A stretch of 52,468 nt of DNA from a virus, in the IMG/VR virus record IMGVR_UViG_3300033153_008490, positions 1 to 52,468 of that record, one strand, 5' to 3'. Shown here piece by piece: positions 1-52,468 of this stretch. The stretch's first letter is position 1. The number at the start of each line of letters is the position of its first letter. The notes beneath the pieces were generated by a model that did not search any database, was not told where the DNA came from, and worked only from the letters and a program-made list of their open reading frames with translations. A program made the translations under genes and the position numbers.

Positions 1-386
1 TGGCTCAGCGCATGCCATCTTCGCAGTCGTTCTCGTCTACATCGCTCATTCCACCAGCGTATACCCGCCCATCGTACATCGTGGTTTCGCTTAGCCGTTT
101 CTGCTAGGTCAACCATGTGGTCTAGCATTTCCACAGTTAGTTTCCACCACTCGTCCTCCATTTCAAACCACTCTCCCCCGATACACGCCTGCCTAGCTAC
201 TGCCTTAAAGCCAATTTCAATGAGCCTAGGCTTGCAACTGTGCCGCACATAAACAATGTCCAGCGTTCGCCCTGTCATATACTGCAATGTCTGTCTTCGC
301 TGTTCCACATTGTCAGACATACCAACCTTTCCTACATCGGACTCCTGATCGCGTAGTACGTAAATATACCTAGGTTTACTCGCCAT
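1..386 (-). CDS. GIY-YIG superfamily protein, T5orf172/MUG113-like (3' end outside window)
   Basis: The gene runs leftward off the window edge; 128 codons are visible. The start ATG at 386 follows an AAGGAG site. The protein opens YIYVLRDQ, continues with GKVGMS, and later has GGEWFEM. This matches the T5orf172/MUG113 branch of the GIY-YIG fold: the YIY strand, a glycine-lysine turn, then a GEWF segment. Members are common in phages as probable nucleases or DNA-binding proteins. The gene sits just behind a structured RNA leader (405-471), so it may be regulated through its leader. Catalytic ability cannot be judged because the C-terminus is missing. Confidence 0.72.
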   Translation of the reverse strand, partial: MASKPRYIYVLRDQESDVGKVGMSDNVEQRRQTLQYMTGRTLDIVYVRHSCKPRLIEIGFKAVARQACIGGEWFEMEDEWWKLTVEMLDHMVDLAETAKRNHDVRWAGIRWWNERCRRERLRRWHALS

Positions 387-391
387 AATGG

Positions 392-397
392 TACTCC
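392..397 (-). promoter_or_regulatory. Ribosome binding site of the T5orf172-like gene
   Basis: AAGGAG lies about 5 nt before the ATG at 386 and only about 7 nt after the 3' arm of the structured RNA at 405-471. Folding of that RNA could therefore affect ribosome access. Confidence 0.5.
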
Positions 398-404
398 TTA
401 GAAA

Positions 405-471
405 ATAAGCCCAGGATTATGCACGCTACCCTAGCGCTGAGTCCTTGCGGATACTCACATCCTGGGCTTAT
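405..471 (-). ncRNA. Three-way-junction RNA leader, unknown class
   Basis: Two perfect 13-nt inverted arms (405-417 and 459-471) close a 41-nt interior. Read on the minus strand, the interior folds into two hairpins. One has a UGAG/CUCA stem, a small bulge and a UCC/GGA stem capped by GCAA, a GNRA tetraloop. The other is a CGCUA/UAGCG stem with a GGG loop. An unpaired GCAUA follows. The GNRA loop exists only on the minus strand, which supports leftward transcription. The element sits directly upstream of the RBS of the T5orf172-like gene. It does not match hammerhead, twister or purine-riboswitch cores that I can recall. A riboswitch, a ribozyme or a protein-binding leader are all possible. 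Confidence 0.55.
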
Positions 472-747
472 CGTTTGAAGGACAAAAGTTGAAATGTAGG
501 GTACGTGCATACCCTTATTACGAGATCTTTTCGTTTCTGTTCTCATGTTTGGCTGACTTTTTTTCTCGACCCCACTTTAAACGATGTGAGATAGGATTCG
601 CATAATATATATGTACACTAATCTATACACTTACCCAATCCCATACTAACAGACACTCTGTTTACACAGAACACTCATATAACATATGCATAGTCTATCC
701 CTACGGGATGGAGAGAGCGTACAAAGATGGTTTGGCTTTCACCCTCA
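472..747 (-). promoter_or_regulatory. Intergenic region with candidate leftward promoter and inverted repeat
   Basis: I see no convincing gene here. A weak sigma70-like promoter can be drawn on the minus strand: TTGGGT (638-633), a 17-nt spacer, then TACATA (615-610) in an AT-rich stretch. Downstream, positions 499-514 form an inverted repeat with GGGTA/TACCC arms around a 6-nt centre. It could be an operator or a small leader hairpin. Transcription from this promoter would pass the repeat, then the three-way-junction RNA, then the T5orf172-like gene. Confidence 0.3.
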
Positions 748-897
748 TCAATACCGAGACGACCTCCGCAACATCTTACTACTCACACCATCTATCGACC
801 GATCAATTTCCTCCAAGTGTAATGCGATTTTAACCGCAATCCCCACCATCACCAATATGATCACAATCTTCACAACGGACCTAGCCCTCTCTAACAT
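748..897 (-). CDS. Single-pass membrane micro-protein (49 aa)
   Basis: A 49-codon frame starts at 897 behind an AAAAGGAGA site. Residues 9-26 form a valine- and isoleucine-rich membrane helix (VVKIVIILVMVGIAVKIA). A short charged tail follows. It overlaps the previous gene by 17 bp and closes a chain of four overlapping leftward genes. Size, topology and position suggest a role in lysis or membrane function, for example a holin-like or spanin-like part. No family is recognisable. A good RBS and gene coupling support its reality. Confidence 0.55.
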   Translation of the reverse strand: MLERARSVVKIVIILVMVGIAVKIALHLEEIDRSIDGVSSKMLRRSSRY

Positions 898-1060
898 CTC
901 TGTCTCCTTTTACCGCCCCCTTCTCTCTCAACAATCTTTCGTACCGCTTACTCAACAATCGCTCCATTTGGTTGAGTTGGTATATCTCCCATCGTATTCG
1001 CACTATCCCACCCATACAAACTACCACAGCTATACCGCCCAGCACGATTACATATTTCAT
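881..1060 (-). CDS. Small N-anchored membrane protein with charged helical tail (59 aa)
   Basis: The ATG at 1060 follows a GGAGG site and overlaps the upstream stop in an ATGA junction. Residues 2-20 form a membrane anchor (KYVIVLGGIAVVVCMGGIV). The remaining 38 residues are strongly charged and probably helical. An N-terminal anchor with a soluble helical domain is the layout of inner-membrane spanin subunits, so an i-spanin-like role is possible but unproven. A longer in-frame extension upstream was rejected because it overlaps a better coupled gene. Confidence 0.6.
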   Translation of the reverse strand: MKYVIVLGGIAVVVCMGGIVRIRWEIYQLNQMERLLSKRYERLLREKGAVKGDRDVREG

Positions 1061-1227
1061 ACTATATCCTCCGCTGTGAGTGATATGATCGTCAAGATAT
1101 TCGCAATCAATATCGCGCCCACTACCCAATACCCCGCTAATGCGAGCGATATCCCGGCAAAGAACCAACTCACCACAAGCACATCCTGCCGATCTCGTCG
1201 TGTCCACCTCGATATCTTCCATCTCAT
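1057..1227 (-). CDS. Small hydrophobic membrane protein, holin-like (56 aa)
   Basis: The start ATG (1227) and the stop TGA (1057) both sit in 4-bp ATGA overlaps with their neighbours, which argues strongly for translational coupling. The basic N-terminus (MRWKISRWTRRDRQ) is followed by about 35 hydrophobic residues, enough for one long or two short membrane helices. The layout fits a small holin or antiholin, but no motif proves it. It is too short for most gene-calling cut-offs. Confidence 0.6.
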   Translation of the reverse strand: MRWKISRWTRRDRQDVLVVSWFFAGISLALAGYWVVGAILIANILTIISLTAEDIV

Positions 1228-1742
1228 ACCACACCATCCCGTCTTTTCATTGGATACTCATACACCTTTGGATACTCCCCATTCACAAATATATGACAAT
1301 AGTATGCTTCCAGAAATCTCCACAACTCCTCATCCCCTCCATTGATCAGCGTATACCACGCATCATACGCATTTAATCCACTCCCATCGTAATAGCAAGG
1401 CCCATCGGTCCATTCGCAGTACTGCTCACTAACCTCCTGCCCATCATATTGCGCCTCTTTCGCATGATACCCCAAATCATACGGCACTGGGTAATACTTG
1501 CCTGGATTCAAATCAAACATGGTGTTGCTAATGGGGTCCCTTTTTATTTTTAACGGCTTCCACCCCGTATTCAGAGTAAACTGTACTGCGCCCCCCACAC
1601 CCTTCGCATAGAAACCAATCCGCAGCCCACTTATCCCATGTGAGCCACCTGCGCCCGGTTTACATTTCTCACTCCCATGAATACACTCAAATTGCACACA
1701 ATCACGTCCACGATCAAATCGTACCACTCGTTCAAATTTCAT
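1224..1742 (-). CDS. Conserved-looking phage protein of unknown function (172 aa)
   Basis: I choose the ATG at 1742, which overlaps the previous gene by 4 bp and follows GGAGTG. A longer start has no better site. The protein is soluble and rich in aromatics and glycine, with five or so cysteines and a segment reading GLRIGFYAKGVGG. The C-terminal half is rich in Tyr and Trp, as in beta-rich proteins. I do not recognise the family. It is the largest gene of the coupled cassette and heads the run of membrane micro-genes, so it may share their expression. Confidence 0.6.
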   Translation of the reverse strand: MKFERVVRFDRGRDCVQFECIHGSEKCKPGAGGSHGISGLRIGFYAKGVGGAVQFTLNTGWKPLKIKRDPISNTMFDLNPGKYYPVPYDLGYHAKEAQYDGQEVSEQYCEWTDGPCYYDGSGLNAYDAWYTLINGGDEELWRFLEAYYCHIFVNGEYPKVYEYPMKRRDGVV

Positions 1743-1969
1743 ATTGCCACACTCCTTTCGTTCCGCCGCTGAAACCAATATATCCTACCCCCCTTACAAT
1801 GGGGGCAGATTACCTCATCTTCCCCTACCGGCACTAGACATTCCCCACAATATCCACCATACCCTTCCTTCCGTAGCTTATCCCGTATCACATGCTCCTG
1901 CTGTAAATACACCTTAACTCTCTCTCTCCACCGCATCGCCCACAGTCTTTCACCCATCGCTTTATCCAT
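1739..1969 (-). CDS. Small zinc-ribbon protein (76 aa)
   Basis: Two CxxC pairs (CGEC and CPHC, about 14 residues apart) near the C-terminus form a likely zinc ribbon behind a basic helical N-terminus. The ATG at 1969 is preceded by TAGGAG at good spacing and is preferred over an ATG three codons upstream. The stop overlaps the next gene by 4 bp. Zinc-ribbon micro-proteins of this kind usually bind nucleic acid or host proteins. The specific role is unknown. Confidence 0.6.
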   Translation of the reverse strand: MDKAMGERLWAMRWRERVKVYLQQEHVIRDKLRKEGYGGYCGECLVPVGEDEVICPHCKGGRIYWFQRRNERSVAI

Positions 1970-2156
1970 CCGAATCACTCCTATCCCAACCTAGTTCACT
2001 CAATGTAATCGAACTACCCACCACCGTTTCCACCACCTGCTCAACCTCTCTCCTGTACAGCCACACAAACGCATCCAAGTGCAGCTCTGTGGCTTGCCAA
2101 ACGCCCCACAGTCCCACGTCCTTCCGCACCCACTCTTCTATCTCGTCATCCGTCAT
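1962..2156 (-). CDS. Small acidic protein of unknown function (64 aa)
   Basis: The start ATG at 2156 has a strong GGAGG seven bases upstream. The protein is acidic (MTDDEIEEW at the N-terminus) and helical, with several tryptophans and no cysteines or membrane segments. Its end overlaps the start of the zinc-ribbon gene by 8 bp. I do not recognise a family. Confidence 0.5.
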   Translation of the reverse strand: MTDDEIEEWVRKDVGLWGVWQATELHLDAFVWLYRREVEQVVETVVGSSITLSELGWDRSDSDG

Positions 2157-2190
2157 CCTAGCACCTCCATGTTCGCGTCCATGTTCGTCT

Positions 2191-2838
2191 CTAAACTTTG
2201 CCTACAACTTGAAACCACCTACAACGCCATTTGTGCCCCGCCTGGTGCACATCCACGGCTTTCGTCACCACAGAGATAATCTCATCACACCAACTCCAGT
2301 CCACCGCTTCCTCCTTTGTAGGCCATAAATAGAGCCCTGGATGGCATTCCGTCTCCGATGTTGAGAACCAATCAGCGCTATATACCCGTCCATCACGGTA
2401 TTTATCAATGTGACCAGCGCGTCTTGTCCGATAGCCTATTACCATCCCCTCCTTTTGTTGTCTAAACATGCTAGTTTTACCATTAGGCATATTATCTGGG
2501 TCCAAACAGGTTTTTGCAATGTCTGTCTTAAATAAGTTTGCTCCCAATAAATTTGCTCTAGATAAATTTGCTCCAAATAAATCTGCTTCAGATAAATTTG
2601 CTCTCAATAAATTTGCTCCAGATAAATTTGCTCCCAATAACTTTGCTCCAGATAAATCTGCTTCAGATAAATCTGCTTCAGATAAATCTGCTCTAGATAA
2701 ATCTGCTTCAGATAAATCTGCTCTATATAAATTTGCTCCAGATAAATTTGCCTCACAAAAACTCGGTTTCTGGGCTCGTTCGCCAGTCTGCCACGCTGTC
2801 CACTTTTCCAGCAACGTCTTTATATCTGACTGCTTCAT
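2191..2838 (-). CDS. Pentapeptide-repeat protein (215 aa)
   Basis: Residues 28-112 hold about 17 tandem pentapeptides of the A(D/N)LSx type (for example SEADL, SGANL, SRADL), which fold into a right-handed quadrilateral beta-helix. The C-terminal 100 residues form a separate domain rich in Trp and Tyr. The start at 2838 follows AAAGGATGA. Some pentapeptide proteins mimic DNA and bind gyrase, but the family is broad and no function follows from the repeats. At DNA level the repeats form a near-perfect 15-bp tandem array, so length variation by slippage is plausible. Confidence 0.88.
   Translation of the reverse strand: MKQSDIKTLLEKWTAWQTGERAQKPSFCEANLSGANLYRADLSEADLSRADLSEADLSEADLSGAKLLGANLSGANLLRANLSEADLFGANLSRANLLGANLFKTDIAKTCLDPDNMPNGKTSMFRQQKEGMVIGYRTRRAGHIDKYRDGRVYSADWFSTSETECHPGLYLWPTKEEAVDWSWCDEIISVVTKAVDVHQAGHKWRCRWFQVVGKV
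2503..2757 (-). repeat. 15-bp tandem repeats encoding the pentapeptides
   Basis: About 17 units of 15 bp, reading gataaatctgcttca and close variants on the plus strand. They correspond codon for codon to the pentapeptide repeats. This is a coding tandem repeat, not a CRISPR array, because there are no spacers. Confidence 0.85.
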
Positions 2839-2866
2839 TACTCATCCTTTCCGATTATGTTGGTAG

Positions 2867-3373
2867 TTATTCCCAACCCCCTACGTTTTCACCCAACGCA
2901 GACCGCACCTTACGCCAATATGCCAAGCTACACGCTTGTCTGTGGCCATCCGGCCCAGCGACCCAACAGCGACTCTTGGTTTCATTCGTACCGTTTGGCA
3001 CATAATGCCCCATATACACGTCGAACATCTCGCGCGACCGCCTCGGACTCAATCTATCCTGGTTGGTCCACCTCTGCCATCCCACGATTCGATTACAATC
3101 CCGCACCATAATCGTTGATATCTGTGCCGCCCCCACACTGTCCCCACCATCACCAACCGCATTGGCCCGTCCACCACTCTCAACTTGGCAAATCGCCCCC
3201 CATAGTCGCTCCACACCATCCCCCTCCGTTGTGGGCTGTTCTGCCGCCCTTCTCGCCTCGATCTCCACTTTGGGGGGCGGCCCTGTTCGCATGGCCAAAC
3301 AAATCATCCCCACATTGACTACTACCGTGCCGACCAAGACGAGTTTGGTAAATGAATCTGGTTGTTTGCTCAT
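2867..3373 (-). CDS. Membrane-anchored lytic transglycosylase, probable endolysin (168 aa)
   Basis: A basic N-terminus precedes a weakly hydrophobic segment at about residues 12-28 (LVLVGTVVVNVGMICLAM), which could be a signal anchor or SAR segment. The rest resembles an SLT-type lysozyme fold: the motif QVESGG supplies the probable catalytic Glu, and GAAQIS and the SREMFDVYMGHY segment follow as in the family. It would cut peptidoglycan glycan strands. The start at 3373 follows GGAG and GAGG. It lies in the same strand as several small membrane proteins that could complete the lysis set. Confidence 0.75.
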   Translation of the reverse strand: MSKQPDSFTKLVLVGTVVVNVGMICLAMRTGPPPKVEIEARRAAEQPTTEGDGVERLWGAICQVESGGRANAVGDGGDSVGAAQISTIMVRDCNRIVGWQRWTNQDRLSPRRSREMFDVYMGHYVPNGTNETKSRCWVAGPDGHRQACSLAYWRKVRSALGENVGGWE

Positions 3374-3376
3374 ACC

Positions 3377-3763
3377 TCACGCTCCTTTTCCGTGCTTACA
3401 ACGATCCGCATAATACCGCTGCCCCCACTCTCGGTAACATTGGGAACATACACATAGTGCTCTACATGCCACACCGTAGTAGGGGCTCTTACTATCATCC
3501 AAACAGCGAAACCACGCATAGGACCACGGCTCATATTTATTATCAACCCACTCCTCAACAACGGTCTTATAGCGTCTGAGCCAGCCTTTGCTGCGTTGCA
3601 CTGAAAATTTGTCATTGGCAACATAGCAGCCATCATCACTCATCGGTGGAAACGTCTCTTTTAGGGCCGTGAGATTGTTATGTACATCTAGGTGGTAATT
3701 ATAATCCTCAGTACTACCAAATAACATTCCACACTCTTCGCACCTATCTACTATGATTTTCAT
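3377..3763 (-). CDS. Zinc-finger protein of unknown function (128 aa)
   Basis: The ATG at 3763 is preceded by GGGAGA. The N-terminus has a classic C2H2 spacing: CEEC, 12 residues, then HLDVH. A second Cys/His cluster lies at the C-terminus (CVCSQC, then CKHG). The middle is rich in Trp and Tyr. C2H2 fingers are rare in bacteria but frequent in phage accessory genes, where they bind DNA, RNA or proteins. The stop is only 3 bp before the transglycosylase start, so they probably share a transcript. Confidence 0.6.
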   Translation of the reverse strand: MKIIVDRCEECGMLFGSTEDYNYHLDVHNNLTALKETFPPMSDDGCYVANDKFSVQRSKGWLRRYKTVVEEWVDNKYEPWSYAWFRCLDDSKSPYYGVACRALCVCSQCYREWGQRYYADRCKHGKGA

Positions 3764-3779
3764 GTCAATCTCCCTTAGC

Positions 3780-3971
3780 TTAGTGCCTCTTGTCGTCAAG
3801 CGTTGCCGCCCAATACTGTACCGTTTTCTTCGCCTGCGCTACCGTCAACTCCGGATGCGTAACTTGCAACCAAGGAGCCGCCCCTGCCATTACCACCCCT
3901 TTCTCTCGCAGTCGATCCAAATACCGCAAATGCTTATCCGTTACGTACGCAGGTCTCTTCAGTGTTTTCAT
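3780..3971 (-). CDS. Small basic helical protein (63 aa)
   Basis: The start at 3971 overlaps the previous stop in an ATGA junction, with GGGAG inside the preceding gene. The protein is basic and mostly helical, with HPELTVAQAKKTVQYW in the second half. It has no cysteines or membrane segment. The overall look is that of a DNA-binding accessory protein, but I do not recognise the family. Confidence 0.55.
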   Translation of the reverse strand: MKTLKRPAYVTDKHLRYLDRLREKGVVMAGAAPWLQVTHPELTVAQAKKTVQYWAATLDDKRH

Positions 3972-4222
3972 TTCGGATCACTCCCTTCCTCGTTCTTGGC
4001 GACGTAGACGATTCGTGGCCCTTGGTCGTTCTGATTCGCATACGGCCGCATAACCTGCTTGATCTCCCTTGCCGCCACTTCTGCATCCGAGCAAATCCCA
4101 TGAACGGTCGCGCAACTTCCCAGCAAACATAGGACCGCCAGCAGCGCCACCGCTGTCAACACCCCGGTAATCCAGGCCACGCAAGCTTGCAAAGCGATTG
4201 AAATTCTGCTATGATAATCCAT
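3968..4222 (-). CDS. Small membrane lipoprotein (84 aa)
   Basis: The ATG at 4222 follows AAGGATGA and is preferred over a TTG six codons upstream. The N-terminus is a signal peptide with a hydrophobic core (ITGVLTAVALLAVLCLLGSC). The lipobox LLGSC predicts cleavage and lipidation at Cys. The mature part is short, polar and about 45 residues long. Small outer-membrane lipoproteins are typical o-spanin subunits, and this gene lies among lysis-like genes. It may also be an unrelated surface lipoprotein. Confidence 0.6.
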   Translation of the reverse strand: MDYHSRISIALQACVAWITGVLTAVALLAVLCLLGSCATVHGICSDAEVAAREIKQVMRPYANQNDQGPRIVYVAKNEEGSDPK

Positions 4223-4236
4223 ATCGTCATCCTTTC

Positions 4237-4452
4237 TCAATAGTGATTCGTTACGTCGATTCGATCCGGCGCGACAAGCCCACAGCTATCCCCCTGCCAC
4301 ATCATACACGCCGACCCAAGACAACGTGACCACTCCGGGTTTCGGTCAAAATCATCCCTGCCGGAAACGGTGCTGTTCACCGAAGAACTGTCGTCCCCGC
4401 TGCCACACCGCACCGCTGGACACCACTTCTCTTTCGCCTCTTCTTCGGTCAT
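4237..4452 (-). CDS. Small Cys-rich phage protein (71 aa)
   Basis: It starts MTEEEAKEKWCPAV after AAGGGG and contains RCLGSACMMWQGDSCGL. The pattern of an N-terminal WCP followed by CxGSxCMxW and a final CGL is recurrent in small phage proteins with no assigned function. Four or five Cys suggest metal binding or a disulphide. It is followed within 14 bp by the lipoprotein gene. Confidence 0.65.
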   Translation of the reverse strand: MTEEEAKEKWCPAVRCGSGDDSSSVNSTVSGRDDFDRNPEWSRCLGSACMMWQGDSCGLVAPDRIDVTNHY

Positions 4453-4465
4453 TGTCGTTCCCCTT

Positions 4466-4666
4466 TCACTCTACGAGTTCGGCTTCAAACTTGTACACGT
4501 CTCCGATGTCCACTTGGTTGGAACATTCGTTGCACAGCGAGACATTTGTCTCGAAGGCTGAGCCACCTTCCACTGCTTTTGAAAGAGCTTCTTCTTCGGA
4601 TTTGGCCACGACGGTCCCGCAGAACATTGACGCGGACAGAATTCCTATGATGTTGTATTTCGGCAT
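4466..4666 (-). CDS. Small conserved-type phage protein (66 aa)
   Basis: AAGGAG precedes the ATG at 4666; a longer frame upstream overlaps a coiled-coil gene and is rejected. The protein begins with MPKYNIIGILSASMFCGTV and then has an AKSEEEALSKA helix, giving a beta-beta-alpha pattern often seen in small phage ORFans. A CNEC pair sits near the C-terminus. Its function is unknown. Confidence 0.6.
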   Translation of the reverse strand: MPKYNIIGILSASMFCGTVVAKSEEEALSKAVEGGSAFETNVSLCNECSNQVDIGDVYKFEAELVE

Positions 4667-4667
4667 A

Positions 4668-4820
4668 TCAGTCTCCTTCGAGGTCCGCTTCGAGGTCCGC
4701 TTCGATTTCCAGAACGTTTGCCAGCACCTTTTGCTGCAAGGCCGCAATCTCTTTGATTTTCTGACGCAGCCCGTCGATCTCGGCCTCTAAGTCCTGTAGT
4801 CTTTGCTCAAGTAGGTCCAT
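4668..4820 (-). CDS. Coiled-coil micro-protein (50 aa)
   Basis: A 50-codon frame starts at 4820 after AAGGGGAATG and ends one base before the next ATG (TGATATG). Almost the whole protein is a heptad coiled coil with Leu, Ile and Val at a/d positions, and the tail repeats EADLEADLEGD. The last repeat is also a short DNA duplication. It could oligomerise or act as an adaptor. No family is recognised. Confidence 0.5.
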   Translation of the reverse strand: MDLLEQRLQDLEAEIDGLRQKIKEIAALQQKVLANVLEIEADLEADLEGD

Positions 4821-4878
4821 CGTGTCATTCCCCTTCCTCGGCTATGGCGGTATCCTTTTTGACGAGTATCTCTGTTTC

Positions 4879-5256
4879 CTAGATGAGCTTGCCGTCCCGG
4901 TACTCGTTCCACCACCAGGAGCCGTCAGCTTCCAGTGCTACGCCCTCCTCGACCCATTCGGCCTGCCAGCGCCGGGCCGCAGCGCGCACCTTCCGTTCGA
5001 TCTGCTCCAGGCGGCTTACCCACCAGTCCGGCGGTCTGCCCCACTCGTCCAGCACCACGAGCCAGTCACGGGTATCGCTGGCGTACGTGCCATTACGGGG
5101 ATGGCACTCGACGCGGCACCAAGTACGCAGGCGTCCACAGCATATATCCGCAAGACTGTGCTCTTCTGCGATGGTGTCATGATCGTGTTTCGATTCGTCG
5201 GCGCCGGCAAGGACCTCCACCGTTTGCGTAACGATACAACTATAGGGGTCGCACAT
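4879..5256 (-). CDS. Hypothetical phage protein (125 aa)
   Basis: AAAGGAG precedes the ATG at 5256. The N-terminal half has six cysteines (for example ICC and CRVEC) and several histidines, consistent with metal binding. The C-terminal half is helical and rich in Trp and Arg (RWQAEWVEEG). I do not recognise a family. The 58 bp up to the coiled-coil gene hold nothing obvious. Confidence 0.6.
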   Translation of the reverse strand: MCDPYSCIVTQTVEVLAGADESKHDHDTIAEEHSLADICCGRLRTWCRVECHPRNGTYASDTRDWLVVLDEWGRPPDWWVSRLEQIERKVRAAARRWQAEWVEEGVALEADGSWWWNEYRDGKLI

Positions 5257-5365
5257 AGTTAGCTCCTTTCTCGCAATCGTTCGGACTCCCTTCTAGAAAA
5301 CGAGCCGGCGCGGTGAGGCCGGAGTCTAGTCGAGCCCCACGCACGCCGTCGGCCTGTTGTGCTCA
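5257..5365 (-). other. Short intergenic stretch with GC-rich hairpin
   Basis: On the minus strand CCGGC pairs with GCCGG around an 8-nt loop, followed by CTCGTTTTC. This could act as a weak intrinsic terminator or attenuator after the gene at 5366-5755. The U tract is poor. Confidence 0.25.
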
Positions 5366-5755
5366 CTACATCGACCAAACCGCATCAATCGCTTTTTCGG
5401 GCAAGTCGACAAAGTCCTCCAGGGTCCACGTATGAGAAATAACAAGCCCTGTCATGTCGGGTGAGTCGTCCGGTAGATGACCACGTGATACGGTTTGGGC
5501 GTTCGTATCGACCAGTAAAATCCGGTCGTCTCCATCGCAAGGCTCGGCTGAGATTCCAAACCCTGTTTCGTCCGTTTCCGTGCCGGCGACCATTGTGCAA
5601 AAGATAATTCGGGCCAGATAGCTCGGATCATTCCACCGCCAGTGTTTTGTCAGTGCGGTTTGCAGGATGCTCGGGATTGCACCACCCTCCCAATGGGAGT
5701 ACAACCACACGAAATTATCTCCGTTTTTCACGACTACGTTTGCTCTATCGCCCAT
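5366..5755 (-). CDS. Conserved-type phage protein, MGDRANV family-like (129 aa)
   Basis: The protein begins MGDRANVVVKNGDNFVWLYS and continues HWEGGAIPSILQTAL, with YLARIIFCTMV and a later GFGIS. This N-terminus recurs in many phage and some bacterial hypothetical proteins; no activity is known to me. GTAGGAG precedes the ATG at 5755. The fold looks alpha/beta and soluble. Confidence 0.65.
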   Translation of the reverse strand: MGDRANVVVKNGDNFVWLYSHWEGGAIPSILQTALTKHWRWNDPSYLARIIFCTMVAGTETDETGFGISAEPCDGDDRILLVDTNAQTVSRGHLPDDSPDMTGLVISHTWTLEDFVDLPEKAIDAVWSM

Positions 5756-5774
5756 CGTTTTGGCTCCTACGGAT

Positions 5775-5942
5775 TTAGCGGTTCAATTCGCTTTCTAGTC
5801 TCGCAACATATTCATTCCCGCATTTGTTTTGTGCGGCCGTCTTTGCGTCACGAAAGGTCTGTGCATATTGCAGACGGGTTGTGTAAGAGTTACTGCGCCC
5901 CGACTGCGACACGTACAGGTTATGCTTCTTGATTACATACAT
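5775..5942 (-). CDS. Small phage protein (55 aa)
   Basis: The ATG at 5942 follows GTAGGAGTC. The protein begins MYVIKKHNLYVSQSG, has SYTTRLQYAQTF, and ends in a helix (AAQNKCGNEYVARLESEL). The strand-turn-strand-helix pattern with a YV...YT..L..A.TF core is one I have seen in small phage proteins that hold a display-like fold. Its function is unknown. Confidence 0.55.
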   Translation of the reverse strand: MYVIKKHNLYVSQSGRSNSYTTRLQYAQTFRDAKTAAQNKCGNEYVARLESELNR

Positions 5943-5970
5943 TGTTCGACTCCTACTCGGGTTTCATCTC

Positions 5971-6039
5971 TCAGCACAAGGCCAAATACGCAAACACGGC
6001 CAAAATCCTAATACAGCGCCAATCGGTTAGCGTGGTCAT
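5971..6039 (-). CDS. Tiny hydrophobic peptide (22 aa)
   Basis: A 22-codon frame behind a strong AAGGAGTCC site ends in a hydrophobic run (ILAVFAYLALC). It may be a membrane micropeptide or a leader. The strong RBS is the only support. Confidence 0.3.
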   Translation of the reverse strand: MTTLTDWRCIRILAVFAYLALC

Positions 6040-6051
6040 GGTTTGGACTCC

Positions 6052-6138
6052 TTAATTATGCTGATGGTCCCAGGCCCACTGAATCGTCACACAGTGGACG
6101 ACCAGATAGGCCAGGATGGTCAAGGTTACGGATAGCAT
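6052..6138 (-). CDS. Membrane micropeptide (28 aa)
   Basis: The ATG at 6138 has AAGGAGCC seven bases upstream. The product is nearly all membrane helix (MLSVTLTILAYLVVHCVTIQ) with a short polar tail (WAWDHQHN). A longer in-frame extension upstream lacks an RBS. Together with the 22-aa peptide just downstream it makes a pair of membrane micropeptides. No function can be assigned. Confidence 0.4.
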   Translation of the reverse strand: MLSVTLTILAYLVVHCVTIQWAWDHQHN

Positions 6139-6211
6139 AGTCTGGGCTCCTTCAAGAAAGTCCGACTGGGCATAGCGGTGCGCCATCGGCCCGGCCAGAG
6201 CAATTAGGGCG

Positions 6212-6484
6212 CTAGTTTGATTTGCCGGCTTCTTTGGCCGCTTCAATACCCGCCAGGGCCATTGTAGCCAAAAAGGATTTCTGGCCGATCTGCTCCATAC
6301 CACAATCACATGCGTCTTTGTAATCGGTGATTGCTTCTGGTAATTTGATCTCGCACCAAGACCGAACACACGCAAAAAGCGGCTCATCGTCCGCCGTCAG
6401 TTTGTGCTCTTTGAGATATGCACACGCTGCCCGAAGCGCTATTTTAACACACACTTGGCCGATATTGCTTGTCTCTGTTTCCAT
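6212..6484 (-). CDS. Hypothetical phage protein with conserved cysteines (90 aa)
   Basis: AGGAGATAGG precedes the ATG at 6484. The protein is helical and acidic, with cysteines in VCVKIALRAACAYL, ACVRSWC and DACDCG. I do not recognise it. It is soluble and could bind metal. The tRNA-like element lies just upstream, at 6545-6600, in the same direction. Confidence 0.55.
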   Translation of the reverse strand: METETSNIGQVCVKIALRAACAYLKEHKLTADDEPLFACVRSWCEIKLPEAITDYKDACDCGMEQIGQKSFLATMALAGIEAAKEAGKSN

Positions 6485-6544
6485 GTTTCCTATCTCCTTT
6501 TTGCAACCCTAATTGCATGTGCCAGCCGTGCGACCGACTATCAA

Positions 6545-6600
6545 GCCCCGCGACGGAATCGAACCGCCGAGCCACAAGCCCACTGCCGGTCAGTGCGGGG
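6545..6600 (-). ncRNA. tRNA-like RNA lacking an anticodon arm (element a)
   Basis: Read on the minus strand, CCCCGC (6600-6595) pairs with GCGGGG as an acceptor stem. Next comes a hairpin CACTG-ACCGG-CAGTG whose loop carries GG, like a D loop. Then come about 12 unpaired bases, and a T arm at 6568-6552 with stem GGCGG/CCGTC and loop TTCGATT. The whole is 56 nt, about 18-20 nt short of a tRNA, and no anticodon stem-loop can be drawn. No CCA is encoded. It lies between two leftward protein genes and could be processed from their transcript. Confidence 0.55.
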
Positions 6601-6617
6601 ATACTGCGATTAGGAGT

Positions 6618-6785
6618 CTACGTTTTGCTTAGACGGAAACAGTGCCACTTTGTTTCCACAATCCCGCGTTTCTCAAGTCGCACAATCGCTTCTAAGGTTG
6701 CTCGATCTTTTGCGTATCCATGCCACCCGGGATATTTGGTGGCAAACGCTAGGGCGTGTTTCATATTGTGGCCGATGTGTTGCAT
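6618..6785 (-). CDS. Small winged-helix-like phage protein (55 aa)
   Basis: TTAGGAG precedes the ATG at 6785. The core reads HALAFATKYPGWHGYAKDRA, then TLEAIVRLEKRGIVE, ending in a beta hairpin with RLSK. This matches a recurrent family of tiny phage proteins with a winged-helix pattern (helix, recognition helix, wing). It is the first gene of the leftward unit that begins in the divergent region, so it may be an early regulator. It is too short for many gene callers. Confidence 0.62.
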   Translation of the reverse strand: MQHIGHNMKHALAFATKYPGWHGYAKDRATLEAIVRLEKRGIVETKWHCFRLSKT

Positions 6786-7143
6786 GGTCTGGGCTCCTAA
6801 TATGGGTTGTCAATCGTGCAACTGACTACACCTATACTATCGGATATAATACCGCCGACCATAACAAAATCTGCCCAATCAGCTATTATTTCTTAACTCT
6901 CGCTACCATCACACCTTATGACGATAAAACGAGAGAAATAAATATCACAATAACGCCAAACCGGGTCCGCTTAACCTAGTTTGCTAAACATAATCGCTAT
7001 CGTGCTACCCGTAAAGACAGCCTATGACTAGCCTTACCGCTTGACGCACACGAATTAGAAACGAGTAACACATCATCCACTGCTCATATTAAAAAAACTG
7101 ATACTACATGAACAACCGCTAATAATCGGCGTATATACACTAT
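6786..7143. promoter_or_regulatory. Divergent intergenic region between leftward and rightward genes
   Basis: About 360 bp with no supported gene. It separates the leftward gene at 6785 from terminase at 7144, so it should hold promoters in both directions. A weak rightward candidate is TTGACG at 7041-7046 with GTAACA about 18 bp later. AT-rich tracts occur at 6870-6960 and 7085-7140. I saw no iterons or long palindromes that would mark an origin. Confidence 0.4.
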
Positions 7144-7677
7144 ATGAATAAAGACAACACTACAACTGTAGAGAGCGCTCTACAATCGTTAACTCTAATG
7201 CAGCAACTGTTTGTCAATGCGTACCTTACGCCCGGAACCACCTATGGCAACGCTACAGAGTCGGCCTCAGTTGCAGGATACAAGGGTACTCGGACAGCCC
7301 TATCGGTAGTCGGCACGCGAAATCTAGCAAACTCTAGGATAGCTGACGCAATCACGTCACGTCGTAACCAATTTGCGAACGAGACCGACGATAAACGCCG
7401 TTTATGTGAGCAAAAACTCATAGACACAATAAATAGTGGGGATTTGCGGCCAGCCGAATTAGCGAGAGTAGTAGAGGTACTTGGTAAGATGTCAGGGTGG
7501 CACAGTCAGACGACCGTCCTGGAGACGAGGGATCGTCAGCAGCAGTTGACAGAGGCTGAGGCGGATCTAGCGAGACGCGCGGCCCTGGCGACGTATGAGC
7601 GGCAAGCATTGCCACCAGTCGTGGACGCTGAGATCGTAGACGAGAAGGTGGAGGAGCCCCACAATGATAACGATTGA
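7144..7677 (+). CDS. terS: Terminase small subunit (177 aa)
   Basis: The N-terminal half has the helix-turn-helix pattern of Terminase_2-type small subunits: LTLMQQLFVNAYL, then GNATESASVAGYK and NSRIADAI. This region recognises phage DNA. The C-terminal part is a charged coiled-coil-like helix (QQQLTEAEADLARRAALA) for oligomerisation and TerL contact, ending in an acidic tail. No strong RBS precedes the ATG. It is the first rightward gene and lies about 3 kb before TerL, which is farther than usual. Confidence 0.82.
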   Translation: MNKDNTTTVESALQSLTLMQQLFVNAYLTPGTTYGNATESASVAGYKGTRTALSVVGTRNLANSRIADAITSRRNQFANETDDKRRLCEQKLIDTINSGDLRPAELARVVEVLGKMSGWHSQTTVLETRDRQQQLTEAEADLARRAALATYERQALPPVVDAEIVDEKVEEPHNDND

Positions 7678-7897
7678 CGAGAAGCGTGCTATCATGCCTA
7701 AGACGTATCGCGCGTCCTACAACAAAGCCATGGCCGGTAAGAGCCGACGAGCCGCCATGCAATCCTTCTGCTATGAATGCATGGGATGGGTTCTAGGTGA
7801 GACCACCAAGTGTACTGACACCACATGCCCACTATATCCGTATCGGCCAACAACTGACGTCCCCCCCGACAGCTGTGAGAGCGTTCCCCAGTCGTAG
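7664..7897 (+). CDS. Small zinc-binding phage protein (77 aa)
   Basis: GGAGGAG precedes the ATG at 7664, which overlaps the end of terS. Four cysteines (CYEC, then CTDTTCPLYPYRP) form a probable zinc site. The C..C, ~14 residues, C....CPLYPYRP arrangement recurs in small phage proteins near terminase genes. It may be a structural zinc knuckle or DNA-binding accessory. No function is assigned. Confidence 0.65.
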   Translation: MITIDEKRAIMPKTYRASYNKAMAGKSRRAAMQSFCYECMGWVLGETTKCTDTTCPLYPYRPTTDVPPDSCESVPQS

Positions 7898-7898
7898 G

Positions 7899-8129
7899 AT
7901 GGATAAACTGAAGACCACCGGAAAAACTGGACGCACGATGATGTCAAACGCCAAACAGATCGAGTTAAACCGCCTGACGCTCGAGCGCACCCCTGATGGT
8001 CAGCCTAGCAGATGGGCGGCCCTATTCTCATATACGGAGGGGCATTACCCCCATTGCGTGGCGCGCGTCCCCTATATAAGCATGGAAAAATTTACAGCCA
8101 ATTTCGGCAATGTCCTACTAACTTACTAG
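7899..8129 (+). CDS. Hypothetical protein (76 aa)
   Basis: The ATG at 7899 is one base after the previous stop, so translation may be coupled; ATGs at 7938/7941 are alternatives. The protein has a basic N-terminus and then a mixed alpha/beta pattern (RWAALFSYTEGHYPHC). I do not recognise it and the start is uncertain. Confidence 0.4.
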   Translation: MDKLKTTGKTGRTMMSNAKQIELNRLTLERTPDGQPSRWAALFSYTEGHYPHCVARVPYISMEKFTANFGNVLLTY

Positions 8130-8158
8130 GTATTCAGCGTTCCAGAGGAGAGTAACCA

Positions 8159-8614
8159 ATGAACCGACGTGAATTTGCTAAGTTGGCCACGATAGCGGGT
8201 ATGGCATTAAAAGGGCGCGCAGCACAAGGAAAACCGGCTGACTGCCAGATTGATAAGACGAGGATAGAGGCGAAGCCGATTTACCAGCGGCTATTTAGGG
8301 TTGGGTCGCACATCGTAGTGGTCACACCGATCTTTATCAACTGTATCGGCAGGTTTGGCGAGTTGGTAGAAATGCAAGCAAGTCGGTGTAAGCCAAGCCC
8401 TGTGAGTCGGCATAGTTATGCGTCGCCATTTAGAGAAGCCGATTTGGGTAAGTTGGTGGGCCGGGCACGAAGTGATAGGCTATTGTATATTTACCACCCA
8501 ACGATTGGGATGTGCAAAGTTTCAATTCAGTCGGATAGTGTGGTGGTGACGATAGAAGCCACGAAAGCTGGGCAGAAGCACAGAAACCGAATATCCAAGA
8601 TGGTGGGAGAGTAA
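8159..8614 (+). CDS. Hypothetical protein with twin-arginine-like N-terminus (151 aa)
   Basis: GAGGAGAG precedes the ATG. The N-terminus MNRREFAKLATIAGMALKG has the RRxFxK core of a Tat export signal, although the hydrophobic stretch is short and there is no clear AxA site. The rest is a basic soluble domain with beta-rich segments. If the signal works, the protein would leave the cytoplasm folded, which would be unusual for a phage protein. Otherwise it is an unknown early structural-region gene. Confidence 0.55.
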   Translation: MNRREFAKLATIAGMALKGRAAQGKPADCQIDKTRIEAKPIYQRLFRVGSHIVVVTPIFINCIGRFGELVEMQASRCKPSPVSRHSYASPFREADLGKLVGRARSDRLLYIYHPTIGMCKVSIQSDSVVVTIEATKAGQKHRNRISKMVGE

Positions 8615-8617
8615 CCA

Positions 8618-8836
8618 ATGTGGGTAGCAATCCTATCACTAGGACTCATGTTGTCCTGTTTAGCCACCGGGGTAGCGATTATATGGGCTATGTGGCGCGT
8701 AGGCAATTGGATAGAGGGTAAGACGAAGTTGGACTATTATCAATCTTTGGTGGTAAGTGGGATTATGTTGGTGTGCCTTGAGTTGTATTTGGGCATAGTC
8801 ACGTTGTGTATGATACGTCGCAGTATAGGAGAGTAA
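8618..8836 (+). CDS. Two-helix membrane protein (72 aa)
   Basis: GGGAGAG precedes the ATG. Residues 2-24 and about 44-66 are membrane helices separated by a charged loop (RVGNWIEGKTKLDYY). Such proteins are often holins, but no family motif is visible and a second candidate exists at 46170-46544. It ends where the next gene starts. Confidence 0.55.
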   Translation: MWVAILSLGLMLSCLATGVAIIWAMWRVGNWIEGKTKLDYYQSLVVSGIMLVCLELYLGIVTLCMIRRSIGE

Positions 8837-8838
8837 TG

Positions 8839-9009
8839 ATGATTCCCAATAAAATACAGCAGAGGGTGTTGGACGTTTCCGAAGAACAGCCTGTATGTGC
8901 GAAGGACAACGGTGTGGAGACACACAAGCTGATATGTCAAGTACTGGAAGACGCTGGTTTCCAGGATCGCATGGCAGACTTAATGATGTATGGAGAGTAT
9001 TATGATTGA
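8839..9009 (+). CDS. Small hypothetical protein (56 aa)
   Basis: AGGAGAG is followed by tandem ATGs at 8836 and 8839; the second has better spacing. The protein is acidic and helical, with two cysteines. Its end overlaps the next gene by 8 bp. No family is recognised. Confidence 0.45.
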   Translation: MIPNKIQQRVLDVSEEQPVCAKDNGVETHKLICQVLEDAGFQDRMADLMMYGEYYD

Positions 9010-9379
9010 CCAAATCGTAGCATTCAAGACGAGTAATGGGAAGTGCTTTGAAGATAAGGTGAGCGCGTATCAGGAAGAAATAGTGGCGATGTATCAGTTG
9101 TTGCCGAAAGTGGGTAAGCGGGGGTTTTCACTCGTCGAGATGGCAGGGCTCACGAGCGAGGTATCACAATGGAAAGATAGGGCTCGGGCGGTATTGCATC
9201 GGATGAATGAGGAAGTGGAGACGGATGATTGGTGTAATGGGTTGCGGAAGTCGTTTGGGCTCTTGGTGGGCGAGCTTGATACTTGGATCGAAGATGTGTG
9301 CAAATTTCAAGCGCAGATGAGGGGCGAAGTCGATCCCGATGCGAAGAAGGATATTGCCCATCGTAAGCAGGCGGTGTAG
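9002..9379 (+). CDS. Helical hypothetical protein (125 aa)
   Basis: GGAGAG lies inside the previous gene, seven bases before the ATG at 9002. The product is almost entirely helical, with amphipathic stretches such as VSAYQEEIVAMYQLLPKVG and a long charged middle. It could be a small structural or regulatory coiled-coil protein. I do not recognise it. Confidence 0.5.
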   Translation: MIDQIVAFKTSNGKCFEDKVSAYQEEIVAMYQLLPKVGKRGFSLVEMAGLTSEVSQWKDRARAVLHRMNEEVETDDWCNGLRKSFGLLVGELDTWIEDVCKFQAQMRGEVDPDAKKDIAHRKQAV

Positions 9380-9467
9380 GTGGGTGACGGGTGGATATGT
9401 ATGACTATCAGGGGAGCTTATAACGATATGAGAGTAGCTAATAATATGAGCAGATTGGAGCTTGGCG

Positions 9468-10283
9468 ATGGTTTCGAGAGCTAAAATTCCCCCTAGTCAA
9501 ATTGAGAAGCATGGTTTCAAACAAAGGGGTACGTTGCGGACGGGTATACCGCTGGACAAGGGACGTGTTTCGGATGCGTTTCGAGTGTTCAATGGGCCGG
9601 TGCGGATTATCTCTATGTTTATGGAGATAACGGAGGCGGTGCCGGCGGGGACGTGTAATATGTCCTGGGTGTTTAGGAGCGACGCCGGGGGGTATCGCGT
9701 TATCGGGGATACGGTGGATATTGCTCCAAGTGCCCTGGGCGACTTCTATGTAGCCGAGTTGGACGGTACGAATATCGTACAGGTGACCACTGGGACGGGG
9801 GCGATACACGGGTATTGGTATGAGGCGGCGACGGCGAATGGGACGATAGTGACACAGGGGGGGATCGATATCTCCTTCTCCGATTCGGCGATGTCAGCGG
9901 GGGAAGCAACGCTCTATGTGTATTATCAGCCGATTGTCAACAATGCGTGTATCGTAGCGGAAGATTGGCAGACAACGAGTACGACGTCGAGTAGTACAAC
10001 TAGCACAACGAGTTCGAGTAGTTCGACGGCGAGTACGACATCGAGTACGAGTAGTACAGCGAGCACAAGTTCGACGGCAAGTACTACAAGTAGTACAAGT
10101 TCGACAGCGAGTACGAGTAGTACCAGTAGTAGTACCAGTAGCACATCAAGCACGAGTAGTACTTCAAGCAGTACGAGTAGTACAAGCAGCACATCAAGCA
10201 CGAGTAGTACGAGTAGCTCTACGAGTAGTACGGCGAGCACGACAAGTACAACTACGACGTTTGCACCCCATCCTGGACCGTAG
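9468..10283 (+). CDS. Probable virion protein with mucin-like Ser/Thr-rich tail (271 aa)
   Basis: GGAG lies about 9 bases before the ATG at 9468; a TTG six bases earlier is an alternative. Residues 1-168 form a beta-rich domain (GPVRIISMFMEITEAVPAG, GYWYEAATANG) that resembles phage decoration or small virion proteins. Residues about 169-263 are nearly all Ser and Thr, with regular Ala in units like SSTAST. The protein then ends TTFAPHPGP. The Ser/Thr tract resembles an extended, possibly O-glycosylated, mucin-type spacer. Two later virion genes carry the same kind of tract. Confidence 0.65.
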   Translation: MVSRAKIPPSQIEKHGFKQRGTLRTGIPLDKGRVSDAFRVFNGPVRIISMFMEITEAVPAGTCNMSWVFRSDAGGYRVIGDTVDIAPSALGDFYVAELDGTNIVQVTTGTGAIHGYWYEAATANGTIVTQGGIDISFSDSAMSAGEATLYVYYQPIVNNACIVAEDWQTTSTTSSSTTSTTSSSSSTASTTSSTSSTASTSSTASTTSSTSSTASTSSTSSSTSSTSSTSSTSSSTSSTSSTSSTSSTSSSTSSTASTTSTTTTFAPHPGP

Positions 10284-10312
10284 TGACAAATAAAAGTAAA
10301 GGATTGAAGACG

Positions 10313-10498
10313 ATGAGTGAGGCAAAAGTGGCAAAGATAGTTTTGGGCATAGACGGGCAGAAGATAGAGTTGTCTCCAGAGCAGGCTAAAGAGCTGCGCA
10401 GTAGTTGTATAAGAGGTGGAGTGGGAGAGCCAGCACCACTGAGAGGCACCACCGCCGATGCCGTGGTGTACGATGAGATGGATCTTATGGGTGAATGA
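10313..10498 (+). CDS. Small protein ending in a second copy of the TerL Walker B segment (61 aa)
   Basis: AAGGATTGA precedes the ATG at 10313; a GTG ten codons earlier is possible. The first half (KIVLGIDGQKIELSPEQAKEL) matches a common small phage protein. The last 27 residues, ending VVYDEMDLMGE, match TerL around its Walker B box (VVYDELDLMDE) at about 18 of 27 positions. The DNA is also alignable but has many synonymous changes. It lies just upstream of terL. It may be a remnant of a recombination event between two terL copies, or a deliberate mimic. Confidence 0.6.
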   Translation: MSEAKVAKIVLGIDGQKIELSPEQAKELRSSCIRGGVGEPAPLRGTTADAVVYDEMDLMGE

Positions 10499-10543
10499 CA
10501 ACATTAGAGATTGCCAAATTACGTGTAAAGCTGGCTAACACCA

Positions 10544-12199
10544 ATGACTGACATGACCCTAGCTAAGAAAATGGCTATAATCGATCCGGCGAGTTGGGCC
10601 GACGTGAACAGTATCCAACTGCAAAAGGGGGTATGGTCGTTTAAGGATCGGGCGTATCTGATCGAGCCGATGCAGGCGCATTTGAGAGAAGCGCCTAGAC
10701 GGCGGTGCTTTATGAAGGCGACGCAGATGGGATTTTCAGAGTTGCACATTCTGAAGATTCTCTGGGGGTTGATTCACAAGTATTACCCAGCAGGTGTACT
10801 CTACTTGTTCCCCACGAAGAACGACGTGGGCGAGTTTAGTAAAGCACGGTTTGGTCCGTTGATTCGGGCGAATCCGACAGCGATAGGCCAGTATGTGAAG
10901 GATGTTGCGAGTAAGACGGACACGGTTAGTTTGAAGAAAGTGGGAGATGCGTTTCTATATTTGCGGGGTGGCAGCCTTACCAAGCACATGGAAGCGGGGG
11001 TGCAAGAGAGTGCGGCGTTGAGAGGAATTACCGTGGACGGAGTCGTCTATGATGAGCTGGATCTGATGGACGAGGATGTGATTCCGAAGGCAGAAGGTCG
11101 AATGGGCGATAGTGAGATAGCGGAGCAGTCGTTCATCTCGAATCCCGTGCTGCCAGATAAGGGGATCGCATCACTCTATGACCAAAGCGATCAGCGACAT
11201 TGGTTTAGGACGTGTTTGAAATGTGGGTATAAGACGTGTGCAGAGTTGGAGTTTCCAGATCTGATCGGGCAGAAGAACGGGAAGGGCTATGTCGCGTGTA
11301 AGAAGTGTGGGAAGCCGACGGATCCAAGATATGGATCGTGGGTGCCAGCGGTTAGGGATAACTCAGATTACATGTGGGGGTATCAATTAAGTCAGTTGAC
11401 GAGCGTGAATCGTGACCCGTATCAGATATTGGAAGAGTATACGAATCCGCCCGACGGCAATCTGGGGGATATTGTTAGGCTGAAGTTGGGTTTGCCCTAT
11501 GTCAGTAGCGAGGATAAACTCACGAGCGGACAAGTCCTGAGTTGTTGTGGGTCAGAGGTTATGCGGAATGGACATCCAGGGCCGTGCGCAATGGGCGTAG
11601 ACGTGAAGAGGCACAAGAATGTGGTGATTGGTATTCGTGTGGGGGAAGATCGGTATCAAGTGCTAAGGGTTGCACGGATCGGCACGGGGATAGAGGCGTG
11701 GACTGATATATTGCAGATGGCCAAGCGGTTCAATGTCAGAAGTGCGGTAGTGGATATTAGACCCTACGAGGATGCGGCGAGGCAGTTTCAAAAGCAAGCA
11801 CCGTTTAAGACATGGTTGTGTCAGTATTCGGAGAGTACTCCTATGGGGACACAATACAATAGCAGGAGTGGAATTGTGACTGTGAATCGGACGGAGATAT
11901 TGGATGCGACGCATCGGTTGATATCGAATGAGCGGCAGTTGGAGTTACCGGCGAGTTGTCCCGAGGTGAAGCAGTTTGCGTTGGAGTGTTCTAGTATTGC
12001 AAAGGTGGCGGAGGTTAATAAGAAGACGGGGCAGTCGGTCTTTCGGTATCATAAACTTAGTACAAATCCTGATGACTATCGGCATGCGCTCAACTACTTC
12101 TATCTGGCGGCTAGTGGGGGGCGTGTGGCTACGGTAGGTGGGAGTGGGAGACGAACGAGTCGGCCGAGGTTTGCTAAGAATGAGTACGCGCGGTGTTAA
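10544..12199 (+). CDS. terL: Terminase large subunit, GpA-like (551 aa)
   Basis: The motor that packages DNA into the procapsid. The ATPase domain has a GpA-type Walker A variant KATQMGFSE (residues 58-66) and Walker B VVYDELD (167-173). A zinc ribbon follows with CLKC (224-227) and CKKC (252-255). The nuclease domain begins near GVDVKRHKNV (351-360), whose Asp would bind metal. The basic Arg/Lys tail is typical. Length fits the lambda gpA class. That class is less usual beside a T7-like virion set. No clear RBS is seen; an 18-codon frame at 10495-10551 overlaps the start and could couple translation. Confidence 0.85.
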   Translation: MTDMTLAKKMAIIDPASWADVNSIQLQKGVWSFKDRAYLIEPMQAHLREAPRRRCFMKATQMGFSELHILKILWGLIHKYYPAGVLYLFPTKNDVGEFSKARFGPLIRANPTAIGQYVKDVASKTDTVSLKKVGDAFLYLRGGSLTKHMEAGVQESAALRGITVDGVVYDELDLMDEDVIPKAEGRMGDSEIAEQSFISNPVLPDKGIASLYDQSDQRHWFRTCLKCGYKTCAELEFPDLIGQKNGKGYVACKKCGKPTDPRYGSWVPAVRDNSDYMWGYQLSQLTSVNRDPYQILEEYTNPPDGNLGDIVRLKLGLPYVSSEDKLTSGQVLSCCGSEVMRNGHPGPCAMGVDVKRHKNVVIGIRVGEDRYQVLRVARIGTGIEAWTDILQMAKRFNVRSAVVDIRPYEDAARQFQKQAPFKTWLCQYSESTPMGTQYNSRSGIVTVNRTEILDATHRLISNERQLELPASCPEVKQFALECSSIAKVAEVNKKTGQSVFRYHKLSTNPDDYRHALNYFYLAASGGRVATVGGSGRRTSRPRFAKNEYARC

Positions 12200-12213
12200 A
12201 GAGGGGAGTCGTG

Positions 12214-12429
12214 ATGGCTAATCTGACGAAGAAGCAGCGGGAGGGGCAAGAGAAGATCAAGGCGAAGATCCGGGAGGCACATGCGCGGGGCAAGTGCGAT
12301 AAGGATGGGAATCCAATAGAGAAGCGTGTGTATGGTGTGGGGCATTTGAATTGGGCACCCGTCACGTGGGGGGAGCAGCGGTTGAACATATGGCCGCGCG
12401 ATGCGGATGGGAATCTAATCGATGACTGA
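12214..12429 (+). CDS. Small basic hypothetical protein (71 aa)
   Basis: GGGGAG precedes the ATG at 12214. The N-terminal half is highly basic and helical (KKQREGQEKIKAKIREAHA). The C-terminal half has Trp and Pro (APVTWGEQRLNIWPRD). It may bind nucleic acid. The end overlaps the next gene by 8 bp. No family is recognised. Confidence 0.5.
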   Translation: MANLTKKQREGQEKIKAKIREAHARGKCDKDGNPIEKRVYGVGHLNWAPVTWGEQRLNIWPRDADGNLIDD

Positions 12430-12565
12430 GCCCACAAAAAGCATTGAAGAGATTATACAGGAAATAGAAAGACTCGACGGCATGAAGAGGCAGTGTGATA
12501 AAGCTATCATGTTTTCGTTGCTTTGTCTGGGCGCTATTGCGATACTATTGGTGGTGTGCTTGTGA
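12422..12565 (+). CDS. C-terminally anchored membrane micro-protein (47 aa)
   Basis: A 47-codon frame begins at 12422 inside the end of the previous gene and ends in a GTGA overlap with the acetyltransferase. The N-terminal half is a charged helix (IEEIIQEIERLDGMKRQC); the C-terminal 20 residues are a membrane helix (MFSLLCLGAIAILLVVCL). Double overlap supports reality. Its role is unknown. Confidence 0.5.
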   Translation: MTEPTKSIEEIIQEIERLDGMKRQCDKAIMFSLLCLGAIAILLVVCL

Positions 12566-13020
12566 AGATTAGGACGAGCCAAAATGCGGAGGACGTGCGG
12601 GAGCTGTTCACACGGTGGCGCGATATCTGTTTGGCGGATGAGTTTGGTATTAGCGCAGACGTGGAGGTGGTGATAGCGGACTTGGCGAAGTGGTTGGCAC
12701 ACACGGAGGGTACGATATTACTGGCTGAAGAGGAGGGGAAGGCGATTGGCTTTCTAGCGATCTTCTCCGTGATGAGCAATGTTGGGCATGACAAGTTTGC
12801 CCTGGAGAAGTATTGGTATGCAGAAGAGGGGTATGGGTTGTGTGGGGCGCACTTGTTCGTGGCGGGGAGAGCATGGGCGCGGTCGCATGAGTGTAAGAAG
12901 TTGATGGTGGAGATATCGAGCATGTCGTCGCAGCATTACCAGAATGCGGTCAGGTTTTGCGAGAAGATGGGCATGAAGTTGTTTGAAACTACGTACATGT
13001 GTGATGTGAGTGAGGATTGA
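12562..13020 (+). CDS. GNAT-family acetyltransferase (152 aa)
   Basis: A GTG start at 12562 overlaps the previous stop by 4 bp. The fold is GNAT: ILLAEEEGKAIGFLAIFS (beta4-beta5), a glycine-rich acetyl-CoA site weakly kept (GYGLCGAHLFV) and the C-terminal AVRFCEKMGMKLFET helix-strand typical of these enzymes. It would move an acetyl group from acetyl-CoA to an amine. GNAT genes between terminase and portal occur in other short-tailed phages; substrate is unknown. It may modify a virion or host protein. Confidence 0.75.
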   Translation: MKIRTSQNAEDVRELFTRWRDICLADEFGISADVEVVIADLAKWLAHTEGTILLAEEEGKAIGFLAIFSVMSNVGHDKFALEKYWYAEEGYGLCGAHLFVAGRAWARSHECKKLMVEISSMSSQHYQNAVRFCEKMGMKLFETTYMCDVSED

Positions 13021-13021
13021 T

Positions 13022-13219
13022 ATGGGCAGTGTAATGGATAAGTGGTTTGGAATGGATCCGCCAAAAGAGCCTACTCCTCCCTCTCCACCACCTAAACCGG
13101 AAGTAGAATCGGCAGATGATATTATGAAGAGGATGAAGAAGACGAAGGGGAGAGCCGAAACTATTATTGCCGGTGATCTGGTTCCGATGGATATTGGCAA
13201 ACGTTCCTTATTGGGGTAA
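13022..13219 (+). CDS. Small proline-rich protein upstream of portal (65 aa)
   Basis: The ATG at 13022 lies 2 bp after the acetyltransferase stop. The N-terminal third is proline-rich (PKEPTPPSPPPKPEVE). The C-terminus (GRAETIIAGDLVPMDIGKRS, then LLG) matches a short protein often found just before the portal of T7-like phages, usually ending in an (R/K)xxLLG motif. It may be a portal or head-assembly cofactor. Function unknown. Confidence 0.6.
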   Translation: MGSVMDKWFGMDPPKEPTPPSPPPKPEVESADDIMKRMKKTKGRAETIIAGDLVPMDIGKRSLLG

Positions 13220-13222
13220 GTT

Positions 13223-14851
13223 ATGGCTGACCAACGAGCCAAAGAGATAGTAGCACTGCGAGACCGTGAGAAATCGCGGCAGCAGAATTTTCGTAACTTG
13301 TGGCAATCGGTTGCCGATTTGATGTTCCCACAAACCTATGGCATTACGACTCAGAGAAGTCCGGGCTGGGAGTTGATGCAGAACCTGTGGGATACGACGG
13401 CGGTGGAAGAGTTGGAGAATATGACGAGCGGCCTCGTGACGAATCTATTTCCAGCAGGTCAGCCCTTCTTCTCCGTAGTGCCGATGGGCGAGATTGATGA
13501 TTATGATGTGAAGCGGTATTTGTCTACTGCCACTGAGAAGACCCATGAGGAGATGTTTAATAGTAATTTTATTGAGCAGTGCTCGAATACGGTGAAGTAC
13601 TGGGCGGGGTTTGGGACAGGAGCGCTCTACTCTGATTGGACGGTAGCGGATGGATTGAGTTACCGAGATTACTCGGTGGGCACGTATCAATGTTTGGAGA
13701 ACAGTCGTGGGCTCATCAATACGATCATCGTGTCGTGCCCCATGACAGCGCGGCAGATCGTTGAGAAGTTTGGTGAGAATAGCGGAGAAGCCGTGTTGAA
13801 GGCAAATGGAGTGCCGGAATCTTGCGAAGACGTGTTTGAGGTTATACATATTGTTAGACCAAGGAAGGAGTATGACGAGAGTGAAGGAGTTCGGCGGGCA
13901 GATCGTATGCCGTTTGAAAGTCTATACGTGCAGGAGAAGGACCAGATTATCTTGGAGGAGGGGGGGTTTGATGAGTTTCCGTTTGTCGTGCCAAGATATG
14001 AAGTGATGTATCGGGAGGTATATGGACGCGGGCGCGGGACGATGATGTTGCCGCAGGTGAGAACGATAAATCGGTTGGCAAAAGATTATCTGGAGATGTC
14101 AAACAAATGGGTCAACTCACCGAAGGAAGTGTTGGAGTCGTTCGATGGGGAGGTGGACGTGACACCGGGGGCGCTCAACTATGTGAGTGAGATGGGATCG
14201 ATAAAGGCGATAGACATGGGTGCTAATGGGATGTACCCAGTGACGAAAGATATATTGGAGTATCATAGAGAGACGATTCGGCAAGGGTTCTTTAAGAATG
14301 CGTTTGAGCCGATTACACCATTGAGTGGGGATAGAAGGAATACGACAGAGATAATCGAGAGGCTCAAAGAAGGTATGAAGCGGTTGAGCAAGCCACTGGG
14401 GCGGCTGTTTACCGAGTTTGTGACGCCGTTGGTGACACGCTCGGCGTTGTTGTTGATTCGGAATGGTGTGATACCGCCGCCGCCGGAAGCGTTGCAGGGC
14501 ACGCCGCTGAAGATTGAATTGATAAATCCGCTCGCGTTGGCACTCCGAGACCAGCAATCGAGGGGCTTGCAAATGTGGGTCACGGCGGGAGCGAATATGG
14601 AGCAGACGTTCCCCGGTATTACCGACAACGTGGATGCGGATAAGGCGTTTCGTGATTTAGGGATATCGTTCGGCGTGAAGACGGATCATATTAGGCCAGT
14701 GAGAGAGAGGGATCAGATGCGAAAAGCGGAAGCTGAGGCGGCGCGGGAGCAGCAAGAAATGGCGGCGCAGATGGCCAACGCACAAACGTATAAAGATACG
14801 GCGAAAGCACCGGATGATGGCAGTCCGGCACAACAGCTGACGGGAGCGTAA
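13223..14851 (+). CDS. Portal / head-tail connector protein (542 aa)
   Basis: The size and the opening pattern (KEIVALRDREKSRQQNFRN, then LWQSVADLMFPQ) match the head-tail connector family of T7 gp8. The segment LVTNLFPAGQPFFSV and the long helical C-terminus are also typical. It would form the ring through which DNA enters and leaves the head, bound by TerL during packaging and by the tail tubular proteins later. The Gln/Ala-rich C-terminus is a tail barrel-type region. It overlaps the next gene by one base or so. Confidence 0.88.
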   Translation: MADQRAKEIVALRDREKSRQQNFRNLWQSVADLMFPQTYGITTQRSPGWELMQNLWDTTAVEELENMTSGLVTNLFPAGQPFFSVVPMGEIDDYDVKRYLSTATEKTHEEMFNSNFIEQCSNTVKYWAGFGTGALYSDWTVADGLSYRDYSVGTYQCLENSRGLINTIIVSCPMTARQIVEKFGENSGEAVLKANGVPESCEDVFEVIHIVRPRKEYDESEGVRRADRMPFESLYVQEKDQIILEEGGFDEFPFVVPRYEVMYREVYGRGRGTMMLPQVRTINRLAKDYLEMSNKWVNSPKEVLESFDGEVDVTPGALNYVSEMGSIKAIDMGANGMYPVTKDILEYHRETIRQGFFKNAFEPITPLSGDRRNTTEIIERLKEGMKRLSKPLGRLFTEFVTPLVTRSALLLIRNGVIPPPPEALQGTPLKIELINPLALALRDQQSRGLQMWVTAGANMEQTFPGITDNVDADKAFRDLGISFGVKTDHIRPVRERDQMRKAEAEAAREQQEMAAQMANAQTYKDTAKAPDDGSPAQQLTGA

Positions 14852-14853
14852 TG

Positions 14854-15081
14854 ATGAAAAGGGATACGATGCAGCAGGATGAGATTGAAGAACTAGAGAG
14901 TCTTGCGTTGATTGGGCGGCAAGTGTATTTCGTCATGTGTCCGGCGATTAAGGGACAGATCACAGCGGTGCATGTCTTTAGAGCAGGGCGAACCTTCACC
15001 GTAACATGGATTACCGATGAAGGGGCGAGTTCAATGGATGTGGATGGATATCAGATTCGCTTTAGTGAAGAGGCGGTCTAA
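14854..15081 (+). CDS. Small hypothetical protein, SH3-like pattern (75 aa)
   Basis: GGAG precedes tandem ATGs at 14851/14854. The protein is beta-rich in its second half (GQITAVHVFRAGRTFTVTWI), which looks like a small SH3-type barrel. It lies between portal and Bbp19-like genes with overlaps on both sides. Function unknown. Confidence 0.5.
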   Translation: MKRDTMQQDEIEELESLALIGRQVYFVMCPAIKGQITAVHVFRAGRTFTVTWITDEGASSMDVDGYQIRFSEEAV

Positions 15082-15356
15082 TGCTGCGATGGAATAAGCA
15101 AACGGTTATTGATTATCATGTGACGTTTAACAGCGAGCATGGTAAGCGGGTGTTGAACGACCTCCGAAAACGATGTCCATTCCTGTGTGATACGATCAAT
15201 ACAGCTAATGGGATAGATGTGAATAAGTTGCTGTACTTGGAAGGACAGAGGAGTATGTTGCTGCACGTTTATCGGATGCTGAAGAGGGATCCGAATGAAG
15301 AGGTGCCAACTAAAGCCATTAATAGGAATAAAGTAGGAGAGTCCCAAAATGCCTGA
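15081..15356 (+). CDS. Bbp19-like phage protein (91 aa)
   Basis: The pattern FNSEHGKRVLNDLRKRC, then YLEGQRSMLLHVYRMLKRD matches the Bbp19-type family: an N-terminal VFxTxxGxxVLxDL and a C-terminal EGxRxVxLxIxxxL helix. Members sit between portal and scaffold in short-tailed phages. Function is not known. Its end overlaps the scaffold gene by 8 bp, so translation is probably coupled. Confidence 0.7.
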   Translation: MLRWNKQTVIDYHVTFNSEHGKRVLNDLRKRCPFLCDTINTANGIDVNKLLYLEGQRSMLLHVYRMLKRDPNEEVPTKAINRNKVGESQNA

Positions 15357-16305
15357 TGTGATTATTAGTGATCCAGTGAATGCGACACCAACCGTATTGG
15401 CGGATGTACCCACTACGCCGACGACGCCAACGACTCCCATTGAGCCGGTAACACCGACCGTACAAGCGGGTAGTGACGTAGTGATAGACACGCCTAAGCC
15501 GTTGGTGGGCGCGGATGGGAAGTTCAGTGAAAGTTGGCGAGATGGATTCTCGGAAGACGTTAGAGACGCGGCGTGTTGGGAGAATGTGACGGACTTGGAG
15601 AACATGGCCAAGCAGTTCGTCAATCAGAGGTCCGCTATCGGCAAGGATAGCATTGTCATGCCGAAAGAGGGTGCGGAGCCGGAAGAATGGAACACGTTCT
15701 ACAAGGCGATTGGTCGTCCCGATGCGCCCACGGAGTACCAGTGTGATGTGCCCAATGAGCTTAAACCCATCTTCAGTGATGAGCGAGTGGGGAAGGCACG
15801 CGAATTGGCACACAAATTAGGGATCTCAAATGCACAATTCACTGCTTACATGCAGCATGAAATGCAAGAAGCGGCGGTTCTACTGGAAACGAAAGCGACC
15901 GAAGAAGGAAGAGTAAAGCAGGCGGCGGAGCAGGCGTTGCGGACGGAGTATGGAGCGGCGTTCGATGAGCGAATGCACGTAGCGAAGCGGTTGGTTGCTG
16001 AAGCGATTCCCAATGAAGAGGGGCGTATGGCGTTCCTGGAGAAGTTTGGCAATGATACGGATTTTATTCGATTCGCATCCGTGGTAGGAGCGAGGTTGGT
16101 AGAGCATAAGGCTCTCGTTGCGAATCTTACGGAAGACGCACCAGGGGATGCGCTACACCAAATCAAAGAACTACAACGCAAGCCCGGCTACATGAGTGCG
16201 GATAGTACTGAAATGACCAACGATGAACGGGAGGCAATCACGGTAAAGATCCGTGATCTCCATAAGATAGCTTACCCCACGACGCCGAATACGCGTTTGG
16301 GATAG
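15349..16305 (+). CDS. Scaffolding / head assembly protein (318 aa)
   Basis: It lies between portal and capsid, as T7 gp9 does. The N-terminus is a low-complexity Thr/Pro stretch (TTPTTPTTPIEPVTPTVQ). A central region has SWRDGFSEDVR and EPEEWNTFYKAIGRPDAP, the signature of phage scaffolds. The C-terminal half is a long charged helix ending with a short capsid-binding tail. It would guide capsid assembly and then leave or be degraded. Confidence 0.78.
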   Translation: MPDVIISDPVNATPTVLADVPTTPTTPTTPIEPVTPTVQAGSDVVIDTPKPLVGADGKFSESWRDGFSEDVRDAACWENVTDLENMAKQFVNQRSAIGKDSIVMPKEGAEPEEWNTFYKAIGRPDAPTEYQCDVPNELKPIFSDERVGKARELAHKLGISNAQFTAYMQHEMQEAAVLLETKATEEGRVKQAAEQALRTEYGAAFDERMHVAKRLVAEAIPNEEGRMAFLEKFGNDTDFIRFASVVGARLVEHKALVANLTEDAPGDALHQIKELQRKPGYMSADSTEMTNDEREAITVKIRDLHKIAYPTTPNTRLG

Positions 16306-16461
16306 CCGTGGATAAGCGAATAGGTACACGTCGAATGCTGTCAGAATTCGACAGTATCTTATAAGCCCCATCGCCTATCGGGCGTAAAGCGAAGGCATTG
16401 GACCATAGTGTTTATGATAATCCTGCCGCTCTAATGTAGACACTATTTAGAGGTGTTTATT
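16306..16461 (+). promoter_or_regulatory. Structured leader of the capsid gene
   Basis: No gene is present. The RNA could form several hairpins: GTCGAAT/ATTCGAC (16330-16336 with 16346-16352), which excludes the overlapping TGCTGTC/GACAGTA hairpin; CGCC/GGCG at 16372-16384; and ATAGTGT/ACACTAT (16405-16411 with 16440-16446) just before the RBS AGAGGTG. This may stabilise or tune the capsid mRNA or mark a processing site. No clear promoter was found. Confidence 0.45.
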
Positions 16462-17385
16462 ATGAGCTTACCTAGCACGATTGACGTTGCTTTTACACAA
16501 CAGTATGGCTCTATGCTCTATATGCTTTCGCAGCAGAAAAAGAGCAAGTTTGCTCCTCGTGTACGCAATGAGACGATTAGGGGCGCTAAGGATGGTTATT
16601 TTGATCGTCTTGGCGAAGCCGAAGTGGAAGACATTACCACGCGGCACCCCGATACGCCTCTCAACGAGATACCGAATTCTCGTAGACGGCTCACGATGAC
16701 GGACAGCCATACCAATAGCTTTATTGACCATCAGGATCAGCTAAAGATGCTGATTAACCCGCAGAATCCGTATGCCCAAGCACAGGCAATGGCTTTGGGG
16801 CGCAAGATCGATGACAAGATCATCGCAGCGGCGCTCGGAAGTGCAGCCGCCGGTGTGGATGGGACGACTTCTGTGGACTTCAAAGATGAGTCGATAAGCA
16901 TCAATGGCGATGGTACGGTAACGACTCTTGGTACGCTTGCTGCTGTTAAGACGGTTGCGATTATGAGTTTGGCGAAGATTCTAACCATGAAGCGTTTGTT
17001 CGACGATGAGGATGTTGACGAAGATGCGAAGTTGCATTGGGCTGTCAGTCCGAAGGATGTTCAGGATATGCTGGATATCGAAGAGCTGAGCAGCGCTGAT
17101 TACAACACGGTTAGAACGCTGGCTCAGGGGAATATCGAGACCTTTATGGGTTTTGAGTTCTTCAAGACTACGCGATTGACCGAAGACGCAGTGACCAGTA
17201 CCGCACATCGAACCTTCGCTTGGGTTGCTGATGGGGTTATTTTCGGTTCTGCCGAGGGTATCTACAATCAGATTTCCGAGCGTGAGGACAAGAGTTATAC
17301 CACCCAGGTGTATTCTCGCATGAGCAATGGCGCGGTCCGTATGGACGGCGACAAGATTCACGAATGTCTTAACAAGATCGCTTAA
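16462..17385 (+). CDS. Major capsid protein (307 aa)
   Basis: AGAGGTG precedes the ATG at 16462. The sequence IDVAFTQQYGSMLYMLSQQ, then VRNETIRGAKDGYFDRLGEA and TRHPDTPLNEIPNSRRRLTM matches a family of podovirus capsid proteins (Phage_capsid_2 type) with an HK97 fold. The position after the scaffold supports it. It would form the icosahedral shell. The coding sequence uses more T-ending codons than neighbours, typical of highly expressed genes. Confidence 0.85.
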   Translation: MSLPSTIDVAFTQQYGSMLYMLSQQKKSKFAPRVRNETIRGAKDGYFDRLGEAEVEDITTRHPDTPLNEIPNSRRRLTMTDSHTNSFIDHQDQLKMLINPQNPYAQAQAMALGRKIDDKIIAAALGSAAAGVDGTTSVDFKDESISINGDGTVTTLGTLAAVKTVAIMSLAKILTMKRLFDDEDVDEDAKLHWAVSPKDVQDMLDIEELSSADYNTVRTLAQGNIETFMGFEFFKTTRLTEDAVTSTAHRTFAWVADGVIFGSAEGIYNQISEREDKSYTTQVYSRMSNGAVRMDGDKIHECLNKIA

Positions 17386-17407
17386 CCTCCGTTGAAAGGA
17401 GCACAAA

Positions 17408-18217
17408 ATGGGTACTCCACTTGAGGCTGGTAATTTCCAGCTTGAGGTTCCGAGTTATCCTCGTGTCCTGATTAATGGTGCGCTAGGCGAACCGAAACAG
17501 GGCATTTACGAGACTAGCTCGACGCAAGAGTATGAGCATGGAACGAAGTTGACTTATCCGGATGGGCGGGTTTTCCGCTATGCGGAGAATGGTGCGGTAG
17601 CTCTGACTAAGGGCTTGATGACGACTAGCGAAGCACTGTATTCTCGGGCGACAAATGAGGCGCAGAGCACTTACGGTACGAGCGCTAGTGTGGGCGATGT
17701 CGAAATCGATGTCGATGTAACCACGGGTGGTACTTGGTCAGACAATGCGTATGCTGGCGGCTATGTGGTCGTCAACGACGAGGATGCTGAAGGCGACATC
17801 TACCGGATTTTGGCGACAGAGATCAATTCCAGTGACGACACGCTTCTGCGAGTTCGGCTTGAGACACCGATTCGCACCGCGTGGGCCGCTGCGACTGAGA
17901 TCACATTCGTCAAAGCAGCCTGGAAAGATGTTGTTGTCATGCCGACTACGGCTGAAGGCACTTCGGCGGGTGTACCGCTGGTCACGATTGCAGTTAGCTA
18001 TTTTGGCTGGTTGCAGACGGGTGGCTACTGTCCGATGAAGGTTGATGATGGCGACACGATTGTTAAGGGCGAGCCTGCGGGTAAGCCTGGAACACATGGA
18101 GTCGCTGGTACTGTTGGTTTGGTGGCCAATGATGGAACCGATCTGGTCTATGGCGTAACCGTGTATGCGGCTGCGGCTGGCGAGACGGCCATCGTGGACT
18201 TGAAATTAGACAGTTAA
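17408..18217 (+). CDS. Probable head decoration / minor capsid protein (269 aa)
   Basis: GAAAGGAG precedes the ATG, 22 bp after the capsid stop. The protein is beta-rich, glycine- and threonine-rich, and has no cysteine cluster. Segments such as FRYAENGAVALTKGLM and DNAYAGGYVVVNDED suggest beta-barrel or Ig-like modules. Same-context proteins in related phages are virion components found beside the capsid protein. It may cement or decorate the shell. Confidence 0.65.
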   Translation: MGTPLEAGNFQLEVPSYPRVLINGALGEPKQGIYETSSTQEYEHGTKLTYPDGRVFRYAENGAVALTKGLMTTSEALYSRATNEAQSTYGTSASVGDVEIDVDVTTGGTWSDNAYAGGYVVVNDEDAEGDIYRILATEINSSDDTLLRVRLETPIRTAWAAATEITFVKAAWKDVVVMPTTAEGTSAGVPLVTIAVSYFGWLQTGGYCPMKVDDGDTIVKGEPAGKPGTHGVAGTVGLVANDGTDLVYGVTVYAAAAGETAIVDLKLDS

Positions 18218-18227
18218 CCTCTAGAAT

Positions 18228-18257
18228 AGTAGGGGCGGGGTCAAACTCGCCCCTGCT
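18228..18257 (+). terminator. Strong RNA hairpin after the capsid genes
   Basis: AGTAGGGGCG pairs fully with CGCCCCTGCT around a 10-nt loop. One pair is G-U on the plus strand but would be C-A on the minus strand, so the RNA is rightward. No U tract follows. It may partly stop transcription or protect the 3' end of the abundant capsid mRNA. Confidence 0.6.
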
Positions 18258-18274
18258 ATATAAAGGTGGTAATC

Positions 18275-18877
18275 GTGGGACCGACCGAAGTCTGTAATCA
18301 AGCGCTAGCTCGCCTCGGTGGTAGGCGGATTAATAGTTTTGATGATTCCAGTGACACTAAAACTGAAGCCGTCTATTGTAGGCTCTTTTACGAGCAGACG
18401 ATTCGCGCATTGCAGAGGTCGCATCTGTGGAGATTCGCCAAAGCTCGTGTCCAACTGTCTCAAGACACGACAGATCCGGAATTCCAGTGGACGTACGCCT
18501 ACCATCTGCCCGCTGACTTCCTCCGTCTTATTGGTGTGTACAGTGGAAGTGATTTGCTGGATGGCCGCACCTATTATAGTTATGAGTTGGAAGGGGTGCG
18601 GCTTATGACAGACGAGAGTACGGTGTATTTGAAGTACATCAAGTGGGTGCCGGAAGTGCCTAGCTGGGATGCGTTGTTTACCGATTTGGCCATTTTAACA
18701 TTGGCGCGAAAGTTGGTCATCCCCCTATCGCAGGATTTGAAATTGAAGCAGGATGTGGATAAGGACTTTGTGCTGCTGGAAAGACGAGTACGGGCAATGG
18801 ATCGCAATGAGATGAGTCATATGGGACGGGAAGATTTAAAAACGTGGCAAGACGCTCGATGGAATGATAAGGCTTAG
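18275..18877 (+). CDS. Tail tubular protein A-like adaptor (200 aa)
   Basis: A GTG start at 18275 follows AAAGGTGG. The sequence EVCNQALARLGGRRINSFDD, then TEAVYCRLFYEQTIRALQRS, LWRFAKARVQL and DFLRLIGVY is the signature of the T7 gp11-type tail adaptor. It would form the ring joining the portal to the tail nozzle (32378-35215). In T7-like phages these two genes are adjacent. Here a cassette of more than 13 kb lies between them. Confidence 0.85.
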   Translation: MGPTEVCNQALARLGGRRINSFDDSSDTKTEAVYCRLFYEQTIRALQRSHLWRFAKARVQLSQDTTDPEFQWTYAYHLPADFLRLIGVYSGSDLLDGRTYYSYELEGVRLMTDESTVYLKYIKWVPEVPSWDALFTDLAILTLARKLVIPLSQDLKLKQDVDKDFVLLERRVRAMDRNEMSHMGREDLKTWQDARWNDKA

Positions 18878-18897
18878 ACGAATTACAGGAGAGTAAT

Positions 18898-19182
18898 ATG
18901 AGTAAGCAAAAACACATATCCCCTTGGAAGGATAGTCAGGTATCACAGCTAACTAAGTGGCTTCAGTTAATTTACACTGCGGCATCTAATGGGCAGTACG
19001 ATTGTGAAGAGGAACTACAGTTGGAATACTGGCCCGCTGTTTCTAGTACGATTGCTCGGTACATATTGCCCCCAAACAAGGACTACTTGGTTATGTCTAG
19101 GAATGCTGATAATTATGTGACGGTGGAAATGGCAGCTACGCGTCTAAAGTGCAACTGTTTGCCAGAAGAACTTGGTCTTTAG
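18898..19182 (+). CDS. Small hypothetical protein (94 aa)
   Basis: ACAGGAGAG precedes the ATG. The N-terminal half is helical and contains two tryptophans; the C-terminal half contains CNC. It opens the surface-chemistry cassette but shows no motif that links it to sugar metabolism. No family recognised. Confidence 0.5.
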   Translation: MSKQKHISPWKDSQVSQLTKWLQLIYTAASNGQYDCEEELQLEYWPAVSSTIARYILPPNKDYLVMSRNADNYVTVEMAATRLKCNCLPEELGL

Positions 19183-19195
19183 CAGGAGAGTAAAA

Positions 19196-19666
19196 ATGAA
19201 ACAACATGAGAAGTATGGGCTCTGCCTAGACGCCGGCTCCAGCATTGGTACGAAGAGGCCGGCGCCAGGGTTTAGCGCCTATTGTGATGTGATTGTGCCG
19301 AGAGAAGGCGACATCGTACCGGAGAATTATCACACGGCTCCGCTAGAGGATATGAGTTGCTTCAGTGATAAACAATTTGATTGGGTCCGATGTCACCATG
19401 CGATTGAGCATACGTATGATCCAGATAAGGCGTGTCGTGAGTTGATTCGTGTAGGCAAAGCAGGGATTATCTCCTACCCCCCGATGTGGTCGTGTATGTT
19501 GTTTGGGAGGAGGGATCACAATTGGTTCGTGACGGAAGATCATGGAAGACTGGTGTTTATCAAAAAGAGACACGCCAGTTACGGGGTACCGAGGTGTGAA
19601 GTGGGCACCGAGTTGAATCGCAACTTCGAGTGGAAAGACTCGTTCAAATGGCTAGTCGTAGAGTAG
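19196..19666 (+). CDS. SAM-dependent methyltransferase-like protein, compact (156 aa)
   Basis: GGAGAG precedes the ATG at 19196. CLDAGSS resembles motif I, and FDWVRCHHAIEHTYDP followed by CRELIRVGKAGIISYPP matches the later strands of Methyltransf_11 enzymes. The fold is trimmed: motif I lacks the usual GxGxG and the middle is short, so it may be an inactive or specialised form. Similar short methyltransferases occur with phage glycosyltransferases. Substrate unknown. Confidence 0.62.
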   Translation: MKQHEKYGLCLDAGSSIGTKRPAPGFSAYCDVIVPREGDIVPENYHTAPLEDMSCFSDKQFDWVRCHHAIEHTYDPDKACRELIRVGKAGIISYPPMWSCMLFGRRDHNWFVTEDHGRLVFIKKRHASYGVPRCEVGTELNRNFEWKDSFKWLVVE

Positions 19667-19678
19667 TGGTGAATGGTG

Positions 19679-20296
19679 ATGAGTAATACAAACAAAACAG
19701 GATTGGTATTTGATGTAGGAGCATATCGTGGTGACAAAACAAAGTCCTATCTATTACAAGGACACAATGTAGTCAGCTTCGAGCCAAATCCAGTCTATGC
19801 TGCAAAACTACGTAGCCGTTTTAAGAAAAACGTAACCGTAGTTGAAAAGGCTGTTGGTTCCTTTGGTGGGACTGTAAAGCTGATGATATGCTCCAGAGCA
19901 GCAACAATATCTACTTGTAGTCCATTGTGGAAGACCGGGCGATTTGCTCAATATAAATGGGATAAAGAGATTGATGCTGAGCAAATAACGCTTGATACTG
20001 CAATATCCGAATATGGTAAACCAGACTTTATTAAAATAGATGTAGAGGGGTATGAGTACGAAGTGCTTAAAGGTCTGAGTTCTTACGTTTGTGAGCTGTC
20101 ATTTGAGTTTGCCTGTGAATTTCAATCTGCTATATCAAAATGCGTAGAAAGATTAGTTGAACTTGGATATCGACAGTTTAGTTTCAAAAACGCAAAGCAG
20201 TCTAACCTTTACATCTCATGGGGAAGTTCTTTTGAAGCGATAGATGCACTCGGTAAAATGCCTGTATGCACATGGGGAGATGTTTATGCTAAATGA
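19679..20296 (+). CDS. FkbM-family methyltransferase (205 aa)
   Basis: VFDVGAYRGDKT is motif I. VVSFEPNP is the acidic loop that holds the SAM ribose. FIKIDVEGYEYEVLKG is the hallmark of the FkbM family. FkbM enzymes O-methylate sugars or polyketides. The base composition is visibly more AT-rich than the flanking phage genes. It opens the inner island and overlaps the LicD gene. It probably modifies a sugar made or moved by its neighbours. Confidence 0.82.
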   Translation: MSNTNKTGLVFDVGAYRGDKTKSYLLQGHNVVSFEPNPVYAAKLRSRFKKNVTVVEKAVGSFGGTVKLMICSRAATISTCSPLWKTGRFAQYKWDKEIDAEQITLDTAISEYGKPDFIKIDVEGYEYEVLKGLSSYVCELSFEFACEFQSAISKCVERLVELGYRQFSFKNAKQSNLYISWGSSFEAIDALGKMPVCTWGDVYAK

Positions 20297-20897
20297 GCCA
20301 GAAATGAAACCCTCTATTGCACATAGACTGACAAACGGTAAGAAAGACAAACTACAACCACGTAGACTCAAACTGAAACCCCTTGATAGGGATGTCGCCA
20401 AAGAGAATTTACTCCTAATGAAAGAAGTTCTGGACCGGCGTAACATCAAATTCTGGCTGCTATATGGAACTCTTCTTGGGGCAGTTCGTGATAAGAACTT
20501 TATTGCAGGAGACAATGATATAGACCTCGGTTTCTATTACAGTGATGCGGAAGAAGTATATAACGCACTATTGAAACTACAAACTCTTGGTTTCAACATA
20601 TTTCGTGTTACCGCAGATAGTACGTTCGTCCAGATTAGCCGAAACGGGGTTTATATTGATATAGTTCTATGGAATCAGGAGCATGAAACTATGTGGAGGT
20701 GTGGTGATTATTACGAACCGCACAACTTCTTTTCCGAATTTATAGAATGGCCGTTCCTCGATACTACATTTCTCATCCCAAAGAAATATGAGGAGTATCT
20801 AAGAGTACACTACTACGGCGAAAATTGGAAAATACCAGATCCTTCGTGCAAACATGCAAAAGTGTGTAAAATCAGCAAGAGGAGTAGGGACGCATGA
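20286..20897 (+). CDS. LicD-family phosphotransferase (203 aa)
   Basis: GGGGAG lies 6 nt before the ATG at 20286. The sequence WLLYGTLLGAVRDKNFIAGD, followed by NDIDLGF, is the LicD nucleotidyltransferase-fold signature: GTLLG then (G)DxDxD. LicD proteins move phosphocholine or polyol-phosphates onto surface sugars or teichoic acids. The following gene encodes a matching CTP-using activator, so the pair could make and transfer an activated phospho-group. Length is near that of the LicD domain alone. Confidence 0.82.
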   Translation: MLNEPEMKPSIAHRLTNGKKDKLQPRRLKLKPLDRDVAKENLLLMKEVLDRRNIKFWLLYGTLLGAVRDKNFIAGDNDIDLGFYYSDAEEVYNALLKLQTLGFNIFRVTADSTFVQISRNGVYIDIVLWNQEHETMWRCGDYYEPHNFFSEFIEWPFLDTTFLIPKKYEEYLRVHYYGENWKIPDPSCKHAKVCKISKRSRDA

Positions 20898-21295
20898 TTA
20901 TCGTATATTCATCTTACGTGCTTGACATAGTTCATAAAGGACATCTTGAAATGCTACGAAACGCTAAAGCTGTAGCTGGCAGAGATGGCAGACTCATAGT
21001 AGGAATACTTACCGAGGCGGCTTGCTGCGAAAAGAAGCCCGCGCCCATAATGCCATTCGAGGAGCGAGTAGAGCTTGCTCGCAGTATAGAGTGTGTAGAT
21101 TTGGTAGTAGCACAATCAACCTATTCTACACTATCGAACATACAATCCATTAAACCTGATATACTAATGGAATCCTCATCACACGAACCAGATCCAGATG
21201 TCATATCCGCTATGAATAGGTTAGGTGGAAGAATCATCTGCATACCCTACTTTCCAGACCACTCTTCGACTAAAATTAAGGAACAGATTAGATGA
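20894..21295 (+). CDS. Cytidylyltransferase-like nucleotidyltransferase, TagD/GCT type (133 aa)
   Basis: The motif HKGHLEML is the HxGH box and SSTKIKEQI is the terminal (I)SSTxI box of this superfamily. Length (133 aa) equals single-domain TagD-like enzymes. They join CTP to glycerol-3-phosphate, phosphocholine or phosphoethanolamine. Four-base overlaps with both neighbours show tight coupling. The N-terminal GxFD(L/V)xH motif is altered to SSYVLDIVH, so the substrate may differ. It probably feeds the LicD protein. Confidence 0.78.
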   Translation: MIIVYSSYVLDIVHKGHLEMLRNAKAVAGRDGRLIVGILTEAACCEKKPAPIMPFEERVELARSIECVDLVVAQSTYSTLSNIQSIKPDILMESSSHEPDPDVISAMNRLGGRIICIPYFPDHSSTKIKEQIR

Positions 21296-21672
21296 TAGAT
21301 ACTCATCGCAAATCAATGCTCAAAAGTATAGTCTGGAGAGTGATAGGTGTATTCTGGCTTGCCGGTATAACATACGCTGTCACTCGTAGTTGGATACAAA
21401 TGTCTATAACTACACTCATTCACCATGCTGTTTTTCTCGTAGTATTCTATCTCCATGAGCGTGCGTGGGTTAGGTCGAGGATGAGGCCAAAAGTTAAGTA
21501 TGCTGTAAAAGCATTAACATACGAGGTTGTACTTGGAAACCTGATTCTCGGGCTGATAACCTATGCAGTGATACGCAATCCATATCATATGACGCTCGTG
21601 ACTGGTGTTTATATACAGTCCAAACTTGTTCTATACTTCTTTTACGATTGGCTGTGGTCGCGGAAAAGCTGA
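21292..21672 (+). CDS. Membrane protein with two DUF2061-like repeats (126 aa)
   Basis: Two homologous halves can be seen: KSIVWRVIGVFWLAGITYAV ending in HERAWVR, and ALTYEVVLGNLILGLITYAV ending in YDWLW. Each has two membrane helices, giving four in all. The family (DUF2061) is often next to nucleotide-sugar or sulphate-activation genes; its function is unknown. Here it overlaps the cytidylyltransferase by 4 bp. It could flip or anchor the lipid-linked product. Confidence 0.75.
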   Translation: MIDTHRKSMLKSIVWRVIGVFWLAGITYAVTRSWIQMSITTLIHHAVFLVVFYLHERAWVRSRMRPKVKYAVKALTYEVVLGNLILGLITYAVIRNPYHMTLVTGVYIQSKLVLYFFYDWLWSRKS

Positions 21673-21708
21673 GCATGCGAAGGATACATCCACAAATGGA
21701 GAGAAGAA

Positions 21709-23412
21709 ATGGATAGAATAGAGTGGGACAAGCACTGGATTGATAGTGTTGATATATATCTTAGAAATAAAGACCTGGCAAGGCTTCGCCCTGTATTAAG
21801 GACATATCTTCACGGAAAGATAGCAGACATAGGATGTGGAGTTAATACAATATACAGTCCTGAAAATGATATAACAGGTGTGGATATAAGCCCAGAATGT
21901 GTCCGAATAATGTCTGAGAGGTATCCGTTTGGGAACTGGGTTGTCGGCGATGTAAGAAATACAGGATTACCAGAAGCTGCTTACGATACGGTGGTCTGCA
22001 GCCACGTACTCGAACACTTCTACGACCAGACACCTATTGTAGAAGAAATGAAACGCATCTGCAAGCCGAATGGAAATATTGTCATAGTTGTGCCAAGAAG
22101 TTCTAAAGGTCCAGATCATGTCCATCCCAAGTGGGGTCCTGCCAGAATAGAAGATAGAATAGCCTGCCATCTCAAAGATGCAGAGTATGTACACCGTGCC
22201 AGAGCACACTGGATAATTACAGGAAAGAGAACATCTACAGTATCTGTAGTTACTATAGCGTGGTCGCCTAACGCTGCCAGGATGAAGGTTATGAAAGAGA
22301 GTGTGCAAAGCTTACACTCAGCAACAAAGTACCCTTATACATGGGTAGTAGTGGATAATGGTTTTGAACAGCAGACCACATTCATAAACTCACTATCTCC
22401 TGATGTTCACATAATAAATAAGAAGTTGCACAATCCGTCACAGTCACGAAACATGGGCGCTTTCGCCACATCAAGCGACTATATAGCATTCGTTGATAAT
22501 GATGTGTTGTTCTACGAAGGGTGGCTCGAAGAAAGCATAGCTATACTTGAACGGTATCCTGATAGGAAGTTTATCGTATCGTTGACAGGTTGTCCTGTTA
22601 TGAGGAGACCTAAACACCAGGCGGGAGAGATTGACGAATATAAGTTATCTAGGTTTTCAGGAAGTCTGTGTTGGGTAATGAAAAGACGCTCATTTTTAGA
22701 AATAGGAAGATGGAATGAGACTGACACTAGCGAGGATGTGGACTACTCAAACAGAGCAAGAGAAGCTGGATACCTGTTTGTGTATCGTGATGGACCTCCA
22801 TATGTAAAGCATCTTGGGCGTCGCAGGACACGCGAAACTGCTGATAGATTTGTAGACGGTGTGTGGAAAAAGCCTAGAGCTTCTTCAAAGTCTGTGGAAG
22901 GGAAGAAGCGGGCAATGCTTGTGCAATATAGCAATAAGTTCAATCTGCGGGTATTCGTGGAAACAGGAACATACAAAGGTGATACCGTAAAGGCTATGCT
23001 TTTGAGTAACCTGTTTACCGGCATATATAGTGTGGATAATGATGTTGTTCGCGCATCTAAGGCTAATCGTAGGTTCAGGTCATTTCCACATATACACTGT
23101 GCACATGGTGACAGTTCCGTATGGATGCCTGAAATACTCAAACAAATTAGCGAACCCACTCTGTTCTGGCTGGATGCCCACGCATCATATGAGCAGGTGC
23201 AAAAGTTGGGCGTTAAGACGCCGCTGCTGGATGAGATAAAAGCAATAGTATCACATAGGACAGATCATGTTATCATTATAGATGATGCTAGATATTACGA
23301 TGGCAGTCTTAAAGACTATCCTGATATCAAACAGATAAAAGAGTTGTTACCGTCAAACTGGCAATGCGAAGTGGATAACGATATTATTAGGTGTCACCAT
23401 GTTCTCAGTTAG
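21709..23412 (+). CDS. Three-domain fusion: methyltransferase - GT2 glycosyltransferase - methyltransferase-like (567 aa)
   Basis: Residues about 35-150 are a class I methyltransferase (IADIGCG, GVDISPE, CSHVLEHFYDQ). Residues about 175-375 are a family 2 glycosyltransferase (SVVTIAWSPN, FVDNDV as the DxD box). Residues about 410-565 are a second Rossmann methyltransferase-like domain (VFVETGTYKGDTVKAM, FWLDAHASY). Such a triple fusion would move a sugar and methylate it, or methylate two sites. The GT2 domain is clearly related to the stand-alone GT at 24110-24775. The gene is AT-richer than flanks. Confidence 0.8.
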   Translation: MDRIEWDKHWIDSVDIYLRNKDLARLRPVLRTYLHGKIADIGCGVNTIYSPENDITGVDISPECVRIMSERYPFGNWVVGDVRNTGLPEAAYDTVVCSHVLEHFYDQTPIVEEMKRICKPNGNIVIVVPRSSKGPDHVHPKWGPARIEDRIACHLKDAEYVHRARAHWIITGKRTSTVSVVTIAWSPNAARMKVMKESVQSLHSATKYPYTWVVVDNGFEQQTTFINSLSPDVHIINKKLHNPSQSRNMGAFATSSDYIAFVDNDVLFYEGWLEESIAILERYPDRKFIVSLTGCPVMRRPKHQAGEIDEYKLSRFSGSLCWVMKRRSFLEIGRWNETDTSEDVDYSNRAREAGYLFVYRDGPPYVKHLGRRRTRETADRFVDGVWKKPRASSKSVEGKKRAMLVQYSNKFNLRVFVETGTYKGDTVKAMLLSNLFTGIYSVDNDVVRASKANRRFRSFPHIHCAHGDSSVWMPEILKQISEPTLFWLDAHASYEQVQKLGVKTPLLDEIKAIVSHRTDHVIIIDDARYYDGSLKDYPDIKQIKELLPSNWQCEVDNDIIRCHHVLS

Positions 23413-24113
23413 GAAGTTTAACGGGAGGTTTGCAAATAAAGTGTTGCTGTATGCGACGCTTAGAGAGCGGGCACACTTCCCCGATAACTATCAATGCGTA
23501 TCATGGGTTGGGCAACAGTTGTTTGGCTTAGACGATCCGCCAAGAGAGGGGGCGTCAGATCAAATAGTGCACTACCCACTCCACAGCGATGGGTATAGCA
23601 AGCAAAAGATGCAGAGACTATTTCAGCCGACCGATAAGGTGAGGCAGTTGGTCTCACCCACGATTGACAATCTGCGCGAGGCAGGGCATACGCTTATTGG
23701 TGTACATCTACGGCGGGGTGACTATGGTACATTTAGGCGGTACAGTGCTCGGTGGTGTTTTATCGCGCCGTGCATTTGGTATGTGGAGTGGCTCAGAGCG
23801 AATCTGCGTCGCTTTCATAAGCCGATTATCATATTGACGAGTGATGAGATTGAGAAGGTGGAGCCTGAGTTTCAAGAGTTTGATATTTGTGACGATGAGG
23901 GGGGCACCTAAGTATGCGCCATACTATGCAGACTATTACGCGCTAACCCAGTGTGATGTTATGCTGATATCGAATAGTACGTTCAGCTTTACCGCATCCA
24001 TGATAAACAAACGAGCGAAGGAGTTCCATCGCCCACGATTAGGTGTACAAAAGTTAATCCCGTACAACCCTTGGGACGCACCGATTGTGTTGAAAGATGA
24101 GCGATACCCATGA
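23399..24113 (+). pseudogene. Fucosyltransferase-like gene (GT11 type) split by a frameshift at a G6 run
   Basis: The first frame (23399-23911) holds GVHLRRGDY, the HxRRxDY motif of alpha-1,2-fucosyltransferases. The rest of the enzyme, including ISNSTFSFTASMIN, continues in another frame to 24113. The two join cleanly if one base is removed from the G run at 23899-23904, giving DDEGAPKYAPYYADYY. The stop TAA follows six bases after the run. It may be a true phase-variable switch, a recent inactivation or a sequence error. The second half has no RBS of its own. It would transfer fucose or a related sugar. Confidence 0.72.
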
Positions 24114-24775
24114 GTGATACGAGTGTAGTACTAATCTCTTGGTCGCCTAACGAATATAGGCGTAAGCTATTACAGCAGTCGTTGGCCTCGATACGCGAGC
24201 ACACTTACATGGATCACACGCTCATCGTCATCGACAATGGGCCGATAGAGCAACGTGAGATTATCAAGGATGCGGAGCCTGATATCCACATTATCAATGA
24301 TATTAATAAAGGGGTTGGTGTCAGTCGTAATCAAGGGGCGCGGTTGACCAAGAGTGAGTTCATTGCGTTTGTTGATAGTGATATTGGATACTTCCCTGAT
24401 TGGCTCGCTAAATGCGTAGACGTGTTGGAAAAGTATCCGGACAGGAAATTGATTGCCAGTGCGGTAAAGAACAAGCCTATGCGATTGCCAAAATATGATA
24501 GGGGTCCGCTAGGTGAGTATCATCTATATGGTCGTTGTGCAGGTATGGCAATGGTAATGCGGAGAAGTGCTTATAATGAGATCGGGCACTTCCACGAATT
24601 GAAGACCAATGTGGGACATCAATTTTGTGCAGCAGCCAAGCGATGTGGGTATATGTTCGTACATCACCCCGAGTGGGCAGGTCGTCATTTAGGCAGGAAG
24701 TCGGCGTATCATTATAAGAAACAACAGTTCTTACCGGAAACCGGTGAGTGGGTTAGTAGAAATAGATTAGCATAA
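24110..24775 (+). CDS. GT2-family glycosyltransferase (221 aa)
   Basis: VVLISWSPNEYRRKLL opens the Rossmann-like nucleotide-binding half; FVDSDIGYF is the DxD metal-binding motif. A later segment HLYGRCAGMAMVMRRSAYNE matches the acceptor-side region of the family. It overlaps the fucosyltransferase remnant by 4 bp. It is a paralogue of the GT domain in the 21709-23412 fusion (shared SWSPN, VIDNG, FVDxD, KYPDRK). The sugar donor and acceptor cannot be told. Confidence 0.85.
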   Translation: MSDTSVVLISWSPNEYRRKLLQQSLASIREHTYMDHTLIVIDNGPIEQREIIKDAEPDIHIINDINKGVGVSRNQGARLTKSEFIAFVDSDIGYFPDWLAKCVDVLEKYPDRKLIASAVKNKPMRLPKYDRGPLGEYHLYGRCAGMAMVMRRSAYNEIGHFHELKTNVGHQFCAAAKRCGYMFVHHPEWAGRHLGRKSAYHYKKQQFLPETGEWVSRNRLA

Positions 24776-24789
24776 CAGGAGAGCAACCA

Positions 24790-25887
24790 ATGACACAAGA
24801 GAAATGGGCACCAGCCACGATTCCCGACTGGGACGGAAAGACCGAAGTTTCAGTAGTCATTCCGTTTTGTAATGAAGGACCCAACGTCGTCTTTACGATT
24901 CAGTCGATTATCGAAGAGTTGACCGGGTTTTGCAAATTTGAAATTCTAGCGATTGATAACCAATCGGATTGGTATATTGATTGCTCGGTCAAGAATGAGC
25001 ATATGCCGTTGATGGATGGCAAGGAACGTAAGTATCCCATTCGGTCACGTGCTTTCTTTGAAGGGCCACCCAACTCAAAGCGTGCCGGTAGTACGATCAG
25101 TACTATGTTCTTCCGTAAAGGTGTGGTTAAGTATCTCAAGTACGACCAGAAGCAAGGCCACTGGAATGCGAAGAATCATGGAATCGCCAACAGTCGGGGT
25201 AAGTATCTCTTCTTTGTGGACGCCCATTGCATTATGGCGAGAGACTCGCTGCGACATATGGTAGAGTTCCTGCGCCACCCGCCGGAGAAGAAGATTGGCG
25301 GTGTCCACGCGTACATCAACTATATGCTGGATTCGCGGTCACTAGAGTACCGCCCACAGAAGGACAAGTTTTTTGGCTACCAATTCTGCACCCACCAACA
25401 GGAAGAGTATTACGAAGGGGGGAAACGGAAATTGCGCTTCCCCACGAAAGCGTATAAGGTCTGTGTTATGAGTACATGTGGCATGATGTGTCCGAGGACG
25501 GTGGTACAGGAGTTGGGCGGTTGGCACCCTGAGTTCGGTATCTACTGCGGTGGTGAAGGGTATATGAACTTTAAGCAAAGCGTTTGTGGCTATCATCACT
25601 GGATCGAGCCAAAAGCCGTTTGCTGGCATTGGGCGGAAAAGCGGGGCTATATCTGGAACCATCGTGATTACGTGCGGAATGAGCAGATTGCAGCTTTCGT
25701 CTGTGGTGGGGAACGAGCGTTGCAGTTTTGCGTAAAGGGTCGCGGGGGTAATCAAGGGTTGATTGATCTGGCTGACGACGTGCGCGAAAAGTGTACCCCG
25801 GAACGAGAGTTTATAGCGGAGAGACAATTGGAAGACCTAGAGTCCTACTTTGACCGCTGGGTTGCAACCCCTGGAGTATGGAAATGA
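24790..25887 (+). CDS. Glycosyltransferase with DxH motif, polypeptide GalNAc-transferase-like (365 aa)
   Basis: CAGGAGAGC precedes the ATG. EVSVVIPFCNEGPNVVFTIQ starts the GT-A fold. KYLFFVDAHCIMARDSL holds a DAH motif in place of DxD. Later CGGEGYMNFKQSVCGYHHW resembles the WGGEN and following CGG segments of GT27 polypeptide GalNAc-transferases, which use DxH. GT2 and GT27 are related, so this is suggestive. A similar DAHC enzyme is encoded at 44863-45888. The mucin-like virion proteins nearby are candidate substrates. Confidence 0.72.
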   Translation: MTQEKWAPATIPDWDGKTEVSVVIPFCNEGPNVVFTIQSIIEELTGFCKFEILAIDNQSDWYIDCSVKNEHMPLMDGKERKYPIRSRAFFEGPPNSKRAGSTISTMFFRKGVVKYLKYDQKQGHWNAKNHGIANSRGKYLFFVDAHCIMARDSLRHMVEFLRHPPEKKIGGVHAYINYMLDSRSLEYRPQKDKFFGYQFCTHQQEEYYEGGKRKLRFPTKAYKVCVMSTCGMMCPRTVVQELGGWHPEFGIYCGGEGYMNFKQSVCGYHHWIEPKAVCWHWAEKRGYIWNHRDYVRNEQIAAFVCGGERALQFCVKGRGGNQGLIDLADDVREKCTPEREFIAERQLEDLESYFDRWVATPGVWK

Positions 25888-26072
25888 TTATCACCTCCAT
25901 AGACAACGAGTCCACTGTAACGGGGAGTAGTGAGTACGGTGGGGAGGCTGTGCTCAACGTCAAGGAGGCGGCTAACACAGCCCTATTGCAGGAGATATTA
26001 CACTCGCTTAACAAAATTGAATATCATCTGTCGCTGATGACGGATGCAGATTTGGAAAAAGGAGCCCTATAA
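25884..26072 (+). CDS. Small helical protein common before tail genes (62 aa)
   Basis: GGAG lies 7 bases before the ATG at 25884, overlapping the glycosyltransferase stop by 4 bp. The C-terminal motif (EILHSLNKIEYHLSLMTDAD, then LEKG) recurs in short phage proteins near virion genes: a helix with a HLxxxTD end. Function unknown. It ends one base into the next start. Confidence 0.6.
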   Translation: MIITSIDNESTVTGSSEYGGEAVLNVKEAANTALLQEILHSLNKIEYHLSLMTDADLEKGAL

Positions 26073-26626
26073 TGCCTACTATCAATGATGCCAATGGACA
26101 ACCGGCGACCATAAGCAGTGAAGGTCGTTTAGCAATCGACGGGGTGGCCCAATCTCCCGCCCTGCACAACAATGCTCGTCATGGTGACACGTTCTCCATC
26201 CTGGTAGACGTGACGACGGCCTCAACTGACGATGATTTCTTCTACCTGCTCAATAACGAGGACGAAGATATTATCATCTACCGCATTGAAGGGTGGTGTG
26301 ATGATGCGAGTCAAGAGATTAAGATTCTGCTCGGTGCATCAGATGCGGGTACGGCAGCAGGCGATACGCTAACGCCAGTGGCTATGAACGCAGGGAGTGG
26401 GGTAGTGCCGGATATCACCTGTACGCAGGACGCAACGGATCTGGCGATTACGGGTGGTAGTGCAATATCGCTATTGAAGTTCAACGCAGTGGCACTACAG
26501 CCGGGCATGTGGAACTACTCAGAAGGCATTGTGTTGCCTAAGAACAAACGGCTTCACATGGAAGCGGCGTTGGCCGGGCTTATCAACCTGAATATCTACT
26601 TCTACTTCGATCATACGACTGAATGA
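26072..26626 (+). CDS. Probable virion protein (184 aa)
   Basis: AAAGGAG precedes the ATG. The protein is beta-rich with few charges and two cysteines. Segments such as FSILVDVTTASTDDDFFYLL and MWNYSEGIVLPKNKRLHME fit a jelly-roll domain. It belongs to a block of virion-like genes with similar composition. Specific role unknown. Confidence 0.6.
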   Translation: MPTINDANGQPATISSEGRLAIDGVAQSPALHNNARHGDTFSILVDVTTASTDDDFFYLLNNEDEDIIIYRIEGWCDDASQEIKILLGASDAGTAAGDTLTPVAMNAGSGVVPDITCTQDATDLAITGGSAISLLKFNAVALQPGMWNYSEGIVLPKNKRLHMEAALAGLINLNIYFYFDHTTE

Positions 26627-26643
26627 CAGCTTGAGGCCCTACA

Positions 26644-27741
26644 ATGATTAAACATATGATCGCTGGTCCTAGTGGACTACCCACCGCTGTGGTGGATGGT
26701 GTTGAGCCTAACTCACTCGTCGTGGCGACGCGCCCGCTGAAAGAGTTTAACAGCACGACCATCTTTTTCACTAATGAAACGCATGGTGCGGCCTTAAACG
26801 TAGATGCGACAGCCGGCGGTAACGCGGACGAAATCCACGATGGGACGGATAATCCCTATTGGACAGGTTCGACGATTAGCGGAACATGGACGTTTGATGA
26901 CGCGACGTATAATCATACGGGGGGCGGCGCAAAATCAGTAGACGCAAGTGCAACAACCGGTGGCGATGAAGCGTTGTTTACGCGGGGCGTACCCATGGAC
27001 ATCAGCGGCTACGTCTCTCTATCCGGGTGGATCTACATTACCAAATGGGGCGCTACGGGTACGAAGCATGTGGAAGTGCGCGCTAGACTCGCCGGTGTCA
27101 ATGTGGGCACGGCAGTTAACATTGATGATTATGTGGATACGGGAACGCTGGGCGCGTGGTTGAAGTTTGTCATTCCGAAGGGAGCTTTAGGACTGGGCAC
27201 ACAAACCATTGACGAGTTGGTCGTCCACACGGTTAATGCGGGGGGCGTATCGCCTGACTACTATCTGGATGACCTACAATGGGAAGAGACAGGATCGCCT
27301 TTAATTTATTATGTTAGGCCAGCCCACGACACGTTGTTGTATGTTACTAAGATGAATATCTTCTACGCCGATGCGTATACGGGGATTATCACTGTAGCGG
27401 GGGCGACAGAGAACGCTACCATGCCGAGCATTCCGTATGACGGGTTTCTCAATGTTAGTGCGCTCAGCGCCGGTGTTGTCTACCAGAGACATGCTGGGAG
27501 TAAGGTGCTTGTTAGCTTTCCCATTAAACAGCAAGGTGATCTAATGTCTTTCAACGGTGCGGCGATGACGGGATATGGCTCGGATGGGGTCAACTCTTGG
27601 GTCTCTACGATGGTGGCCTATGATACGCCTATTATTTTGAGGCCAGAGAATGATGACTATATGTCGTTAACCTTGTCTGATGATCTGTCCGGCCTGCTTG
27701 ATCTGAAAGTCAGCATTGGCGGCTATGTGGAGCAAAGGTAA
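26644..27741 (+). CDS. Probable virion protein with beta-sandwich domain (365 aa)
   Basis: The middle of the protein (SGYVSLSGWIYITKWGATGT, then DYYLDDLQWEE) looks like a carbohydrate-binding or concanavalin-like beta-sandwich. The last 130 residues form a second beta-rich domain. No catalytic motif is seen. Position among tail genes suggests a virion or receptor-binding protein. Family not recognised. Confidence 0.6.
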   Translation: MIKHMIAGPSGLPTAVVDGVEPNSLVVATRPLKEFNSTTIFFTNETHGAALNVDATAGGNADEIHDGTDNPYWTGSTISGTWTFDDATYNHTGGGAKSVDASATTGGDEALFTRGVPMDISGYVSLSGWIYITKWGATGTKHVEVRARLAGVNVGTAVNIDDYVDTGTLGAWLKFVIPKGALGLGTQTIDELVVHTVNAGGVSPDYYLDDLQWEETGSPLIYYVRPAHDTLLYVTKMNIFYADAYTGIITVAGATENATMPSIPYDGFLNVSALSAGVVYQRHAGSKVLVSFPIKQQGDLMSFNGAAMTGYGSDGVNSWVSTMVAYDTPIILRPENDDYMSLTLSDDLSGLLDLKVSIGGYVEQR

Positions 27742-27772
27742 ATAACAGTTAGCAATAATAGGAGTTTAGATT

Positions 27773-28054
27773 ATGGCCATTACGTGGAAGATTGATACTA
27801 CTAATGTGAATGTGAGCAGTGGACGAGCGACCATCAACTTTACACGAACGGACACGGAGAGTGCGCTTGCGCCCCAGAATTATCGGTTCCAAAATACGCC
27901 CATCGACTCGGGGCCGGAACGAGCGGCGCTACTCAACACAGTGAAAGGAAAGGTAGAAGAGGATGCCGACCACGATGCGGCGGTAGATGCGGTCATTACC
28001 GATTTGGAGCAGACGGGAATTAGTCATTTGGAAGCGTGGGAAGCAACACGCTAA
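27773..28054 (+). CDS. Small hypothetical protein (93 aa)
   Basis: An AATAGGAG site precedes the ATG. The first half is beta-rich (MAITWKIDTTNVNVSSGRA); the second half is acidic and helical. The opening pattern, aITWkIdttnv, recurs in short phage proteins of tail modules. Function unknown. Confidence 0.55.
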   Translation: MAITWKIDTTNVNVSSGRATINFTRTDTESALAPQNYRFQNTPIDSGPERAALLNTVKGKVEEDADHDAAVDAVITDLEQTGISHLEAWEATR

Positions 28055-28072
28055 TAGAAAGGATGGTGTACC

Positions 28073-28492
28073 ATCGCTAATACAGGATATGATTATGGAG
28101 CATGGGCATTTGTGCAGGATGATGGTGGGACCGATTGGGATGCGGATGCACTGGCTGATAACGCCACCGAGACGAGTAATACAGCTATCTCACTGGACAA
28201 GAAAGCGGCGTGTATCATCGGCCTGTTTGTCTTGGAAGACACGGGCGCGATTGATGGTGTGGTGACAGTGTACGTATTGGGTGATGGTGCGGGTGTTGCG
28301 TATGAAGAGACGACGATAGGCAGTCCATATAGTTTTACCTTTACGCCTACTGCCTCAGACACAACGTATATCCAGTTCTCCATCGATCCGAGGCACTATG
28401 ACAACTTCAAGATTGCGGTGAAAAATGAAAGCGGTCAGTCGCTGGCCGTCTCGATCAAATACAAGACCGCTGATATCCCGGTTGCGAGTTAA
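28073..28492 (+). CDS. Probable virion protein, possible AUC start (139 aa)
   Basis: GAAAGGATGG is correctly placed for the ATC codon at 28073. From there the frame reads ANTGYDYGAWAFVQDDGG without a break. The first normal start is GTG at 28112, thirteen codons later, with no RBS. I therefore think translation begins at AUC or that the ATG was mutated. The product is beta-rich (FTFTPTASDTTYIQFSIDP) and fits the virion block. Confidence 0.55.
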   Translation: MANTGYDYGAWAFVQDDGGTDWDADALADNATETSNTAISLDKKAACIIGLFVLEDTGAIDGVVTVYVLGDGAGVAYEETTIGSPYSFTFTPTASDTTYIQFSIDPRHYDNFKIAVKNESGQSLAVSIKYKTADIPVAS

Positions 28493-28495
28493 CCT

Positions 28496-30865
28496 ATGAT
28501 TCTCAAGCCACCTAAAGGAGCTTTGCCAGTTCGCGGCCATTGGTCTATGGACGGTTGTACCGGTCTATGGTTGATGAATGAGGGTGGTGGGAATACTGTT
28601 GCTGACCTGAGCGGGAATGGGAACCATCTATCGTTTGTGAATCCCCCGACGTGGGTAGCAAGTCAGTATGGTCCTGCTTTAGATTTTAATGGCAGTACCA
28701 ACTATATAAATACGACAGGACCAGTTGCACAAGCACCACTCGGAAACTTCACATTGTGTTCGTGGTTGCGTCCAGATACGCTTTCTGCTGATGACTGTGC
28801 AATTATTTTCTATGGCACAGATGATCTTGCATTCCTGCCAAACGACAATGCGGACGGCAATGGCGGATATCGCGTGTTCTGGCGTGACCGTGGCAGCAAC
28901 GTCGTTCTTGAGAATCCAGGACCGGATTTGTCCGGCTTATGGATTCACATGTGTTTCACGCGAGAAGACGACACGTTCACTTCATACCGCAACGGCGTTC
29001 AGGTGGATCAAGATACTTTAGGTGCCGGAACAGAAGGACCATTTACGGGGTTTCGTGTTGGGAGCTTTGAAGGGAATCAGTACTTCGACGGAACTATCAG
29101 TGATGTTGCTGTGTGGAATCGGGCCCTCATCCCCACTGAAATCACTAGCCTCTACGCTAACCCGTATCAGATGTTTGAGAACGATCCGATTGAGTTATGG
29201 ACGGCGGCGAGCGGCGGTGGGGCTGCTGCAAGTACCTACAGTCGTGGTGATTATGCGGGACTTCCGGCAGATGATACGACTCTTGAAAACGTGTTTACGG
29301 CGGGTGAAGTTGCCCAAGTTGGAGCTGATGATGGGGATAGGGTCGCCCAAACAGCAACGTCTGAATACGCAATATTCCAATTCCGTGATGATATTGGCGC
29401 GAATCTCTACGTTGATGCGACGTGGGACGGTCAAAGTGATTTAGCACCTTCAACCACAACTGTATATCTGCAAGTCTATAATCAAAACACAACTACGTGG
29501 GAGACAGTAGACAGTAATTCCGCTGCGGCAGCGAATACAGACTTCACGCTAGGCGGGTTTAAGAAGAACACCACTGATTACATAGATGGTGCGAATTATA
29601 TAGCATTTCGCATCTATCAGGATGACGACCAAGACGGCGGCATATCGTTAAAGACCGATTACTGGGATGTCTACACTTCGGCAACGACGAGTACAACATC
29701 CACCACCACGACGACTTCAACGACTACAACAACTTCGACTACGACAACTTCATCTACCACAACGAGTACAACTTCCAGTACCAGCTCTACTGCTAGTACA
29801 ACTTCGTCAACGAGTTCGACTACTTCTACGACGAGTTCTACCACTTCTACCACGAGTTCCACATCATCTACAGCGAGCACAACATCAAGTACGTCTAGCA
29901 CCACTTCTACGACGAGCAGTACATCTAGCACTGCCAGCACAACCTCTAGTACGTCCAGCTCAACCTCTAGTACCGCCAGTACCACATCGAGCACAAGTTC
30001 TAGCACGTCCAGCACCGCGAGTACTACGTCTAGCACAACAAGCTCATCATCCAGTACGGCAAGTACGAGTACATCCTCTAGTACTAGTAGCACAGCGAGC
30101 ACTAGTACGACTTCCAGTACGACCAGTTCATCTAGCACCGCTTCCACTTCCTCGTCGTCATCCAGTACTACATCTTCGGCAACATCGTCCAGCACCAGCA
30201 GTACTACGTCATCATCTTCATCCACGGCGTCTACTAGTAGCACATCCTCGTCCACATCATCTTCGTCCAGTACGGCAAGTACGTCCAGTACTAGCAGTTC
30301 CACCAGCTCAACCGCGTCCACATCAAGCACTTCGTCCTCCAGCAGTAGTACCGCATCTACGTCAAGTACCAGTTCATCTACCAGTAGTTCAAGTAGTACA
30401 GCTAGCACATCCAGTACCAGTACCGCCACATCGTCCAGCACTTCGTCCAGTACAACCTCCTCCACCACGACAACGGGTGCGCCTGTCACCTACGCAAAGG
30501 AGATATGGCATAACATGGAAACGGATACAACATTATACGCATGTCGATTTACTGAAGCGGGGGATGTCTTCTTAGCAGACGGCTCATCGTCGGAAGAGTG
30601 GGGTACGGGGGGACACACCTCCGATGACTATGCCGTAGCGATGGCCGAAGTGGATGATAGTGGGTATTACCATGCTCGGTTTGACGCAGAGGGTAATATT
30701 TCCGACGGCCTCTACAACGTTGTCATATATAAACAAGTGGGTCTATATCCGAAAGATGCTGACCCATCGGTAGGACAAGGGGAGATAGATTGGCGCGACG
30801 GGGAAGAGTTTACAAAAGGCGTGCTCCATGCCGATCTCAAACAGCGCACAGGACCGTGGATATAG
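28496..30865 (+). CDS. LamG-domain virion protein with 265-residue mucin-like Ser/Thr linker (789 aa)
   Basis: Residues about 15-220 are a concanavalin-A-like LamG/Laminin_G_3 domain (YGPALDFNGSTNYI, FTLCSWLRPD, then GTISDVAVWNRAL), which binds sugars. Residues about 240-395 are a second beta-rich domain. Residues about 395-660 are almost pure Ser and Thr with periodic Ala. The C-terminal 125 residues (EIWHNMETDTTLYACRF, GLYNVVIYKQ) match a small domain common in phage tail genes. The linker may be O-glycosylated. It is a likely surface adhesin of the virion. Confidence 0.75.
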   Translation: MILKPPKGALPVRGHWSMDGCTGLWLMNEGGGNTVADLSGNGNHLSFVNPPTWVASQYGPALDFNGSTNYINTTGPVAQAPLGNFTLCSWLRPDTLSADDCAIIFYGTDDLAFLPNDNADGNGGYRVFWRDRGSNVVLENPGPDLSGLWIHMCFTREDDTFTSYRNGVQVDQDTLGAGTEGPFTGFRVGSFEGNQYFDGTISDVAVWNRALIPTEITSLYANPYQMFENDPIELWTAASGGGAAASTYSRGDYAGLPADDTTLENVFTAGEVAQVGADDGDRVAQTATSEYAIFQFRDDIGANLYVDATWDGQSDLAPSTTTVYLQVYNQNTTTWETVDSNSAAAANTDFTLGGFKKNTTDYIDGANYIAFRIYQDDDQDGGISLKTDYWDVYTSATTSTTSTTTTTSTTTTTSTTTTSSTTTSTTSSTSSTASTTSSTSSTTSTTSSTTSTTSSTSSTASTTSSTSSTTSTTSSTSSTASTTSSTSSSTSSTASTTSSTSSSTSSTASTTSSTTSSSSSTASTSTSSSTSSTASTSTTSSTTSSSSTASTSSSSSSTTSSATSSSTSSTTSSSSSTASTSSTSSSTSSSSSTASTSSTSSSTSSTASTSSTSSSSSSTASTSSTSSSTSSSSSTASTSSTSTATSSSTSSSTTSSTTTTGAPVTYAKEIWHNMETDTTLYACRFTEAGDVFLADGSSSEEWGTGGHTSDDYAVAMAEVDDSGYYHARFDAEGNISDGLYNVVIYKQVGLYPKDADPSVGQGEIDWRDGEEFTKGVLHADLKQRTGPWI
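29680..30474 (+). repeat. Low-complexity tract coding for Ser/Thr linker
   Basis: AGY, TCN and ACN codons dominate for about 795 bp. There is no fixed DNA period and synonymous codons vary freely, so protein composition is conserved rather than DNA sequence. The reverse strand is open in long frames because of this bias. Confidence 0.8.
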
Positions 30866-30875
30866 GTAGCAACTA

Positions 30876-32378
30876 ATGGCTATTGTAGACTTTACAGCAG
30901 GTTGGACAGAAGTAGACACCAGTGGCGTTATTACCGTCACGTCCGCCACTCGTCTGGACTACGATGGGGTGCCGCGCGATGATGATGCGCAGTATTACAA
31001 AGACTACGGCGCGGCCTACTTCTCTGGCGACTTCACGCATACGTTTAAATGCCAAATCAACTCCGCTGGGTCTACCACTTTCGCGGAGGTGATTCCGTGG
31101 GCGTTGTCAAATACGGCGGGGGGTGATAGAACAACGTGGATAGGCAACAGTGAAGATTTTGTCATGTTCATGCTGTACGAGGGGGCGGAAGGCGCTTACG
31201 CACTGGAGTCACGTCTGTATGAAGGCGGGGTGAAGGTTGACTCAGATGTGTACGTCTGCTCCGCCAACACAACCTACTATATCAATGTTACACGTAATTA
31301 TGATGGGGGGGCCAATTCAACCGGTCGTTACACCTTCTACATTTGTACGGGTAATTATCTGGACGACCCAGGCTCCACCGTCGTAGATACACACGTGTTG
31401 GACGCTTCGGTTGGGGAGCAAAACTCGTTCCAATATCTCTACGCATGTCAAAACCGCAATGACGCTAGTGCGGGTAACACTATCGATGGGTTTATTGAAG
31501 ATTTGGATTTACACGGGGGGACTACGTCAACCACGAGTTCCTCCACAACGACGAGTACCAGCAGTACCGCCAGTACTAGCTCCACCTCATCGTCTACTAC
31601 CAGCTCAGCTTCAAGTTCATCTACCAGCTCGTCTACGTCTACGACCACGTCGTCCAGCTCCACCGCTTCAACGTCGAGTAGTTCTAGTTCCACCACCTCC
31701 ACAAGTTCAACTGCTTCAACATCAAGTAGTTCTAGTTCTACCACGTCTACATCAAGTACAACCAGCTCAACAGCTAGTTCTACATCCACCACTACGTCGT
31801 CAAGCTCATCCACATCCTCATCCTCCTCATCCACTACCACCACGTCGCCCGGCGAAACAGCGATACAGTGCACCAGTGGAACTTACGATATTACCAGCCA
31901 AATTACCATCTTCACGTACACGAACAATACTACCCAAGTGCAAATATGCCAAGGCGTAGTCTCCTTCGGTGATGGGATTAACGACCTAAGCGGTACCGCC
32001 GTCACAATGGAGATGACGTTGGGGTTTGGTGGCCAAACCAATCAGCCTAATGCGCAATACGTCTCCTTCGATACGACAACGCGATCATCTATCTTTACTC
32101 AGCAATTCCCTCTACCTGTGGGCCAATCCGTTACGTTCAAAGTTAAGAGCCAAAACGCTTCCGACTCTTCCGTGTGGATACGCGCGTGTTTGTATGAGGT
32201 CGGCGTGGAATCTATTCGGGATGACTTGGAAGATATTATCGACGATCTCACGGCATTGTTTGCCAGATCTCAGGTACTCGTCAACACGTACGATACGACG
32301 GGTGCGGCTGGTAAAGGTGCGGGGGTCATTCCAACAGGACAGTCAACCAACATTGGTATATATCCAGGGACTACATAA
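30876..32378 (+). CDS. Virion protein with Ser/Thr-rich linker between two domains (500 aa)
   Basis: Residues 1-212 form a beta-sandwich-like domain (FTHTFKCQINSAGSTTFAEV, TYYINVTRNYDGGANSTGRY) resembling lectin-like modules. Residues about 215-324 are Ser/Thr-rich. Residues 325-500 form a second beta-rich domain followed by a helix (SIRDDLEDIIDDLTALFARS). It overlaps the nozzle gene by one base (ATAATGA). It probably sits on the tail near the nozzle. Family not recognised. Confidence 0.65.
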   Translation: MAIVDFTAGWTEVDTSGVITVTSATRLDYDGVPRDDDAQYYKDYGAAYFSGDFTHTFKCQINSAGSTTFAEVIPWALSNTAGGDRTTWIGNSEDFVMFMLYEGAEGAYALESRLYEGGVKVDSDVYVCSANTTYYINVTRNYDGGANSTGRYTFYICTGNYLDDPGSTVVDTHVLDASVGEQNSFQYLYACQNRNDASAGNTIDGFIEDLDLHGGTTSTTSSSTTTSTSSTASTSSTSSSTTSSASSSSTSSSTSTTTSSSSTASTSSSSSSTTSTSSTASTSSSSSSTTSTSSTTSSTASSTSTTTSSSSSTSSSSSSTTTTSPGETAIQCTSGTYDITSQITIFTYTNNTTQVQICQGVVSFGDGINDLSGTAVTMEMTLGFGGQTNQPNAQYVSFDTTTRSSIFTQQFPLPVGQSVTFKVKSQNASDSSVWIRACLYEVGVESIRDDLEDIIDDLTALFARSQVLVNTYDTTGAAGKGAGVIPTGQSTNIGIYPGTT

Positions 32379-35215
32379 TGAAGACGCCAGTCGTATCGTT
32401 CAATAGTGGAGAATTATCGCCCATGATCGACGCCAGGAGCGACGTAGATAAATATCGCGCCGGGTGCCGAACACTGGAAAATATGATTCCACGAATCTAT
32501 GGCCCGGCAACGCGCCGCCCCGGTACGAAATACATTGACACGTGTGGCGGGGAAGCGCGACTTATCCCCTTCATCTACAGTAATAGTATCGCCTATATGT
32601 GTCTCCTGGAAGACTCGGTGATGTATTTCTATTACAATGGAGGACGGTTGAATGATGGGGGGGGAGCGCGTGTGAGTCTGACCACCCCCTACGCGGCTGG
32701 GGATCTCGCTGAAATCCAGTACAAGCAATCCAACGACGTATTGTGGTTGATACATCCAGATTATGCGCCACGCAAACTAATCCGCACGAGTGCGACCACG
32801 TTTACGCTAACCTCTATCGTGTTTAACAATGGGCCATTTCAAAAGCGGCACGACCTTTCGCATGATGATGGTGTAACACTAACACCTTCCAGCACTTTCG
32901 CGGTGGCCGATGATGATATATCCAACACGGCGAGTGCATATTTTGCCAGCAGTGAATATGACGACAATATGGACGCCTCGAAAGCGTTTGATGATAGGAC
33001 GACGGGTGCGGGTTGTTATTGGCAAACCGCAGTCAATAGTTACGATGACCAATATGTGGGTTGTCAATTTGCCACTGGGAAGGTTATAAAACAAGTTCGT
33101 ATTGCGCCATTCGCCACCAAACCATCCATTTCACTATTTGACGCATGGGCCTACAACCCGCGCTATATCCAAATCGACGCTTCCAATGATGGCGTCACTT
33201 GGACGAAGATATCGATTAACGATTGGGGGATTAACTCTAGCGCATGGAACACCGATGGGGCTGAACTTGATAATGTTACCAGTCCAGGTACGTGGGCACA
33301 GTTAAAGTTGGACAACACGACGGCATATACATATTGGCGGGTCTACGTCCATGAAACATGGGGCACGCTCGTTCTCCGCATTAACGAAATTGAGTTCATT
33401 GCGAACACAACCACATTTGAAGATGAAGTGACGCTAACCGCTTCCGAGGCCATATTTGACGCAGAGCAAGTAGGATCACTCTTCTCCTTAACCCAACAAC
33501 GTGAGAATACGAACGTCTCCGGCTCGTCCACGAATCCGACCACAGGTTACACAGACGACATCCTCGTGGAAGGCGCGTTTACGTTCACTACGCACGGCAC
33601 GTGGACAGGGACGGTGTTACTAGAGCGAAGTATTAATAGGCAAGTCTGGGAGACGTTCCGCAAGTGGACATCAGATGCGGATTTGAACGTGCAATACACG
33701 GGACAGGAAGACCACACCAACGTATACTATCGCATCAACGTCGAGTCCATGTCGGCTAATACGTCTCCCGGCACGGGGGGCATGGCCAGCAAGATCAAGT
33801 ATGATATCAGTGTGAATAGCTCTACGCAGACCGGTATCTGTCGTGTGATTGCGTACAACAGCACCACTGAAGTGGAGGTGGACATACTCAAACCCTTCGC
33901 ATCGACCGATCCATCCGAACGATGGGCGGAAGGAAGTTGGTCAGACTATCGTGGATGGCCCCGCACCATGACGTTCTTCGAGAATCGCACGGTTTACGCC
34001 GGGAATGCAAACCAATTGCAAACCGTTTGGCTCAGTGCGATTGATGATTTTGAAAACTTCGCCGTGGGTACGAATGATGATGAGTCGTTTAGCCTCACCA
34101 TGTCGAGTGATACGAGGAATGCGATTCAATGGATTAGTGCGTTGGACGCTCTCCTTGTGGGTACGGCGGCAGGTGAATGGCGTATTCGTTCCAGTAGTGA
34201 TGATGAGCCACTGACTCCCAGCAACTTCTCTTTCAAACAGCAATCTAGTCGTGGGTCTAAGTCGCTACAAGCACTCCCCGCCAACGAGGCGATATTGTTC
34301 GTAGACTCGGTGGGCCGCAAAATACGAGAAGTCGCCTATGATGGAAGTCGGTATAAGTTCGTTGCGAGGGATTTGACGGCGCTGGCCGAACATATTACCT
34401 CCGGCGGCGTCACTACAATAGCACTACAAAAGAATCCAGACCCCATCCTATGGTCCGTAGCAGATAATGTGTTGCTTAGCATGACCTACGAGCGCGAGCA
34501 AGAGGTAATTGCGTGGGCGAGACATCCCTTTGAAGGGGCGGATACGGCGGGTGTGATTACGGATAACGTCGGGCCAAACGACGTAGCGGTTATACCCGGT
34601 ACGAATGAGGATGAGGTGTGGCTTATTGTCGGTCGTGTGATCGGTGGGGCGCTTGTTCGTCATTTAGACCAGATGCAGCCGAGGAATGTAGATGCCCAAG
34701 AAGACATGTGGTTTGTGGACGGGGGGTTGGATTACGACAGCACCGCCACGACTACGTTCAGTGGGTTGGATCACTTGGAAGGTGAAGAGGTTTACATCTT
34801 GGCCGATGGCGCGGTACAACCACCGAAGACAGTGGTGAGTGGTGCGATTACGCTATCCGAATCAGCAAGTCGTGTTATCGTTGGTCTGCCCTTCCGCTAT
34901 ACCCTACAGCCTATGCGGTTTGATATGGAGATACAGGGCACGACGAAGGGGACCCTGAAACGGTTTGCCGAAGTGGTAGTCAGCTTCTATCGTACGTCCA
35001 ACGCCAACTATGGTGAAGATGTGGATCATCTCTTTGAAATAGATTGGCGCGGTGAAGAAGCGTATGGAACCGCCCCTGCACTATACACGGGTGATAAGAT
35101 TGTTGCACATGAAGGTGGGTTTAGTGCCGAGGATCCGTTTATCATCACTGGAAATGACCCCTTACCTTGTACGGTTCGCGCGATTATCCCCCGTGTGAAC
35201 GTTGGAGGACGATAA
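32378..35215 (+). CDS. Tail tubular protein B / nozzle with discoidin-like insertion (945 aa)
   Basis: The N-terminus (FNSGELSPMIDARSDVDKYR, then GCRTLENMIPRIYGPATRRP) and later AIQWISALDALLVGTAAGEW are the signature of T7 gp12-type nozzle proteins. Residues about 175-343 resemble an F5/8 type C (discoidin) domain: ASKAFDDRTTGAGCYWQT, then YIQIDASNDGVTW and YWRVYV. Such sugar-binding domains are not in T7 gp12. The nozzle channel would bind the adaptor above and the spike outside. Confidence 0.83.
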   Translation: MKTPVVSFNSGELSPMIDARSDVDKYRAGCRTLENMIPRIYGPATRRPGTKYIDTCGGEARLIPFIYSNSIAYMCLLEDSVMYFYYNGGRLNDGGGARVSLTTPYAAGDLAEIQYKQSNDVLWLIHPDYAPRKLIRTSATTFTLTSIVFNNGPFQKRHDLSHDDGVTLTPSSTFAVADDDISNTASAYFASSEYDDNMDASKAFDDRTTGAGCYWQTAVNSYDDQYVGCQFATGKVIKQVRIAPFATKPSISLFDAWAYNPRYIQIDASNDGVTWTKISINDWGINSSAWNTDGAELDNVTSPGTWAQLKLDNTTAYTYWRVYVHETWGTLVLRINEIEFIANTTTFEDEVTLTASEAIFDAEQVGSLFSLTQQRENTNVSGSSTNPTTGYTDDILVEGAFTFTTHGTWTGTVLLERSINRQVWETFRKWTSDADLNVQYTGQEDHTNVYYRINVESMSANTSPGTGGMASKIKYDISVNSSTQTGICRVIAYNSTTEVEVDILKPFASTDPSERWAEGSWSDYRGWPRTMTFFENRTVYAGNANQLQTVWLSAIDDFENFAVGTNDDESFSLTMSSDTRNAIQWISALDALLVGTAAGEWRIRSSSDDEPLTPSNFSFKQQSSRGSKSLQALPANEAILFVDSVGRKIREVAYDGSRYKFVARDLTALAEHITSGGVTTIALQKNPDPILWSVADNVLLSMTYEREQEVIAWARHPFEGADTAGVITDNVGPNDVAVIPGTNEDEVWLIVGRVIGGALVRHLDQMQPRNVDAQEDMWFVDGGLDYDSTATTTFSGLDHLEGEEVYILADGAVQPPKTVVSGAITLSESASRVIVGLPFRYTLQPMRFDMEIQGTTKGTLKRFAEVVVSFYRTSNANYGEDVDHLFEIDWRGEEAYGTAPALYTGDKIVAHEGGFSAEDPFIITGNDPLPCTVRAIIPRVNVGGR

Positions 35216-35730
35216 TGTTTGGTAAACTAATGTCAGCAGGCGGTTCAGCCGTATCCGCCTACGGTTCGTATAACGCAGGCAAAGCCGCTATGAAGAACGC
35301 GCGATACAACGCACGTATGTCTATGCTGCAATCGGAAACGCTGAAAGCGAAGACCACCTTTGACCAAGTTACACAAGTACGCAAAGGTGAGAAAGTCATG
35401 GGCGCGTTGCGGGCGAAGTTAGGCGCTTCCGGTGCGATGATGAGCGAAGGTGCGGGGCTTGAATTGCAGACAGAACAAGCGTGGGAATTAGCCCAAGAAA
35501 ACATGCTTATCGGCGTGGAAGGTAGACGTGATGCTGCGGCGGCGGAAGCACAAGCACACGTTGCTCTAACACAGGGACGTAATGCTCGTTCTGCTGCTCG
35601 CGGGCAAGCCTTCGCCACGTTGTTGAGCGGTGGTGGTCAAATGGCTGACTCCGGTATGTTCGGCAGTATCAAAAGCGCATTCAGCGGTGGTGGTGCAAGT
35701 AGTAGTATCCTTAGTGGTGCTGGCTTTTAG
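35215..35730 (+). CDS. Internal virion protein, gp14-like (171 aa)
   Basis: GGAGG precedes the ATG at 35215, overlapping the nozzle stop. The N-terminus is small-residue rich (MSAGGSAVSAYGSYNAGKAA). The remainder is a long helix with many Ala (RRDAAAAEAQAHVALTQGRN) and a Gly/Ser tail. Order and composition match T7 gp14, the first ejected core protein that inserts in the outer membrane. Confidence 0.72.
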   Translation: MFGKLMSAGGSAVSAYGSYNAGKAAMKNARYNARMSMLQSETLKAKTTFDQVTQVRKGEKVMGALRAKLGASGAMMSEGAGLELQTEQAWELAQENMLIGVEGRRDAAAAEAQAHVALTQGRNARSAARGQAFATLLSGGGQMADSGMFGSIKSAFSGGGASSSILSGAGF

Positions 35731-35757
35731 CGGTGAAACATAGAGTGGGGTAATCCA

Positions 35758-37329
35758 ATGGCAAAGTTTCCGATATACCAAAGTCAAGCAGCCTACTCAG
35801 CGAAGCCTGTGGGCGCACCTGCCGATTTGGGGGGTGAGGCGGTGGGCCGCGCTATGTCACAGATTGGCCGCGCAGCTGTTACGATTGGCACGCAGTACTT
35901 TAAGCGCCAGCATGATAGCCAAGTAGAGTTCGCTGAGATAGAAGCTAAGGCAATTATTGCCAAGGCCGAGCAAGAGATGGAAGACTCGGTTGACGAGGGG
36001 GACTATCCAACAATTTGGGCGCAAGCACAGGCCGAACTCGCCGCTCTCAGTGGTGATATGAGTAACTCAGCGGCCAAGAACGACTGGGCTACCCGTGTGC
36101 GACAGATAGAGGTGGATGGGGATGCTTTCGTCGCAGGGGCACAAGCCAAACGCATTGACGACAAGCAGCAATACATCTTATCGACCAAAATCGCCGAAAT
36201 GCGTGAGTCAGGTGATATTACTAAATTGGACGCCTATACCCAGAGGCAAGTCAATCTCAACACCATGTCGGCGGAGGAGCGAGATACCATTCTGGCTCAA
36301 GCAAGGCCTGTCGCTGAGGAAGCTAGTCGCAAAAACATGCTCGACGCGGCTATGGTGGTCGCGCAAGACTCTCCCCAGCAAATTATCAGCACATCCCTTG
36401 CGGACCTGCGAGCTACCTATCCTTCCTTACACTCCCGTGATGTACTAAGTCTGAAGTCTGTCGCACAATATGCGCAAGATGATGAGGAACGTGCAGAGAA
36501 AGCATTCCTGGTTAATCTTAAATCAGATGCACTATCCAAGGCCGAGATAGGCATGCCCATCACTGAGTTCTCCAACATGCTAAGCCAAACACCCAGCCTT
36601 GATGTGGATGATCGCTTGGAACTCACTCGCACGTTCAAGAATGCGCGCCATATATTCGACACGACCGGCGAAGATCCGTGGAAGCAAACACAGAACAGTG
36701 AGACGCTTGGCAGAGCACTTCTTGACATCCTCGGCCCCAACGATCCGACGGTGGTGCACGGCCCGGAAGACATTTACGACTTGTGGATGGCAGATGGCAC
36801 ACCCCAATGGTCTATCAATGATTACTTTATGGTTAGCAACCTGTGGACCGACCAACATATACAAGGTGCCGCAGCGGGTTGGAGTCGTAGTTTTCCCACC
36901 GTTGCGTTCGGAACGGACCAAATCGAGAGAGCGGTGTTTAAGGGCGTGGAAGAACCAACGCCTGAGATGTTTGCCGAGTATCATCGTGCGCTATCCATGT
37001 GGATTACCGAGTCACAGAAGCCGGAAGTGTTTGGCAGTCCTGAAAAGATGGCCGCTGCGTTGGACACAATACTAATACCTATTCAGAAGGAGAAGTCTGT
37101 GGGCTTTCTGAAGTGGCTCACCACGTTGACTCCCCCGATGCAAGCATATAAACTGGGTAAGAAGATGATATTGGACACAGAGGGACCAGCCGGTAACACC
37201 GTACCGCTCAGTATGCCCTTCTTTGGCCACGAAGCTATGTTTATGCCTGACATGTCAGAGGGTAATCCTTATAGCTTCGCCCCGAAGAAGGAGAAGGAGA
37301 AGGAGAAGAAGGAAGGGGAGTCTAAATGA
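35758..37329 (+). CDS. Internal virion protein, gp15-like (523 aa)
   Basis: It follows the gp14-like gene and precedes the very large gp16-like gene, as in T7. The protein is mostly helical, soluble and acidic, with no membrane segment. The start SAKPVGAPADLGGEAVGRAM and the QIGRAAVTIGTQYFKRQHDS helix resemble ejection-channel components. The C-terminus is a Lys/Glu stretch (KKEKEKEKKEGESK). It probably forms part of the periplasmic DNA tunnel. Confidence 0.7.
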   Translation: MAKFPIYQSQAAYSAKPVGAPADLGGEAVGRAMSQIGRAAVTIGTQYFKRQHDSQVEFAEIEAKAIIAKAEQEMEDSVDEGDYPTIWAQAQAELAALSGDMSNSAAKNDWATRVRQIEVDGDAFVAGAQAKRIDDKQQYILSTKIAEMRESGDITKLDAYTQRQVNLNTMSAEERDTILAQARPVAEEASRKNMLDAAMVVAQDSPQQIISTSLADLRATYPSLHSRDVLSLKSVAQYAQDDEERAEKAFLVNLKSDALSKAEIGMPITEFSNMLSQTPSLDVDDRLELTRTFKNARHIFDTTGEDPWKQTQNSETLGRALLDILGPNDPTVVHGPEDIYDLWMADGTPQWSINDYFMVSNLWTDQHIQGAAAGWSRSFPTVAFGTDQIERAVFKGVEEPTPEMFAEYHRALSMWITESQKPEVFGSPEKMAAALDTILIPIQKEKSVGFLKWLTTLTPPMQAYKLGKKMILDTEGPAGNTVPLSMPFFGHEAMFMPDMSEGNPYSFAPKKEKEKEKKEGESK

Positions 37330-40300
37330 CTTTCAGAGACACATTAGCGCCCAAACCATCGCCATTGGACGTTGCGTCTATGCCGAACACAATGTTTCCA
37401 GAGGAGATACGCGAGTACTCGGACCAAATTCGCAACGCCTATTACTATTCGCGTAATCTTGGTGTTCCCCCTCAAATTGCTATGGACTTGGAACCAGCGA
37501 TCAACGAACACCTCTATGGTGAAGGTATCTCATCGTCCCAAGCATGGCAACAAACCTCATCACGCACTCTATCGTCACGTCGAAAGAGTCTGCACACCGC
37601 TGCGTATGACGGGTGGCGCAACAGCGTTGCTTCGGCTACCGCACAAGCCGCTGGATTTGGCCGCTTTCTCGCTGAGTTCAAAGGGATTGACCAAAGTGTG
37701 GTAGATCCTGCATTTCGCTGGATGTTGGGCATACCGAAAGATGTGGACTTGGATGATGTACTCGCGGGTATCTCAGTTGCGGCACGTCAAGATATCATAG
37801 ACGGGAATAAGGATAATCCGAATCGCACTCTCGCTATCGACCAGGATGCTGGGTATGCCGAGGCGTTATATCAAGTGATAACACGCCCGGAAAACCTTCT
37901 CCAAGGATTAGTGGAGAGTGGACCGCTTATCTTAGAAGGAATGTTGACGGGTGGAGCATTCGGTAAAATACTAGGAGCGGGCGCAGTTCGCGCTGGTCGC
38001 ATTTTAGGTATGGGTGTTCCTATCTCAAGCCAAGCTTACGGTGATGCTCGTGCGGAAGGTACGGCCCCACTATCCGCATTAGGACAAGCACTTCTCACGG
38101 GCGGCATTGAAGCGGTGATTGAAGAGTGGACGCTGGGACGTAAAATAGGGCTCGCCAAACACTTCAAACGCTATGTACAAAGTGGCGGCATGCGTCGCGC
38201 TGTGTGGGAAGGAACGAAGGCGTTTGGGCGTGGAACCGCCGAGGAAGGGACACAAACACTTAATGAGAACTTCTGGCGCTGGGTTTTTACCGACCGCAGT
38301 CAGGAGTGGTTTGAGGGTGTGAGTCAGGCAATGGCGATGGGTGGGCCATTGGAAGCGGTTATGTCAGGGGCGTTTAGCGGGGTGAGTGTGATTGGCACAC
38401 CCGTAGAAGCGAAAGAAGCACAGCGGCGACTTAAGGTGCTGCGCAAACTGGTGAAGAATAGCACGCTCAGCCCAGCAGAGAAAGAGGCATTAAATCTTGA
38501 GTTCGACAAGGCGGCGGGTTTAGTACCAGATATCCTAACACCGATTGAAAAAGGGTTGCAGGAGAAGGGCGCGCGATTCGTCAAAACGCCGAGTGGGGAA
38601 ATGGGCGAGGGTGAGATACGTGACGCTAAGCGTAAAGCCGAGGAAGCGAAGACGAAACCGGAGATCGGTGAAGGGGAAGGCGGGGAAGGGTTTACGCCGT
38701 CTGTGACTGAGGGGATGCCAGAGATATTGGCCGAGCCCACATCCAAGGCGGACAAACCCATCCCGCCTACGATATCTATGGAAGCATATGAAACACCAGA
38801 AGAAGCCAAAACTGCCCGCACTCAACTAGAAGCCGAAGCAGGGGAGAAAGTCAGCCCCCGTCTCTACATCGGCAACGTCACTCCTCGCGCAAAGAAGGCG
38901 TGGGGTAAAATATTTGGTAAGCCACCAGCCGCTGTCCACACCTTCAAAGAGGGGGCGTTTCCCACCAAGCGTACGGCTATTGAAATGACGCGTGGCCAAG
39001 CTGAGTCTTACCTTACATGGCTGGAAGAGGATCTCGCCTCCCGCATTGATAACAACGAAATCAACACCAATCGTGACATAGCGATGGCCCACGCTGATTG
39101 GGGGGATATTGCCTCCATTCGCCGTGTTCTCGGTATAGAAGTAGGTGTCGAGCCCTTCCGGGTACACTATACCAAGGCCAAAAAAATGGCCTACATAGAT
39201 CAGAAGGAAGTGGCTAAACTACGTAATGAGATCCACCGCTTAGATAAACAACTCTCCACTCTCAACGCGAAAGAAGAGACTACGGAATTAACAGACGCAG
39301 AAGACACAACACGCGACCGTCTGGCCGCCGAACTACGTGCTCTGGAGGAGAAAGTATACCAACTACAACGAGCTGCTGGTGCCGCTGTGTCTATATTGAA
39401 AAATGTGAAAGCGGTTATCTCTTCCGCCGTAACGCCCAGCAAACTACAAATGTCGAACCTGACCGTACAGGAGGTGCTCCGCGCCACCATGAAACGGGGG
39501 GCACGATATGCCAAAATGGCCTACGCCGGTGGTCGTAGAGAATTACGCGCTCAAATCCAAGCACAACGCGAAGCCCGTCGTCGTCTTGCATCAGCTATCA
39601 AGCGTGCGCGGCAGCCTATTCCAAATACCGTAAAGTTGGAATACCGACAGGCTATTCACGAACTACGCAAAGGCGTTGATCTCCGACGGCGTAGTCAGAA
39701 GGTGTTGGCTGAGCGGCGCACCATGCGAAGACTGGTGGAAAAGTACCCAGAGGTATTCAAAGGTATGCCAACTAAGCGGATGGCACAGCTATTGATACGT
39801 CCACTGAATGACTTCACTATTGGCGAATTGGAAGACTTGGCGTCCCAGATCGATACGCTTATCGCTATGGGCCAAGTCGCTAAGGAACAAGTGGTTGTCC
39901 AAGAGGAAAAGATGAAGAAGCGTGACTTGGGCGCCCTTACCGCCGGATCAACGAAGGCCACTGCGCGAGATATAATTCGTCCCGACCAAGTGGGTAAACC
40001 ACTAACCCTGGAGCAGCGCACGAAGAACACATTGGCAAAATTAATCAACACCGCTAAGGTAAAATGGCGAGCCTTCACAATGCCAATGGATGTGTTGTTC
40101 GATTTAGCTGATGGGGGCACGGCGACCTACGACGGTCCCAATTATCGCATTTTCAAAAGGACTTTGGATGAACGATATGGACACTACAAAAACCGTGCTG
40201 ATGGTTTGGTTCACGATGTGCGAGAGCTAGCCCGCGCGCTAGGACTCACCAATCCCAATTTTGAACGCATTGGCGTTTATGCAGTAGATCAGCAAAAAGG

Positions 40301-41867
40301 CGGTCGTCAGAAGTTGTTAGACACGGGCTACACCGAAACTGAGATCAAGTCAGTTGAACTTAACGACGGGGAGATGCAAGTCTATGCGGCTATGCGAGAG
40401 GCGCTTGATGAGTTACGCCCTGATGTAGAAGCAGTACTCCGTGACGTCTATGATCGTGAGATGTCTGTTGTGGAAAACTACTTCCCGTGGTTGACCAACT
40501 TCGCAGAGATGTCAGACTCCAAAATTCAGGATATGTTCGGTGACACTGTAAAGGAGTATGAGGGTCCGGTAAAGCAGAAAAAAGTTGATCTGGGCATAAC
40601 CTTGACAAGAACCTATGGCACGCAGGCCGTTAAGATTAATGCGATGGAAGTGTTTGAGCGCCACGTTGACAACGCTTCCTATCTAATTGAGATGTCGGGC
40701 GACATCAAACGGCTCTTTGAAATCGCCAACACCCAACAATACAGCGACGCCGTGGGCGAAAGTGTACAAATGGAGGTGCTTAACTACCTTAGCTTGATGG
40801 CGCGCAAGGGTGGAATTGAGCGTAACAAGTCAATCCCCATATTGGATGTTTACCGCAAACACGTAGGCGCTGCCACGCTAGGCTTTAAGCTTTCCTCCGC
40901 CCTTATCAATGTTACGCCATTGTTGGATGGGGCAGGGCTGATTGGCCGCTATGCTTTCACGGGTGCGTATGACATTGCTACGAATCAAGAACTACGTGTG
41001 TTTCTGGGGAAAAACTTCCCCGAATTACGAGACCGTATGGGTGGGGAAATTGATCTACGCGATTTTGGTTCTTCTACGCTTCAGAGGATAGAGAAGGCGG
41101 GCTTCTGGCCCCTCCAGAAGATAGACGGCCTAACCGCCATGTCCATCGTAGCGGGCGCGTACCAAAAGTATTTGGACGAGCACGGACTCAAGTTGGACCT
41201 GACACGGCCTAATACAGAGGGAATCGCTGAAGCACAGCGCATCATGCGAAGGACGCAGGCGTCCGGTTTCTCTAAGGACCTGCCCTCCGCTTTCACTCAA
41301 GGCACTGTAACAGGTAACGTGTCTATAGATCGATTGCTGCTTCACTTCCAAACATTCATCGTAAACCGTTGGTCTTTCATCGAGCATGATATGCTGCGCG
41401 CAGGGATAAAGACGGGCAACACGACTCAGATGATGAATATCTTCTTCTGGATGTCTATGGCGTTGTTTGCCGAACTTGGTTTGCGTCGCATGTCCAAAGA
41501 ACTCATTGCCATGATGACGGGGGAAGACTTGGATGATTGGGGGGAGACGTTTACCAATGAGTGGGTTGCTAATGCACTGCAAACCGTGCCCGGCTTATCC
41601 CAAGCGACCAGCGCCTACACCTATGGCTCCATGCCCGTACCGACGCTGGCTATCACAAATGATCTACTGGTCAAACTACAATATCTCAAACGAACCAAAA
41701 ATCCCAATAAAAAGCTCATCAAAGCGATTGAGCTAGGATTATTATCTACTGGCACTGCGATGGGCGTACCGGGCACACGACAACTCAGCGATATAGCCAA
41801 TAGCTATAATCGTACATTGCCGTCATCGCGGGGCAAAAAGAAATTCGAGTGGAAGTCTACGAGGTGA
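37326..41867 (+). CDS. Large internal virion protein, gp16-like with polyvalent-type C-terminus (1513 aa)
   Basis: The size, helical content and place after gp15-like match T7 gp16. A Gly/Ala-rich hydrophobic segment at about 200-230 (GMLTGGAFGKILGAGAVRAG) could insert in the inner membrane. Residues about 625-700 are coiled-coil. The C-terminal third (ATLGFKLSSALINVTPLLDG, KIDGLTAMSIVAGAYQKYL) resembles the LPD38-type domain of large polyvalent phage proteins. I did not see an SLT lysozyme motif, so peptidoglycan cutting may rest elsewhere. Confidence 0.72.
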   Translation: MTFRDTLAPKPSPLDVASMPNTMFPEEIREYSDQIRNAYYYSRNLGVPPQIAMDLEPAINEHLYGEGISSSQAWQQTSSRTLSSRRKSLHTAAYDGWRNSVASATAQAAGFGRFLAEFKGIDQSVVDPAFRWMLGIPKDVDLDDVLAGISVAARQDIIDGNKDNPNRTLAIDQDAGYAEALYQVITRPENLLQGLVESGPLILEGMLTGGAFGKILGAGAVRAGRILGMGVPISSQAYGDARAEGTAPLSALGQALLTGGIEAVIEEWTLGRKIGLAKHFKRYVQSGGMRRAVWEGTKAFGRGTAEEGTQTLNENFWRWVFTDRSQEWFEGVSQAMAMGGPLEAVMSGAFSGVSVIGTPVEAKEAQRRLKVLRKLVKNSTLSPAEKEALNLEFDKAAGLVPDILTPIEKGLQEKGARFVKTPSGEMGEGEIRDAKRKAEEAKTKPEIGEGEGGEGFTPSVTEGMPEILAEPTSKADKPIPPTISMEAYETPEEAKTARTQLEAEAGEKVSPRLYIGNVTPRAKKAWGKIFGKPPAAVHTFKEGAFPTKRTAIEMTRGQAESYLTWLEEDLASRIDNNEINTNRDIAMAHADWGDIASIRRVLGIEVGVEPFRVHYTKAKKMAYIDQKEVAKLRNEIHRLDKQLSTLNAKEETTELTDAEDTTRDRLAAELRALEEKVYQLQRAAGAAVSILKNVKAVISSAVTPSKLQMSNLTVQEVLRATMKRGARYAKMAYAGGRRELRAQIQAQREARRRLASAIKRARQPIPNTVKLEYRQAIHELRKGVDLRRRSQKVLAERRTMRRLVEKYPEVFKGMPTKRMAQLLIRPLNDFTIGELEDLASQIDTLIAMGQVAKEQVVVQEEKMKKRDLGALTAGSTKATARDIIRPDQVGKPLTLEQRTKNTLAKLINTAKVKWRAFTMPMDVLFDLADGGTATYDGPNYRIFKRTLDERYGHYKNRADGLVHDVRELARALGLTNPNFERIGVYAVDQQKGGRQKLLDTGYTETEIKSVELNDGEMQVYAAMREALDELRPDVEAVLRDVYDREMSVVENYFPWLTNFAEMSDSKIQDMFGDTVKEYEGPVKQKKVDLGITLTRTYGTQAVKINAMEVFERHVDNASYLIEMSGDIKRLFEIANTQQYSDAVGESVQMEVLNYLSLMARKGGIERNKSIPILDVYRKHVGAATLGFKLSSALINVTPLLDGAGLIGRYAFTGAYDIATNQELRVFLGKNFPELRDRMGGEIDLRDFGSSTLQRIEKAGFWPLQKIDGLTAMSIVAGAYQKYLDEHGLKLDLTRPNTEGIAEAQRIMRRTQASGFSKDLPSAFTQGTVTGNVSIDRLLLHFQTFIVNRWSFIEHDMLRAGIKTGNTTQMMNIFFWMSMALFAELGLRRMSKELIAMMTGEDLDDWGETFTNEWVANALQTVPGLSQATSAYTYGSMPVPTLAITNDLLVKLQYLKRTKNPNKKLIKAIELGLLSTGTAMGVPGTRQLSDIANSYNRTLPSSRGKKKFEWKSTR

Positions 41868-41871
41868 TAAT

Positions 41872-44373
41872 ATGACAGTTAGTAATAGCACCGCACGAAC
41901 CAGCGCCGTAGGCACGGCCACCGCTGGACAAGCTGTACCGTTCTCGTTTCCTATCGGTGCGAGCAGTGAATTGGTCGTCAAATCCCGCGTAACCACCACC
42001 GGCGTAGAGGCGACGCTCACGGAAACGACGGACTACACAGTGGCCATCACAGGGGACACAGGTGGCACCGTAACTATGGTCGCCGCGTGGGCGACTACGT
42101 ATGAAATCTGGGTCCTGCGCGACACGACCAAAACACAGTCGCTCGACCTAATCCACGGCGGCACCTTCTCCGCTGAGAATATCGAGGACGCACTCGATAA
42201 GAATTGCAAATTAACAGTAAACAATGCGGATGAGTTGGACCGCACACTTCGCGCCCCCGACACAGACCCTACTACGCTTGACATGGAATTGCCCAACAGT
42301 GTGGATCGCGCGAGCAACTACCTCGCATTCGATTCCGATGGGGAGCCCACAATGGTGGCTGGCGTTGCTCCAACAACGGCGACGATCTCGGCGTGGGCGG
42401 AAACGCTATTAGATGATAGTAGCTCATCCGAGGCGCTAAGCACACTCGGCTTTAGCGCTTTTGGCAAAACCATAATCGACGATGCGGATGCAATAGCGCT
42501 CAAAGATACCACAAATTTGGATCACGTGTTCGATGTGCGAGATTATGGGGCTCTCATCAACGGAACTACTGATGACACCGCTGCGATCAAAGCGGCGATA
42601 GACGCAGCTGAAGCAGCCGGTGGCGGGACAGTCTTCCTGCCAAAAGGTACGTATTTGATCTCCCCCGGCACAACAACATACTGGACTCTGACAGAGAACA
42701 TCCAATTCATTGGCGAGCCTGGTACGATAATGGATCTGGAAGATATTCTCGTATTTCAAGCCAACGACGCTGATGCGACGCTGGTTTTGCAGACCGACAT
42801 CTCTCGGGGGGACACAACACTGACCGTAGACAATGGGTCTAGCGTCTCTGCGGGTGATGTCCTCCATATTACCACTACGACCAATATCGGTCCCGGTAAC
42901 AAGGAGGAGACCCACATTGTACGTTCGGTCTCCGGTAATACGATTACGCTGGCGGATTCGCTTTTGATGAGCTATGCCACGGACGTGGATGGTGGTAGTT
43001 TGGATGCTGGCTTGGCTATCAACGCCTACAATGAGCGCAAGTTATTGGTGCGAAATATCCAATTCAATGTGACCACTAGCACAGCCATCGACTTCTTCGG
43101 GCTCGCCGAACTCATTATTGAGCGAAGTGCTGTTGATAGTGATATCGCCACCGGCACCGCTTGTCTAATCGACAAGTGCTGTAATGTTCATCTCACAGAC
43201 TGGAGTAGTTCAGACGCTCATTACGGAATTGAAACAGCCAGCGTCAACGGCTTCTACGCCGATAGAGTGTTTGCCCATCGCAATGCCCAGCACCCCATTG
43301 CGCCGGGTTACGGCTCGAACAACATCTACATCAGTAATATCGTCGGGCGTGGATGCGGAGCCACAGTAGACAGCCACTTCGCCTTCAACGTCCACTACAA
43401 CAATGTAGACGCACAGGATACGGGCAAATTCTCATTGCGAGGTCTCGGCAATTGCTCCTTGCGAAATGCCAAGATTCACACTTCGACGGCGGACACTGGA
43501 GTAGTCTGGTACGAAGGCAACTCAGCAACTTTGACGGCCGACACGGCTATCTACGATACGACGAACTTCACGTTTGAGAATATCGAGATTCTTGCTCCCA
43601 ATATTACACCAGAGACGGTCGCCGAACGGATGGATTTCTACTACGGCGAGAATCTAGTGTTGAAAAATTTCACCTTTCCCGGCCACGTGCTACTCAGCAG
43701 CGTATCAAACAACGGGTTCGAGACGATTAACATATCCAATTCAAAAATATTCAAACTTCAATGTCAGGGCGGTAGTCGTATCTCTATTGACGGTACGCAA
43801 TTTGTCAGCGCCGTAGCGACGGACGCCGAGGACGTAGGCTTGATCGTGACGTCTGCTTTATCTCTTGTTCTAAGCAACTGCCGCTTCCAGGATTACGATT
43901 TTATCCAAGCTCAATACCAAGCGGTGCGACCTACGTTTTGGTCCAATTGTACGTTCGAGGATTGTGGTGATTTTGCCCACGATACTAAAGGCGCTGGCAC
44001 CGCCGCCGTTCACTACTTCACCAACTGTGATTTAGCCGACGTCGCCGCAATTGCCGCCACTGAAGTATTGAATAATGCGCACTTCACACAGTCTTGTAAT
44101 ACCGGCACAACACCAGCGCTGCACACAGGTTCGGTAACTTGGGACCCAGCTAGCCTAAACGATGGTGTTGGGGAGACCTCCAGCGGCATTACAGTAGCCG
44201 GTGCAGCCTTGGGCGATTTTGTGCAAGTCTCTGCGCCATACGACCTTCAAGACTGTGTTGCGCACGGCTATGTCCAGGCAGCCAACACCGTCGAGATCCG
44301 CCTACAAAACGAATCAGGCGGGGTTAAGAATTTTGCCAGTGGTACGTGGCGCGTGCGAGTAACCAAATTGTAA
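41872..44373 (+). CDS. Tail spike: T7-fibre-like N-terminus with pectate-lyase beta-helix (833 aa)
   Basis: Residues 1-150 have the T7 tail-fibre attachment pattern (TAGQAVPFSFPIGASSELVV, then DYTVAITGDTGGTVTM and SAENIEDALDKN). From about residue 219, VFDVRDYGALINGTTDDTAA followed by GGGTVFLPKGTYLI marks a Pectate_lyase_3 right-handed beta-helix, the common depolymerase architecture. The C-terminal 90 residues may be a trimerisation or receptor-binding cap. It probably binds and may cut a host capsule or O-antigen. Confidence 0.82.
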   Translation: MTVSNSTARTSAVGTATAGQAVPFSFPIGASSELVVKSRVTTTGVEATLTETTDYTVAITGDTGGTVTMVAAWATTYEIWVLRDTTKTQSLDLIHGGTFSAENIEDALDKNCKLTVNNADELDRTLRAPDTDPTTLDMELPNSVDRASNYLAFDSDGEPTMVAGVAPTTATISAWAETLLDDSSSSEALSTLGFSAFGKTIIDDADAIALKDTTNLDHVFDVRDYGALINGTTDDTAAIKAAIDAAEAAGGGTVFLPKGTYLISPGTTTYWTLTENIQFIGEPGTIMDLEDILVFQANDADATLVLQTDISRGDTTLTVDNGSSVSAGDVLHITTTTNIGPGNKEETHIVRSVSGNTITLADSLLMSYATDVDGGSLDAGLAINAYNERKLLVRNIQFNVTTSTAIDFFGLAELIIERSAVDSDIATGTACLIDKCCNVHLTDWSSSDAHYGIETASVNGFYADRVFAHRNAQHPIAPGYGSNNIYISNIVGRGCGATVDSHFAFNVHYNNVDAQDTGKFSLRGLGNCSLRNAKIHTSTADTGVVWYEGNSATLTADTAIYDTTNFTFENIEILAPNITPETVAERMDFYYGENLVLKNFTFPGHVLLSSVSNNGFETINISNSKIFKLQCQGGSRISIDGTQFVSAVATDAEDVGLIVTSALSLVLSNCRFQDYDFIQAQYQAVRPTFWSNCTFEDCGDFAHDTKGAGTAAVHYFTNCDLADVAAIAATEVLNNAHFTQSCNTGTTPALHTGSVTWDPASLNDGVGETSSGITVAGAALGDFVQVSAPYDLQDCVAHGYVQAANTVEIRLQNESGGVKNFASGTWRVRVTKL

Positions 44374-44522
44374 TACAGAATTACTCTCCTGCAAGACCCT
44401 GCCCCCGGCTTGTAGCTGGGGGTGGGGCGCTTTTTACCGCCCAAAGTTGAACATAGTATTAGAGAGTGTAGTATAGGTATAAGTATGGGTAATAGTAATA
44501 CCAACCTAGTAGGAGAGTAGCC
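44374..44522 (+). promoter_or_regulatory. Terminator followed by possible promoter after the spike gene
   Basis: The 149-bp gap holds the hairpin at 44401-44435. After it is a weak promoter candidate: TTGAAC at 44447-44452 and TATAGG at 44472-44477, spaced 19 bp. An inverted GGTAT/ATACC pair lies just before the RBS of the next gene. A local promoter would allow the last three rightward genes to be expressed separately. Confidence 0.35.
44401..44435 (+). terminator. Rightward intrinsic terminator
   Basis: CCCCCGGC pairs with GCTGGGGG around TTGTA and is followed, after GGGGCGC, by TTTTT. The outer GCCCC and GGGGC can pair instead, placing the T run directly after the stem. One G-U pair fits only the plus-strand RNA. 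It would end the virion transcript after the spike. Confidence 0.7.
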
Positions 44523-44852
44523 GTGTGGACCATACAGCAATATATCCCTAACTTCGTAGACATTGGAGACAAGATACCACCAACAGCATCATTCCAAACT
44601 TTGGAAGAGTTGACGGCAATCCCGTTTGTACAGGGTTGGACCGAAGATCCAGGATTCAAACAGTTATCCATGAGCATACGCAACAACGAGATTCGTCCAT
44701 ATCCCCTACTTATGGCCGAGTATGAGACCGGCAGCGCACCTTGCGTTGGCCACCTACGTGGTATACCCACATTTTTACCCTTATGGCGGCGTGTGTCCAA
44801 CGACGTAGCGCGTGCGCTCAATATTGATCCAAGTAGAATGCCTACCAAATAG
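44523..44852 (+). CDS. Hypothetical protein (109 aa)
   Basis: GTAGGAGAG precedes a GTG start at 44523. The product is soluble, with one cysteine and a conserved-looking centre (FKQLSMSIRNNEIRPYPLLM). Similar short genes sit beside glycosyltransferases or tail genes in phages, but I do not recognise a family. The stop is 10 bp before the next gene start. Confidence 0.5.
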   Translation: MWTIQQYIPNFVDIGDKIPPTASFQTLEELTAIPFVQGWTEDPGFKQLSMSIRNNEIRPYPLLMAEYETGSAPCVGHLRGIPTFLPLWRRVSNDVARALNIDPSRMPTK

Positions 44853-44862
44853 GAGAGCAACC

Positions 44863-45888
44863 ATGTTATCAGTAATTGTGCCAGCCCATAATGAGGCCGA
44901 ATACTTAAACCACACCATCGCCAATATCTATGATACGGCCACTGGTCCCATCGAAGTGCTTGTTATTGACCAAGGGGGGAACGACAACATCGACGAGCGC
45001 GCCACCATTCTCACACCGGGCGAAAACGTAGGCGAGCGCGCCGCCATGAACATGGGCGCTAAATCAGCAACCGGCACACACCTTTTCCGCATAGACGCCC
45101 ATTGTGATTTCTCCCCCGTTGGCTGGGACGAATTGCTAATCGAGTCCACGGGTCCGAAGGATCTCACCATATCCGTACTCACCGCTACGGATAAATCGTG
45201 GAACCGACTCCCGGGCCACTGGTATGGCTTTGCCCGCCTTATCACGAATGAACAGGGGGGCCTGGAATGCAAATGGCAAAAAGCCAACAAAGACCATGAT
45301 GAGTACGCCCCCCTCGAACCGAATATGGGTGCGACCGGCTGCGGGATGTGTATCCGCAAAGACTTCTATTGGGAGATTGGCGGCGCTGACGATACATTGC
45401 CTAAGATGGGCGCAATCGGTGAAGAGTTTGCGATCAAAACATGGCACCACAATATCACCCACCACCTATTTGGCCGCGTCCAAACTCGCACCGACGTGAT
45501 GGTCGGCCATATATTTGGAACCGGTGGCTATGATACGAGTGGTGTACTCGTTGCCCAGCAAAAGCTTCACGCCCAATATGGCCATGTTCTCCCCCAAATC
45601 CTATCTCGCTTCCCCGATTGGGATGAGATGAAAATCGTGAAGACAGATCAACCCGGCAAACCCATCCGAACAGTGACCGTTGACCGCACAGATATCATGG
45701 ACACACATGGGGATGAAGGTAAGATCCTCCGCCGCAAGACCAATACCTATCGCTATATTTGGTTGGAGAATGAGCATTTAGACGAATCCGCCTGGACAGA
45801 CGGACAAATTGAAAACAAGTACGCCCCCCTAGCCACACTAATGAGCGAGACAGTGACCTACCCCGATGATGAAACGCCTAATGAGTAA
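44863..45888 (+). CDS. Glycosyltransferase with DxH motif (341 aa)
   Basis: AATAGGAGAGC precedes the ATG at 44863. MLSVIVPAHNEAEYLNHTIA opens a GT2-like GT-A fold. LFRIDAHCDFSPVGW has DAHC, as in the enzyme at 24790-25887 and in GT27 enzymes. GCGMCIRKDFYWEIGG and a downstream TWHHN are on the acceptor side. It sits after the spike, isolated from the main cassette. The shared DAHC motif suggests that both act on related substrates, possibly the Ser/Thr-rich virion tracts. Confidence 0.75.
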   Translation: MLSVIVPAHNEAEYLNHTIANIYDTATGPIEVLVIDQGGNDNIDERATILTPGENVGERAAMNMGAKSATGTHLFRIDAHCDFSPVGWDELLIESTGPKDLTISVLTATDKSWNRLPGHWYGFARLITNEQGGLECKWQKANKDHDEYAPLEPNMGATGCGMCIRKDFYWEIGGADDTLPKMGAIGEEFAIKTWHHNITHHLFGRVQTRTDVMVGHIFGTGGYDTSGVLVAQQKLHAQYGHVLPQILSRFPDWDEMKIVKTDQPGKPIRTVTVDRTDIMDTHGDEGKILRRKTNTYRYIWLENEHLDESAWTDGQIENKYAPLATLMSETVTYPDDETPNE

Positions 45889-45908
45889 ATAGTCTGGAGC
45901 GAGACGTG

Positions 45909-46157
45909 ATGAACGAGCAAGAACGGTATAACGAGGTGTGTAAGCCAGCCATAGATCGTTTGGAAGTAGCGATCAACCAGTCGAATGATACGAGTGATGA
46001 GATATTGCGAATTCTGAAAGGCCGGAACGGGGATCCCGGACTGCTGGATGAAATGCGAGATATGAAGCGGTTTCGCAATGGGATACTGGGAACACTCGGC
46101 TTCATCCTAGCGGCCATGTTTACTCAGATGGTTCAATGGGTTAGAGGACTATTCTAG
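45909..46157 (+). CDS. Coiled-coil protein with C-terminal membrane helix (82 aa)
   Basis: GGAG precedes GTG/ATG codons at 45906/45909. The N-terminal 55 residues form a charged helix with a central GRNGDPGLLDEMRDM. A single membrane helix follows (GILGTLGFILAAMFTQMVQW). This layout is common in small phage lysis-region proteins and may be a holin or spanin-like part. It is the last rightward gene and converges with the gene at 46170. Confidence 0.55.
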   Translation: MNEQERYNEVCKPAIDRLEVAINQSNDTSDEILRILKGRNGDPGLLDEMRDMKRFRNGILGTLGFILAAMFTQMVQWVRGLF

Positions 46158-46169
46158 TCATCTCCCTAC

Positions 46170-46544
46170 TTACAGAAGACCACCCACATAGTCCAGCAAC
46201 ACCATTCTAGGAGCGACGATTGCTTGTAGTAGGTCTGTGACATTGCAAAGCAGTAAGATAACAGAGGTCGTCAGGGTCGCCACACTGATCGCACAAATTA
46301 TAAATGCGGCATCAGCACCCTCCCCCAACAGATCTATGTTCTTCTTGGTAAGCCCATACCGCAAGCACAACACGATCAGGGCCAAGCACGCCGCTATACC
46401 ACCCGCGCTGGACACAATCTGCCACCGAATTATCTCCTCCGCCAACAATGGACACTGGATTTGGAGGAACTCCACCCCTGCGGCCACATTGTCCTTTGCC
46501 AGGGTTATCACTTCTGTTAGTTGCTTACTCATCTCAGGGGACAT
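46170..46544 (-). CDS. Holin candidate (124 aa)
   Basis: AGGAGAG precedes the ATG at 46544. Two membrane helices lie at about residues 46-65 and 80-100 (AAFIICAISVATLTTSVILL), joined by a charged loop (RYGLTKKNIDLLGEGAD). The C-terminal APRMVLLDYVGGL matches a family of phage membrane proteins annotated as putative holins, with a conserved (A)P(R/K)xYLxEY end. It would make pores in the inner membrane and release the endolysin. It is not near the transglycosylase at 2867-3373 in this window. Confidence 0.6.
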   Translation of the reverse strand: MSPEMSKQLTEVITLAKDNVAAGVEFLQIQCPLLAEEIIRWQIVSSAGGIAACLALIVLCLRYGLTKKNIDLLGEGADAAFIICAISVATLTTSVILLLCNVTDLLQAIVAPRMVLLDYVGGLL

Positions 46545-46602
46545 TATAACTCTCCTGTTGTGATGTTAAACCGGTGCGATTTCGTATACCACACACGTGG
46601 GT

Positions 46603-46631
46603 AAAAACCGCCGAGCATCCATTCTCGACGG
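46603..46631 (-). terminator. Intrinsic terminator ending the tRNA-like RNA region
   Basis: On the minus strand CCGTCGAG pairs with CTCGGCGG around an 8-nt loop and is followed by TTTTT. One pair is G-U on this strand and would be C-A on the other, which fixes the direction. It lies before the holin-candidate gene, so that gene may need its own promoter or read-through. Confidence 0.75.
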
Positions 46632-46735
46632 AGGTACTACATTGCCAGTCTCGCAACCGACTGTCGGCATCCACCGCTTCGAGACGGTATTCTTCGACCC
46701 CGTCTAGGCCACCACTTCGCGGTCTTGTGACCACA

Positions 46736-46784
46736 GCCCGGAATAGGAATCGAACCTAGTTTTTTCGCTGCCAAGCGTCCGGGC
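46736..46784 (-). ncRNA. tRNA-like RNA lacking an anticodon arm (element b)
   Basis: GCCCGGA (46784-46778) pairs over 7 bp with TCCGGGC (46742-46736). Directly after the 5' strand is the hairpin CGCT-TGGC-AGCG, with GG in the loop as in a D loop. Then come six A residues, and a T arm with stem CTAGG/CCTAT and loop TTCGATT. The total is 49 nt, about 24 short of a tRNA, and the six A take the place of the anticodon arm. No CCA is encoded. The plan matches element a at 6545-6600. Confidence 0.6.
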
Positions 46785-46802
46785 ACATTACTGTTTCAAA
46801 AC

Positions 46803-46950
46803 GGCACGGCGGGTGATTGGTTTGCATCACTGAACAATCCCAGCCCTGTTTAGTCTGGAACTCGGGCATTTGAGCGTTTTGTGCCCCAACCACTGCAAGA
46901 CACAACTAGGCTTCCCTTGTTGTACTCGGCTACCACACCGCCGCCGTGCC
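46803..46950 (-). ncRNA. RNA domain closed by a 10-bp inverted repeat
   Basis: GGCACGGCGG (46950-46941) and CCGCCGTGCC (46812-46803) are perfect complements 128 nt apart, placed exactly between the two tRNA-like elements. Just inside the 5' arm, CGG-TGTGGTAG-CCG makes a D-arm-like hairpin with GG in the loop. Just inside the 3' arm, GATTG/CAATC encloses a 15-nt loop that begins TTCAGTG. The layout recalls an enlarged tRNA, but the loops are not canonical. Confidence 0.45.
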
Positions 46951-46953
46951 AAC

Positions 46954-47092
46954 GCCCCCGGCCAGATTTGAACTGGCGACCGGAAAGCTATTCCGGCGTC
47001 CAGCGACAAGAGAGCGCAACCTCTTTCTACTCCACCAAGCTATCACTTGGCTTTGCCGTCGCTGTGTGATAGACCATCTTCACCACGGGGGT
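46954..47092 (-). ncRNA. Class II tRNA-Leu-like element with enlarged anticodon arm (element c)
   Basis: Acceptor strands ACCCCCG (47092-47086) and CGGGGGC (46960-46954) pair except at the first position. The D arm is GTG...CAC with TGGT in the loop, as in tRNA-Leu. The variable arm has CCGGAA/TTCCGG and the T arm is GCCAG-TTCAAAT-CTGGC. The anticodon arm spans 47064-47001, that is 64 nt instead of 17: its stem CAGCG/CGCTG holds about 47 extra bases that can form small hairpins. No normal U33 and anticodon loop is evident. It may be an intron-bearing or decayed tRNA or a tRNA mimic. Confidence 0.62.
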
Positions 47093-47120
47093 ATATATTC
47101 ACATATCTATGAGAGCAAAT

Positions 47121-47146
47121 GGGGGCCACCCCGAAGGATGACCCCC
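47121..47146 (-). terminator. Stable UUCG-capped hairpin after the recombination genes
   Basis: On the minus strand GGGGGTCATCC pairs over 11 bp with GGGTGGCCCCC around TTCG. Two pairs are G-U here and would be mismatched in plus-strand RNA. Only a weak ATTTG follows, so it may pause, protect or separate the mRNA from the RNA region rather than terminate fully. Confidence 0.6.
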
Positions 47147-47166
47147 GGCAGGGAGGGGAGATGAGG

Positions 47167-47772
47167 CTATTCCAATTCCAACTGCTTTACAATCTCTTCT
47201 GCTACCTCTTCCCACGTTTCATACTCATCTGGATCAATTGTCAAATCCACCTCGGCGATCAGCGCGGTCAACTCATCTTCATCCATACCTCTAACAGACT
47301 CAGCGGAGACCCCCTCATTCGCCCCATCATCCACCTCTCCAGTGGAATCAGCAGCGGGAGCCGCCCCTTCCACAACGAGGTCCACAAAATCAATGTTCGT
47401 AAACTCTCCATTGGTCCGTACCACAAACTGCATAGGCTTGTTCAACACGAGTTCAATCTGTGCGCCAATCTCATCAAGCGCCACGCTCGCGTCCAAACCA
47501 ATACTGGCCAAGTCCCTCTTCGCAAACGCAATCTGCTTATCCGTACTCAGCCCGGAGAACTTATACTGCTGTCTCCCTTCAAAATCCCCGTCAAGTACTC
47601 TCAAATGCCACACGATCTGTAGCTTATCACTCTTACTCAGACCAATTTCGTAATCCTCGATCAGACCGATATAATCACCATCCGGCAGATTCCCACTCTT
47701 GGTCGCTGCCTCGGTCTTCTTCCACAGTTGCTGCATTGTCTTGCTTTTCAATAGGCTGGCTACGCTAGGCAT
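47167..47772 (-). CDS. DUF669-like phage recombination-associated protein (201 aa)
   Basis: GGAG precedes the ATG at 47772. The sequence LPDGDYIGLIEDYEIGLSKS, then LQIVWHLRVLDGDFEGRQQY and KFSGLSTDKQI matches the DUF669 family, which lies beside Sak-type annealases and nucleases in phages and is thought to be a ssDNA-binding-like protein. The last 70 residues are acidic, a common feature of SSB tails that bind partners. It probably works with the ATPase upstream. Confidence 0.78.
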   Translation of the reverse strand: MPSVASLLKSKTMQQLWKKTEAATKSGNLPDGDYIGLIEDYEIGLSKSDKLQIVWHLRVLDGDFEGRQQYKFSGLSTDKQIAFAKRDLASIGLDASVALDEIGAQIELVLNKPMQFVVRTNGEFTNIDFVDLVVEGAAPAADSTGEVDDGANEGVSAESVRGMDEDELTALIAEVDLTIDPDEYETWEEVAEEIVKQLELE

Positions 47773-47832
47773 AATACAATCTCCAATACTGATACGTAAT
47801 CGATTACTGTTTGTGCTTCTTGTTCTACCTGC

Positions 47833-48750
47833 TCAACTTCTTTTAACCACTTTCTTCTTCACTTTCTTCTTCACCTTCTTCACTACTTTCTTCTTGGTCG
47901 GACTACTCCTCTCTGCCATCCTCGGCTCCCCACTAAACGCACTCAATATCCTCTGCACCGCTTCGTCTTCCGTTTTGAACGGCATTCGGGCAGGAAGGTC
48001 CGCTGTGGTACAGTTCTTCGCATCTTCGTCTTCATTCCCGCGAAAGACGAGACATCTCTCGGCGTTTATATCCCCCGCTATCGTATCTTTCACTGTGTAC
48101 GTTAAGTGCATGGTCATGTCAGCGAGAAAACTAATCGCATTGAAGATAGATTTACTCAGGTCCATGCGAGTATGAGTCATCTGCAAATGCCGCCGCTTGA
48201 TCTCTATCTCTCTCTCATGCGACACCAGCAACACACCCGGCCCCAGCGCTCTCAACCTCAACACCTGGTAGATTACTTCACTCTTCAGATCTTGCCACGC
48301 CCTCGCAAACCCTTCGTCACTCAGATCAGTAATCCCCCGGTCCAAGCAAACCGTACTGATCCCTTTATCCACCAACACATCTATCGTATCGATGACCCAC
48401 ATTTGCACCGTGGCAACCAATTCAGGCCGCTTCTCCATCTTGTCCGTAAACGCGCGAAGACTCACCCAGTTGGGCACATAAGTTGCGCGCCTCTTCTGCC
48501 ACTGAGATTTGTTCTCCGAGTCAATCAGGTAATGTCCTGGTACCTGACATGCTATTGCAGTTTTTCCCGCGCCTGGCGGGCCATACAATATCGCTATACA
48601 CTCTTGGAAAGACCCTGCGCCCACCTGCGCCTCTTCCATAAACGGCAGATCCACAACATCCTGATCCGCTACCATACGGTCCAACATCAACCGCTTAGGT
48701 GCCTTCGCTTTCGGCGTACTCGACTGTGTTGGTTTTAGATAGTTTGCCAT
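47833..48750 (-). CDS. Sak4-like RecA-fold ATPase, single-strand annealing recombinase (305 aa)
   Basis: Walker A YGPPGAGKT lies at residues 56-64 and Walker B-type VQMWVIDTID at 115-124. LLVSHEREIE is a likely sensor segment. The compact RecA core with a C-terminal appendix matches phage Sak4-type recombinases (AAA_24). The last 21 residues are nearly all Lys and Val (KKKVVKKVKKKVKKKVVKR), an unusual tail that may bind DNA. The adjacent exonuclease carries a similar one. It probably promotes strand annealing during phage replication. Confidence 0.8.
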   Translation of the reverse strand: MANYLKPTQSSTPKAKAPKRLMLDRMVADQDVVDLPFMEEAQVGAGSFQECIAILYGPPGAGKTAIACQVPGHYLIDSENKSQWQKRRATYVPNWVSLRAFTDKMEKRPELVATVQMWVIDTIDVLVDKGISTVCLDRGITDLSDEGFARAWQDLKSEVIYQVLRLRALGPGVLLVSHEREIEIKRRHLQMTHTRMDLSKSIFNAISFLADMTMHLTYTVKDTIAGDINAERCLVFRGNEDEDAKNCTTADLPARMPFKTEDEAVQRILSAFSGEPRMAERSSPTKKKVVKKVKKKVKKKVVKRS

Positions 48751-48758
48751 TATAACTC

Positions 48759-49430
48759 CTATAACACTCTTACCGACTCTGACTGATATATCCGCACACC
48801 GGGAATTTCTCTGACCCCTTCTCTAATTGCCATACGAATTGCTATCGTGTCTACAATTAAATACCGTCTTGGCACCGTAGCGGAATCTTCCACCTCGAAC
48901 GTCCACCGCTTGGCCATACTAGCGACACCGACTTTAGATTGCACCAACTCAGCTTTCGTCTCTAGCACCTCTCGGCGTTCAACCGCTTTGACCAGCACTT
49001 TCTCATCCTTCGCCGTCAATCGCTTCTTCGCTTCCAACGCAGTGATCTTTGCTTTCTCCGCCTCAGCTTTCCGGCGAATCACTTCTTCTCTATTTCTCGC
49101 ATCCTCTTCCTGCTTATGCCGAAACACACCTATCTTCTGCCGTAATATGCTATCTGCTGCACCCAAAGGCGCACTTAACGTCTTGAACATCGCATTAACC
49201 TCTTTCAGCGACGCGTTCAACGGCTGGGTAATACCCTTTCGTTTCTTCTCCACCAACTGTAATCTCGCCTTAATCTCCTGCAATACTTCATAAGCCACGG
49301 TTTCCTGGGCAGGCAAAGCTATTTCAAACTGCTCTGCTTTTTGTACGATTGTGCTATTCTCCTTCCGTAAGATCATAACTTCTGCTTGTGATACTAGGGC
49401 AGTTGGAGTGATCTGTGTTTTCTTTGCCAT
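48759..49430 (-). CDS. Coiled-coil phage protein of the recombination module (223 aa)
   Basis: GAGGTGA precedes the ATG at 49430. A long central coiled coil (residues about 40-160, rich in Lys, Glu and Ala) is followed by a conserved end: AKRWTFEVEDSATVPRRYLI, then REGVREIPGVRIYQSESVRV. That end is common to phage proteins adjacent to recombinases. No activity is known to me. It may be a nuclease inhibitor-like or scaffold protein. Confidence 0.65.
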   Translation of the reverse strand: MAKKTQITPTALVSQAEVMILRKENSTIVQKAEQFEIALPAQETVAYEVLQEIKARLQLVEKKRKGITQPLNASLKEVNAMFKTLSAPLGAADSILRQKIGVFRHKQEEDARNREEVIRRKAEAEKAKITALEAKKRLTAKDEKVLVKAVERREVLETKAELVQSKVGVASMAKRWTFEVEDSATVPRRYLIVDTIAIRMAIREGVREIPGVRIYQSESVRVL

Positions 49431-49434
49431 TAGT

Positions 49435-49590
49435 TCACCTCATCTCGTCGTTCATTTTGTCATCCATTTTGCCTGAACTTTTACGCACGCAATCTCCACA
49501 TACGAGATGAGTCGCGCCTTGCTCATCACAAACATGTAGGAAATCGTCCTGGGGAACATCTTCTCCGCACTCATAGCATTTCGGAGCCAT
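49435..49590 (-). CDS. Zinc-ribbon micro-protein (51 aa)
   Basis: A 51-codon frame starting at 49590 holds two CxxC pairs (CYEC and CGDC) about 25 residues apart, with a His between them. The layout is that of a zinc ribbon. The TGATG overlap with the upstream gene supports coupling. A short, charged, Met-rich tail follows. It may bind DNA or partner with the recombination proteins. Too short for most gene callers. Confidence 0.58.
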   Translation of the reverse strand: MAPKCYECGEDVPQDDFLHVCDEQGATHLVCGDCVRKSSGKMDDKMNDEMR

Positions 49591-49742
49591 CAATCTTCTT
49601 CCTTTCCCACCAAAGTAATCAACTCCTCTACATCTCCGGCCATCTCTGTCACCGCCTCATCGTAGGCTTCGCGCACCACGCACACGGGACACCGTTTTAC
49701 CTCATAACACACTTGGCTGTGCTTATTGTCACAAAACTGCAT
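49590..49742 (-). CDS. Cys-rich micro-protein (50 aa)
   Basis: AAAAGGAGTG precedes the ATG at 49742. Four cysteines (C4, C12, C19, C22) and one His lie in the first 22 residues (KRCPVC last), so a zinc site is likely. The C-terminal half is acidic and helical. It lies 2 bp after the nuclease stop and overlaps the next gene. Confidence 0.58.
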   Translation of the reverse strand: MQFCDNKHSQVCYEVKRCPVCVVREAYDEAVTEMAGDVEELITLVGKEED

Positions 49743-49744
49743 AA

Positions 49745-50776
49745 TCACTCCTTTTGTCCTCCCCGCTTAGCCTTCTTCGTCTTCTTAACCTTCTTCACCA
49801 TCTTCCGCTTCACCTTTTTACGCACGATTCCACCCACCGGTTCTACCAATTCTGCCTTTTCTTCCTCGTATAAGAAATCCCGTTGCCGATATAACCGCAG
49901 ATAATACTCCCACGATCCCGCGTTCTTACATAGGGGCAAAAACTCACACCCGCTATACTCAAAACACTTATTGGGACACTTGGGCCATCTGTCGGGGGCG
50001 TGCAATTGATCCCCTAGATAGTCGTATCTCCGCTGGAGTATCTCCGTCGCATTCTCTACATCGGCTCGATTCGCTTTCATCACCGACCGCCCCAACGGAA
50101 CCGTGTGAAATTGGTAATAGACATTGGGCCTGTCAACGCAATCCTGTCGAATCTCTTCCACAAACTCGTCTATCGTCTGCTTCCTCTTCACTCGCTTCTG
50201 TGGCTTCATAAAAATACCATAGCAGCACGACGTAATGCCTTTAAACGCCGGCGTCATAGCGTATGAGTATAGTTGGGGATCAAATGCGAGCGCGTCCAAA
50301 TATGCCGCATTGACTCTTGCCGCCGTTTTAATCTCATACATCGACGGCTTACCCCGATACCGCCCCTTCCCATCAGCAGTCCCACAATAGAGCACCCCAC
50401 TGTGCTCTAACCGCAACCGCACCGGCACCTGCGTCACCTCCAATCGCATCTCCGCCACTTCTGGTCGCCTCTGCCCTCCCTCCAACAACACTTCGATAAG
50501 ACGGTATTGCAAATCCATCTCAGCTCTGGTTTCCTCTGGTATTGATTGTGTCACTGTTCTTCTCGCGTGCTCTGCCAACATCTCCGCTTGCCAATCTTCC
50601 CCCATCAGCATTGCTTCAAAGCCAGCGCCCAACACGCCTCCGTACCAAAAATTCAAATTTGTGGCTCTTGTTTGCAGGTTTAGAATCCACCGCCAATAGT
50701 ATCGCCTGAAGCAGCTAATGTCCTTCAGCTTATGCACACTGACAACACGGAGTTTATTACTCGGCACAATGCTCAC
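49745..50776 (-). CDS. PD-(D/E)XK exonuclease, RecB/Cas4-like, with iron-sulphur cysteines (343 aa)
   Basis: D135 in GTADG and E148-x-K150 in YEIKTA form the PD-(D/E)XK catalytic core. C267, C271, C277 and C283 resemble a cluster like that in AddB and Cas4 nucleases; C22 may be a further ligand. It would resect DNA ends for the Sak4-like protein. The last 26 residues are mostly basic (KKVKRKMVKKVKKTKKAKR), similar to the Sak4 tail. The start is GTG, with AGGAG somewhat far upstream. Confidence 0.8.
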   Translation of the reverse strand: MSIVPSNKLRVVSVHKLKDISCFRRYYWRWILNLQTRATNLNFWYGGVLGAGFEAMLMGEDWQAEMLAEHARRTVTQSIPEETRAEMDLQYRLIEVLLEGGQRRPEVAEMRLEVTQVPVRLRLEHSGVLYCGTADGKGRYRGKPSMYEIKTAARVNAAYLDALAFDPQLYSYAMTPAFKGITSCCYGIFMKPQKRVKRKQTIDEFVEEIRQDCVDRPNVYYQFHTVPLGRSVMKANRADVENATEILQRRYDYLGDQLHAPDRWPKCPNKCFEYSGCEFLPLCKNAGSWEYYLRLYRQRDFLYEEEKAELVEPVGGIVRKKVKRKMVKKVKKTKKAKRGGQKE

Positions 50777-50778
50777 AA

Positions 50779-50991
50779 TTACACCCCACTTTCACTTCTC
50801 CTGCTGTCTTCATCAAGTTCCCACAGATCACACAACCCTGTCGGAAATACTGTCGCATAGCTGTTAGCTACCCTACAATTCTCACCATCAGAGCAGTGTA
50901 TACATGTAAGGCAACACTTCTTTGGGTATACCACAGTATACGTACTTGTACTAATCTGTTGCATCTGTCTATCAGTCAATTCCTTGCTCAT
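50779..50991 (-). CDS. Small Cys-rich phage protein (70 aa)
   Basis: It overlaps the next upstream gene by 4 bp. The central segment CCLTCIHCSDGENCRVAN and the final GLCDLWELDEDSR are typical of small iron-sulphur or zinc-binding phage proteins: five or six Cys in 30 residues. The first 20 residues are helical and polar. No role can be assigned. Confidence 0.6.
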   Translation of the reverse strand: MSKELTDRQMQQISTSTYTVVYPKKCCLTCIHCSDGENCRVANSYATVFPTGLCDLWELDEDSRRSESGV

Positions 50992-51269
50992 CTCTTCCCC
51001 TTTCGATACAACAACGCGTCTATCGGATCACTCAACCTCCACACTTCTACGATGCAACCCACCGGTATTCGCAGCGAATCCGCCTCCCCGCTTTCCATCT
51101 CGGTCTGCCTCAGCCTCAACACATCCTTGTCCTGCGAATCCACCCACCCAGGGGACTTGGCAATTGGGCATGAGAGCGCATCACGCGTCGCCTTCTCTTG
51201 CCAATTGGGATCCTGCTCGATATCCATCCATCGCACTAGGACGAACGCGCCTTGTTTAAGTCGTTTCAT
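50988..51269 (-). CDS. Small phage protein of unknown function (93 aa)
   Basis: The protein opens MKRLKQGAFVLVRWMDIEQD, with a beta-strand and a Trp-Asp pair seen in many short phage proteins that probably form small beta barrels (VRWxD). The end IPVGCIVEVWRLS is also beta-rich. No cysteine pairs or membrane segments. It overlaps the Cys-rich gene by 4 bp. Function unknown. Confidence 0.55.
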   Translation of the reverse strand: MKRLKQGAFVLVRWMDIEQDPNWQEKATRDALSCPIAKSPGWVDSQDKDVLRLRQTEMESGEADSLRIPVGCIVEVWRLSDPIDALLYRKGKR

Positions 51270-51280
51270 AGCTCAACTCC

Positions 51281-51805
51281 CTAGCCACACATACTACACT
51301 GCACTTTGCCTGGGCGCACAACCTGCATTGTTCGCGCTCCACACATGCAGCACACGATAGACCAAGCGCCCCCATACCCATCCTCAATAATGTCGTCCTG
51401 CTTTACCGGGTCGCACTCACTGACCGCCCCATTACAATAGTATAAGACTTCCCTGCCTAGCTCTTCAAACAGCTTCTTCTCCCCGCAACAGCCCTTAGAC
51501 GCCTCCCACCCTGGACTGAGAATAATCCCGGTGAAATTGGCATGTCGAATGAAAATCTCATCGTAGGAATACCACATCTCGTGAACTTCTTTGCCGACAA
51601 AATTGGGCCAAGCACAATGTATCACATGCGTGTGGGAAATGGGTGAATACACAACCCAACCGAGCTCAAGTAATTGTGCGGCGCGGATGTTGGCAAGTTG
51701 GAAATTAGCCTCCTCGCCCTCGAAAATGTAGTCACCTTTTTTGTTCTTAGTTGTATACGGCGATGCTAGGTAATAGAAGCCGGGTTTCCATTTTATGCTG
51801 TCCAT
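51281..51805 (-). CDS. DUF1937-like nucleoside deoxyribosyltransferase-fold protein with zinc ribbon (174 aa)
   Basis: GGAG precedes the ATG at 51805. FYYLASPYTTKNK, then GWVVYSPISHTHVIH, SYDEIFIRHANFTGIILSPG and EASKGCCGEKKL match DUF1937, related to nucleoside 2-deoxyribosyltransferases. They may act on nucleotides or nucleotide-sugars. A zinc ribbon (CCMCG and CSMCG) has been added at the C-terminus, which is not usual for the family and may give nucleic-acid binding. Confidence 0.72.
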   Translation of the reverse strand: MDSIKWKPGFYYLASPYTTKNKKGDYIFEGEEANFQLANIRAAQLLELGWVVYSPISHTHVIHCAWPNFVGKEVHEMWYSYDEIFIRHANFTGIILSPGWEASKGCCGEKKLFEELGREVLYYCNGAVSECDPVKQDDIIEDGYGGAWSIVCCMCGARTMQVVRPGKVQCSMCG

Positions 51806-52326
51806 ATATGTCTCCAATTTTGTTTAGTGAGAATAGATGAGACTGTTTCACGACTCACATTAAACATTGCGCCAATCTGCTGTTGCGTGTATAATTTCGT
51901 GCGGCGCAGATAGATTATCATACGAACTTCTACCGCCTTGAGAAGCGTGCCCTTCCTGGTCGCAGATGGAATTCGACCCTTCGTAAAACATACGCGCGTC
52001 CCATGCCGAATCATATCACCGACATTTGCCTTTCTGGTGCCCCAGCACAAATTCACAATGCGATTATCAGTACGACACCCATTTAGATGTCGACACTCCA
52101 TTTCGGGTGGGCAGGGTCCGGTGAACGTCTCCAGCATTAGACGGTGAAGGGTTGTACGGCGTGCCGGAATGCCAATCCAGACGTAGCCATAAGGCCCAAC
52201 AGACCCGACGTGTCGCCCACAATGCGCCGACCACGCAAGGCCCTGTTCCGGCGAAACAAATATATGATCAAACCCTGCGGCCCTCACGTAACCAGAAGGA
52301 GGTTGCAGTAATTGCTTGCGTTTCAT
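51793..52326 (-). CDS. HNH homing endonuclease with C-terminal HTH (177 aa)
   Basis: TTGGAGG precedes the ATG at 52326. The HNH_3-type core reads HRLMLETFTGPCPPEMECRH, then LNGCRTDNRIVNLCWG. A C-terminal helix-turn-helix (QQQIGAMFNVSRETVSSILT) with a WRH end is typical of free-standing homing endonucleases. It would cut allelic sites in related phages. It overlaps the next gene by 13 bp, so it is probably expressed with the operon. Confidence 0.83.
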   Translation of the reverse strand: MKRKQLLQPPSGYVRAAGFDHIFVSPEQGLAWSAHCGRHVGSVGPYGYVWIGIPARRTTLHRLMLETFTGPCPPEMECRHLNGCRTDNRIVNLCWGTRKANVGDMIRHGTRVCFTKGRIPSATRKGTLLKAVEVRMIIYLRRTKLYTQQQIGAMFNVSRETVSSILTKQNWRHIWTA

Positions 52327-52415
52327 TGATAGTACCTCCAAATGACAATAAGAGTTCCAACAGCAAAGCATAGACTGCCCGCCAAATAGAACCAGTACGG
52401 CAGCAATTCTCTCAT
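52323..52415 (-). CDS. Membrane micropeptide (30 aa)
   Basis: AAGGAGAAGG precedes the ATG at 52415. The product is one membrane helix (YWFYLAGSLCFAVGTLIVIW) flanked by charged ends. It overlaps both neighbours by 4 bp (ATGA). Double coupling and a strong RBS support translation. Function unknown. Confidence 0.5.
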   Translation of the reverse strand: MRELLPYWFYLAGSLCFAVGTLIVIWRYYQ

Positions 52416-52468
52416 CGATCCTTCTCCTTAATGAACATCTCTAGCGACATCAACGCCCTCGCGGCATG
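52412..52468 (-). CDS. 3' end of an upstream gene (partial)
   Basis: Nineteen codons up to the TGA at 52412-52414 read ALMSLEMFIKEKDR at the end. The stop overlaps the next ATG by 4 bp. The rest lies beyond the window edge, so nothing more can be said. Confidence 0.4.
   Translation of the reverse strand, partial: HAARALMSLEMFIKEKDR

What the first reader, a model, noticed from the sequence alone, without database searches (positions are those of the whole stretch)
46736..46784. Second anticodon-less tRNA mimic with an oligo-A linker
Seven perfect acceptor pairs, a four-pair D-like hairpin with GG loop, six A, then a T arm. The six A replace the anticodon arm exactly. Two independent elements with the same plan in one phage argue against chance decay.
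Basis: partly seen in the sequence, partly recalled or inferred. Interest (0 to 1): 0.8.

Follow-up and report, generated by a model that had tools for sequence, protein, structure and literature searches.

The report
Phage tRNA mimics without anticodon arms
A virus of bacteria carries short RNA elements that copy the outer end of a transfer RNA but lack the part that reads the genetic code; similar elements turn up between genes in several unrelated viruses, which suggests they are signals for the host's tRNA-cutting enzymes rather than dead tRNA genes.

Summary
On the minus strand, 46784-46736 reads GCCCGGA / CGCTTGGCAGCG / A6 / CTAGGTTCGATTCCTAT / TCCGGGC: a 7-bp acceptor, a 4-bp GG hairpin, six A and a T arm (4 of 5 pairs), with no anticodon arm and no CCA. 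The strict descriptor finds 3 hits in the window against 0.005 expected. A second element lies at 6601-6545, and its nearest relative holds a third in an inserted gene cassette, with compensatory changes. Pattern scans then found about ten more in unrelated phages (a WhiB-coding actinophage, a probable Mu-like Bacteroidetes phage, mycobacteriophages). Most lie 2-52 nt after a stop codon and before the next gene's start. In mycobacteriophages one element is held, at varying identity, in 50 records and shows covariation. Phage D29 has a tRNA-like structure inside the right-end region known to make its most abundant, processed, partly essential non-coding RNA. Element C itself sits in a ~500-nt non-coding unit with a terminator and another tRNA-like body (A). 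Best reading: acceptor/T-arm minihelices used as cleavage and stability signals for RNase P and other tRNA-maturation enzymes. The structure claim is strong; the mechanism is inferred (about 0.45).

The parts
46736..46784 (-). Element C: acceptor 46784-46778 / 46742-46736, GG hairpin 46777-46766, A6 46765-46760, T arm 46759-46743
   Evidence: sequence and fold; CM match 34.9 bits, E 8.5e-6, with a model that includes it
6545..6601 (-). Element 1: (T)CCCCGC..GCGGGG(C), GG hairpin ACTG-ACCGG-CAGT, short 13-nt middle that can form a 5-bp hairpin, T arm GGCGGTTCGATTCCGTC; lies 16 nt after an ORF stop and 60 nt before the start of a 90-aa ORF
   Evidence: identical in relative L002/L016
46953..47092 (-). 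Element A: class II tRNA cloverleaf (T8, A14, G15, G18G19, A21, C48, long variable arm, T arm GCCAGTTCAAATCTGGC, G73) whose anticodon loop is replaced by a 54-nt insertion; 1-72 is an A.C mismatch
   Evidence: sequence; MFE fold -60.4, z -3.8, 1/200 shuffles as good
46803..46950 (-). Domain B: closed by a 10-bp perfect helix GGCACGGCGG/CCGCCGTGCC; not clearly tRNA-like
   Evidence: fold z -2.4; no relatives found
46608..46631 (-). intrinsic-terminator-like hairpin CCGTCGAG..CTCGGCGG TTTTT ending the non-coding unit
47121..47146 (-). strong hairpin GGGGGTCATCC TTCG GGGTGGCCCCC just after the upstream gene, bounding the non-coding unit
46643..46662 (-). repeated leader hairpin AGTCRGTYGCRMGRYTGRCA downstream of element C (also 6520-6539 after element 1, and 6808-6827)
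   Evidence: 3 perfect matches, 0.18 expected by chance

Best explanation
Element C is an RNA element that reproduces the acceptor stem plus T arm of a tRNA (the 12-bp coaxial 'minihelix', here with a vestigial GG hairpin) and has no anticodon arm, so it cannot decode. It is most likely read by the host's tRNA-maturation enzymes: RNase P would cut at its 5' end and RNase Z or 3'-trimming nucleases at its 3' end. In this window it lies in a ~500-nt non-coding transcript (47110 to 46608, minus strand), where it would help cut that RNA into small stable species. The same kind of element placed between genes (elements 1 and 3 and the other phages) would cut a polycistronic mRNA just after a stop codon, giving each gene its own mRNA end. 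Shown: structure, recurrence, position between genes, covariation. Inferred: transcription in this phage, recognition and cleavage.
For: Recurrence: element 3 in the nearest relative sits in an inserted element+ORF cassette with flanks homologous to those of element 1; between 1 and 3 three base pairs change on both sides and two on one side with none broken, apart from the first acceptor pair (T.C / A.C), which is unpaired in both (pairs listed). In 880 kb of TerL relatives a strict acceptor+T-arm scan gives 7 hits against 0.4 expected; three are anticodon-less, including a 38-nt minihelix in a phage at 51% TerL identity, 8 nt after a stop and 3 nt before an ATG. Fixed-acceptor scans of IMG/VR: acceptor GCCCCGC gave 11 hits, 8 with a perfect T stem and none called by ARAGORN; acceptor GCCCGGA gave 2 clear ones; an equally complex third pattern gave 0. 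Position: mostly 2-52 nt after a same-strand stop and, where a start was found, upstream of the next gene's start, often before a clear RBS. Mycobacteriophages: 50 records hold homologous sequence (42 over at least 80% of it); in the 17 aligned, the middle varies from 17 to 25 nt while acceptor and T stem stay 95.7% paired, with 3 compensated pairs; Rockstar carries a further 42-nt element 2 nt after the gp76 stop, in an 80-nt gap that is 38 nt in BabyRay. D29 has a tRNA-like (48084-47981) in the right-end non-coding region which Dedrick 2017 (PMC5712189) reports as the most abundant ncRNA, ~500 nt, processed to 100-400 nt species and partly essential. RNase P cleaves model substrates of only acceptor stem, T stem and T loop, and natural phage RNAs and mRNAs (PMC11143913).
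Against: No CCA follows element C or most others, and bacterial RNase P likes one. No expression or cleavage data exist for this phage. Element C is not itself directly between two genes: the next start is 191 nt away. D-like hairpin, linker and trailer vary widely, so one function for all is an assumption. The pattern searches required intact acceptor and T arms, so they cannot tell how often decayed versions exist. The D29 structure has a long (75-nt) middle and a 6-bp acceptor, and its MFE fold does not keep the canonical T arm, so its likeness is looser.
Confidence: 0.45

Rival explanations
1. Trans-acting decoy: the excised mini-tRNA binds and occupies a host factor that recognises the tRNA body (aminoacyl-tRNA synthetase, EF-Tu, CCA enzyme, or a tRNA-attacking defence nuclease or tRNA-end-modifying toxin), helping the phage take over or survive.
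For: Elements keep exactly the part that such enzymes bind and discard the decoding part; element A is a complete class II body with G73 and no normal anticodon loop; the D29/L5 right-end RNA is extremely abundant and toxic (PMC5712189).
Against: Single intercistronic copies of diverse acceptor sequence fit a cis role better than a stoichiometric sponge; no CCA tail is encoded; no defence or toxin link was found.
Confidence: 0.22
2. Decayed phage tRNA genes: full tRNAs whose middle was deleted and which are drifting away.
For: Element C's GCT-TGG-AGC could be a shortened canonical D arm and its acceptor resembles tRNA-Phe-type GCCCGGA/TCCGGGC; L106 looks like a tRNA minus its anticodon arm; phages do carry tRNAs, e.g. 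tRNA-Met in relatives.
Against: Compensatory changes between elements 1 and 3 and between mycobacteriophage orthologues; conservation over mycobacteriophage records while the middle length drifts; repeated placement just after stop codons; no intact tRNA seen at these sites.
Confidence: 0.17
3. Integration (attP) remnants: 3' halves of host tRNA genes carried by temperate phages.
For: Two of the pattern hits (L104, L105) look like this: a tRNA-Leu(UAA) 3' half from the anticodon stem onward; such fragments are a known source of partial tRNAs (PMC9897764).
Against: Element C and its kin keep the 5' acceptor strand and lack the anticodon stem-loop, the reverse of an att core; several can lie in one genome.
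Confidence: 0.03
4. DNA-level cassette boundary: the element is a recombination hotspot that lets small early genes be swapped, and its RNA structure is incidental.
For: The difference between window and L002 is an element+ORF unit bounded by ACTCCTAATC repeats.
Against: Pairing rather than sequence is conserved; homologous recombination needs sequence identity, which elements do not share.
Confidence: 0.06
5. Chance inverted repeats.
For: Some descriptor hits are chance (L118, L124, L126).
Against: Counts far above shuffles and controls; conservation and covariation.
Confidence: 0.02

Closest known systems
RNase P minimal model substrates (acceptor stem + T stem + T loop)
   Same: identical architectural core: acceptor stacked on T arm, anticodon arm dispensable (PMC11143913)
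   Different: those are laboratory constructs with 3' CCA; these are natural, without CCA, between phage genes
Phage RNAs processed by RNase P (M3 RNA, C4 antisense RNA of P1/P7, T4 gene 32 mRNA)
   Same: natural phage RNAs cut by the host tRNA enzyme (PMC11143913)
   Different: from general knowledge they are not known to carry a TTCRANY T arm on a 7-bp acceptor in front of many different genes
Right-end P-left ncRNA of mycobacteriophages L5/D29/StarStuff
   Same: ~500-nt phage non-coding unit; D29 contains a tRNA-like near its end; mycobacteriophage relatives carry the anticodon-less element near the genome's right end
   Different: no sequence similarity to this window; the passages read do not describe it as tRNA-like
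Y RNA-like A (YrlA) tRNA-mimic domain
   Same: a bacterial/phage RNA with a tRNA-like domain (Chen 2014, cited in PMC7790460)
   Different: YrlA works with Ro60; no Ro60 gene here and no Rfam match to any Y RNA family
tmRNA tRNA-like domain
   Same: acceptor + T arm without anticodon arm (general knowledge)
   Different: no mRNA-like region or tag; ARAGORN tmRNA and Rfam negative
Mitochondrial 'tRNA punctuation'
   Same: tRNA-shaped cut sites between genes of a polycistronic transcript (general knowledge)
   Different: true decoding tRNAs there; non-decoding minihelices here

Membership tests
tRNA | anticodon arm with 7-nt loop and U33 | tested here: not met
   absent from elements C, 1 and 3; replaced by a 54-nt insertion in A
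tRNA | recognised by ARAGORN / Rfam tRNA models | tested here: not met
   none in the window
tRNA | 7-bp acceptor and TTCRANY T arm | tested here: met
   7/7 acceptor pairs; T loop consensus; 4/5 T-stem pairs
RNase P substrate (minimal kind) | acceptor stem stacked on T stem-loop | tested here: met
   sequence and fold
RNase P substrate (minimal kind) | cleavage 5' of the acceptor | not testable with these tools
   needs biochemistry or 5'-end mapping
RNase P substrate (minimal kind) | 3' RCCA (favoured, not essential) | tested here: not met
   trailers TGTGG, CTTGATA, CTTATGG and others
YrlA / Y RNA | Ro60 (TROVE) gene nearby | tested here: not met
   no TROVE match in the record; the record may be incomplete
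tmRNA | tag-coding mRNA-like region with pseudoknots | tested here: not met
   ARAGORN tmRNA and Rfam negative
attP tRNA fragment | 3' half of a tRNA from the anticodon stem-loop onward | tested here: not met
   no anticodon stem-loop, 5' acceptor strand present; contrast L104/L105

The most novel reading that the evidence does not exclude
A widespread, unnamed class of phage RNA element: anticodon-less tRNA minihelices placed between small phage genes and inside abundant phage non-coding RNAs (including that of D29/L5), by which phages borrow the host's tRNA-processing machinery to cut and define the ends of their own transcripts.
Probability: 0.4. Interest if true: 0.88.

Novelty: new variant of a known kind. 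Interest (0 to 1): 0.72.

Why it matters
tRNA finders and Rfam are blind to these elements, so a recurring layer of phage RNA processing may be unannotated in published genomes. It offers a concrete, testable idea for how phages subdivide polycistronic early mRNAs and for what the most abundant, partly essential non-coding RNA of mycobacteriophages L5 and D29 is. It may also supply natural minimal substrates for RNase P, RNase Z and CCA enzymes, and a pool of possible tRNA-body decoys.

Tried and rejected
Oligo-A linker as the defining feature: rejected, linkers vary. Intron-containing tRNAs: ARAGORN intron mode gives many inconsistent calls on this stretch, not used. Ro60/Y RNA: no TROVE gene. 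Known Rfam RNA: none. Site-C relatives through the Sak4 gene: none in IMG/VR, and one remote match only in the TerL relatives held. Named phages by DNA: none. CM hits in G024 (E 0.006) and G050 (E 0.04) are weak alone, about 3.5 such expected over 79 records; only G024's was kept, on the strict scan and its context. Cellular genomes with the GCCCGGA pattern: 9 stretches, read as real tRNA-Leu (two with masked N), haloarchaeal copies near tRNA-Asp, and two unclear or chance, so the short form looks phage-enriched. Homologues of the element-linked ORF121 in Marinobacter phage PS6 and Colwellia phage 9A show no such element beside them. T-stem counts at all GTTCRANYC sites of the fetched loci were not used because those loci hold real tRNAs and the elements themselves. 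L5 itself is not in the collection.

Full report
What is there. The window is an IMG/VR viral record of 52,468 bases with podovirus-type genes (terminase GpA-type, portal PF12236, major head protein). The finding lies on the minus strand. Reading 46784 to 46736: GCCCGGA, CGCT-TGGC-AGCG, AAAAAA, CTAGG-TTCGATT-CCTAT, TCCGGGC, then TGTGG. The T stem has one C.T mismatch and the D-like loop has only four bases, so the six A do not stand in 'exactly' for the anticodon arm. The earlier element of the same plan is at 6601-6545, minus strand. In 400 first-order resamples of the window the strict descriptor averaged 0.005 hits, against 3 observed; it was tuned on C and 1, so the weight lies on what follows.

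Surroundings. Element C sits in a non-coding stretch bounded by a strong hairpin (47146-47121) and an intrinsic terminator (46631-46608), so 47110-46608 may be its own ~500-nt transcription unit; no convincing promoter was found by the scan. The unit folds somewhat better than shuffles (z -2.4). At its 5' end lies element A, which folds as a class II tRNA cloverleaf with its invariant bases in place but with 54 nt instead of an anticodon loop (z -3.8). ARAGORN finds no tRNA at all in the window.

Relatives. TerL search of IMG/VR gave one 98% relative and about 80 more distant ones. The near relative keeps element 1 identically, and in an inserted cassette (element plus 121-aa ORF) carries element 3: CCCTGC C CTTG-TGTTGG-CAAG CG GCCTG-TTCAAGT-CGGGC GCGGGG. 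The flanks of 1 and 3 are homologous, while the helices differ by compensating changes. The three-way covariation count is partly circular, because the alignment was laid on the structure; the 1-versus-3 comparison is the fair part. A strict acceptor+T-arm scan without any D-hairpin requirement over 880 kb gave 7 hits against 0.4 by chance: elements 1 and 3, a 38-nt minihelix in L036 lying 8 nt after a stop and 3 nt before an ATG, two true tRNA-Met, an odd tRNA in L094 and a probable chance hit in L063.

Beyond relatives. Because pairing cannot be searched directly, fixed acceptors with a short gap to the T loop were scanned over IMG/VR. GCCCGGA/TCCGGGC returned an element in a WhiB-coding actinophage and one in what looks like a Mu-like Bacteroidetes phage, the latter with a canonical D arm but no anticodon arm, plus two attP-like tRNA-Leu halves. 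GCCCCGC/GCGGGGC returned eleven, eight with perfect T stems. A third acceptor returned none, which shows both that chance hits are rare and that not every acceptor is used. The GCCCGGA pattern over 257 Gb of bacterial and archaeal genomes gave only explained or doubtful hits. For the elements examined, most lie 2-52 nt after a same-strand stop and, where a start was found, upstream of the next gene's start, often with a clear RBS after the element.

Mycobacteriophages. Two of the hits are Rockstar and Phantastic. In Rockstar the 42-nt element fills the gap between gp76 and gp75 (80 nt, against 38 nt in BabyRay). A second element near the right end is held by 50 records. In orthologues from Veracruzvirus and Fromanvirus the middle differs (17-25 nt, sometimes a tetraloop hairpin), while acceptor pair 7:66 and T-stem pairs change on both sides in step; only four distinct core sequences exist, so this is supportive rather than overwhelming. 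In the related phages L5, D29 and StarStuff the right-end non-coding region makes a ~500-nt RNA that is the most abundant phage transcript, is processed to 100-400-nt species, could not be deleted in its left part, and is toxic (PMC5712189). D29 has a T arm and a 6-bp acceptor enclosing a 75-nt middle at 48084-47981 in that region, though its MFE fold does not keep the canonical T arm.

Mechanism. The common denominator is acceptor plus T arm. That is the minimal RNase P substrate, and RNase P is known to cut phage RNAs and mRNAs (PMC11143913). Position just after stop codons fits processing of polycistronic mRNA; position inside ~500-nt non-coding units fits release of small stable RNAs. Structure, recurrence and position are shown; transcription in this phage, cleavage and benefit are inferred. 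A decoy role is the main rival; decay of tRNA genes is disfavoured by covariation and conservation but not excluded for element C, for which no relative was found.

Literature. Searches for anticodon-less or truncated phage tRNA-like elements and for tRNA punctuation in phages found no description of such a class in the open-access library; subscription papers could not be searched.

Noticed in passing
window 6520-6539, 6808-6827, 46643-46662 (minus): Repeated leader hairpin AGTCRGTYGCRMGRYTGRCA with covarying 6-bp stems and a conserved YGCRMG loop; a further 6-bp hairpin with loop TGCACG and a different stem at 515-498. Function unknown.
   Followed up: partly
L147 (D29 NC_001900) 48084-47981 minus: tRNA-like T arm plus 6-bp acceptor within the right-end region of D29 reported to make its most abundant ncRNA.
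   Followed up: partly
window minus-strand ORF starts, e.g. 6784, 6166: Many small minus-strand ORFs are preceded by near-identical GGAGCCCARACCATG-type leaders, reminiscent (from memory) of mycobacteriophage start-associated sequences.
   Followed up: no
L111, L112, L114, L115: Haloarchaeal genomes carry a conserved tRNA-like copy with an internal second GCCCGGA a few hundred bases downstream of tRNA-Asp(GTC).
   Followed up: no
L094 3496-3564 plus: 69-nt tRNA-like with a short anticodon-like hairpin, not called by ARAGORN, in a distant phage.
   Followed up: no
window 2522-2766: Pentapeptide-repeat ORF made of 15-nt repeats whose copy number or order differs from the near relative L002.
   Followed up: no
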